NCBI GenBank assembly: GCA_009992235.1
Contig: JAACVZ010000005.1
Coordinates: 1-35,988 of the forward strand
Length of the DNA stretch: 35,988 nucleotides
Origin: Candidatus Saccharimonadota bacterium
GTDB lineage: Bacteria; Patescibacteriota; Saccharimonadia; Saccharimonadales; Saccharimonadaceae
Direction: 5' to 3'
A program made the translations under genes and the position numbers. Of the stretch, positions 1-35,988 are shown piece after piece; the first letter of the stretch is position 1; each line of letters begins with the position of its first letter. Below the pieces are notes generated by a model. That model made no database searches and was not told the DNA's origin. It saw only the letters and a list, made by a program, of their open reading frames with translations.

Positions 1-517
1 TCGCAACACCGCCAACGTCCTTAGCCTCATACTTCATCACACAAAAAGTATCGGTGTTGTACAGACTGCTACCAGGGACAACTATGTAGCCAGTTGGGCA
101 GCTGTCACCACCTGCCAGAGTTGTTGGTGCGGTACCAGTGTGGCCGGCGCAGGGGCCAAGAACGGGTGAATTTGCACCGTTTGTCGAGCCGGCAATATGA
201 GCACTAGCGCCGCTAGTGGTGGCGGTGAGGCAGAAGGTGTCTGGAGCTGTTGCTTCATTGAGTGTGTATTGGTACGTGACGCTAGCAGTGTCGGAAAGTC
301 CGGCGGCAGCAAGCGTCGCGGGAAGAACGCCATCAGAGAGTGCTGAGACGGTGATCTTTGTTCCTGCTTGCTGGGCGTTAGAAATAGCGACAGAGTCTCT
401 CGCTTGACCAGTAATACCATTGTAGGAAACGAGAGTGATGGCGGCTAGAATTGCGATAACTACCACGACGATTAATAATTCTACGATAGTGAAGCCGAAT
501 TGTTTTCGATGAGTCAT
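1..517 (-). CDS. type IV pilin-like protein, C-terminus cut by window edge
   Basis: The reading frame starts at ATG 517 and stays open to base 1, so only the N-terminal 172 residues are present. The start carries a classic class III prepilin signal: a short basic leader (MTHRKQFG), then FTIVELL with glutamate at position +5 and about 20 hydrophobic residues. Such proteins are cleaved and methylated by prepilin peptidase PilD and assemble into pili. The remainder is rich in Ala, Thr, Ser and Gly with scattered cysteines. The last visible part reads FCVMKYEAK, which resembles the entry strand of FGE-sulfatase (SUMF1-like) domains; I infer such a fold begins here but the rest lies outside. No good ribosome-binding site is seen. 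The pilin-like N-terminus is secure, the C-terminal domain is not. Confidence 0.8.
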   Translation of the reverse strand, partial: MTHRKQFGFTIVELLIVVVVIAILAAITLVSYNGITGQARDSVAISNAQQAGTKITVSALSDGVLPATLAAAGLSDTASVTYQYTLNEATAPDTFCLTATTSGASAHIAGSTNGANSPVLGPCAGHTGTAPTTLAGGDSCPTGYIVVPGSSLYNTDTFCVMKYEAKDVGGVA

Positions 518-541
518 AATAAATGCGCAACGCCCCTTACT

Positions 542-571
542 TGCTAAATTATGCTTATGTATATTTTAGCA
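542..571. repeat. inverted repeat upstream of pilin gene
   Basis: TGCTAAA at 542-548 is repeated as TTTAGCA at 565-571. On the minus strand the outer arm contains TGC-TAAAAT, an extended -10 candidate for the pilin gene. The repeat may be an operator or chance AT-rich symmetry. Confidence 0.3.
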
Positions 572-581
572 TAGGCGCACT

Positions 582-669
582 TGGCGGAGAGAGAGGGATT
601 CGAACCCTCGAAAGCTTGCGCCTTACCGCTTTTCGAGAGCGGCCAGTTCAACCACTCCTGCACCTCTCC
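582..669 (-). tRNA. tRNA-Ser (anticodon CGA)
   Basis: The acceptor arm GGAGAGG pairs with TCTCTCC. The anticodon stem CCGCT/AGCGG encloses the loop CTCGAAA, giving anticodon CGA. A long class II variable arm is present, the T-arm is GAGGG-TTCGAAT-CCCTC, and the 3' CCA is encoded. The length of 88 nt fits serine tRNA. A TAGAAT box preceded by TGC lies exactly 7 bases before the 5' end, so transcription may begin at the mature terminus. Confidence 0.96.
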
Positions 670-701
670 AATCAATATTCTAGCAGATATCCCATTTGTC
701 T

Positions 702-765
702 CGCAGAAAAGAAAAAGCCCCGCGAGTATACGCAGAGCCCTTTCTGGGACATACGCGACGCGGGG
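702..765 (-). terminator. rho-independent terminator of the 776-1069 gene
   Basis: Read on the minus strand, CCCCGCG (765-759) pairs with CGCGGGG (724-718). An inner GTAT/ATAC-containing stem follows, and the 3' side runs into a TTTTTCTTTT tract. It lies 11 bases after the stop codon at 776 and before tRNA-Ser. Confidence 0.8.
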
Positions 766-775
766 AGGTGACCTA

Positions 776-1069
776 CTAGCCGTAGGACGGCGAGGAGATG
801 TGCTCGTTGACTGAGTTAACCTCCATGATGTACGCCTCGATGTCAGAGATGTCTACCCCGATGTCTCGAAGCAGGCGCACGACGTAGTTCGGTTCCCGTA
901 GCGCCACGGCAAGCTCGGGCTGTTCGTTGTGGGCGCCGGGGTGGCATCCACCCTGTGGGAACAGCAGGTGAGGGCTTCTGACAACGATACCCTCAACCAA
1001 GTACCCACCCTCCACGATGTAGTGAACCTTCGCGCCCTTGCTGAAGGATCTTGCCATCAAGGTTTCCAT
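776..1069 (-). CDS. hypothetical protein, GC-rich orphan
   Basis: I do not recognise this protein of about 97 residues. It starts with METLMARSF and has a basic patch, a glycine/valine-rich beta-type segment (YLVEGIVV) and a polar C-terminus. No signal peptide or membrane segment is seen. I chose ATG 1069; ATG 1054 is an alternative with GGAAA upstream. The frame is bracketed by a strong promoter (TTGACT-17-TATAAA, 1124-1152) and a strong terminator (702-765), so it is a monocistronic unit. Its GC content is clearly higher than in the neighbouring genes, especially at 880-960, which suggests transfer or unusual constraint. The expression signals support a real gene; its function is unknown. 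Confidence 0.6.
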   Translation of the reverse strand: METLMARSFSKGAKVHYIVEGGYLVEGIVVRSPHLLFPQGGCHPGAHNEQPELAVALREPNYVVRLLRDIGVDISDIEAYIMEVNSVNEHISSPSYG

Positions 1070-1123
1070 TTCATCTCTTTTCACTAGTAGGTGCGTCAAT
1101 ATCAACGATATAGACGGTTACTA

Positions 1124-1152
1124 TTTATAGTACATTTTATAATTTTAGTCAA
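1124..1152 (-). promoter_or_regulatory. promoter of the 776-1069 gene
   Basis: On the minus strand, -35 TTGACT (1152-1147) and -10 TATAAA (1129-1124) are separated by exactly 17 bases. The predicted start near 1117 leaves a leader of about 48 nt. The -35 abuts the U-tract of the tRNA-Arg terminator. Confidence 0.7.
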
Positions 1153-1177
1153 TAAAAAAGACGAGCTTAACTCGTCT
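1153..1177 (-). terminator. terminator after tRNA-Arg
   Basis: On the minus strand, AGACGAG-TTAAG-CTCGTCT forms a short stem followed by TTTTTT. It lies just downstream of tRNA-Arg and should end that transcript. Confidence 0.75.
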
Positions 1178-1185
1178 CCATTACT

Positions 1186-1262
1186 TGGTACACCCGACAG
1201 GATTCGAACCTGTGGCCTTCGGCTCCGCAAGCCGACGCTCTATCCATCTGAGCTACGGGTGC
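1186..1262 (-). tRNA. tRNA-Arg (anticodon GCG)
   Basis: The cloverleaf is complete. The acceptor is GCACCCG/CGGGTGT with a G-U closing pair, the D stem is GCTC/GAGC, and the anticodon stem TCGGC/GCCGA encloses TTGCGGA. The T-arm is ACAGG-TTCGAAT-CCTGT, the discriminator is A, and CCA is encoded. The anticodon is GCG rather than the ACG (inosine-modified) form common in bacteria. Confidence 0.95.
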
Positions 1263-1273
1263 ATATGATATAA

Positions 1274-1296
1274 CCCGTTGCCATAATAACAACGGG
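1274..1296 (-). terminator. hairpin between the 1380-1892 gene and tRNA-Arg
   Basis: CCCGTTG (1274-1280) and CAACGGG (1290-1296) form a 7-bp stem. On the minus strand it is followed by TTATAT, a weak U-tract. It may be a weak terminator of the membrane-protein gene or a processing hairpin ahead of tRNA-Arg. Confidence 0.4.
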
Positions 1297-1379
1297 CAAT
1301 ATCTATGTAACTAGAAGGTGCTTTCTATCCTTTTTACGGGACGAACAGAGGATATTGTAGCACGAATAGGGGAATACTA

Positions 1380-1892
1380 CTAGAGACGGAGTTTGCGCAC
1401 GAGGTGATCTATGGGGTCAAGTTTTGTGTCTTCCATGGGAAGCTGGTGGCCGAAGGTGTCGACAACATCCTCACCAACCTCTTCCGGAAAGTAGACGGAC
1501 ACACCGGGCGCAAATCGCTTTCGCGGAATAAGCATGATTGAGTGATTGCCGCCGTCGTCAATAACGCCGAATGAACGGAAATCATCGAAATGATATAGTT
1601 TCTCGTCTATATAGAGGCCTTGTCGAGGACTGACGCTGTAAGAAATAGTGCGCGGCGGACGGCGGACATAAACCATAACCGCTACCGCCATTACGACGAT
1701 GAGCGCCGAAAATGTCCATGACTGCAAAAAAAAGACGTCAGCGGCAATAAAACCAAGCACAAACACACCGAATAGAATAAACCAATAAGGACCTTTGTCT
1801 GGATGAATATATTCTTGAGCCGTCCAGGAAATCGGCGGGCTATCCACAGCGGTAGGCTCGTCTTTTCGATCAGCTTGTTCAGATGTTTCCAT
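1380..1892 (-). CDS. small two-span membrane protein, unknown function
   Basis: The protein has about 170 residues: a polar acidic N-terminus (residues 1-30), two adjacent hydrophobic helices (about 36-56 and 60-75) and a soluble C-terminal domain rich in beta-type segments and acidic residues. This layout resembles the small bacterial PH-like membrane proteins common in CPR genomes, but I cannot name a family with confidence. An extended -10 (TGC-TATACT) lies 10 bases before ATG 1892, leaving a leader of only a few bases. The in-frame GTG at 1898 is too close to that box to be the likely start. No Shine-Dalgarno sequence is present. The -35-like TTGATA overlaps the U-tract of the tRNA-Ser(GCU) terminator upstream. 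Confidence 0.7.
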   Translation of the reverse strand: METSEQADRKDEPTAVDSPPISWTAQEYIHPDKGPYWFILFGVFVLGFIAADVFFLQSWTFSALIVVMAVAVMVYVRRPPRTISYSVSPRQGLYIDEKLYHFDDFRSFGVIDDGGNHSIMLIPRKRFAPGVSVYFPEEVGEDVVDTFGHQLPMEDTKLDPIDHLVRKLRL

Positions 1893-1925
1893 AGTCACTT
1901 TTAGTATAGCACGAGCGTATTTATC

Positions 1926-1952
1926 AAAAAAAATATCACCCTGTAGGTGATA
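1926..1952 (-). terminator. terminator after tRNA-Ser(GCU)
   Basis: On the minus strand, TATCACC-TACAG-GGTGATA forms a 7-bp stem followed by eight T residues. It ends the tRNA transcript just before the promoter of the next gene. Confidence 0.85.
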
Positions 1953-1958
1953 GCTTCT

Positions 1959-2051
1959 TGGCGGAGGAGGAGAGATTCGAACTCTCGCTCCAGGTCTCCC
2001 CAGACTAACGATTTAGCAAACCGTCCCCTTCAGCCACTTGGGTACTCCTCC
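1959..2051 (-). tRNA. tRNA-Ser (anticodon GCU)
   Basis: The acceptor GGAGGAG pairs with a CTCCTCC 3' strand. The anticodon stem ACGGT/ATCGT (one G-U pair) encloses TTGCTAA, giving GCU. There is a long variable arm, the T-arm has TTCGAAT, and CCA is encoded. The 93-nt length fits class II serine tRNA. An extended -10 (TGC-TACAAT) lies at 2078-2086 upstream. Confidence 0.95.
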
Positions 2052-2119
2052 GTGCGTTGTGGTGTGTAGCGAGACTGATTGTAGCATAAAACAGGGGCAC
2101 AGACTAGCGGGGTGGCTCC

Positions 2120-2148
2120 TTGCGCGAAAAGGCGATACGTTATATAGT
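2120..2148 (+). promoter_or_regulatory. promoter of isolated T4SS pilin-like gene
   Basis: -35 TTGCGC (2120-2125) and -10 TATAGT (2143-2148) have a 17-base spacer. The -10 is 8 bases before ATG 2157 and no ribosome-binding site lies between them, which indicates a leaderless transcript. Confidence 0.65.
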
Positions 2149-2156
2149 AATAATAT

Positions 2157-2504
2157 ATGACGTTATTTATCGAATCCATAGCCTCGAGCGTTGCCGAAGG
2201 TGTCCGCGCTACAAGAGTTGACGGTGTACCTTCAACGCTTTTTGGAGCTGATGGTATTATTACAGAAATTACCAATATACTCCTGTTTGTCGCCGGTGCT
2301 CTTGCGGTTATCATGATTATTGTCGGCGGTCTTCGCTATGTCGTATCTGGGGGCAACTCATCAGCAGTAACATCGGCCAAGAATACTATTCTTTATGCCA
2401 TTGTTGGTCTTATCATTGCCTTCTTAGCCTTTGCAGCTGTTAACTTCCTGCTCGGCGTTCTTTCGCCAGAATCTCAGTCCGGAGCTGACTGGACAAACGT
2501 ATAA
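2157..2504 (+). CDS. T4SS pilin-like (VirB2/TrbC-type) membrane protein
   Basis: The protein has 115 residues and two membrane helices (about 38-62 and 78-103) joined by the family's conserved loop: GG-x-RY-x-x-SGGN, then SAKNTILYA and GL with an AFAAVNF helix. The same signature occurs in the five pilin-like genes at 3959-5915. It matches the small T4SS pilin / TrbC-VirB2-like family common in CPR bacteria, whose members are thought to form or line a secretion pilus. Unlike most of its paralogs it has no cleavable signal peptide and no cysteine. The stretch GVPSTLFGADGI closely resembles GVPTTLFGDDSI in the 3959-4363 protein, so these two are the nearest relatives. It stands alone between tRNA genes, 11 bases from tRNA-Ser(UGA). 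Confidence 0.85.
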   Translation: MTLFIESIASSVAEGVRATRVDGVPSTLFGADGIITEITNILLFVAGALAVIMIIVGGLRYVVSGGNSSAVTSAKNTILYAIVGLIIAFLAFAAVNFLLGVLSPESQSGADWTNV

Positions 2505-2515
2505 AATCATCTTTA

Positions 2516-2603
2516 TGGCGGAGAGGGAGAGATTCGAACTCTCGGTGAGTTGCCCCACGACGGTTTTCAAGACCGTTACCTTAAACCACTCGGTCACCTC
2601 TCC
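2516..2603 (-). tRNA. tRNA-Ser (anticodon UGA)
   Basis: The acceptor GGAGAGG pairs with the CTCTCC 3' strand. The anticodon stem ACGGT/ACCGT encloses CTTGAAA, giving UGA. There is a long variable arm, a TTCGAAT T-loop and an encoded CCA. A TGT-TAAAAT extended -10 lies upstream near 2635. The 3' end is 11 bases from the stop of the convergent pilin-like gene. Confidence 0.95.
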
Positions 2604-2653
2604 ACGGTGTGCGCACTTGAGTAGCTCGCGTTATTTTAACAGATACGAGGCCG

Positions 2654-3343
2654 TTAGTCGAGAGGCTGTCGAGCGATAGCCGCCACCCACACCTGGTTCA
2701 CGCCTGCACTGCGAATAATATTGGCAATAGCCGCAAGCGTCGAACCCGTAGTCACTATGTCATCAATAATAAGATGTGGGCGAGCTGGGTCAAGTGCTGT
2801 CGTCAGAGAAAAGGCGTGTTCCGTCTGACTCTGACGTTCGGCCTTATTCAAAAAATGCTGAGTTTTTTGCACGTGAGATTCAAGAGGAGAAAGAAACGTC
2901 AGTTCCCGCAATCGTGCAAACTCTTGTGCGACACGAAGACAGTGATCATAGCCACGCTGGCGCACATGAGACCGACTCGTCGGCACAGGAAGGACCACGG
3001 TGTCGGGAGGAAGATAGGGGAGCCGTACGTCAAGCATTTCTGCAAGTAGCTTATCTGCTCGAGCCGCTCGATTGAATTTATACGTATCGAGAAGGGCGAG
3101 GACCACACCCTTGCGATCGGCAACCGCCCAGGCACGGCTATACGAGGCGTTATGACTATCGCAAATACCGCTTCTAGACGGCGCCGCACACACAACGCAG
3201 CCCACAAACGGCTCATGAACGATGTCATATTTACAATGTTCACATAAAATCACACCTAAAGTACCACATCCAAGACAGAGGTCGGGGGCCATGTATTGCA
3301 AACTTGTGCTTATTATTGTGTTTTTTACATTTTCTAGGCTCAT
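2654..3343 (-). CDS. comF: ComF family phosphoribosyltransferase-like protein
   Basis: The 229-residue protein matches the ComF/ComFC/GntX family of competence-associated proteins, thought to act in the cytoplasm during DNA uptake. A zinc-binding N-terminus carries paired cysteines (C23, C26, C34, C37, C49, C52). It is followed by the conserved PVP...RQRGYDH block and a type I PRTase PRPP loop (LIIDDIVTTGST, about residues 190-201). Length is normal for the family. A TATAAT box lies exactly 7 bases before ATG 3343 with no ribosome-binding site, so the message is probably leaderless. That -10 overlaps the -35 of the divergent heat-shock gene. Together with the pilin at the window start it suggests natural transformation, though no ComEC or ComEA is visible here. 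Confidence 0.92.
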   Translation of the reverse strand: MSLENVKNTIISTSLQYMAPDLCLGCGTLGVILCEHCKYDIVHEPFVGCVVCAAPSRSGICDSHNASYSRAWAVADRKGVVLALLDTYKFNRAARADKLLAEMLDVRLPYLPPDTVVLPVPTSRSHVRQRGYDHCLRVAQEFARLRELTFLSPLESHVQKTQHFLNKAERQSQTEHAFSLTTALDPARPHLIIDDIVTTGSTLAAIANIIRSAGVNQVWVAAIARQPLD

Positions 3344-3347
3344 TTAG

Positions 3348-3376
3348 TTGATTATACTGCAAAACCTCGTTATAAT
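3348..3376 (+). promoter_or_regulatory. promoter of small heat-shock gene, overlapping comF promoter
   Basis: -35 TTGATT (3348-3353) and -10 TATAAT (3371-3376) are 17 bases apart. The comF -10 occupies 3351-3356 on the other strand and so shares bases with this -35. No CIRCE-type repeat is seen. Confidence 0.75.
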
Positions 3377-3422
3377 ACGAGGGACTATTTGTCAAATGTG
3401 CCAAGAGAAAGTGGAGGATATC

Positions 3423-3884
3423 ATGGCCCGGAAACCAAACGAAGACCTACTCATTGAAGACGAGCTCACTGCAGCCTTTTTGAGTGACGACAGCCTTGCA
3501 GCATCTGATGACTCAGATGTAGCAGGAGAAGACAACTGGGACGACAGCCAAGAAGAATTTCTTGGCCAACTCGCAGTAGACGTGTACGAAACCGATGACC
3601 GATTGGTTGTAAAAGCTCGCACCGCAGGTGTGAACAAGGAAGACCTTGATGTTAGCATCAGTGACGGCATCCTTACAATCAGCGGTACGCTAAGTAGTGG
3701 CGACGACACCGACGCTAACAACTGGCACATCCAAGAATGCTACTGGGGAGAGTTCAACCGAACCCTCGCGTTGCCGGTAAGCGTGCGAGAAGATGAAGTC
3801 GATGCAGTACTTAAGGACGGTGTCCTTACGGTCAGCTTCGCTAAAATCAAGCAAGAGCAAGCAAAGCGCATTACTATCCAATAG
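3423..3884 (+). CDS. Hsp20 / alpha-crystallin family small heat-shock protein
   Basis: The 153-residue protein has a long acidic N-terminal arm (residues 1-45) and an alpha-crystallin domain (about 48-150). Family landmarks are the DVYETDDRLVVKA strand, the LDVSISDGILTISG segment, GEFNRTLALP, and the closing A-x-LKDGVLTV motif. Such chaperones form oligomers that hold unfolding proteins. The start is ATG 3423: GGAGG lies 5 bases upstream, and the promoter -10 (3371-3376) is downstream of the more distal in-frame ATG at 3348, which therefore cannot be used. The usual C-terminal I-x-I anchor appears as ITIQ at the very end. It is a single-gene unit ending at a bidirectional terminator. Confidence 0.93.
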   Translation: MARKPNEDLLIEDELTAAFLSDDSLAASDDSDVAGEDNWDDSQEEFLGQLAVDVYETDDRLVVKARTAGVNKEDLDVSISDGILTISGTLSSGDDTDANNWHIQECYWGEFNRTLALPVSVREDEVDAVLKDGVLTVSFAKIKQEQAKRITIQ

Positions 3885-3907
3885 TAGTCCGTTCCATTGC
3901 TAATAAT

Positions 3908-3930
3908 AAAACCCCCAGTGAGGGGGTTTT
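3908..3930. terminator. bidirectional terminator between hsp20 and pilin operon
   Basis: AAAACCCCC-AGTG-AGGGGGTTTT is a perfect hairpin with T-runs on both strands. It serves the plus-strand heat-shock gene and the minus-strand pilin-like gene that ends at 3959. Confidence 0.92.
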
Positions 3931-3958
3931 ATTATATTGAACAGTATCGCACCAAAAA

Positions 3959-4363
3959 CTACGTAACGATAAAGATGCCGAGCACCCAGTTCACAAGCGC
4001 GAACGCCAGGAAGGCAACGATTAGCCCAATAATCGCGTACATAATTGTGTTCTTTGCTGCGGATACATTAGTGGAGTTACCACCAGAGGTAGTATAGCGA
4101 ATACCTCCGTAAATAAGCATGATAACGCTAATTGCACCGATGATATATAGGAGCGTGTTTACAATCGTCTTGAAGATTGAGTCATCTCCAAAGAGGGTTG
4201 TTGGAACGCCGTCTCCCTGCGCACAGTTGATACCATCTGCAGCACCGCCTTGGGCGTCACAGTTCTGAGCCTGTACGACACCAGTTGGAATAAACAGTGA
4301 TCCGGCTAGAAGGGCAAACGCCGCAACGAATCCAACGACTGTCTTTTTTGTTACTTCTTTCAT
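3959..4363 (-). CDS. T4SS pilin-like protein with signal peptide
   Basis: The 134-residue protein starts with a Sec signal peptide (charged start, hydrophobic core, likely cleavage after VQA at residue 32). A short exposed segment with two cysteines (C35, C47) follows, then two membrane helices around the signature GG-x-RY-x-x-SGGN...AAKNTIMYAIIGL...AFALVNW. The family is the CPR T4SS pilin / TrbC-VirB2-like group. GGAAA stands upstream of ATG 4363. The gene is separated by 76 bases from the upstream pilin gene and has its own promoter at 4397-4425, so it may be expressed separately and more strongly. It is closest in sequence to the isolated copy at 2157. Confidence 0.85.
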   Translation of the reverse strand: MKEVTKKTVVGFVAAFALLAGSLFIPTGVVQAQNCDAQGGAADGINCAQGDGVPTTLFGDDSIFKTIVNTLLYIIGAISVIMLIYGGIRYTTSGGNSTNVSAAKNTIMYAIIGLIVAFLAFALVNWVLGIFIVT

Positions 4364-4396
4364 TGGTTGTTTCCTTTCTTATGAAATCTATTGTTA

Positions 4397-4425
4397 TTTA
4401 TAGCAGACTTTTACTCTCTTGTTAA
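4397..4425 (-). promoter_or_regulatory. internal promoter for the last pilin-like gene
   Basis: On the minus strand, -35 TTAACA (4425-4420) and the extended -10 TGC-TATAAA (-10 hexamer 4402-4397) have a 17-base spacer. It lies in the 76-base gap inside the pilin-like gene row. Confidence 0.7.
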
Positions 4426-4439
4426 GGGCATTCCCTCTT

Positions 4440-4817
4440 CTAGCCAAAAAGATTGAACACCCAGTTAACGATTGCATAGGCCAGAAATGCCACAACAAGA
4501 CCGACAACTGCATATAGAATGGTGTTCTTCGCGCTCTGGACCGACGACGCGTCTGACCCAGAGGTAGCAAAACGAATACCGGCGATAATGATCATCAACA
4601 CACTCACCGCACCAAGGATGTAGAGTAACGTGTTAACAATGATACCGATAACGCCGCCAATGTCATCGTCGGCATTCTGACATATTGCGCTGTCGGCGTT
4701 TGCTGGATTTGTGCAGGCGTCTCCCACGACGTCAACCGCTCCCACAGAGAGTGGGCTAGCAATAATAACAGCGGCTCCAAGACCAATGGCAATTAAAAGA
4801 GTTGATAAAAGTTTCAT
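4440..4817 (-). CDS. T4SS pilin-like protein with signal peptide
   Basis: The 125-residue protein has an N-terminal signal peptide (probable cleavage near SVGA, residue 27), a short exposed acidic region with two cysteines (C35, C46), and two hydrophobic helices. Between the helices lies the conserved AG-x-RF-x-TSGSD...SAKNTILYAVVGL block, followed by AYAIVNW. It fits the small T4SS pilin (VirB2/TrbC-like) family. The start ATG 4817 shares one base with the TAA stop of the preceding gene, and AGGAG lies within that gene's last codons, so translation is coupled. Confidence 0.85.
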   Translation of the reverse strand: MKLLSTLLIAIGLGAAVIIASPLSVGAVDVVGDACTNPANADSAICQNADDDIGGVIGIIVNTLLYILGAVSVLMIIIAGIRFATSGSDASSVQSAKNTILYAVVGLVVAFLAYAIVNWVFNLFG

Positions 4818-5113
4818 TATAGTGCTCCTGTAACAAAGTTAGTAATTAGAAACGCCGACACCACAACAACCAACCCAACTACCGAATATAAAATGAGGTT
4901 CTTTGCTTTTGCGGTCGCAGCAGCGTCACCACCCGAGACTGTGTATTTGAAGCCGGCAATAATAATTGTTAACACGGCAGTTATGCCAGCGGCGAAGTAA
5001 ACAAGATAAAGGACGTTTTGGACAACAGTTTCAGCGCTAAGTTCAGGAATGTTTTGCTGCTCTGCGTCAATAGCAACGGCAACGTTAGTTAGGTTATCGA
5101 AAAATGTCATCAT
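4817..5113 (-). CDS. T4SS pilin-like protein, no signal peptide
   Basis: The 98-residue protein lacks a cleavable signal and cysteines. An amphipathic start (residues 1-30) precedes two membrane helices (about 35-56 and 72-96) that flank the family block AGFKYTVSGGD...KAKNLILYSVVGL...TNF. It overlaps its upstream neighbour by four bases (ATGA), with GGAG about 10 bases before ATG 5113, and its downstream neighbour by one base. Its position in the middle of the row indicates co-expression with the cysteine-bearing paralogs. Confidence 0.83.
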   Translation of the reverse strand: MMTFFDNLTNVAVAIDAEQQNIPELSAETVVQNVLYLVYFAAGITAVLTIIIAGFKYTVSGGDAAATAKAKNLILYSVVGLVVVVSAFLITNFVTGAL

Positions 5114-5532
5114 GATTTAAACACTCCAAAGATTAGGTTCACAATCGCAATTGATCCGATAGATATAGTGAGTCCAATAACGGCGTTGAGGATGCTCTTT
5201 CGAGCCTTTTCAACCTGTGCTGGGTTTGACCCGCCGGTCATAAACAAGAAACCACCGTAGAGAATGAAGAATACGGCTATGTATCCAACCACAAACAGGG
5301 CAATCTCAATTAGGTTAAGGGCAATGGTCGTAATGAATCCAGGAAGATCACCAGCAGGGGAGACAATATTACAGTCGGCATCAACGATACCCCTGTACCA
5401 ATACGGGAACCCCAGGACACGCTCACCGCAGGCAGCAGAAACCGGCTCTGGTGTTATAACTGTCGTCACAGGTGCAGCGACAAGAAAGATGAAGCTAAGG
5501 CCAAGAAGCGCAGATGTTATTTTCTGTCTCAC
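5110..5532 (-). CDS. T4SS pilin-like protein with signal peptide, more diverged
   Basis: The 140-residue protein has a signal peptide with likely cleavage after VSA (residue 33), an exposed stretch with C35 and C54 and aromatic residues (FPYWYRG), and two helices around GGFLFMTGGSN...KARKSILNAVIGL...IVNLIFG. The GG and A(K/R) signature positions are kept but the loop is more diverged than in the 3959, 4440 and 2157 proteins. The start is GTG 5532, with GGAG about 7 bases upstream, and it overlaps the previous stop as GTGA. Confidence 0.8.
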   Translation of the reverse strand: MRQKITSALLGLSFIFLVAAPVTTVITPEPVSAACGERVLGFPYWYRGIVDADCNIVSPAGDLPGFITTIALNLIEIALFVVGYIAVFFILYGGFLFMTGGSNPAQVEKARKSILNAVIGLTISIGSIAIVNLIFGVFKS

Positions 5533-5915
5533 GCGAACACTCCGCCCGGAATAATAAAGTTGAGTAAGGCGTACATTAATGCGAATGCGACAACTCCAAT
5601 AACGACGTTCGTGATTATACCTCTAGCTTTCTTGACTTGTTCTTGGTTTCCTCCCGCAGAAGTGTAGAGAATTGACGCATAGACAATTCCACCAATTGCC
5701 GCAACGCCAACACCGCCGGTGAGAATATTAATAGCTAGCAAAAGGAGACCCCAGAGGCCGGTGCCCTCGATACCGTCTGCGCCCGTGTCTTCACACTCAA
5801 TAATTGCAGTACTCGTGCCCGCACATTCAGCGGCGTAAACAGGGGTACTTACAAAAAACGCAGAGAAGGCGAGTGTCGCCCCGGCAAGTGTCAAAAGTGT
5901 TGTTTGTTTTTTCAT
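5529..5915 (-). CDS. T4SS pilin-like protein, first gene of leftward operon
   Basis: The 128-residue protein begins at ATG 5915 with a signal peptide (likely cleavage after VYA, residue 28). An exposed region follows with C31 and C41, then two hydrophobic helices around YASILYTSAGGN...KKARGIITNVVIGV...LLNFIIPGG. It is the most diverged member of the row but keeps the same plan. I rejected a longer frame back to 6038 because it would run through the promoter region and remove the signal peptide from the N-terminus. The candidate promoter (TTGCAT-17-TACGAT, 5926-5954) leaves a leader of only about 3-4 bases. It is the first gene of a row of four overlapping genes. Confidence 0.82.
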   Translation of the reverse strand: MKKQTTLLTLAGATLAFSAFFVSTPVYAAECAGTSTAIIECEDTGADGIEGTGLWGLLLLAINILTGGVGVAAIGGIVYASILYTSAGGNQEQVKKARGIITNVVIGVVAFALMYALLNFIIPGGVFA

Positions 5916-5939
5916 ATCTATTAAAATCGTACGGCTTTT

Positions 5940-5954
5940 TTGCATTTTATGCAA
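5940..5954. promoter_or_regulatory. inverted repeat at -35 position of both T4SS operons
   Basis: TTGCAT-TTT-ATGCAA is a perfect 6-bp inverted repeat. On the minus strand its right arm is the -35 (TTGCAT) of the pilin operon. On the plus strand it covers the -35 position relative to the TATACT box at 5971-5976 of the PrgI operon. It is a candidate shared operator. Confidence 0.5.
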
Positions 5955-5970
5955 GGACCCTCTTGACTGA

Positions 5971-5976
5971 TATACT
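5971..5976 (+). promoter_or_regulatory. -10 box of rightward T4SS operon
   Basis: TATACT lies 9 bases before ATG 5986 with no ribosome-binding site between, so the transcript is leaderless or nearly so. The -35 would fall inside the inverted repeat at 5940-5954. Confidence 0.6.
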
Positions 5977-5985
5977 ATAAGCAGT

Positions 5986-6999
5986 ATGCCCAGTTCATAT
6001 AAAGTCCCCCAAGACGTCGAAGCTGATGACAAGCTCATTGGTCCGTTTAGTTTTCGTCAATTCATATATCTTATTGTTGTTGCGCTCGCAGGCGCTTTGG
6101 CGTGGGGCTTAGCTCAAATATTTATCGTTCTGGCAATTATTCCTCTTCCCATTATTCTCCTTTTTGGGGCGTTAGCACTACCACTCCGAAAAGATCAGCC
6201 CATGGAAATCTACCTAGCAGCAATTGTTTCATTCTTCCTTAAGCCACACAAACGCTTCTGGGATCCGGAAGGCGTGGAGACACTTATTGAGGTGTCTGCC
6301 CCAAAAACAACCGAAGAAAGCCGCGTGAAAGACCTATCTGGCAGTGAAGCGGAACAGCGGCTTGGGTACCTTGCTAATATAGTCGACTCGGGTGGGTGGG
6401 CTATTCGCGGAGCTGGCACCACGCCAAACAGCGCCATGATTTCAGACGTTTTCTATGATGCCCAAAACACCGAAGATATTCTCGATGCAAACAACACTGT
6501 TGGACAATCTATTGAATACTTAATGGGACAACGAGCCGAGAAGTCTAAAAAGGAAGCGCTTGATAAAATGCGCTCAGCACTTACTCCACAGCCACAGGTT
6601 CAGCCCCAGCAGCAACCAGCAGCAACAGCCCCTCAGCCAACCCAGCAATCTCAACCAGCGCCAAACCCGTTTCCGCCGGCGGCGACAGAGCTACAACAGC
6701 CAGAGCCCGTAGTCGATGATATCCATCAGAAAATAATTCAACCAATACACGACCTCGGCGACACAAACGCACCTGTTGTCGACCTGGCTAGTGAGCTGGC
6801 TCCAAAACCAGCACCGGCTCAAGCGCAACCGCCCCAGCCGGAGCCGCAACAATCAAGCACTAGCGAGACACCCCCTACTGCTGATATAATGAACCTTGCA
6901 ACCAACTCTGATATATCGGTAGAAACGCTTGGGAAAGAGGCAAGTCGCCTCAACAAAAAAGTGTCTACGGAGGATGAAGCATTTCTTTCTCTGCGATAA
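5986..6999 (+). CDS. PrgI family protein (T4SS inner-membrane component)
   Basis: The 337-residue protein begins with the PrgI-family pattern: a short polar start (YKVPQDVEADDKL-GPFSFRQ), two close membrane helices (about 24-43 and 45-66), then P-x-RKDQP and a membrane-proximal segment ending in KPHKRFW. PrgI proteins sit beside VirB4 in Gram-positive and CPR type IV secretion clusters and are regarded as VirB3-like. The central part is soluble. Residues about 196-295 are a glutamine/proline/alanine-rich, probably disordered linker, followed by a short conserved-looking tail (MNLATNSDISVETLG). It is the first gene of the rightward operon and lies 33 bases before the next gene. Confidence 0.9.
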   Translation: MPSSYKVPQDVEADDKLIGPFSFRQFIYLIVVALAGALAWGLAQIFIVLAIIPLPIILLFGALALPLRKDQPMEIYLAAIVSFFLKPHKRFWDPEGVETLIEVSAPKTTEESRVKDLSGSEAEQRLGYLANIVDSGGWAIRGAGTTPNSAMISDVFYDAQNTEDILDANNTVGQSIEYLMGQRAEKSKKEALDKMRSALTPQPQVQPQQQPAATAPQPTQQSQPAPNPFPPAATELQQPEPVVDDIHQKIIQPIHDLGDTNAPVVDLASELAPKPAPAQAQPPQPEPQQSSTSETPPTADIMNLATNSDISVETLGKEASRLNKKVSTEDEAFLSLR

Positions 7000-7032
7000 T
7001 CAGAAACTTTAAGAAGTGGGAACCCCTAACAC

Positions 7033-7896
7033 ATGCAGCCGTTTGATCCTTTTTCAACAACACAGAACCCTTCTCCTTCTGGGTCTATTCCACCAGCGCA
7101 AACACCGCAGCCCCAGGCGCCTCAACCGCAACGCGTAGCGCCACAGCAAGCAACTCCGCAGCAAGCAACAAAACCGACACCGAAGAACCCGAACTCAACT
7201 CAAAGCTCGCTTCTTTTCTCGGAAATTCGAGACAATATGCTTATTATGCTCGATGGCTCATTCCGTGCAGTAGTCGCTTGTACCTCAATCAACTTTGATC
7301 TTATGAGCGATAGGGAACGAGACGGTGTCGAATTTAGCTACCAAAACTTCCTTAACTCACTATCTTTCCCAATTCAAATTCTAGTTAGATCACAGCGCAT
7401 TGACATCGGACCATATATAGAACGCCTCGTTGAAACACGACGAACACAAGACAACATGCTGCTTGGTGTGCTTATGGATGACTACATAAACTTTATTGAT
7501 ATTCTGGCTGAAGAGGCGAACATTATGGAGAAAACGTTTTACATTACCGTTCCGTATTTCCCAGCCGGGGATGCCGCAAACCTTGTTGAACAGGGTAAGG
7601 GCTTTTTTGGAAAATTATTCGCTCAACCAAAACACACCATTACAAAAATCGACCCTGCAGCCTACCAAAAAGCAAAAGATGAAATAAAGAACAGGGTAGA
7701 TACCGTCATGTCTGGTTTATACCAAATAGGGGTACAGAGCGTCCAGCTTGAGACAAAATCGCTTGGGGAGCTTATGTATAGCGCCTACAATCCCGATACT
7801 GCACTTCGGCAGCCGCTCGGAGACTTCAACAACGTTGCGACAACCTACGTAAAAAAGGGTAGTGGGCAAAATCCGGCGAACAAGGAGGAGTCATAA
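7033..7896 (+). CDS. TraC-like domain protein of T4SS
   Basis: The 287-residue protein starts with a proline/glutamine-rich, disordered segment (residues about 10-55). A folded domain (about 60-270) follows that resembles the N-terminal TraC/VirB4 domain usually found directly before the ATPase in conjugation systems. Segments such as LFSEIRDNMLIMLDGSFRAV, SFPIQILVRSQRIDI and GELMYSAYNPD are typical of the CPR TraC-like family. No Walker motif is present. Its stop overlaps the VirB4 start (TAATG), and GGAGGAG lies in its last codons, so the two are made together. They may form one functional VirB4-type unit split over two chains. Confidence 0.82.
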   Translation: MQPFDPFSTTQNPSPSGSIPPAQTPQPQAPQPQRVAPQQATPQQATKPTPKNPNSTQSSLLFSEIRDNMLIMLDGSFRAVVACTSINFDLMSDRERDGVEFSYQNFLNSLSFPIQILVRSQRIDIGPYIERLVETRRTQDNMLLGVLMDDYINFIDILAEEANIMEKTFYITVPYFPAGDAANLVEQGKGFFGKLFAQPKHTITKIDPAAYQKAKDEIKNRVDTVMSGLYQIGVQSVQLETKSLGELMYSAYNPDTALRQPLGDFNNVATTYVKKGSGQNPANKEES

Positions 7897-9749
7897 TGGC
7901 TAAGCGAACTTCAGCGGTTGATATTGCTGCAGAGCAACGAGCAAAAGAACAAAGTGAAGTTGAGCAGGCCTTTCTCAAAGGTGTTTCGACGCTACGCGAC
8001 CTTATTGCACCAAGTAGCCTTGAAATTCACTCGTCTTATTTCCGACTTGGAACAAAATACGGCCGAACTATATATGTGTACGGGTATCCGCGACAAATTT
8101 ACACAGGGTGGCTTAGTTCGCTAATTAACATTGATGAAGTGCTCGATGTTAGCATATACATTTACCCTGTCGAAAGCCAGGTTGTCCTGAATAACCTCCG
8201 TAAGAAGGTGACGCAGCTCGAGGCAAGCGCATCAATAAATAGTGAAAAGGGACGAACTCGCGACCCAGGGCTTGAAGCGGCTATTAATGATGCCGAGGAA
8301 CTTCGAGACCAAATTCAAGTGGGCTCTGAGCGATTCTTCCGTTTCGGTCTATACGTTACTTTATACGCAGACAGTATGGATGAACTTAATTTTATGCAAC
8401 AAAAAATTGAAACCCTCTTCGGCCAGCAAATGGTGTTCAGTAAAGTTGCCTCGTCTCAGCAAGAGCAGGGACTTAATAGTTCACTACCGCAAATGGCCGA
8501 CCAGTTGCAAATTCGTCGTAACATGAACACTGGCGCCATCAGCACGAGCTTTCCGTTCACCAGTGCTGACCTAACTGACAATACCGGCATTTTATACGGC
8601 ATCAACATGCACAACAACGGCTTGGTTATTTTCGATAGATTCAAACTTGAAAATGCCAACATGGTGGTCTTTGCAAAGTCTGGTGCTGGTAAATCATTTG
8701 CCGTAAAGCTTGAAGCCCTCCGAAGCATGATGCTTGGTTCTGAAATTATTATTGTCGACCCTGAAAATGAATACCAAAAGCTTTCCGAAGCGGTAGGCGG
8801 TGCCTATATTCGACTAAGCCTCAACTCACAAACACGCATTAACCCATTTGACTTACCGCGGGTTATAGACAGCGACGAGGCCGATGATGCGCTTCGAGCT
8901 AACTTGGTGACCCTGCACGGGCTATTCCGCCTTATGTTAGGCGGCTCACAAACCTCAACTACTGGCGGAGCACCAGTTGTCGCGCTTACTCCAGCCGAAG
9001 AGGCTGACCTTGACCAAGCACTAATTGATACCTACGCCCGTGTCGGTATTACCAGTGACCCACTAACACACAACTCACCACCGCCAGTTATTAGTGACCT
9101 ATACGACACCTTGCTTCATATGGGCGGTAGTGGACCAGCACTTGCACAGCGTCTTCGAAAGTACACCACTGGAACATTTGCGGGTATCTTTAGCCAACAG
9201 TCAAACATCGATATTAATAACCCAATGGTTGTATTTAACATACGCGACCTTGAAGACGAACTCCGTCCTGTCGCTATGTACATTGTCCTTAGCCACATTT
9301 GGAACATTACCCGGACCGACAAAAAGAAGCGCATGCTAATTGTCGACGAGGCCTGGGAGCTTATGAAATACGACGATTCGGCAAACTTCCTGTTTAGTCT
9401 CGCCAAGCGCGCGCGCAAGTATCAACTCGGCCTCACAACCATCACCCAGGACGTTGAAGACTTTATGAGCAGTAAAATGGGCCGAGCAATCGTTGCCAAC
9501 AGCTCTATGCAGCTTCTACTTAAACAGTCCCCAAGCGCCGTTGATGTATTATCTGATGTCTTTAAGCTTACCGACGAAGAAAAGAAGCGGCTCGCCAACT
9601 TCCCAATTGGCCAAGGGCTGTTCTTTGCCGGTCAAAGCCATGTCCACATTCAAATTCAAGCCAGCCAAACAGAAACAAAACTTATTACCACGAACCCAGG
9701 AGAAGAGAAGCCTCGACCAGAGCCTAAGAGCCTATCTGCTGAGGTATAA
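7896..9749 (+). CDS. virB4: VirB4-family T4SS ATPase
   Basis: The 617-residue protein has an N-terminal beta-rich domain (about 35-200) and a RecA-like P-loop ATPase domain (about 230-590). The Walker A motif is SGAGKS with K266, Walker B is MLIVDEAWE with D484 and E485, and LTTITQDVEDF follows as the sensor-like motif. VirB4 proteins power pilus biogenesis and substrate transfer at the inner membrane. At 617 residues it is somewhat short for VirB4 because the neighbouring TraC-like gene may supply part of the N-terminal region. The start ATG 7896 is preceded by GGAGGAG. The C-terminus is polar and proline-rich. No coupling ATPase (VirD4/TraG) or relaxase is present in the window. Confidence 0.95.
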   Translation: MAKRTSAVDIAAEQRAKEQSEVEQAFLKGVSTLRDLIAPSSLEIHSSYFRLGTKYGRTIYVYGYPRQIYTGWLSSLINIDEVLDVSIYIYPVESQVVLNNLRKKVTQLEASASINSEKGRTRDPGLEAAINDAEELRDQIQVGSERFFRFGLYVTLYADSMDELNFMQQKIETLFGQQMVFSKVASSQQEQGLNSSLPQMADQLQIRRNMNTGAISTSFPFTSADLTDNTGILYGINMHNNGLVIFDRFKLENANMVVFAKSGAGKSFAVKLEALRSMMLGSEIIIVDPENEYQKLSEAVGGAYIRLSLNSQTRINPFDLPRVIDSDEADDALRANLVTLHGLFRLMLGGSQTSTTGGAPVVALTPAEEADLDQALIDTYARVGITSDPLTHNSPPPVISDLYDTLLHMGGSGPALAQRLRKYTTGTFAGIFSQQSNIDINNPMVVFNIRDLEDELRPVAMYIVLSHIWNITRTDKKKRMLIVDEAWELMKYDDSANFLFSLAKRARKYQLGLTTITQDVEDFMSSKMGRAIVANSSMQLLLKQSPSAVDVLSDVFKLTDEEKKRLANFPIGQGLFFAGQSHVHIQIQASQTETKLITTNPGEEKPRPEPKSLSAEV

Positions 9750-9760
9750 TAGGATTATCT

Positions 9761-12700
9761 ATGTCAGCACTATTTAGACCCGGCAGCCAAAAAGAAGTTG
9801 ACGATCAAATTAATCCGTCGCAACAGCATTATAAATCGGCCTATACCGATGCTGGGGTTGATCAGGCCGAAGCTTTTGCGAACGATCCAACCAACGCCAC
9901 CAATGAACTCAACGACAGTGAAGTAGACGCCTCAAAAAAACTTAACGAAGTGGAGGGCGGTGGAGGTGCTAATTGGACAAATAATGTAACCTCAGAAGAC
10001 AACCAGTCGGAAAAAAAGAATATAGCACTTCAAGCGCTCGGGCAGGCCAGAAAACGAAAAGGTATTCTTGGGCTTATTGGTGTTTTCGGTGTCAGTGGCG
10101 GGTTACTAGCTAGCTTCTTCGGCCCAGCCAGTCTTGTCATCAACCTCATGGAAAACATGGTCTCGACGAATGACTCAACGTCTACAACTATGGAACGACG
10201 TTTTATGAAGGCGTTTGGAAATATGTCATCCGAAGATCCTATTTGTGCAAATAATAGCAAAAAGTCTATCCGCTGTAAGATGGGCCGAATATCTAACAGC
10301 GCTCTTTACAAACTTGATAAGAAGGGCGTCAAGGCGGTCGGCTATGATGGTAAACGAACGGGTTACCCATCGAAAAATCCGACAGCATACACGTTCAGCG
10401 ACGGTAGGACGGTTCAAGCCAAGGACTTACGCGGCTTCCTCTCTCAACCAGAAAACCGAAAACTAGCCTCGAGTGTACTCGGAGCACGTGGCGCTTTTAA
10501 TATGCGCGTTAAAGCGTGGATTGGTAATCATATAACGAAAAAGTTCTATAACAAGTTTGGTCTGACACGGTCTGGCGGAATAGCCGATGGAAAACACTCA
10601 ACAACGGATGGAAAAACTCGATACGCAGCAACAATGGAGAAGCTTCGTGCAAATATTCCGGGGCTTGAGGCTGTTTCTGGTGTAAAAGATAATATAAACG
10701 CAAAAGCCCGATCGCAAATGAAGAAGGCGGGCAGGGGTGGCGTCGCGTATACTACCGCTGTAGCAGGCTGCATGGCCGTGAAGGCACCTGGATATGTCGC
10801 GGCGGGCGTCGCGGCGGTTCAGCTTGCGCAAATACTACCTTTCGCAATGGATATCGTGTTGTCTCCTGGTTCAAAAGCAAAAGCTGCGGGAGTTGGTTCT
10901 GGGTTTTCAGGGGACGACATGAACGCAGTGGGAACCACTTTAACCACTCAAACACCCCGTGAGAGTGATGGCAAAATGACTTCAGCGCTCGACTCGGCTA
11001 TATTACTTGCTGCGATTGGCGTAAATAAAGGTAAGCCGGCCGTATCGACAAAGTTCACGCCTGGTTATGGAGTTTTAAAAAGCGGTTTCTTTAGCGGTGC
11101 GCAAAATGTCGACAACGAGACCAAGGAATCATGTAACGTCATAATGAGCCCGGCTGCAATGTATTCAGCGGCCGCCGCCGACGCCGCTGTCACCGTGGCT
11201 GCATCGGCAACTATTATTGGTGGGGTTATAAAAATTGTTGGATCATTTGCCCTTATGGCTGCTCTGCAGCAGGTTGTTCCTGGAATTATTGCTTCTGTGA
11301 GTGAGGAAGTTATTAAAGAGGTTGCCGAAAACGACGCAATTCCTCAAGCAGAAGGCGAGGAGTTGGGTGATATTCTTGGTATTTCTTCGGCGGCGTTTTT
11401 CTCGGCTGGCGGTATGTCTAGAAACCTACCAACCTTAAGCGTCGACCAAGCGGTAGCATTTGAATCTGCTCGAAAAGAAAATGAGGCCTTTCAGCGAGAA
11501 ATGGACATCGCCTCACTTAGTCCTTTTGACACATCGAGTAAATATACCTTCCTGGGTAGTATTATGAATAATCTACAGTTTTCGATGATTTCAAGTGGAG
11601 CTTACAATAATAATTTTCAATCAATAGTATCAAATATTTTTTCAGTAGCGTCGTTATCTTTCGCGAATAACGCCAGTGCCGCAACCGGATATTCGTCTAG
11701 CTATTGTGGATATGCAGATGAGTTTGAATTAGGTACTGGTTCACTCGAAGGTAACACAACACCTGCGGTAAACGTAGCCGGGCTTCCATGCACCGGTATG
11801 ACTGACGGCCAATTAAATATGGAGACGTCTGAGGCAGTTGATTTAATGGCTAGTGAAGGCTGGATCGATGAAGGGCTTGATATAGATATTCCAGATAACG
11901 CAACTATCGACGATCTTATTGCACTTGGATATATAAAAAGTGAAACACCTCTTACTGACTACATCGAAGCCTGTGGCGACCCAACATCAGGGGACTACTT
12001 ATTTAACACGGCCGGCTGTATGATAGATGACTCTACGCCCGACACTAACATCACAGAGTTGTCCGTATGTACCAACAGTGTTAATGCCGAAGGTGAAACT
12101 ATTAAAACCTGTGCTAGCGGGGGAGTGGTTGACGATACAGACGGAGAAGCAACCACAATTACACCTCAAGGCACACCAAGCCAGCGCGCACTTACTGCTA
12201 TTCCTGTGTTCCTTCTTGACTACCAAATGATTCAGTCGATAAACGGTGAGGATGAAGAGGTGCAAGAAACTACATCTACAAACACCTCAACCGCCACACC
12301 ACTTCCAACTGGCACAAAACAAGAGCTTGCAACTATGATAAAAGATAATACCAATGTTAGCGACCGAACTGGTCAAATCAATCAAGTAGCTTCAGGCTCA
12401 AAAACAAACGTTTCAGACAAGGTACTAGCCGTTGTTGCGGCACTTGGTGAAAAAAATACGTTTACCATTTCATCATTCCAACGTTCGCCATTAAGTATTG
12501 GTGCTGGTGTCTATAGTTGGCACACAAACGGGGAAGCGATAGACTTTTCGGGTAGCGTTGGTATTAATGGTGTTCGTATCCCAAGCTTCAGCGCCGTTGA
12601 TAACACAATACGCACCTTTCTTATAGAGGTTGCGAATACTATTCAATCTAGTTCATGTCAAATTGGTGTACCGAATGCAACTTATGTAAAAACAGTAGAG

Positions 12701-12781
12701 GTTACTGGCACTAGCTGTAATGTGTTTGTTGATGATGGCGTAGGTGTTACGCCCCACATACATATCGGGGTAAAGGGATGA
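9761..12781 (+). CDS. large T4SS membrane protein with C-terminal LAS-type zinc peptidase domain
   Basis: I do not recognise the 1006-residue protein as a whole. Residues 1-100 are polar. Hydrophobic segments lie near 101-128, 327-360 and 470-520, the last very alanine-rich, and the rest looks soluble and exposed, with many Asn, Thr and Ser and several cysteines. Its size, membrane spans and position after VirB4 suggest a VirB6-like component. The C-terminal ~110 residues carry the metal-binding pattern of LAS (M15/VanX-like) peptidases: HTNGEAID gives H921-x6-D928, and HIH gives H999 and H1001 close to the end. This predicts a zinc-dependent peptidoglycan endopeptidase, probably on the outer face. 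A weak AGGA precedes ATG 9761. The stop overlaps the next start by four bases (ATGA). Confidence 0.75.
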   Translation: MSALFRPGSQKEVDDQINPSQQHYKSAYTDAGVDQAEAFANDPTNATNELNDSEVDASKKLNEVEGGGGANWTNNVTSEDNQSEKKNIALQALGQARKRKGILGLIGVFGVSGGLLASFFGPASLVINLMENMVSTNDSTSTTMERRFMKAFGNMSSEDPICANNSKKSIRCKMGRISNSALYKLDKKGVKAVGYDGKRTGYPSKNPTAYTFSDGRTVQAKDLRGFLSQPENRKLASSVLGARGAFNMRVKAWIGNHITKKFYNKFGLTRSGGIADGKHSTTDGKTRYAATMEKLRANIPGLEAVSGVKDNINAKARSQMKKAGRGGVAYTTAVAGCMAVKAPGYVAAGVAAVQLAQILPFAMDIVLSPGSKAKAAGVGSGFSGDDMNAVGTTLTTQTPRESDGKMTSALDSAILLAAIGVNKGKPAVSTKFTPGYGVLKSGFFSGAQNVDNETKESCNVIMSPAAMYSAAAADAAVTVAASATIIGGVIKIVGSFALMAALQQVVPGIIASVSEEVIKEVAENDAIPQAEGEELGDILGISSAAFFSAGGMSRNLPTLSVDQAVAFESARKENEAFQREMDIASLSPFDTSSKYTFLGSIMNNLQFSMISSGAYNNNFQSIVSNIFSVASLSFANNASAATGYSSSYCGYADEFELGTGSLEGNTTPAVNVAGLPCTGMTDGQLNMETSEAVDLMASEGWIDEGLDIDIPDNATIDDLIALGYIKSETPLTDYIEACGDPTSGDYLFNTAGCMIDDSTPDTNITELSVCTNSVNAEGETIKTCASGGVVDDTDGEATTITPQGTPSQRALTAIPVFLLDYQMIQSINGEDEEVQETTSTNTSTATPLPTGTKQELATMIKDNTNVSDRTGQINQVASGSKTNVSDKVLAVVAALGEKNTFTISSFQRSPLSIGAGVYSWHTNGEAIDFSGSVGINGVRIPSFSAVDNTIRTFLIEVANTIQSSSCQIGVPNATYVKTVEVTGTSCNVFVDDGVGVTPHIHIGVKG

Positions 12782-13230
12782 ACAAAAGACTCTTCCTAGC
12801 TATTGTTGTTGTATTTATTTCAACACTTACTATTATTGGTATAATTGCTTTATTTAGCCAACCGGGCGACCAGGAAACATTATCGAAAGAACGGTTAAAC
12901 GAGCTTATTGGTAAGGACGCTTTTGAGGCTGGTGCTGAAGGTCGGTTGGTCGAAATACGAGGCGATATACAAAGCTTTAACGACGAGTGGCACATTGCTA
13001 AGGTATTAATAAGTCGTCCCGATCAACACCTTGACGGTAATGAAGACGAGCCTCTGCAAACCGTTTCAGCAATTGCGGTTGTGTATACTCATAAAGACTA
13101 CGACCCCGAATTAGTTATTGATCCATTCGACTATTACACAGTTGATGAAATAACCAAACTCGTTGCACCGTCGGCAAGAGTAGCTGTTCTTGAAAGTAAG
13201 GCGGAGAATGTTATATATGAAAATCTTTAG
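12778..13230 (+). CDS. membrane-anchored protein in T4SS operon, unknown function
   Basis: The 150-residue protein has a single N-terminal hydrophobic helix (about 5-26) with no clear cleavage site, so it is probably anchored with its acidic C-terminal domain outside. The soluble part (30-150) mixes helical and beta-type segments and matches no family I know. It is translationally coupled at both ends, overlapping the preceding stop by four bases and the next start by 14 bases. The tight coupling between two cell-wall hydrolase genes suggests it works with them, perhaps as a scaffold or regulator; this is inference. Confidence 0.7.
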   Translation: MNKRLFLAIVVVFISTLTIIGIIALFSQPGDQETLSKERLNELIGKDAFEAGAEGRLVEIRGDIQSFNDEWHIAKVLISRPDQHLDGNEDEPLQTVSAIAVVYTHKDYDPELVIDPFDYYTVDEITKLVAPSARVAVLESKAENVIYENL

Positions 13231-14458
13231 TTTCATTGCCTCGCTTGTTCTCGCGTTAAATTTCCTTACTATTCCTGTTTATGCGTACGACGAGGAGTTT
13301 TATTCAAGTAATAATATCTTATTTTATAACCCAGAATCTTCAACCTGTGTTAATGGTTCACTTATTAATGCCGGCCGCGATTATAACGGTCTTGAGATAC
13401 TCAGTGATGCTCAGAAAAAACAAATAGCAACCAATCAATCGGTGTATGAAACTGCCGCGAAGGAGGCTGGCATACCATGGCAAATGCTTGCTGTGCTTCA
13501 CCTTCGCGAAACTGGACTCCAGCTCGTAAACCCAGCCAATGGTCAGGGGTTATATCAAGATTTTTCCGCAAAAGATACAGACAAATATCCGCCAGGGCAA
13601 GTTACCCAAGAGTCATTCCTTGAACAGTCAAAATGGGCTGCCGCATTCATAAAAGGCAAAACAAGTTTATCGCTTCTTTCTGGTGATGTTGCAGCTGTAA
13701 AAGATGCCTTCTTTGGTTATAACGGTCGGGCGGCGGCGTATAAGGCTCAGGCTGAGGCTCTTGGGTTTAGCGAAGGCTACGAAGGTTCGCCGTATGTAGT
13801 AAATAAAATAGAGGCAAGGCGAGACCCTTCGGCGCTTCCATCTAGTGATAGGACTTGGGGACAAATTAAAGAAGATGGCGGACAAATAGAATATCCCGCA
13901 AACAATGATTACGGTGCCTATGTTATTTATGCAGCCCTTACAAACAGTACGGGTGTTGGTTGTGGCCTAGCTGGTTCGACTGCAGAAAAAGTTGTTTCAA
14001 TTGCCAGGGAAGAACTTGCTTTATGGGACGCGGGGACACTTAAAGGAAACGGCACTGACTACCAAAAATATACGAACGGTGCTTCGGGTAACTGGTGCGC
14101 TTGGTTTGTAAGTTGGGTTTACAACAAAGCCGGTTACCCAATTGTAGATGGAAATAATGGTGCCGTTCCGCTTGTTGATAGCCTTAAATCTATTGGTCAA
14201 AGTAATGAAAAGTTCACCTATTATGACAAGCAGGGTTATACTCCAAAAATTGGTGATATTGTTATTCAAAAGAACGGCGTGAGCCATACACATATTGTTG
14301 TGGCAATTGATGGTACTACAATTACAACTATTGGTGGAAATCAGGGATACGGCGGTGTTGACGGCGCGTCTAGTTTTAATACCAGTAAAGTCACTGAATA
14401 TACGTACGATTACTTATTAAATAGTCAAACAAATGGTTTCGTTACAATAAAGGGGTAA
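13217..14458 (+). CDS. secreted lysozyme-like transglycosylase + CHAP amidase (VirB1-like)
   Basis: The 413-residue protein has a signal peptide with cleavage after VYA (residue 23). The first domain (about 60-230) is lysozyme/SLT-like, with catalytic Glu98 in LHLRETGL, typical of lytic transglycosylases. The second (about 255-410) is a CHAP domain with Cys294 in GNWCAWFVSWVYN and His357/His359 in SHTHIVVAIDG, typical of amidases or endopeptidases. Paired glycan- and peptide-cutting domains are known in VirB1-like and conjugation hydrolases, which open the wall for the secretion channel. The start is ATG 13217, which keeps the signal peptide N-terminal; GGAGA lies about 9 bases upstream. An upstream TTG-type extension in the same frame is rejected. 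Confidence 0.88.
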   Translation: MKIFSFIASLVLALNFLTIPVYAYDEEFYSSNNILFYNPESSTCVNGSLINAGRDYNGLEILSDAQKKQIATNQSVYETAAKEAGIPWQMLAVLHLRETGLQLVNPANGQGLYQDFSAKDTDKYPPGQVTQESFLEQSKWAAAFIKGKTSLSLLSGDVAAVKDAFFGYNGRAAAYKAQAEALGFSEGYEGSPYVVNKIEARRDPSALPSSDRTWGQIKEDGGQIEYPANNDYGAYVIYAALTNSTGVGCGLAGSTAEKVVSIAREELALWDAGTLKGNGTDYQKYTNGASGNWCAWFVSWVYNKAGYPIVDGNNGAVPLVDSLKSIGQSNEKFTYYDKQGYTPKIGDIVIQKNGVSHTHIVVAIDGTTITTIGGNQGYGGVDGASSFNTSKVTEYTYDYLLNSQTNGFVTIKG

Positions 14459-14461
14459 TAT

Positions 14462-15160
14462 ATGGATACATCTCGACCGCGTAAAAAAATGTTACTCTAC
14501 ACACTTATTCCTGTTGGGTTAGTTGCTTTGATTATTGCGTATATTCAGTTGTTTACTTTTTTTAATACCGGCATAACCCCCAGTCCAAACAACACATCTC
14601 GGTTCTCGCAATTTATCGACATATCTTTTAATAAAGATTTAAAGAGTGTTGGATTTGTAAAAATTTCACCAAATTCTTCTATTCTCGCTTCATATGAAAT
14701 TAATAAATCATCTGTACGTCTTTTTATTAACGATATCGTGGAGTATGAAACACTTTCTATAGAACTTCAGCAAATTGAGAGTGTTGATGGATATAAATTA
14801 GATTCATTTCAATTCGACGTTGTATTAACAGATGATTTAACCGACGGTGAACAATTAGAGCGCGCCCTGGAGGAGCAAGACGAAACCACAGAGCTCCGTT
14901 CCGACCCAATTCTTGAACATATTCCGCACTCAACCCTTAGTTATAAAATAACTCCAGATATGACTAGGGTGAGGGCTGATGGAAGTAGTATTGTCGATGT
15001 AAATGTTGAGGTATTCCTTACGGCTGCCGATATGCGAGGCGACAGGGATGCTGCGCTTTCGGTGTATAAAAAGCAGGTTGAAGAATATTTTTCGTTAAAA
15101 AGTATCAATACTGAAAACTATACAATTACGTATACTATAGTCGAATCATCTTTATATTAG
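14462..15160 (+). CDS. membrane-anchored protein at end of T4SS operon, unknown function
   Basis: The 232-residue protein has one membrane helix (about 10-33) after a basic start, so the rest should be extracytoplasmic. The soluble part is rich in beta-type alternation and charged residues and is free of cysteine. I do not recognise it. AAGGGG lies upstream and the gap to the previous stop is only three bases, so it belongs to the same operon. Its last 26 bases overlap the 3' end of the convergent recF, and no terminator hairpin separates the two. Confidence 0.7.
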   Translation: MDTSRPRKKMLLYTLIPVGLVALIIAYIQLFTFFNTGITPSPNNTSRFSQFIDISFNKDLKSVGFVKISPNSSILASYEINKSSVRLFINDIVEYETLSIELQQIESVDGYKLDSFQFDVVLTDDLTDGEQLERALEEQDETTELRSDPILEHIPHSTLSYKITPDMTRVRADGSSIVDVNVEVFLTAADMRGDRDAALSVYKKQVEEYFSLKSINTENYTITYTIVESSLY

Positions 15161-16184
15161 TTTTTTTGCCGGTATACGTGTCTGGTACCTCTGTTGTGCT
15201 AATAATTGTTTGATTTTTTAGCGATAAAAGTTGTTTCTGCCGATACTGATCAAGTTCGGAGTATACATCGTCAAGTAAGATAATCGGTTTCTTATTGGTA
15301 ATCTCTTCAATAATTTCAGCTTCTATAAACTTTAGAGATAATATGATTGTTCGCACCTCGCCGCGTGAGGCGGTCGTTAGGGCGGGTGAGTGGTTATAGA
15401 TGTATTCGATGTCGTGTCGGTGTGGTCCGGTCGTTGTGTGCTTTATATGAAGGTCTTTATCGAAAGAATCATCTAGGTCTTCGAGAAGTTTGTCGGCAGT
15501 ATATTCTTTTTCGGTGTAGTTTGTGTGGAGAGCGACAGTATCTTTATTGTTCGATATGGATCGGTAGGTTGAGGTTAGTGTTTTATTTATTATATTAATA
15601 ACTCGTTCTCGCCTGGCGATAATTGAGGCTCCATACTCGCTTAGCGCAATATTCCAAGCAAAATATTCAGCTTGGTTCCTTATACCTTGTTTTAGTAAGG
15701 CGTTTCTTTGTTTTAGAGCCCGTTCATATTTATGAATAATTTTTGTGTATAACGGGTCTATTTGGGATATAAAAGTGTCTATATAGGCTCGTCGGCGGGT
15801 TGGCGACCCATGGAGTAGCTGTAAATCATCTGGCTCGAAAAGAACCACCGGATACATATCTTTTGGTAATAATCTGTTCGATTTCTTACCATTAATAACA
15901 ACTTCCTTCCGTTTGTTCGGTTTTTCGGTGTCAAAAAAGACTGCTCGGATAGAACCATCATCCATCTCAACCTCAACTCGCCACCACTTAGTACCCTTTT
16001 TTACTATGTCGGTGTCTGTACCTTTAAAAGATGTTCCTCTGAGGGCAATATAAACCGCCTCAAGAAGGGAGGTTTTTCCAACGCCGTTCTTTCCTAAAAC
16101 TATCGTTGTTTTGGGGTTAAATAAAGTCTTTTTTATTTTATGAGAGCGAAACGAGGTAACTGTTAGCCGCTTAATGTGCGTCAT
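15135..16184 (-). CDS. recF: DNA replication/repair protein RecF
   Basis: The 349-residue SMC-like ABC ATPase loads RecA at gapped DNA in the RecFOR pathway. The Walker A motif GKNGVGKT is at 31-38, the RecF-typical LLHGSPTRRRAYID segment is in the middle, and the signature and Walker B regions read TTASRGEVRTI and PIILLDDVYSELD near the C-terminus. Length is normal. It starts 4 bases after the dnaN stop, with AAGAG upstream of ATG 16184, so dnaN and recF form one unit. The 3' end overlaps the convergent T4SS gene by 26 bases. Confidence 0.96.
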   Translation of the reverse strand: MTHIKRLTVTSFRSHKIKKTLFNPKTTIVLGKNGVGKTSLLEAVYIALRGTSFKGTDTDIVKKGTKWWRVEVEMDDGSIRAVFFDTEKPNKRKEVVINGKKSNRLLPKDMYPVVLFEPDDLQLLHGSPTRRRAYIDTFISQIDPLYTKIIHKYERALKQRNALLKQGIRNQAEYFAWNIALSEYGASIIARRERVINIINKTLTSTYRSISNNKDTVALHTNYTEKEYTADKLLEDLDDSFDKDLHIKHTTTGPHRHDIEYIYNHSPALTTASRGEVRTIILSLKFIEAEIIEEITNKKPIILLDDVYSELDQYRQKQLLSLKNQTIISTTEVPDTYTGKKTNIKMIRL

Positions 16185-16188
16185 AATA

Positions 16189-17289
16189 CTAACTCTTCAA
16201 GGGCATAATCACGTGATAGTAATTGGTTTTCTTGTCGGTTGATTTAATAATGCATGGTGAAAGTTTACCGTTGAACCCAATTTCAATTGTATCGGCGTCA
16301 AAAACACTTAGTGCCTCAGAGAGATATCGCGAGTTAAGCGTAATTTGTCCACCACCTGTAATATCTGCAGTAAGCTCAGAGGTGTTTTCACCAAGCTCTG
16401 AAGCAATAGAGTGAAGCGAGATAGATTTTTTATCACCATCAACCGTCATAGTGACGCTTCCACCAGAATCTCGGGCAAATAGACCAGCTATTTTTGTTAC
16501 TCGAACAAATTCTTGCTTGTTTATAACAGCATGAGTGTCAGATTTACTAGGTATTAGTTGTCTGTAGTCGGGGAATTTACCATCTATAAGCCGGCTAATA
16601 ACCTCTGCTTCGTGAATACGAAAGCGCACCTGGCTATCATCGAACAAAATATCAATTGTTTCTGAACCTTCGGTAAGGGTTCTGAGTACTTCTTGAAGGG
16701 TTTGAGTTGGTATAATAGCCGAAACTTCACTTTCTGTTTTAACTAATTTTCGTTCGGAAAGCCTATAACCATCAGTTGCAGCTAGGTAAATATAACCTTC
16801 GTGTGAATGCCAGTAAACACCTGTAAGAACAGGGCGAGTCGAATCTGTACTTGTAGTAATAACTGTTTGAGATACGGCTTGTTTAAATTCTTCAGCGTTT
16901 AGTTCATATCTAACCGATCCAGACTCATCAATTGTTGGTAACTCTGGGAAATCATCAGCAATAACACCATTAATAACCGATTTATAGTTACCGCTTGAAA
17001 GATGAATAGAATCTTTTACAACTTTAATGTCGATTGATTCTTTTGGAAGGCTGCTTACAAATTCAGAAATAAGACGAGCGGGGACCGTAATGGCGCCAGG
17101 CTTAGCAATTTTTGCACCAATGTATTGAGTAGTTGCAATTTCTAAGTTTGTTGCAGCAATAAGAAGTCGGTTTCCGTCTGTACGAAGAAGAATGTTACTA
17201 AGTATTGGAAGCTGTGTTCGTGCACTTGCAACTCGGCCTACTGCAGACAAAGCTCGCGCAAAATTTTCTTGTGTGACTGTTAGTTCCAT
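16189..17289 (-). CDS. dnaN: DNA polymerase III beta subunit (sliding clamp)
   Basis: The 366-residue protein aligns end to end with DnaN. It starts MELTVTQENFARALSAVGRV, carries PILSNILL and LLIAATNLEIA in domain I, RPVLTGVYWH and LAATDGYRLSERKL in domain II, and the closing YYHVIMPLKS, where MP(L/M) is the family's C-terminal signature. As a dimer ring it tethers polymerase III to DNA. GAGGG precedes ATG 17289. It is separated from dnaA by 284 noncoding bases that contain DnaA-box-like sites. Confidence 0.97.
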   Translation of the reverse strand: MELTVTQENFARALSAVGRVASARTQLPILSNILLRTDGNRLLIAATNLEIATTQYIGAKIAKPGAITVPARLISEFVSSLPKESIDIKVVKDSIHLSSGNYKSVINGVIADDFPELPTIDESGSVRYELNAEEFKQAVSQTVITTSTDSTRPVLTGVYWHSHEGYIYLAATDGYRLSERKLVKTESEVSAIIPTQTLQEVLRTLTEGSETIDILFDDSQVRFRIHEAEVISRLIDGKFPDYRQLIPSKSDTHAVINKQEFVRVTKIAGLFARDSGGSVTMTVDGDKKSISLHSIASELGENTSELTADITGGGQITLNSRYLSEALSVFDADTIEIGFNGKLSPCIIKSTDKKTNYYHVIMPLKS

Positions 17290-17356
17290 AAAATACCCTC
17301 GTTTCTTATTATGAATGATTTAAGTTTTTTTGTATCGTTTTCGTTATAGTAGGTGG

Positions 17357-17419
17357 TGTGGAAAATAGGTATAACTTGGGTTTTAACAGATGTAAAACGG
17401 TAAATTTTATCGTGGAAAA
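17357..17419. other. dnaA-dnaN intergenic DnaA-box-like sites (possible second part of oriC)
   Basis: In the 284-base noncoding gap 17290-17573, TGTGGAAAA (17357-17365) and CGTGGAAAA (17411-17419) resemble DnaA boxes, with one and two departures from the reverse-complement consensus TGTGGATAA. An AT-rich block with the inverted TAGTTA...TAACTA lies at 17440-17461. No convincing ORF is present. Confidence 0.45.
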
Positions 17420-17573
17420 GGTCGAGGACAACCGTCGTATAGTTAGTGAATAATTAACTAGTTGTCCATTGGTTTTTAATAGGCTTATAAGGCGGGTAGT
17501 GTGAATTGGGTACAACTCTCCACTCCAAATACCGCTACTCGTTCGCAAGCTGTACACATTTTTTACCCAGCCA

Positions 17574-18944
17574 TTAGACATACAATTTCTCCTGAATTGA
17601 GTGCACTTGCTCACGAACAATAACATCAAGTTTTATGGCTTTTTCTATCTTCTCAACTGAGTGTATCGCTGTAGTATGATCTTTGCGACCCAATTCGTGA
17701 GCTATTTTAGGAAAACTTAACTTCAACTCGCTTCTAAGTAAATACATAGCAATTTGGCGAGGCACGACAATATGCTTATCGCGCTTACTTCCACACAGCT
17801 CATCCATCTTTAATTGGAAGTGTTTAGCGGTTATATCAAGCACCCGCTTACTTGTTATATGGTGTGGTCGAGAAAGACGAACGTTTCCAACAACACCCTC
17901 GGCCATTGCAAGGTCTGGTGTGACGTTATGAAGCTCTGCGTGGGCTAGAATTTGGTTTAATATACCCTCAAGCTCACGAATATTTGTTTTTATATGTGTT
18001 GCTAGGTATTCAACCACCTCTTGATCGAGTGTTATATCAAGCAACCCAGCCTTCGAGGCAATAATTGCACAGCGGGTTTCAAAGTCTGGCATTTGAATAT
18101 CAATAGCCATTCCCATTTCAAAACGACTTCGGAGACGTTCGGTAAGCGTTGGAATACTTCGCGGCGGTTTATCACTACTGATAATAATTTGCTTATTATT
18201 CTGATGAAGGAAGTTAAAGGTGTGAAAAAATTCTTCTTGGGTCTTTTCTTTCCCAGTAATAAACTGCATATCGTCAACAATTAAAACATCGGCGCTCCGG
18301 TACTTTTCAGAGAAACCCTTCTTTTTAAAACGAATATACTCAAGGAATTCATTTCCAAAAGTTTCCATTGAAACGTAGACGACACGAGCGCCAGGGTTGT
18401 TTTTAACGATTTCATTACCAACCGCCTGCATAAGGTGAGTTTTACCAAGACCAACACCACCATAGAAATAAAGCGGGTTGTATTTCGTGCCTGGGTTAGA
18501 TGCAACACCCTGGCTAGCAGCATACGCAAGATCGTTGCTTGAACCGACAATAAAACTATCAAAAGTATAGCGTGGGTTAAGCCCACTTTGTGCGAGCGAC
18601 GATGTTGATATAGGTGAGGATGATTGCTGACGTACAGGCGCACTACTTACAACTTCGTTTGTCGTTTCGCGACTTACTCGAAGTCGAGCACCGGAAGACT
18701 GGACATGGAAGGTGAGTTGTTTTGATTTAACGCCGTTTTTCTCGAGCAGTTCACGAAGGTAGACGTGCTCTTTCTTTTCGAACTGAGCTTTTGCAAAGAC
18801 ACTTATTACTTCAAACACTGCCTCTTCGTCATCGTATTGGATGAGTTTTAAGTTAGACCAAAAGGCACCATAGCGGGCAGCAGATAATACAACCTGCGCC
18901 TCACCTAAAATACTATGCCATAATGTATCAACGTCTCTTTGCAT
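17574..18944 (-). CDS. dnaA: chromosomal replication initiator DnaA
   Basis: The 456-residue protein has domain I (about 1-85), a Ser/Gln-rich linker (about 95-125) and AAA+ domain III with Walker A GGVGLGKT at 162-169 and Walker B LIVDDMQF. Helix-turn-helix domain IV carries the DnaA signature around FPKIAHELGRKDHTTAIHSVEKI. It binds DnaA boxes and opens oriC. I chose ATG 18944 because GAGGGG stands just upstream and the protein then begins with the usual LWHSIL; the longer open frame to 19058 would run through the promoter. A TTGTGG-17-TATAGT promoter lies upstream, with a DnaA-box-like site on its -35, so the gene is probably self-regulated. Confidence 0.97.
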   Translation of the reverse strand: MQRDVDTLWHSILGEAQVVLSAARYGAFWSNLKLIQYDDEEAVFEVISVFAKAQFEKKEHVYLRELLEKNGVKSKQLTFHVQSSGARLRVSRETTNEVVSSAPVRQQSSSPISTSSLAQSGLNPRYTFDSFIVGSSNDLAYAASQGVASNPGTKYNPLYFYGGVGLGKTHLMQAVGNEIVKNNPGARVVYVSMETFGNEFLEYIRFKKKGFSEKYRSADVLIVDDMQFITGKEKTQEEFFHTFNFLHQNNKQIIISSDKPPRSIPTLTERLRSRFEMGMAIDIQMPDFETRCAIIASKAGLLDITLDQEVVEYLATHIKTNIRELEGILNQILAHAELHNVTPDLAMAEGVVGNVRLSRPHHITSKRVLDITAKHFQLKMDELCGSKRDKHIVVPRQIAMYLLRSELKLSFPKIAHELGRKDHTTAIHSVEKIEKAIKLDVIVREQVHSIQEKLYV

Positions 18945-18978
18945 ATTCCCCTCATATGTGTGAACGATAGTACTCTCT

Positions 18979-19007
18979 ACTATACGGATATAAAGAGTTT
19001 TCCACAA
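18979..19007 (-). promoter_or_regulatory. dnaA promoter with overlapping DnaA-box-like site
   Basis: On the minus strand, -35 TTGTGG (19007-19002) and -10 TATAGT (18984-18979) have a 17-base spacer. The -35 is part of TGTGGAAAA (19006-18998), one mismatch from a DnaA box. Confidence 0.65.
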
Positions 19008-19158
19008 CCATAACAGTGTTATATAAAAAGAGGGTCGACTGGTGGTTGAGTTATACACAACAAAACACCACCCCTGTTAAATGTGTGGATAAACACCTCT
19101 CATCTGGGGATAGTTTATGTAACCAGACAAGTTTTTAAGATAAAATCAACAGTTATAC
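18998..19158. other. candidate oriC: DnaA boxes and AT-rich segment between dnaA and rpmH
   Basis: The 252-base gap 18945-19196 holds two perfect DnaA boxes in opposite orientation: TTATACACA at 19051-19059 and TGTGGATAA at 19084-19092. A one-mismatch site, TTTTCCACA, lies at 18998-19006. An AT-rich stretch (about 19128-19158) could be the unwinding element. The rpmH-dnaA gap is a classic oriC site in bacteria. Confidence 0.65.
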
Positions 19159-19159
19159 C

Positions 19160-19188
19160 TTGAAAAACAGGGGTAAAAGATATATAAT
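19160..19188 (+). promoter_or_regulatory. rpmH promoter
   Basis: -35 TTGAAA (19160-19165) and -10 TATAAT (19183-19188) have a perfect 17-base spacer. ATG 19197 follows 8 bases after the -10, so the message is predicted to be leaderless. Confidence 0.8.
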
Positions 19189-19196
19189 GGGCTGAT

Positions 19197-19334
19197 ATGC
19201 CAAAGCGAACACATCAACCACACACCCGTCACCGCGCCCGAACTCACGGCTTCCGAGCCCGCGTTGCATCAAAGGCCGGACGACTTGTTTTAAAGCGTCG
19301 CCGCCTAAAGGGTCGCGCAAAACTGTCGGTTTAA
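19197..19334 (+). CDS. rpmH: 50S ribosomal protein bL34
   Basis: The 45-residue protein is very basic and reads [19 protein letters not shown], then [15 protein letters not shown] and KGRAKLSV, the bL34 pattern with its THGF-x-x-R core. It lies on the surface of the large ribosomal subunit. The conserved order rpmH-rnpA-yidC-jag next to dnaA supports the call. No Shine-Dalgarno sequence is present; the promoter is close enough for leaderless translation. Confidence 0.96.
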
Positions 19335-19355
19335 TTTACCGAAAAATAATCAGGG

Positions 19356-19373
19356 TACCGCCACGTGGCGGTA
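19356..19373. repeat. perfect 18-bp palindrome between rpmH and rnpA
   Basis: TACCGCCACGTGGCGGTA is its own reverse complement. It may act as a terminator-like or processing hairpin for rpmH, although only ATTTCT follows instead of a T-run. It also covers the -35 position of the rnpA TATACT box, as an operator would. Confidence 0.6.
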
Positions 19374-19379
19374 TTTCTG

Positions 19380-19385
19380 TATACT
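19380..19385 (+). promoter_or_regulatory. -10 box of rnpA
   Basis: TATACT lies 6 bases before ATG 19392. No ribosome-binding site lies between them. The -35 position falls inside the 18-bp palindrome. Confidence 0.5.
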
Positions 19386-19391
19386 AGACAT

Positions 19392-19751
19392 ATGATTTCA
19401 TCACTCTTCAGATTTCACGGACACGGCAGCCTTCGGTATGTCTACACAAACGGTAAAGCGGTCCGATCGCAATTACTGACAATTAAAGCAACCGAAAACG
19501 CCAGGCGAAAACACTCGCGTGTTTCTGTTGTGGTTAGTAAAAAAGTATTAAAAAGCGCAGTTGGAAGAAATAGAATTCGGCGGCGGCTATATGAGTATAT
19601 GCGTCATAAGCTTCCAGAAATTAAAAATGTTCACGATATTGTACTTATTGTGACGTCGTCAGAGCTACGAAATATGCCATATAGTGAGCTTTCGGCTCAC
19701 CTCGACCAGCTTCTCGAGAAGGCCGGCCTACATAAAGCTTCAAAAAACTGA
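19392..19751 (+). CDS. rnpA: ribonuclease P protein component
   Basis: The 119-residue basic protein helps the RNase P RNA mature the 5' ends of tRNAs. Family marks are the N-terminal strand region, VVVSKKVLKSAVGRNRIRRRLYE with the diagnostic RNR box, and the DIVLIV strand near the C-terminus. The start is ATG 19392, so the protein begins MISSLFRF. A longer frame from 19365 overlaps the palindrome and the -10 box and is rejected. The gene lies 57 bases after rpmH and 38 bases before yidC. Confidence 0.94.
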   Translation: MISSLFRFHGHGSLRYVYTNGKAVRSQLLTIKATENARRKHSRVSVVVSKKVLKSAVGRNRIRRRLYEYMRHKLPEIKNVHDIVLIVTSSELRNMPYSELSAHLDQLLEKAGLHKASKN

Positions 19752-19789
19752 TATACTTATAGACAAATAACATCTGCGGAGAATTGTCT

Positions 19790-20737
19790 GTGAATATCTT
19801 TGAACTATTAATTGTGCAACCAGTTTTTAACCTGCTTCTTGGGTTGTATGGAATTTTTGGCGACTTTGGTGTTGCTGTTATTCTGTTTACTATTATTATT
19901 CGTTTCGCTATGTGGCCACTTGTGGTGAAACAACTTCACCAAGTAAAAGCAATGCGCAAACTACAGCCAGAATTGGTAAAGATTAAAAAAGCCGCAAAAG
20001 GAAATAGGCAAGTTGAGGGCATGAAAATGCTCGAGTTATATAAAAAACATGGGGTAAAACCGTTCCGTTCTATTCTTATGCTACTTATTCAACTGCCTAT
20101 TTTTATTGCCCTTTTCCAGGTTATACAAGTGTTCACCTCTCACCGCGAGCAGATTGAAGAGTTTACCTACGGATTCATGCAACAATTTGGCCCAATTCGC
20201 GACCTTGTTGCCAACCCCGATAGTTTCCATACTCACTTCCTAGGACTAGTTGACCTTACGGGCCGGGCAATAACTGCTGAAGGGGTAAGTATTTTCCTTC
20301 TTCTACTAGCGGTACTGGCGGCGGTAACTCAGTATATTATTTCAAAACAAACCAACCCACAAACCTCAAGTAAGCGCCTACGCGATGTACTGGCTGAAGC
20401 TGGCGATGGAAAACAACCAGACCAAGCCGAACTCAACGCCGTTATGATGAGTAAAATGATTAAGATTCTGCCGGTTTTTATGTTCTTCGTTATGTTGAGT
20501 CTTCCAGGAGGGGTCGGCCTTTACTACGTTACCTCTAACGCCTTTGCTGCTATTCAACAGCATTTCCTGTTAAAGAAAGACACAGAAGAGTTGGAAGACA
20601 TAGCAGAAAGTGCTATAAAGAAAGAACAAGGCAAGAAAGCGACAGCCAAGGCTCGGGCTAAACAAGCCCAGGAAGCCAAGACTGTATCGACCGAGCGAAT
20701 AACCCGTATTTCTGCCAAAGACACCCGTCGTAAATAA
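19790..20737 (+). CDS. yidC: membrane protein insertase YidC/Oxa1 family
   Basis: The 315-residue protein inserts membrane proteins alone or with SecYEG. The core has an early helix (about 12-35) leading into TIIIRFAMWPL, where the arginine is the conserved groove residue, then a cytoplasmic helical hairpin (about 45-85). Further helices start at SILMLLIQLPIFIALFQV, near 155-180 and near 225-255 (PGGVGLYYVTSN). The tail is lysine/alanine-rich and basic, as in short YidC forms that bind ribosomes. I chose GTG 19790 because GCGGAG lies 8 bases upstream; TTG 19784 is only 2 bases from it. No large periplasmic domain is present, as in Gram-positive types. Confidence 0.94.
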   Translation: MNIFELLIVQPVFNLLLGLYGIFGDFGVAVILFTIIIRFAMWPLVVKQLHQVKAMRKLQPELVKIKKAAKGNRQVEGMKMLELYKKHGVKPFRSILMLLIQLPIFIALFQVIQVFTSHREQIEEFTYGFMQQFGPIRDLVANPDSFHTHFLGLVDLTGRAITAEGVSIFLLLLAVLAAVTQYIISKQTNPQTSSKRLRDVLAEAGDGKQPDQAELNAVMMSKMIKILPVFMFFVMLSLPGGVGLYYVTSNAFAAIQQHFLLKKDTEELEDIAESAIKKEQGKKATAKARAKQAQEAKTVSTERITRISAKDTRRK

Positions 20738-20746
20738 GGAGTTTTT

Positions 20747-21208
20747 ATGAATAAAGAACAATCGGTAGAGTTCGCTCAAACCTACGTTGCAGACCTTCTT
20801 ACCTTTTTCGGCGTGAATACCGATGTTTCGGTCACGGTCGAGGACGACGTCATAGAAATCTCCATCCCGCCAACCGACGCTAGTAGTATTCTTATTGGCC
20901 GTGGAGCGGAGACGCTCCGAAGTTTGCAGTACTTGGTCTCAACCGTTCTTCGCAATAAAGAAGCCGCATTAACCCGAGTTAACCTAGACGTTGCTGACTA
21001 TAAGAAGCAGCGCGCCGAACGACTTGCTGCCCAAACACGAGAATGGATTGAAGAAGTCCGCACAACCGGAAACTCACACGTTGAAAATCTTAACGCCGCC
21101 GATAGACGGATTGTTCACCAAACAGCTATGGAATATTCAGATATTCGCACTTTTTCAGAGGGCGAAGGTCGTGATCGTCGTATTACGATTGTTCAGGCAA
21201 GTTCTTAA
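20747..21208 (+). CDS. jag: KH-R3H RNA-binding protein (Jag/KhpB)
   Basis: The 153-residue protein has a KH-like domain (about 35-95) with the GxxG-type loop IGRGAETLRSLQYL and an R3H domain (about 95-150) in which RRIVH gives the Arg-x3-His pair, closing with RRITIV. Jag/KhpB binds many small RNAs and messages and affects cell division and envelope synthesis in Gram-positive bacteria. The usual N-terminal Jag_N domain is missing, making it shorter than Bacillus Jag. AAGGAG precedes ATG 20747, 9 bases after the yidC stop. The last 26 bases overlap the convergent glycosyltransferase gene. Confidence 0.92.
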   Translation: MNKEQSVEFAQTYVADLLTFFGVNTDVSVTVEDDVIEISIPPTDASSILIGRGAETLRSLQYLVSTVLRNKEAALTRVNLDVADYKKQRAERLAAQTREWIEEVRTTGNSHVENLNAADRRIVHQTAMEYSDIRTFSEGEGRDRRITIVQASS

Positions 21209-22292
21209 GCACCGACTCGTAGACTTTGTGGGTCTGTGAAGCCATCTTTTTCCACGAATATTTCTTGATTTGTTTAAAACCAGCTTTTGAAAGTCGGGTA
21301 CGAAGTTTTTCATCGGCCAGCACTTGGTCGATAGCGTCGGCCATATCACTAGTGTCGGTGGGTGTGAAATAGTGAGCCGCTTGGCCATATACTTCTGGAA
21401 GACAAGTTGCGTTACTGCTCACTACGGGTGTGCCGTGTTCCATAGCTTCTAGACCTGGCAGACCAAAACCCTCCATGAGTGACGGGAAGACGTAGGCGTC
21501 GGCGTGGCTATATAGCCACGAAAGTTCACGGTCATCGACAAAATCGGTGAAGACGACGTTTTTATACTTTCGCTTCATAACGTGGGCTTCGGTCTTTAAG
21601 GCAGCAGCGTTCTTCTTACCGGCCAAAACGAGGCCAAGCTTCGGATATTTTGCTAGCAGCACCTGGTGGGCATCTGTTAAACGGGAGATGTTCTTATAAT
21701 CAGACTGAGACCCGACGTAAAGAATATAATTTTTGAAAGGTAATGAATATTTTCTTGGGGCGACCTGGCCAACATCTGAAGCCTCGTAGATAGTGGTAAT
21801 CTTTTTCTCGTCAACAGTAGGGAAGGTTTCGAGCAGGTCGTTCTTCGTGTAGTCGCTAATGGCGATAATTTGGTCATTGCTCTCGGCCACTTTCTTGAAA
21901 ACCTTGCGGCCAACGGCCTGTTTGGCGTGGTAAATAAACCAGTTTTTATCGGTGTTGTAGGTGTTAAGCAGGCTAAGGTCGTGAAAGGTGGTTACCTTTG
22001 GACCGTTATAGAGAATAGGTTGCTGAGGCATACAAAAGTGAACCAGGTCAGCGCGGAGTTTTTTAATAAATACATAAAAGCCAAGCTGTTCAGCGAAGGA
22101 ATATTGGTCATATTCGGCAACCAATACTTCAAAGTTTGGGCTTTTTGGTTTCCAGTAGTCGCGATCTTTCTCGCGCACTAATATGGAATACTTATTCTTC
22201 GTGTCGACATCTTGAAGATAGGTGACAAGACGCTCGACGTAGCGCCCGGTTGAGGAGCTTATAATACGCGCGTCAATTGCGATATGTGCCAT
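21183..22292 (-). CDS. family 4 glycosyltransferase (GT-B)
   Basis: The 369-residue protein is a GT-B fold transferase. The N-terminus is MAHIAIDARIISSSTGRYVERL, an acceptor-side HDLSLL follows mid-way, and the donor site SLMEGFGLPGLEAMEHGTPVV (about 290-310) contains the E-x7-E motif. Similar enzymes add mannose or other hexoses to lipid-linked glycans at the cytoplasmic membrane face. A TTGTTG-17-TATACT promoter ends 6 bases before ATG 22292 with no ribosome-binding site. Its -35 lies in the loop of the ncRNA terminator upstream. The C-terminal codons overlap jag by 26 bases. The sugar specificity cannot be read from sequence. Confidence 0.9.
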   Translation of the reverse strand: MAHIAIDARIISSSTGRYVERLVTYLQDVDTKNKYSILVREKDRDYWKPKSPNFEVLVAEYDQYSFAEQLGFYVFIKKLRADLVHFCMPQQPILYNGPKVTTFHDLSLLNTYNTDKNWFIYHAKQAVGRKVFKKVAESNDQIIAISDYTKNDLLETFPTVDEKKITTIYEASDVGQVAPRKYSLPFKNYILYVGSQSDYKNISRLTDAHQVLLAKYPKLGLVLAGKKNAAALKTEAHVMKRKYKNVVFTDFVDDRELSWLYSHADAYVFPSLMEGFGLPGLEAMEHGTPVVSSNATCLPEVYGQAAHYFTPTDTSDMADAIDQVLADEKLRTRLSKAGFKQIKKYSWKKMASQTHKVYESVLKNLPEQS

Positions 22293-22298
22293 GACATC

Positions 22299-22327
22299 AG
22301 TATATATAAAAAAGAGAAGCGCAACAA
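22299..22327 (-). promoter_or_regulatory. promoter of GT4 gene embedded in ncRNA terminator
   Basis: On the minus strand, -35 TTGTTG (22327-22322) and -10 TATACT (22304-22299) are 17 bases apart. The -35 is in the loop of the upstream terminator and its right stem and U-tract form the spacer. Confidence 0.65.
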
Positions 22328-22422
22328 ACGCTTCTCAATAATTTTGTGCAGGGATACTCCTTCGACTGGCCGTCCGGCCTGCCTGGTCTTCCCTGTCTTC
22401 AAGGCTACGTCCTCCTTGACAC
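22306..22422 (-). ncRNA. candidate structured small RNA, unassigned family
   Basis: This gap between two minus-strand genes holds no ORF, but the minus strand forms a well-paired RNA of about 115 nt. GTG (22422-22420) pairs with CAC (22348-22346), TCAAGG with CCTTGA (22419-22414/22404-22399), and CAGGGA with TCCCTG (22395-22390/22354-22349), making a three-way junction. Inside the last arm, GGCC-GGAC-GGCC (22379-22368) is flanked by GAC/GTC. A strong terminator follows. An extended -10 (TGG-TAAAAT, 22432-22427) fits a start near 22420. Two AAGGAG motifs are present. It lacks the domain IV features of SRP RNA and RNase P RNA motifs. The identity is unknown. Confidence 0.6.
22308..22336 (-). 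terminator. terminator of candidate ncRNA
   Basis: On the minus strand, GAGAAGCG (22336-22329) and CGCTTCTC (22321-22314) form a perfect 8-bp stem with a 7-base loop, followed by TTTTTT. Confidence 0.9.
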
Positions 22423-22437
22423 TGTTATTTTACCACA

Positions 22438-22833
22438 TTAATTCTTAAAAAGTACTTGAATGATCTCGTTTTGCTTTGTGATATAAATGATTCTCCGAGC
22501 CTTCTTGTGCCCAATTAACTCACGACGTAACTGTTTAATAACAACGTCATCGCTAATCTTTATGTATAATCCGGATATAATTATATTTTCAGACTGTTTT
22601 AACCCGAGCTTAAGCTGTTTCTTGACAGTACTTCGCAACGAGGATCCGACCGGAGCTTTAACCTCCCAGAGTAAACCTTTAACAATGACGTCAGGCGTCT
22701 TTTGTTTATAGCTATTTCTAGGGACAAGGAACTCAACAGGTGACCCAAAGTGTGCAGCAATAAGCGAAGCGATCTCGCGCTCTCGTTCGGATGGCCGTGG
22801 CTTAAGTCCAGGAGGAATAATTATAACTGCCAT
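22438..22833 (-). CDS. CdiA C-terminal-like PD-(D/E)xK nuclease, stand-alone
   Basis: The 131-residue protein resembles the C-terminal toxin nuclease domain of contact-dependent inhibition proteins (CdiA_C type). The central TPDVIVKGLLWEVKAP segment gives the PD-(D/E)xK catalytic set: D48, E57, K59. A helix with SSLRSTVKKQ, then NIIISG and a C-terminal strand RRIIYITK, complete the usual fold. Related domains are often tRNA nucleases. Here it is not fused to any delivery module and no immunity gene is seen beside it, so a housekeeping or defensive role is also possible. An extended -10 (TGT-CATACT) lies exactly 7 bases before ATG 22833, suggesting a leaderless message. The candidate ncRNA begins about 16 bases after its stop. 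Confidence 0.7.
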   Translation of the reverse strand: MAVIIIPPGLKPRPSEREREIASLIAAHFGSPVEFLVPRNSYKQKTPDVIVKGLLWEVKAPVGSSLRSTVKKQLKLGLKQSENIIISGLYIKISDDVVIKQLRRELIGHKKARRIIYITKQNEIIQVLFKN

Positions 22834-22861
22834 ACATAACAGTATGACAAAAGAATGTTTA

Positions 22862-23287
22862 TTACTTTTTAAACACCAACTTCGAGTAAAGCAGGTAGTT
22901 CCACACTAGCGACACAATGGTCGCTAAGAGCTTCGCGACGAACAAGACAACCGTTTCAGACCAGGCGGAGCCGACGAAGAGTTGGTCGATACCGAGAATA
23001 ACAAGTGGCTGCAAGACCCACAGGCCGAAGAGGGTAATGACTAGGAAAAGAACAAATTGTTTACGGGCGTTGCCGTCTTTAGAACGAAAGGTGAAAGACT
23101 TGTTAACGAAGAAACTAAACACGAGGGCGACAGAGGTCGATACGTAGTTCGCCGGTATTTTATCAAGCCCGAGAGCGGTTAATGCAAAAAGCAGGACGAA
23201 GTCGAGGGCGGTGTTTGCCCCACCGACAATGGCGAACCTAAGCTTTTGGCCGTGTTTTAGACGCAGATCGCCGAGACGGTTTGCCAC
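22862..23287 (-). CDS. GtrA family membrane protein
   Basis: The 141-residue protein has four membrane helices and the GtrA-family entry KLRFAIVGGANTALDF, with the later ALVFSFFVNKSFTFR and WNYLLYSKLVF motifs. GtrA proteins are thought to help flip undecaprenyl-phosphate-linked sugars made by GtrB-type enzymes. I chose GTG 23287 because AGGAG lies 7 bases upstream; the in-frame TTG 23302 has no such site. It overlaps the end of the GT2 gene by about 50 bases, so the two are translationally linked, which fits the GtrA-GtrB pairing. Confidence 0.88.
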   Translation of the reverse strand: MANRLGDLRLKHGQKLRFAIVGGANTALDFVLLFALTALGLDKIPANYVSTSVALVFSFFVNKSFTFRSKDGNARKQFVLFLVITLFGLWVLQPLVILGIDQLFVGSAWSETVVLFVAKLLATIVSLVWNYLLYSKLVFKK

Positions 23288-24209
23288 CGTGGTACTCCTC
23301 AATCAAATATAGGGGTCGTTGTTTAGTTTCGTTAAAGATGCGCCCGACGTACTCTCCAATAATCCCCAGAGACAGCAACTGGACGCCACCTAGGAACAAT
23401 ATGACCGCCATCATGGATGGATAACCATCGGCGCTGGAGCCAACCAGCAGAGCGCTTAAAACAGTGTATATGAGATAAATGAAGGCAAAAACCGACACAA
23501 GCATACCAGCCACTGTCGCTACCCGAAGCGGCGCTGTGGTAAATGATGTAATTCCGTCAACAGCTAAGTTAATAAGTTTACGGTAGTTCCAATGAGTTTC
23601 ACCAGCTACACGGGGGTCGCGGTTATAAAGAATTTCTTTTTTATGAAAACCAACCCAGCTAAACATCGCCTTAGTGTTTCGCTGCGACTCGCGGAATTCT
23701 TTGAGTGCCTCAACAACTCGGCGATCAAGCAGGCGGAAGTCGCCGGTATCTTCCTGAATTGGAATATGGGTGACGCTTTGGAGGGTGCGGTAGTACATTT
23801 TAGAAGTAAATTGTTTAAGCCAGGTCTCACCGTCGCGGGTTTCGCGTTTAGCGTAGACATCGTCGAAGCCTTCTTCCCAGAAGTGAAGCATTTTTGGAAT
23901 GAGTTCTGGAGGATCTTGCAGATCGGCATCGATGATAACCGTGGCGTCGCCCTTCACGTGGTCCAGCCCAGCAATCATGGCAATTTCTTTACCGAAGTTT
24001 CGCGATAGGTTGATGTAGGCAACCCGCGAGTCTTTCTCGGCATAGTCTTGGATGATGTCGAGGGTTTTATCTTTACTGCCGTCATTTACGAACAAAAATT
24101 CAAACTCGTAGTCTTTAAGTTTATTCGCCAGGTTCGCCAAGCGAGTAAAAAGATGAGTCAAGGACTCTTCTTCGTTATAGGCGGGGATGAGGATGGAGAC
24201 GGTTTTCAT
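23238..24209 (-). CDS. GT2 polyprenyl-phosphate glycosyltransferase (GtrB/DPM1-like)
   Basis: The 323-residue protein begins SILIPAYNEEESL and carries the GT-A features VNDGSKDKT and the metal-binding DADLQDPPELI, plus the family's DTGDFRLLDR. Two C-terminal membrane helices (about 232-258 and 265-290) end in LGIIGEYVGRIF. Such enzymes transfer a sugar from a nucleotide donor to polyprenyl phosphate at the inner membrane face. An extended -10 (TGC-TATAAT) is 7 bases before ATG 24209. The next gene encodes GtrA, its expected partner. The C-terminal tail is basic and serine-rich. Confidence 0.92.
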   Translation of the reverse strand: MKTVSILIPAYNEEESLTHLFTRLANLANKLKDYEFEFLFVNDGSKDKTLDIIQDYAEKDSRVAYINLSRNFGKEIAMIAGLDHVKGDATVIIDADLQDPPELIPKMLHFWEEGFDDVYAKRETRDGETWLKQFTSKMYYRTLQSVTHIPIQEDTGDFRLLDRRVVEALKEFRESQRNTKAMFSWVGFHKKEILYNRDPRVAGETHWNYRKLINLAVDGITSFTTAPLRVATVAGMLVSVFAFIYLIYTVLSALLVGSSADGYPSMMAVILFLGGVQLLSLGIIGEYVGRIFNETKQRPLYLIEEYHGGKPSRRSASKTRPKA

Positions 24210-24236
24210 TCGCTTTATTATAGCACCGTGAGTCGT

Positions 24237-25574
24237 TTATACACCACGACCAACACCAAGGTATTCAGCGCCAAGGGCCTGTACATCGCTCGGTACAAGG
24301 CAGTTCACTGCGTCAACGACTAGAGGTTTCGTGTTTATCGCCCGAACCCAGGAGAGGTCTTTAAATTCAGGCCAGTCGGTTGCGACAACGACAATTCTCG
24401 CCGCCTTAACTGCTGAGGCTATTGATTCGCATAGGGTAGCAGAGGCATCTAGGTCTGGAGCGGCCTCCTCGCTTGCCTGTGGGTCATATGCAGAAACGTG
24501 AGCACCTTCTTTTACTAGAAGGTTCGCGAGTTTAACGGCCGGTGACTTCCGGGCGTCACTTGTCCCCGCTTTGAACGCAAGACCGAGTACCGCGACAGGC
24601 ACACCTTCAAGTTTGTGCACCTTTTTTATTCTTTCAATAATATATGAAGGCATACTTGCATTTACATCGCTGGCAGCTGTCATAATAGGCATGTTTACAC
24701 CAAAGCTTTTGGCGCTACTGATAAGTCCGCTAACGTCCTTCGGGAAACAACCGCCCCCGTACCCGCGTCCAGCCTTGAAAAATGCCTTGCCGATGCGAGC
24801 ATCACTTCCAACAACACCCATAACCTCGTCGATATCGGCGTGAGTTGTGTCGGCAAGCTGGGCAATAGAGTTTGCGAAGGATATTTTGAGTGCAAGAAAT
24901 GCGTTTGAGGTAACCTTTATGAGCTCGGCACTTTCAAGTCGCGTAGTAACGTATTCACCGGAGTGTTTTGCGAGAGCATCAATATCAACTGAGATGTCTG
25001 AAATAACTGCAATATCTTTGGCGTGAGTCTCAACGGTTCCATGAAGCTCAAGAATGGTGCTACAAGCATCGGTATCGTCTCCACCAGCAACAACACGGTC
25101 AAAGAACAGGGTGTCGTATATAGCAGTGCTTTCACGAAGGAATTCGGGGTTCGACACGTATGATATGGTTTCTGGGAAAAGTTTCAGCACCTCTCGTCCG
25201 GTACCAACGGGAACGGTGCTCTTTTGGACAAAAATCGCGCCAGGCTTCATTTCTTCAGCGGCCTTTTTGGCGACATCGAAAACGTAGGTGAGGTTCGAGC
25301 TGCCATCTGGGTTATCGGGGGTTCCAACACAAGAGAAAACGACATCCGCAGAGGCGACGGCTTCGTACGACGCGGTAGCAACAAGGTCGTCGTTTTTAAC
25401 AGCATCGGTAATGAGATTATCGAGCCCCTCTTCAAAAAACGGAGCTTTACCCTCGTTTAGCGAAGCAACCTTCTTTTCATCTATGTCTACCGCTGTTACT
25501 TTGTGACCAGAAGTAGCAAAAATAGCTGCAGCTGTTGTACCAACATATCCACTACCAATTACGACGATGTTCAT
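24237..25574 (-). CDS. ugd: UDP-glucose 6-dehydrogenase family
   Basis: The 445-residue NAD-dependent enzyme of the UDP-glucose/GDP-mannose dehydrogenase family oxidises a nucleotide sugar to its uronic acid. Visible are the Rossmann start IVVIGSGYVGTTAAAIFA, the SCVGTP and QKSTVPVGTG motifs, the catalytic Cys276 in YGGGCFPKD, and the C-terminal VLGLAFKAGTSDARKSPA. UDP-glucose is the likeliest substrate but GDP-mannose or UDP-GlcNAc types cannot be excluded. AAGGAG lies 9 bases before ATG 25574, and the start overlaps the preceding gene by four bases. It would supply hexuronic acid to the glycan locus. Confidence 0.92.
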   Translation of the reverse strand: MNIVVIGSGYVGTTAAAIFATSGHKVTAVDIDEKKVASLNEGKAPFFEEGLDNLITDAVKNDDLVATASYEAVASADVVFSCVGTPDNPDGSSNLTYVFDVAKKAAEEMKPGAIFVQKSTVPVGTGREVLKLFPETISYVSNPEFLRESTAIYDTLFFDRVVAGGDDTDACSTILELHGTVETHAKDIAVISDISVDIDALAKHSGEYVTTRLESAELIKVTSNAFLALKISFANSIAQLADTTHADIDEVMGVVGSDARIGKAFFKAGRGYGGGCFPKDVSGLISSAKSFGVNMPIMTAASDVNASMPSYIIERIKKVHKLEGVPVAVLGLAFKAGTSDARKSPAVKLANLLVKEGAHVSAYDPQASEEAAPDLDASATLCESIASAVKAARIVVVATDWPEFKDLSWVRAINTKPLVVDAVNCLVPSDVQALGAEYLGVGRGV

Positions 25575-26584
25575 GATTTACTCCTTATAAATATACTACG
25601 GAATTTTCGTACACCCGTCTGGTCGGGCGGTAGGTCGTGCCAAAGCAAAGAGTTTATATAGTCGTCAGATACCTTTTTGTTTCGTTGAATATTGAACCGG
25701 GCCCAGAGACTGTTCGTCCAAAAGTGCCAAATACTCATCAACCAGCCTTTGAGGGCGTAAGCACCAGAGCCTTTTCGAACTGCATTCGCAAACATTAAAC
25801 AATAGGTCAGAAGAAGACGGGCGCCAATAGGGAGCAATAGTTTTGTCGGTACGTTCTTTATGTACAAAAGGGGAATGTTTTTAAATGTTTGGTATACGGT
25901 AAAGCCAGGAATTTTTTTGCTCGTTGCTCCTTGCTTGTGATAGGCAACGGCGTTTTTTGTGTAATATACCTTATGTCCGGCGAGTTGCGCTCGAAAGCTA
26001 ATGTCGACATCTTCGTAGTATGCAAAAAATCGCTCATCAAACAGGCCAATTTCTTTAAAGAGAGATGTCTTATATAGTGTTGCGCCACCGGTGGCGCTAA
26101 ACACAAAACTAGAGTCCGGGGCCTGAGATGTTTTCTCACCACGAGACCGAGGGAATGGCATACCCCAGGTAGAATAGTAATCGCCTGTGCTATCGATAGT
26201 TTTACCCTTTTCGTGCAGCAAAAGACCCGTAACGGCTACGGTGCTTGGCTGTTTAAATTCTTCTACCAGCTCGCTTAACCAGTTTTTGTCAGCAGTCGCA
26301 TCATTATTAAAAAGTGCGACAGCTTCATAGCCTTTGCCGAGTGCGTACTTTATTCCAGTGTTAACGCCGCCGGCAAACCCAAGATTCCTGGGATTCCTTA
26401 TAATTGTGACATTTTTGTGCTTTTCTTCTAACCCACTCAAAACTTGAAGAGAATCATCTATCGAACCATTGTCCACCACAAGAATATCCATTTTTTTATA
26501 GGACTGACTTACAAGAGAAGTGACACACTTTTTAGTGTCTGCAGCTCCGTTCCAGTTTAGTACAACAACGAGTACGCTAGTCAT
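25571..26584 (-). CDS. GT2 glycosyltransferase, rhamnosyltransferase-like
   Basis: The 337-residue protein starts VLVVVLNWNGAADTKKCV, with VVDNGSIDDS, NPRNLGFAGGVNTGI, the metal site FNNDAT and the acceptor region FDERFFAYYEDVDISFRAQLAG, a pattern typical of WbbL/RfbF-type GT2 enzymes that often transfer rhamnose. Residues about 225-280 are hydrophobic and basic and may sit on the membrane. The start ATG 26584 lies 36 bases from the divergent ABC permease gene, and their -10 boxes overlap (minus TATAAG 26604-26599, plus TATAAT 26601-26606). It is the first gene of the short leftward operon with ugd. Confidence 0.9.
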   Translation of the reverse strand: MTSVLVVVLNWNGAADTKKCVTSLVSQSYKKMDILVVDNGSIDDSLQVLSGLEEKHKNVTIIRNPRNLGFAGGVNTGIKYALGKGYEAVALFNNDATADKNWLSELVEEFKQPSTVAVTGLLLHEKGKTIDSTGDYYSTWGMPFPRSRGEKTSQAPDSSFVFSATGGATLYKTSLFKEIGLFDERFFAYYEDVDISFRAQLAGHKVYYTKNAVAYHKQGATSKKIPGFTVYQTFKNIPLLYIKNVPTKLLLPIGARLLLTYCLMFANAVRKGSGAYALKGWLMSIWHFWTNSLWARFNIQRNKKVSDDYINSLLWHDLPPDQTGVRKFRSIFIRSKS

Positions 26585-26598
26585 AATGCTACATCTAT

Positions 26599-26606
26599 CT
26601 TATAAT
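26599..26606. promoter_or_regulatory. overlapping divergent -10 boxes
   Basis: Plus-strand TATAAT (26601-26606) serves the ABC permease gene and minus-strand TATAAG (26604-26599) the GT2 gene. Only one of the two promoters could be occupied at a time. Confidence 0.45.
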
Positions 26607-26619
26607 TAATCCTGAACTT

Positions 26620-27432
26620 ATGAAACTTTCTAATATATTTAGTCGCAAGAATCGAATACTTCTAGCAGAACTTGTCCGAACCGATTTTAAGTTGCGGTAT
26701 CAAGCGTCAGCGCTTGGATATTTATGGTCAATCCTTAACCCGCTATTTCTTTTTGCAATTCTGTATGTTGTTTTTGACAAATTTCTTGGGCTTGGTAGAG
26801 ACATAGAGCATTTTCCAGTCTATCTACTGCTCGGTATAGTGTTGTGGCGATTTTTTACAGAGGCGACAACTAACGGCCTTAAGGCGATTGTTCAGCGAGG
26901 GTCGCTGATTAGAAAAATAAGCTTCCCTCGCTACATAATTGTTTTATCTGGAACAATCTCATCTTTAATAAACCTTTTTATCAACCTTGGTGTGGTTTTG
27001 GTGTTTGTTTTTATTAATGGAGTCGAACTTACCTGGAGCGCGTTATTAATAATTCCACTTATTATTGAGTTATATATTTTTGCATTGGCGATTGCATTCT
27101 TCCTTTCTGCGGTAAACGTTTTTTTCCGAGACATAAGTTATCTTTGGGACATTTTTATTCAAGGAGCGTTTTATGCAACACCGATAATTTATCCACTTTC
27201 GCTTGTTGCTAATCAGAGCCAGCTCGCCGCTCAGCTTCTTCTATTAAACCCGGTGGCCCAAGTGATGCAGGATGTACGTTATGTGTTTATTACCCGAGAC
27301 ACTCAGACGTTATGGCAGCTCGCATTAGCCCCTTGGGTAATAGCAGTTCCTTTCCTGATTATCATAACTATGTGTATTGTTGCGATAATATATTTCAGGC
27401 GACAGTCTAAGCGATTTGCGGAGTATGTTTAA
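26620..27432 (+). CDS. wzm: polysaccharide ABC-2 type permease (Wzm/TagG-like)
   Basis: The 270-residue protein has six hydrophobic segments and the ABC-2 polysaccharide exporter layout. It starts with the amphipathic LLAELVRTDFKLRYQASALGYLWSI interface helix, and has the internal SVIKKISFP-like LIRKISFPRYIIV, FFRDISYLWDI, and the PIIYPLS segment. Wzm-type permeases form the channel that moves lipid-linked O-antigen or teichoic-acid-like chains across the membrane. The ATPase gene follows directly, with the stop and next ATG one base apart, as usual for Wzm-Wzt pairs. Confidence 0.92.
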   Translation: MKLSNIFSRKNRILLAELVRTDFKLRYQASALGYLWSILNPLFLFAILYVVFDKFLGLGRDIEHFPVYLLLGIVLWRFFTEATTNGLKAIVQRGSLIRKISFPRYIIVLSGTISSLINLFINLGVVLVFVFINGVELTWSALLIIPLIIELYIFALAIAFFLSAVNVFFRDISYLWDIFIQGAFYATPIIYPLSLVANQSQLAAQLLLLNPVAQVMQDVRYVFITRDTQTLWQLALAPWVIAVPFLIIITMCIVAIIYFRRQSKRFAEYV

Positions 27433-27433
27433 T

Positions 27434-28606
27434 ATGAGTAGCGACAATACGGTGATTAAAGTAGAGGGTATAAAGAAGACATTTAAGATTCCTCTCGATG
27501 GTGCAAGTGGCATAAAACAAAAAATTTTGAACATCACGAAAGGCAAGAAGGGTTATCGAAACTTTACGCCACTTAACGGTATATCCTTCGATATAAAAGA
27601 AGGAGAATTTTTCGGCATAGTTGGTCGTAACGGAAGCGGAAAGAGCACTTTACTCAAAACGATTGCGGGCATATACTCGCCCGATGCGGGAACCGTATCC
27701 GTGGACGGTCTCCTTGTTCCATTTATAGAGCTAGGTGTTGGGTTTAATCCTGACTTAACGGGAAAGGAGAATGTGTATTTAAATGCAGCCTTGCTCGGTT
27801 TTAGCCGAGATGAAATTGCGAAAATGTACGGATCTATAGTTGATTTTGCTGAGCTTCACGACTTTATGGAGGAGCAGCTAAAAAACTACTCAAGCGGGAT
27901 GCAGGTAAGGCTGGCATTCTCTATAGCGATACAGGCGAAAGGAGATATTCTTCTGTTGGATGAGGTTTTGGCTGTTGGTGATGCCGCTTTTCAGCAAAAA
28001 TGCTATGACTACTTTGAAGAGCTTAAGGAAGAAAAGAAGACGATTATATTAGTTACGCACGGCATGGACGCTGTAAAAAGGTTCTGCAACAGAGCGCTAT
28101 TATTAGAGGATGGAAAAATAAAGATGATTGGATCGCCCTCTGAGGTGGCCGATCAATATACCGTAGATAATCTTCCGCACAAAGACCGTCAGGCGAATAG
28201 TAAACAAGACTCAAAGGTTTCGAGCTTAGATGCATATATAGATAAGACAGAGTATACCCGCGACGACACGGCCAGGTTAACGGTGGAGTACTCGCTTGCG
28301 GCTAAGTTTATTCCGGCCTTAGGGATGTCTATTATTAAAGATGGTCACTCTGTTGCGGAAATAAACTCACGTCCTGTTGAGTTGAGTGCATCTATGAACA
28401 AACAGCACCAAGCTACCTTAGATATCGCACTGGAACGATTTACAGAAGGTACATACTCAGTGGATGTAGTTATATTCAATAAAGACACCATGTCTATACT
28501 AGAAGTTCGCAGAAGGGCTGCTGAATTTGTAATTAAAGGTAGCGACAGGGTGCATGGTGGAGCTGTTTATATTACGGGCGACTGGCAACAAGGTGTAGAA
28601 GATTAG
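27434..28606 (+). CDS. wzt: polysaccharide ABC exporter ATPase (Wzt/TagH-like)
   Basis: The 390-residue protein has an ABC domain (about 5-245) with Walker A GRNGSGKST at 64-72, signature YSSGMQVRLAFS and Walker B ILLLDEVLAVGD. A C-terminal beta-sandwich-like domain (about 265-390) fits Wzt proteins that recognise the modified end of the glycan before export. The start is ATG 27434, one base after the permease stop, with GGAG about 10 bases upstream; the in-frame TTG and ATG further upstream sit inside the permease gene. The presence of the extra domain suggests Wzt-type chain-end recognition. The 3' end overlaps the convergent gene by four bases. Confidence 0.93.
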   Translation: MSSDNTVIKVEGIKKTFKIPLDGASGIKQKILNITKGKKGYRNFTPLNGISFDIKEGEFFGIVGRNGSGKSTLLKTIAGIYSPDAGTVSVDGLLVPFIELGVGFNPDLTGKENVYLNAALLGFSRDEIAKMYGSIVDFAELHDFMEEQLKNYSSGMQVRLAFSIAIQAKGDILLLDEVLAVGDAAFQQKCYDYFEELKEEKKTIILVTHGMDAVKRFCNRALLLEDGKIKMIGSPSEVADQYTVDNLPHKDRQANSKQDSKVSSLDAYIDKTEYTRDDTARLTVEYSLAAKFIPALGMSIIKDGHSVAEINSRPVELSASMNKQHQATLDIALERFTEGTYSVDVVIFNKDTMSILEVRRRAAEFVIKGSDRVHGGAVYITGDWQQGVED

Positions 28607-29847
28607 TTTCTAGCCTTTTGAAAATATCTACCAATCTTCCTAAGAGGACCAGTGACCCTCCAAGATACGGAGTTTTCCAGTTCGGACATACTGCTACTTA
28701 GGCTATCTATAGATTTTTTTAATCTATATAGCTCGTCGTCTTTTTGCTGCAAATGATATTCCATATCTTTTTTTTGTGAAAAATGTTCCATCAATTTTTT
28801 TGATATATCCGACAATGACGCTTCGTATACCACATTTTTTGCGTGCTCGGTGGGTGTATAGTCTACCTCCCCCCTAAGCAGCCCTTTTATATTATTAGAG
28901 TAATTTGAGAAATTATAAAAATGCGCAGTCATGTCGAAAGCTTTATCTTGTGTCTCTTTATAAAAATTTGTACTGTTAGCAAGCTCTACGATGGTCTCCT
29001 GCGCGCTTTTTAGAATTGATACGTCAGACTCGAATACACAGGGAAGTTTCAGAAAATCACTATCTGGAAAGAAGTCGCTGTTATATACGGATAGCGGTAT
29101 AGCTCCGCTAAAAGCGCCCTCAATAAAATAGCCATCCATGCCTTCGCCGAAAGTAATAACAAACTTTGCCCTCTCTAGTAGTTGCTTGTATTTTGGGTAT
29201 TTCAAATTACGAATCTCTTTAAATGTATAGCCCGGCATTTTCACCTTGATAGATCTTATCAACTCGTCCTTATAGGCCGAATCGTCGGGAGAGTAGACTA
29301 TTAGGTTATTCTTTTTCTCAATAGGCACACGCTTGTATTGAGAGGGGTCAAGATACACAGAGAGGTGCTTAAGGGGCAGTGCGTATGTGTCTGCCGTTGA
29401 CTGGTTTGCGTATCGTTCGTGTGCTGTACTCTGCGTAATGTGATTCGCCACTGCCCGCAATTGTTGTATATCAGATGGACCGGGCATGTATCGAATGTTT
29501 TGATTCAAAATATTAATTGATATATAAGGAACAGCCTGAAAAGCCTGCTTGTATTTAAGTAAGCGACCCAGAAAACCAGGAACAGCTAGCTCGGGTATAT
29601 TTAGCACGAGCTTTGATATTTTTGTGTACTTATCTAATATTTCATCTAAACTATATACAACTTCATCGTTTTCAAACAGATCATTATGTCCGTAGCCCGG
29701 GTTATTTGGGTATGTGATGATATGGAAAACGGCCGAAGGGTCTTCGTTCATTTTTCTTGACTCAGCGCATATGGAAAAAATTGACAAGACGCCCCCGTTG
29801 ACCACCTTTGAGGGGGGGATTAAGTATAGGTATACTACTCTCTTCAT
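28603..29847 (-). CDS. glycosyltransferase-like protein with coiled-coil tail
   Basis: The 414-residue protein has a GT-B-like body. The donor-side motif region reads FVITFGEGMDGYFIEGAFSGAIPLS (about 235-260), with an acidic pair and the small-residue loop seen in retaining GT-B enzymes. Earlier segments (LYLIPPSKVVNGGVLSIF, and NLIVYSPDD at the second-domain entry) fit this, but I cannot assign a family or sugar. Residues about 350-395 are a predicted coiled coil rich in K/E/L heptads. The end, SVSWRVTGPLRKIGR, matches the short SWR-x-T-x-PLR tail common at the C-terminus of surface-glycan enzymes. A TATTAT box is 7 bases before ATG 29847. Stop codons overlap wzt (TTAG). Confidence 0.72.
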   Translation of the reverse strand: MKRVVYLYLIPPSKVVNGGVLSIFSICAESRKMNEDPSAVFHIITYPNNPGYGHNDLFENDEVVYSLDEILDKYTKISKLVLNIPELAVPGFLGRLLKYKQAFQAVPYISINILNQNIRYMPGPSDIQQLRAVANHITQSTAHERYANQSTADTYALPLKHLSVYLDPSQYKRVPIEKKNNLIVYSPDDSAYKDELIRSIKVKMPGYTFKEIRNLKYPKYKQLLERAKFVITFGEGMDGYFIEGAFSGAIPLSVYNSDFFPDSDFLKLPCVFESDVSILKSAQETIVELANSTNFYKETQDKAFDMTAHFYNFSNYSNNIKGLLRGEVDYTPTEHAKNVVYEASLSDISKKLMEHFSQKKDMEYHLQQKDDELYRLKKSIDSLSSSMSELENSVSWRVTGPLRKIGRYFQKARN

Positions 29848-29890
29848 GATTACTATAATATCAGTTTTTTCGGTAACAGGCTTACAGTAG

Positions 29891-29896
29891 TATAAT
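29891..29896 (+). promoter_or_regulatory. -10 box of amino-sugar genes
   Basis: TATAAT lies 9 bases before ATG 29906 with no ribosome-binding site, fitting a leaderless transcript. The opposite strand carries TATTAT (29860-29855) for the divergent gene. Confidence 0.55.
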
Positions 29897-29905
29897 GAAG
29901 AGTAT

Positions 29906-30532
29906 ATGGAAAAAAATATAGGTATACTTGGAGCCGGTGGACAGTCTGACGAGGCGGAGTCATATTACGATAAGGGCGAAGTCCTATTTAGGGCAGTAGA
30001 TGATATATACGTAACCGATGATGAAAAGGTAACTTCAATAGCTCTCGCCGCATCAGAGTACGGAGACACACCTGTTGTTGCTGCGGTCGGAGCCCCGGCG
30101 CTAAAGGTAGAGCTGATCGATAGGTGGGCTGGTCGAAAATACGAAACAATTATTTCAAAGAGTGCATATATCGACGAGTCGTCAAGCGTGGGCGAAGGGT
30201 CTATTGTTGCTCCAGGCTCAATAATTACTACAAATGTAAAGATAGGTAAGCACGTATTGGTAAATGTCGCCGCAACCATTAGTCATGACACGGTCATAGG
30301 TGACTATTCTACTATTAGCCCTGGCGCACACATTGGCGGAAGGGTTGAAATTGGCGAGGGTGTATTTATTGGTATCGGCGTAGTAGTAATGAATGATGTA
30401 AAAATATCTGACGGCGTCGTGGTTGGCGCAGGAGCATCCGTTATTAACAATATTGAGCAGGAAAATGCTGTTGCTGTGGGCGTTCCGGCTAGGACCATAA
30501 GGGTAAACAAGGGCTGGTTGCGTGAAATCTAA
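29906..30532 (+). CDS. NeuD/PglD-like sugar acyltransferase (left-handed beta-helix)
   Basis: The 208-residue protein has an N-terminal Rossmann-like part (GILGAGGQ, residues 6-13) and a left-handed beta-helix of hexapeptide repeats (about 85-200), including VGEGSIVAPGSII, IGDYSTISPGAHI and VVVGAGASVI. His127 in TISHDTVIGDY is the expected catalytic base. PglD/NeuD/FdtC-type enzymes N- or O-acetylate amino sugars with acetyl-CoA. The next gene, overlapping by 11 bases, is a sugar aminotransferase, so the pair probably makes an N-acylated amino-deoxy sugar. The N-terminal half is less conserved than in PglD. Confidence 0.85.
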   Translation: MEKNIGILGAGGQSDEAESYYDKGEVLFRAVDDIYVTDDEKVTSIALAASEYGDTPVVAAVGAPALKVELIDRWAGRKYETIISKSAYIDESSSVGEGSIVAPGSIITTNVKIGKHVLVNVAATISHDTVIGDYSTISPGAHIGGRVEIGEGVFIGIGVVVMNDVKISDGVVVGAGASVINNIEQENAVAVGVPARTIRVNKGWLREI

Positions 30533-31646
30533 AATTCCATTTATTAAACCCTCGTTTCCTAAAGCAGAAGAAATAACGGCAGACTACATGCGCATTATTA
30601 AGTCCAATTGGTATACAAATTTTGGACCCTTCGAGAAAAAGTTTACAGAAGAAGTGGCTGGGTACGTTGGTCAAGGTGCACAGGTGGCCACGGCCGCAAA
30701 TGCAACACTGGGTATTGACCTTGCCGTAAGAGCGTTGTTAGTAAAGAATCAAGAAACAGATAACTATGTAATAATGCCTTCATTTACTTTTGCTGCCGGG
30801 GTAGAGGTTCTGGTAAGTCAAGGCTACACGCCTGTTTTTATAGACATAGACGTAAACACATGGCAGCCTTCGATCAAACAAGCGAAAAGATTCGTAGAGC
30901 AAAACAAAGATAAGGTTAGGGGTATTCTACTTTGTAATGTGTTCGGTGTGGGTGGTGTAGAGGTTGATGATTGGGAAAATTTTGCTAAAATGGCTGGATT
31001 ACCTTTGATTATAGACTCTGCGGCCGGTTTTGGGTCAGAGTATAAAGAGGGTGTGCCAGTGGGTGTAAAGGGTGACTGCGAGGTCTTTTCTCTTCACGCC
31101 ACTAAGCCATTTTGTGTGGGCGAGGGAGCCTTAGTGGTTAGCAGAAACGCCGAACTTGTTGCTAGGATTCGTAAACTTCAGAATTTTGGGTTTAATGATC
31201 AAGTAATAGAAGGAATTGGCACAAACGCCAAGCTACAGGAAATAAACTGTGCAATAGGGTGTCGACAGCTGGTCGGATTTTCTAAAAGAATCCAAGCGAG
31301 GAGGCGAACGTTGGTCCGATATAAAAAAGAGCTTTCAAAACTAGGGGCATCCTTTCAGCGTAATGACGAACTTTCTGCTGTTGCTTTTGCTTCCGTGGTA
31401 TTCCACACCTCAGAAAATGCTGAGGCCGTCCTCGGGGCTTTATCGCAAAATGGGGTAGAGGCGCGCTCCTACTACCGGCCGCTTCATTTTCAGCCGATCT
31501 TTAAAGATAAAACTAAGCAAGCCGACAGTTTGGACGTTACTGAAATGATAGCCTCGAGAATAGTGTCACTCCCCGTTCACGACAATATGTCAGAAGAAGA
31601 TCAAACTACAATTATAGATACTATAAAGACCTGCCTCGAGCCGTAA
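30522..31646 (+). CDS. DegT/DnrJ/EryC1/StrS sugar aminotransferase
   Basis: The 374-residue PLP-dependent enzyme transfers an amino group to a nucleotide keto-sugar. The start IPFIKPSFPKAEEI and GPFEKKFTEEVAGYVG are typical, ATAANATLGIDLA forms the phosphate-binding turn, IIDSAAGFGS carries the cofactor aspartate, and Lys195 in SLHATKPF is the Schiff-base lysine. The C-terminus has YYRPLHFQP and VSLPVHDNMSEED. It starts at GTG 30522, 11 bases inside the acyltransferase gene, with only a weak AAGGG upstream. The coupling indicates they work in sequence on one nucleotide sugar. The 4,6-dehydratase that makes its substrate is not in the window. Confidence 0.93.
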   Translation: MKSKIPFIKPSFPKAEEITADYMRIIKSNWYTNFGPFEKKFTEEVAGYVGQGAQVATAANATLGIDLAVRALLVKNQETDNYVIMPSFTFAAGVEVLVSQGYTPVFIDIDVNTWQPSIKQAKRFVEQNKDKVRGILLCNVFGVGGVEVDDWENFAKMAGLPLIIDSAAGFGSEYKEGVPVGVKGDCEVFSLHATKPFCVGEGALVVSRNAELVARIRKLQNFGFNDQVIEGIGTNAKLQEINCAIGCRQLVGFSKRIQARRRTLVRYKKELSKLGASFQRNDELSAVAFASVVFHTSENAEAVLGALSQNGVEARSYYRPLHFQPIFKDKTKQADSLDVTEMIASRIVSLPVHDNMSEEDQTTIIDTIKTCLEP

Positions 31647-31704
31647 GGTTATTGATGACGATCTTACGCAATATTAACAATAAAGCTACTACGAGGTTCC
31701 ATCG

Positions 31705-32541
31705 ATGTCAAAAAAATCACTCACTGTAATTATTCCATATAAAAATCAACAGCTTATTACTATATGCGCTGTAGATTCACTGCTTGGAGGACTTGGGTCA
31801 GCCTGGCAGCTTGAGGTTCTTCTTGTTAACAATAGGTCAAGCCCGGGCGAGGTTGATGCTATTGCTAAAAAATATAGAGATGATAAAAGAGTTTCGCTAT
31901 TAGACTATGATAAAAGGTTTAATTTTCAAAAAATAAATAACTGGGCGGCAAAACAAGCTTCTCACGATATAATCCTATTTCTTAACAATGACACTGAACT
32001 TGTAGAAGGTAGCGAAGGGCTTATTGAGCGAATGTACAGTAAGAGTCGTTTAGCAGGCGTAGGTGCTGTTGGTTGTGTATTGCTATATGGCGACGAGAAG
32101 CACATACAGCACGGTGGCGTATATCTTAGTAATGGCGGTATGGCAGAGCATCTATATGCTAAAAACTCGTTAAGAAGTTTGCTGCGTAATAACGAAGAGC
32201 ACCGACTAAAAGAGGATGCACCAAGAACCGCCGTAACAGCTGCTTGCTTAATGATTGAAAAGACTAAATTCTTGGCAGTCGAGGGATTTAATGAGGATTT
32301 TGTAATTGGTGGGGGTGACGTCGATTTATGTATAAGGTTAAATCGAGCAGGCTATCAAACATGGTGCCTTGGCGTGGGCAGCAGTGCCGTTGACTATATA
32401 CTCCATAAAGAAAGCATAACAAGGGTTGGAATAAAATTACCTTGGAGCGACTACGTACAGTCCTACAGGTCGTATATCAGGGGACTGGACGATAAATTAG
32501 TTGACCCGTACATACTAAGTTCAGAAATAGAGGAGAACTAG
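31705..32541 (+). CDS. GT2 glycosyltransferase
   Basis: The 278-residue protein begins LTVIIPYKNQQLITICAVDSL. It has NNRSS in the nucleotide-binding strand, FNFQKINNWAAKQA, the metal motif FLNNDTEL and the acceptor segment FVIGGGDVDLCIRLNRAG, all typical of GT2. There is no membrane helix. Its stop lies directly before the next start, so it pairs with the WsaF-like gene. The 58 bases before it contain no hairpin. Sugar specificity is not visible. Confidence 0.9.
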   Translation: MSKKSLTVIIPYKNQQLITICAVDSLLGGLGSAWQLEVLLVNNRSSPGEVDAIAKKYRDDKRVSLLDYDKRFNFQKINNWAAKQASHDIILFLNNDTELVEGSEGLIERMYSKSRLAGVGAVGCVLLYGDEKHIQHGGVYLSNGGMAEHLYAKNSLRSLLRNNEEHRLKEDAPRTAVTAACLMIEKTKFLAVEGFNEDFVIGGGDVDLCIRLNRAGYQTWCLGVGSSAVDYILHKESITRVGIKLPWSDYVQSYRSYIRGLDDKLVDPYILSSEIEEN

Positions 32542-33882
32542 ATGAAAAAAAACGCACTAAGAGCTGTTCGAAAAATCGCACGTATATCGGGCCGTTTTGC
32601 ATATAGAGGAGCAAAAATTTTTGAAAAGGTTGAACACAAATCAACGAAATTGATTTTAGGCTCCGCCTTGTTGGATATGGAGCGTGGTCGACAGGTTATA
32701 TCTGTAGATGGACTATTATCCCAGCATCTCCCGCAGGCGATGAACGTTTATCCGGCTCTTCCAGAAAAAGATAGACAACCAGCATTAACTTTATTTATTC
32801 CGACTCTTAGCAACGAGCTAATATTCGGCGGAATCGCAACAGCGCTAATTGTTGCTGTGAAATTCGCAAAGAAAGCCAAGCTTAATCTTAGGGTTGTTCA
32901 AACGTTTAAATATGGAACGGCAGACGTGCGTGGATTTTTGGATAGCAAGGGTATTAAGTTTAACGGTGACATAGTAGTTGAAGACGTATCTCAGAAGAAT
33001 AATAATAAGAAAGTTTTTATAGATATTCATCCTGATGATATTTTTATGGCGTCTGCGTGGGCGGATGCCTACGTCATAGACAGACTTCCTACTCGCAAGA
33101 AATTTATTTACCTAATGCAAGACTTCGAGCCAATTTTCTATCCGAATGGTGACGAGCGTATACGAGCAGAATCTACCTACCGGTCAAAAAATTATGTTTC
33201 AATATGTAATACAAAATTGCTTTATGACCACATCTCAAGCCAGAATTACGACGGATTTAATAACACGTTTAAAACTTGGTTTGAGCCAGCTGTTGCACTA
33301 GAAAAAAGAAAGCGGCACAGCTCTAATACGATCAAAAAAACACTGTTTATTTACGGAAGACCCAGGGTGAAAAGAAACTTATTCTTGGCTGCTATTGAGG
33401 CGGTAAATAACGCCACTCAGATAGATGAGTTTGATGTTGACGCCTGGAATATTTATATCGCCGGTGAAGACGGGGTGCCGGACATACAACTAGATAGTGG
33501 TGCTCGTGTTGTGAATTTGGGAAAAATGCCACTCGATGAGTATTATAAGTTTGTGCGCACGGTCGATGTGGCGGTGTCGCCCATGATGGCGCCGCACCCT
33601 AATTACCCAACGCTCGAGTTTGCGTCGGTTGGCGCACGGGTTATTACGACTTCTTTTGGTGTTAAACAGAGCCTATCGATGTATTCGGACTGTATTGTGG
33701 TTGTTGATCCAGACGTAGGTGCGATAACGCGCGCTCTGGTTGATGAGATAGTAAAAGCCAAGGATGGGGCTGTTAAAAATACGGATGGGGGCGAGATTAA
33801 ATTAGTAACAGCAAGCTGGGACGATAACTTAGAGGATCCTGTCGATCGGGTACTGAATCACTTAACGGACAGAGTTGTATAG
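32542..33882 (+). CDS. WsaF-like rhamnosyltransferase (GT-B)
   Basis: The 446-residue protein resembles WsaF, the rhamnosyltransferase of S-layer glycan loci. The N-terminal domain carries LTLFIPTLSNELIFGGIATAL, the linker region FIYLMQDFEPIFYP, and the C-terminal domain LFIYGRPRVKRNLF and the donor loop MMAPHPNYPTLEFASVGARVI. Residues 1-45 are basic and may bind membrane. In the known case it adds rhamnose to a polymer chain; here the exact sugar is inferred only from homology. It starts directly after the upstream stop (TAG then ATG), with GAGGAG upstream. The last 21 bases overlap the convergent gene. Confidence 0.85.
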   Translation: MKKNALRAVRKIARISGRFAYRGAKIFEKVEHKSTKLILGSALLDMERGRQVISVDGLLSQHLPQAMNVYPALPEKDRQPALTLFIPTLSNELIFGGIATALIVAVKFAKKAKLNLRVVQTFKYGTADVRGFLDSKGIKFNGDIVVEDVSQKNNNKKVFIDIHPDDIFMASAWADAYVIDRLPTRKKFIYLMQDFEPIFYPNGDERIRAESTYRSKNYVSICNTKLLYDHISSQNYDGFNNTFKTWFEPAVALEKRKRHSSNTIKKTLFIYGRPRVKRNLFLAAIEAVNNATQIDEFDVDAWNIYIAGEDGVPDIQLDSGARVVNLGKMPLDEYYKFVRTVDVAVSPMMAPHPNYPTLEFASVGARVITTSFGVKQSLSMYSDCIVVVDPDVGAITRALVDEIVKAKDGAVKNTDGGEIKLVTASWDDNLEDPVDRVLNHLTDRVV

Positions 33883-35850
33883 ATCAGCGGCGATTAGTCG
33901 AATCTCTTCAAGTCTTGGATGAGAATCCATTGTTTGTATAGCTCTACTAATTCGGTGTTGGCCGTATCTAAGCACATTTTTTTCCATACCTTTTTTCATT
34001 AACGCTATACGCTCTGCTCCTACAAAGCTTTTTGATTTTGCATGGTAGACGTAGGTGTCCAAGCTGATGGCGAGACCGAATCCGGCATCAGACGCTCGGA
34101 AACAATAGTCGTTCTCTTCACCGTAACCTCTGGGAAATCTTTCCTTATCAAAATACCCGATAGAATCAATAACCGTTCTTTTTATTCCAAAACAAAAACC
34201 ATGCACGAGAGGCACGCGTATGTAGGGTTGCGGCCCAGCATTCTTTTCACATAAATTATTTAACTTCTCTGCAGTTATGCCTTTTGGCAGAGCGTTGGTA
34301 GCGGTTTGATTGTCGGAATTTTTATGTGTGGGTATAGATTGGTGACTGGCTGCTGAGGATAAGGGTCCAACGATACCTATATCATTAGATGAATATGCGC
34401 ATCTAGCCATTTTTCTTGTCCAGTTTTTTGTAACGACGGTATCGCTATTAAGCAGGATAACAAAATCAGCACTCGACATCTTGATGCCCTGTGAGGCGGC
34501 ACTCGTATAGCCGGTCGCTTTTTTGTTTGTCTTCAGGTTTACCCATTTGGCATTTTTGTGCGTGAACCTCCTTAGGAATTGAGTCGTCTCACTATCAGAC
34601 CCGTCGTTAACGATAATCAACTGCGTGTGTGGTTCAAGGTGTTTCTCTACAGACTCGAGACACGTTTTAACGTCGTCTAGCGCGTTGTGAACGCAATAGA
34701 CGATATCTATACTAGCCGCAGACTTCTTCTTGAGTTTGGCTGCTTTAACAGCATTTGGATCTTGCTGTTTGGCGCCGACGCGTGAAGATAGTTCGGCTAG
34801 AAGGTTAGAAATGTCTTGTCCGTGACGAGTTAGACTTAGAGCTTTATTATTTCGAGTAGTGTTCGGGTGGGGCATCAACGGCACCCACTTGATTTCGTGC
34901 GTGTCGAGCGCATACCCGACACTTAACTGGTCTCTATTACTGAACGTGTCGATTTGTTTCCACCATTCGTCAAGAAATAGTTGTAGTTCTGGCTTGCGCA
35001 GGTCATATACAAGAAAGTTTGTCTCAAGCAATGTTTCAGATTCATAGCCCTGTTTACGATAAAAATCAACCTGGCTATTAATTGAAGCGGGGTCGCCTTT
35101 TGACGCCTTGAGGCACTCGTCGGCTTCGTCGTACACACTTTTTCTGAGAGGGTGTCTTAACCCACCAAGCGCTACGTTCGCCGTTAGTACCTTTTCTACG
35201 TAGGGATATATATCACCAAGAATCATAATATTTGCATCTATCCAAACGGCTATATCATATTCCGGAAGCAGTTTGTGGGGGTTTGTTTTTACGTAACGAG
35301 CGCTCCTCGTATTGTCAAAATCAATATAGGGAAGAGGGCGCACGTCATAAAACCCCGGATTATCTACTGGTTTATCTGAAAAGATTATGTAGTCAAACCT
35401 GCTGTCTAGGGTGGCCGGGAGCTTTACTGAATCGTATCCACCAGAAATCGCGGTGAAAATAGCAATTTTCTTTGAGCGATTATGTTTTACATGTTTACTC
35501 TCGGATACATATTTCAGAATAGCTTGTTTGTATAGTTCGGGTTTTTTAATTCGACTTCGTATGCTAATCTCAGCGCTCTCGTTGCTAATAGCAAGCCATC
35601 GGACAAGGTCTTCTTGGTTTATGACAGTACCAAGCGGCAGCTCCTCTAGGGAGTTATTTAGTGTTAAAAATGCATCAGCCAATCTCCCGGCATTCTTTAA
35701 GGCAAGAGCCTTTGTGAGCACAGGGTCTTTAGGAAGGGTGATTTTTGTGCGCAGTTCTTCAAGCCTGGCGCGACTTTTTCTGGCAAGTGCAAATATATGA
35801 GCCTTTATTTTACCGCCTTTAATGCGCAGCTTATTTATATATTTGAACAT
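33862..35850 (-). CDS. two-domain glycosyltransferase: DUF616-like + GT2
   Basis: The 662-residue protein starts with a basic segment. It then has a DUF616/TOD1-like domain (about 125-335) with IAIFTAISGGYDSVKLP, YIIFSDKP, the YIDFDNTRSARYVKTNPHKLLP block and WIDANIMI as metal-site-like motif. A lysine-rich linker (about 360-380) leads to a GT2 domain (about 380-650) with DIVYCVHNALDDVKTCL, IVNDGSDSET, LNSDTVV and GYGEENDYCFRASDAG. Both halves look like sugar transferases, so one chain may add two sugars. AGGAGG lies 3 bases before ATG 35850, a strong and unusually complete ribosome-binding site for this region. The 3' end overlaps the convergent gene by 21 bases. Confidence 0.82.
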   Translation of the reverse strand: MFKYINKLRIKGGKIKAHIFALARKSRARLEELRTKITLPKDPVLTKALALKNAGRLADAFLTLNNSLEELPLGTVINQEDLVRWLAISNESAEISIRSRIKKPELYKQAILKYVSESKHVKHNRSKKIAIFTAISGGYDSVKLPATLDSRFDYIIFSDKPVDNPGFYDVRPLPYIDFDNTRSARYVKTNPHKLLPEYDIAVWIDANIMILGDIYPYVEKVLTANVALGGLRHPLRKSVYDEADECLKASKGDPASINSQVDFYRKQGYESETLLETNFLVYDLRKPELQLFLDEWWKQIDTFSNRDQLSVGYALDTHEIKWVPLMPHPNTTRNNKALSLTRHGQDISNLLAELSSRVGAKQQDPNAVKAAKLKKKSAASIDIVYCVHNALDDVKTCLESVEKHLEPHTQLIIVNDGSDSETTQFLRRFTHKNAKWVNLKTNKKATGYTSAASQGIKMSSADFVILLNSDTVVTKNWTRKMARCAYSSNDIGIVGPLSSAASHQSIPTHKNSDNQTATNALPKGITAEKLNNLCEKNAGPQPYIRVPLVHGFCFGIKRTVIDSIGYFDKERFPRGYGEENDYCFRASDAGFGLAISLDTYVYHAKSKSFVGAERIALMKKGMEKNVLRYGQHRISRAIQTMDSHPRLEEIRLIAADLYNSVR

Positions 35851-35885
35851 ACACCTCCTAGATAAGCGAAAAGCTAACTACAGCT

Positions 35886-35914
35886 ATTCTAACAGAGGTT
35901 AGGGGATTTTAAAA
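35886..35914 (-). promoter_or_regulatory. promoter of the 662-residue glycosyltransferase gene
   Basis: On the minus strand, the extended -10 TGT-TAGAAT (hexamer 35891-35886) and -35-like TTTTAA (35914-35909) are 17 bases apart. The leader would be about 28 nt and includes AGGAGG, so this is a leadered gene. Confidence 0.5.
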
Positions 35915-35932
35915 CCAACACCTTCGTCCCTA

Positions 35933-35944
35933 TAGTTATAACTA
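35933..35944. repeat. 12-bp palindrome near window end
   Basis: TAGTTATAACTA is a perfect palindrome in the noncoding end of the window (35851-35988), upstream of the glycosyltransferase promoter. It could be an operator or chance; no ORF is seen here. Confidence 0.3.
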
Positions 35945-35988
35945 GATACCGCCCTATCGCGTTCAGTGGCGGACGATGTATATAGTCT

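What the first reader, a model, noticed from the sequence alone, without database searches (positions are those of the whole stretch)
22306..22422. Unassigned structured small RNA with its own promoter and terminator
A gene-free stretch folds on the minus strand into a three-way junction (3, 6 and 6 bp stems, plus an inner GGCC-GGAC-GGCC hairpin), followed by a perfect 8-bp terminator. It has an extended -10 and two AAGGAG motifs that could pair with the 16S rRNA tail. It does not show the conserved cores of SRP RNA or RNase P RNA.
Basis: partly seen in the sequence, partly recalled or inferred. Interest (0 to 1): 0.65.

Follow-up and report, generated by a model that had tools for sequence, protein, structure and literature searches.

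The report
Nuclease toxin paired with hairpin RNA
The small RNA is real, and it is one half of a two-part unit: nearly every gene for a certain family of toxin-like RNA-cutting enzyme, in Saccharibacteria, other bacteria and streptococcal phages, carries its own matching ~45-nucleotide hairpin RNA beside it, which most likely acts as the antidote.

Summary
In detail: window 22421-22308(-) has an extended -10, a structured RNA (z -3.0) and a strong terminator, and matches no Rfam family. The conserved part is not a three-way junction but one imperfect hairpin (22395-22349), supported by compensatory changes in 11 of 16 pairs across 10 relatives.

It is not a free-standing sRNA. It sits directly behind a 131-aa CdiA_C (PF18451) gene whose AlphaFold model matches one solved structure, the CdiA-CT tRNase toxin of B. 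pseudomallei 1026b (TM 0.67). Of 120 distinct solo CdiA_C genes, 97 have a near-consensus -10 within about 30 nt of the stop, normally followed by a ~45-nt hairpin. In 62 further genes a fixed detector fired in 40, against 6 of 65 control gene ends (p = 6e-11). RNA classes follow the toxin tree (8 changes; shuffled 47.5). In streptococcal phages whose minor head protein ends in this domain, a hairpin RNA lies on the opposite strand. Gene plus RNA form one ~570-bp insertion absent from ten congeners, and RNA-only orphans exist. No neighbouring protein gene is conserved.

Best reading: a toxin/RNA-antitoxin module, type III-like in logic but with a new toxin fold, gene order and RNA. Neutralisation itself is untested.

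The parts
22438..22833 (-). CdiA_C (PF18451) gene, 131 aa, stand-alone PD-(D/E)XK nuclease domain; putative toxin
   Evidence: Pfam E 1.3e-8; AlphaFold pLDDT 89, Foldseek 4g6v_A E 2.1e-5, prob 1.00, TM 0.67; D48, E57, K59 invariant
22427..22435 (-). extended -10 box TGG-TAAAAT just after the stop codon of the CdiA_C gene
   Evidence: sequence; a -10 box at this place in 97 of 120 homologous loci
22308..22421 (-). predicted RNA transcript (start inferred from the -10 box, end from the terminator)
   Evidence: not shown by RNA-seq
22399..22419 (-). 5' hairpin TCAAGG..CCTTGA, present only in the window's copy
22349..22395 (-). conserved core hairpin: closing stem CAGGGA/TCCCTG, internal loop AGA/AGTA, CC/GG, A x GAA, GGC/GTC, A.A, GGCC-GGAC-GGCC
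   Evidence: 10 homologues, 11 of 16 pairs with compensatory change; CM hit 22349-22395 at 68 bits (the window's copy is one of the model's own sequences)
22308..22336 (-). intrinsic terminator of the RNA

Best explanation
The RNA is the cognate partner of the adjacent CdiA_C protein. The protein is a stand-alone relative of the CdiA-CT tRNase toxins. The RNA is made from its own promoter, folds into a ~45-nt imperfect hairpin, binds the nuclease (probably as a substrate mimic over the active site) and keeps it inactive, so the pair works like a type III toxin-antitoxin module. Shown by sequence: the linkage, independent of strand and order; compensatory evolution of the RNA; congruence of RNA class with toxin clade; gain and loss as a unit; no conserved protein partner. 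Shown by prediction: the toxin fold. Inferred: transcription, binding, inhibition, and tRNA as the target. In phages the same logic would make the RNA the immunity factor for a toxin carried in the virion head protein.
For: Linkage: -10 >=5/6 near the stop in 97/120 genes vs 28/119, 35/115 and 33/119 in controls (Fisher p 1e-19 vs the upstream control); median fold z -2.9 vs +0.2. Out of sample: 40/62 vs 6/65 control gene ends, p 6e-11. Covariation in the window class (11/16 pairs, 29 cells, 0/500 shuffles) and in seven other sets including the phage one (0/300 each). RNA class vs protein tree: 8 changes, minimum 6, shuffled 47.5; one genome carries several classes, and class follows the protein, not the host. 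Strand independence: phage RNAs antisense and convergent; L056 antisense vs L057/L093 sense of one class. One ~570-bp unit present between gtrA and GT4 in the window and in G010 and absent in ten congeners. 8 of 10 CM hits in 295 genomes lie beside a CdiA_C gene; the other two are orphan RNAs. No protein neighbour family in more than 6 of 120 loci. Toxin fold.
Against: No experiment; transcription, toxicity and binding are untested. RNA sequences differ so much between classes that a common binding mode is not obvious. A few toxin-like genes show no clear RNA (L050, L071; near contig ends). Class labels were assigned by eye from RNA motifs, and at least one (L110) is probably wrong.
Confidence: 0.75

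Rival explanations
1. The RNA is a required cofactor or guide of the nuclease (a small RNP effector, for instance in defence), not an inhibitor.
For: A nuclease with a fixed structured RNA also fits RNA-dependent nucleases; tight co-evolution and the conserved internal loops fit an RNP of any purpose.
Against: No variable guide stretch: what varies is a paired closing stem that keeps pairing. CdiA-CT relatives work without RNA (PMC9086364). RNA-only orphans and a frameshifted toxin with an RNA-like remnant fit an antidote better.
Confidence: 0.13
2. The RNA is an antisense or mRNA-level regulator of the toxin gene (type I-like).
For: In phages the RNA overlaps the last codons of the gene on the antisense strand.
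Against: In most loci it is on the same strand; complementarity to the toxin start region is no better than shuffled sequence (median z -0.14, n 98); both strand arrangements occur in one RNA class.
Confidence: 0.05
3. Ordinary terminator or promoter clutter at gene ends, or an end structure of a mobile element.
For: Many copies end in a poly-T terminator; the unit is inserted in some genomes.
Against: Control gene ends score 6/65 vs 40/62; internal-loop conservation plus compensatory change; the RNA also accompanies the domain inside phage head genes. Insertion boundaries were not searched for repeats.
Confidence: 0.05

Closest known systems
Type III toxin-antitoxin systems (ToxIN, CptIN, TenpIN)
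   Same: Protein nuclease toxin and small structured RNA as a two-part locus, patchy and multi-copy.
   Different: Toxin has a PD-(D/E)XK CdiA-CT fold, not the ToxN fold; RNA is a single hairpin behind or antisense to the gene with its own promoter, not tandem repeats in front of it.
AbiF/RCd22 of Clostridioides difficile (PMC12373285) and AvcID (PMC10511110)
   Same: A toxic protein neutralised by a dedicated non-coding RNA, outside the ToxN family.
   Different: Unrelated proteins and RNAs; those have been tested, this one has not.
CdiA-CT toxin of Burkholderia pseudomallei 1026b (PDB 4g6v) and its relatives
   Same: Same predicted fold and PD-(D/E)XK motif.
   Different: Those are delivered CdiA C-termini with a protein immunity partner CdiI; here stand-alone genes with an RNA and no conserved protein partner.
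MuF polymorphic toxins of temperate phages (PMC5576092)
   Same: The streptococcal phage head proteins found here carry this domain at their C-terminus.
   Different: That paper proposes small downstream ORFs as immunity proteins; here a convergent antisense hairpin RNA is the conserved partner.

Membership tests
Type III toxin-antitoxin | Toxin gene and non-coding RNA gene adjacent as one unit | tested here: met
Type III toxin-antitoxin | RNA upstream of the toxin as tandem repeats with a terminator between | tested here: not met
   RNA is 3' of the gene or antisense, normally single
Type III toxin-antitoxin | Toxin with the ToxN endoribonuclease fold | tested here: not met
   PD-(D/E)XK fold, sole confident hit 4g6v
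Type III toxin-antitoxin | RNA neutralises the toxin by direct binding | not testable with these tools
   needs expression and gel shift
CdiA_C / CdiA-CT Bp1026b nuclease | Profile match and fold | tested here: met
CdiA_C / CdiA-CT Bp1026b nuclease | PD-(D/E)XK catalytic residues | tested here: met
   D48, E57, K59 invariant
CDI or polymorphic toxin system | Delivery module and protein immunity gene | tested here: not met
   stand-alone gene; no conserved neighbour ORF
Known RNA families (Rfam 15) | Score above a family's gathering cut-off | tested here: not met
Type I antitoxin RNA | Complementarity to the toxin mRNA start | tested here: not met
   median duplex z -0.14

The most novel reading that the evidence does not exclude
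A widespread family of polymorphic-toxin nuclease domains uses RNA instead of protein as its immunity factor, each toxin clade with its own covarying hairpin, both as chromosomal toxin-antitoxin units in Saccharibacteria and as immunity for toxins carried in phage virions.
Probability: 0.6. Interest if true: 0.92.

Novelty: new variant of a known kind. Interest (0 to 1): 0.85.

Why it matters
It would add a new toxin fold and a new RNA architecture to RNA-neutralised toxins, give the stand-alone CdiA_C genes that abound in Saccharibacteria (up to 12 in one small genome) a function, and suggest that the missing immunity factor of some phage head-borne toxins is an RNA, overlooked because protein genes were sought. 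It also predicts a cognate RNA for each new CdiA_C gene, which is easy to test.

Tried and rejected
SRP RNA: resemblance of CCAGGC..CCGGA to the 4.5S core was considered; RF00169 and RF01854 do not match, and the apical loop varies freely in relatives. sbrA: 18 bits against a cut-off of 45. Three-way junction and anti-16S pairing: not conserved. Riboswitch or leader of the downstream GT4 gene: rejected because in most other loci no such gene follows and the RNA can be antisense to its partner. Type I antisense. Protein immunity gene. An early reading that L023 lacks the RNA was wrong; it carries a diverged one. Viral-contig scans with A3, L031 and L033 proteins found nothing. PADLOC and NCBIfam gave no meaningful match. 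Literature searches in open-access PMC found no description of a CdiA_C-associated RNA; subscription papers and preprints were not searchable.

Full report
Observation.

Context. The gene just upstream on the same strand (22833-22438) matches PF18451 CdiA_C. A DNA search in 60 relatives found one homologue of the RNA, in genome G024, and it too lay directly behind a CdiA_C gene. A pattern search then gave more copies (G011, and a second copy in G024), each behind a CdiA_C gene. G010 has the syntenic copy.

Structure of the window class. Ten sequences share closing stem, AGA/AGTA (or AGG/AGCA) internal loop, CC/GG, 1x3 loop, GGC/GTC and an apical 4-bp stem. 94% of cells pair, 11 of 16 pairs change on both sides, 29 such cells against 10.2 in shuffles, 0/500 shuffles as high; sliding the partner destroys the pairing. 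The pair inside the internal loop (A-U in six, G-C in four) covaries too. The 5' arm and the 3-bp junction stem of the window are not part of the conserved structure.

Generality. Stand-alone CdiA_C genes of ~130-150 aa occur in 65 of 295 Saccharimonadales genomes, up to 12 per genome, and in 118 of 174 genomes of one genus. Reading the 3' flanks of all fetched genes shows a -10 box at the stop codon and then a ~45-nt hairpin ending in T's in nearly every case, also in Lactococcus termiticola, Lachnospiraceae, Schwartzia, Slackia, Adlercreutzia and a Synergistaceae MAG. Counted: 97 of 120 with a >=5/6 box, 53 of them perfect TATAAT, against 28/119, 35/115 and 33/119 in controls; median fold z -2.9 against +0.2. 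Several of those without a sense box have the RNA on the antisense strand (L056, L065, L105) or a weaker box. A detector fixed before looking was run on 62 new genes: 40 detected (6 antisense) against 6 of 65 ends of other genes, p 6e-11. The box alone is weaker evidence there (57/62 against 38/65), because the detector searches a wide stretch on both strands. Many of the misses carry a recognisable class RNA by eye with z between -1 and -2.

RNA classes and co-evolution. At least seven sequence classes exist; every class tested shows compensatory change beyond all shuffles (structures there were predicted from the same alignments, and related sequences can exceed such shuffles without structure, so the slid-partner control is the stronger test). 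None matches Rfam. RNA similarity tracks protein similarity (Mantel r 0.37, permuted maximum 0.11), and the RNA class changes 8 times on the toxin tree, minimum 6, shuffled mean 47.5. Genomes with many copies hold several classes, and proteins of one class from different genomes are more alike than proteins of different classes from one genome. Labels were set by eye from RNA motifs; one (L110) is probably wrong.

Phages. The same domain ends the minor head protein of streptococcal phages. There a TATAAT box and a 50-70-nt hairpin with terminator lie on the opposite strand, the terminator overlapping the last codons. The closing stem changes with pairing kept while the core TCTAACGCCCATGAAGCAG...GGAGGCGGTGGG stays. 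This matches the MuF toxins of Jamet et al. (PMC5576092), whose immunity factors were assumed to be small downstream ORFs.

Unit. In ten congeners gtrA and the GT4 gene are 9-24 nt apart; in the window 569 nt separate them, filled by the CdiA_C gene, the RNA and its terminator; G010 has the same. The gene and RNA therefore came as one piece. A CM search of 295 genomes gave ten hits: eight beside a CdiA_C gene and two orphan RNAs (L221 in G024, L219 in G172). The window's genome also holds a frameshifted CdiA_C pseudogene with an RNA-like remnant. No neighbouring protein family occurs in more than 6 of 120 loci.

Toxin. AlphaFold on 13 sequences gives pLDDT 89; Foldseek finds one confident PDB match, CdiA-CT of B. 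pseudomallei 1026b (4g6v, E 2.1e-5, TM 0.67), a PD-(D/E)XK tRNase (PMC9086364; PMC5576092). The profile search gave only a weak hit to it (E 0.7).

Mechanism. The most likely function is an RNA antitoxin that binds and blocks the nuclease. Analogues are ToxIN and, outside that fold, AvcID and AbiF/RCd22. A cofactor role is the main rival; antisense control is disfavoured. Binding, inhibition, toxicity and transcription are inferred, not shown.

Novelty. The idea of RNA neutralising a toxin is known; the toxin fold, the gene order, the single-hairpin RNA and the link to polymorphic and phage head toxins were not found in the literature I could search. I file it as a new variant of a known kind.

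Noticed in passing
whole genome G000: No match to SRP RNA (RF00169, RF01854) or to the Ffh M domain PF02978, which matched in all 14 control genomes; only one of 60 relatives gave even a weak RF00169 hit. These Saccharibacteria may lack the SRP pathway; the assembly is 96.7% complete, so a gap is not excluded.
   Followed up: partly
L024:1460-1760 (G000:C1 about 12330-12620): A second, frameshifted CdiA_C gene in the window's genome, followed by a diverged RNA-like hairpin with GTGCAGTATGCAC.
   Followed up: partly
window 22292-22313: The GT4 gene, in an operon with gtrA in congeners, now lies behind the RNA's terminator; TATACT sits just before its start codon, so it may be transcribed leaderless or from its own promoter.
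   Followed up: no
L102, L104, L129, L140, L066: Two hairpin RNAs in tandem behind one CdiA_C gene, sometimes of different classes.
   Followed up: no
L221:1501-1547 and L219 near 1026-1072: Orphan RNAs of the window class without a CdiA_C gene nearby, L221 with perfect TATAAT and a terminator.
   Followed up: partly
L248, L250, L251, L244, L240; L241, L243, L268: Two further RNA classes (GAGTGAAACAAGGCACC..GGCGACACTC and AAAGATACTTCAGTGTATACAATAGGCCTTC) behind CdiA_C genes, not analysed.
   Followed up: no
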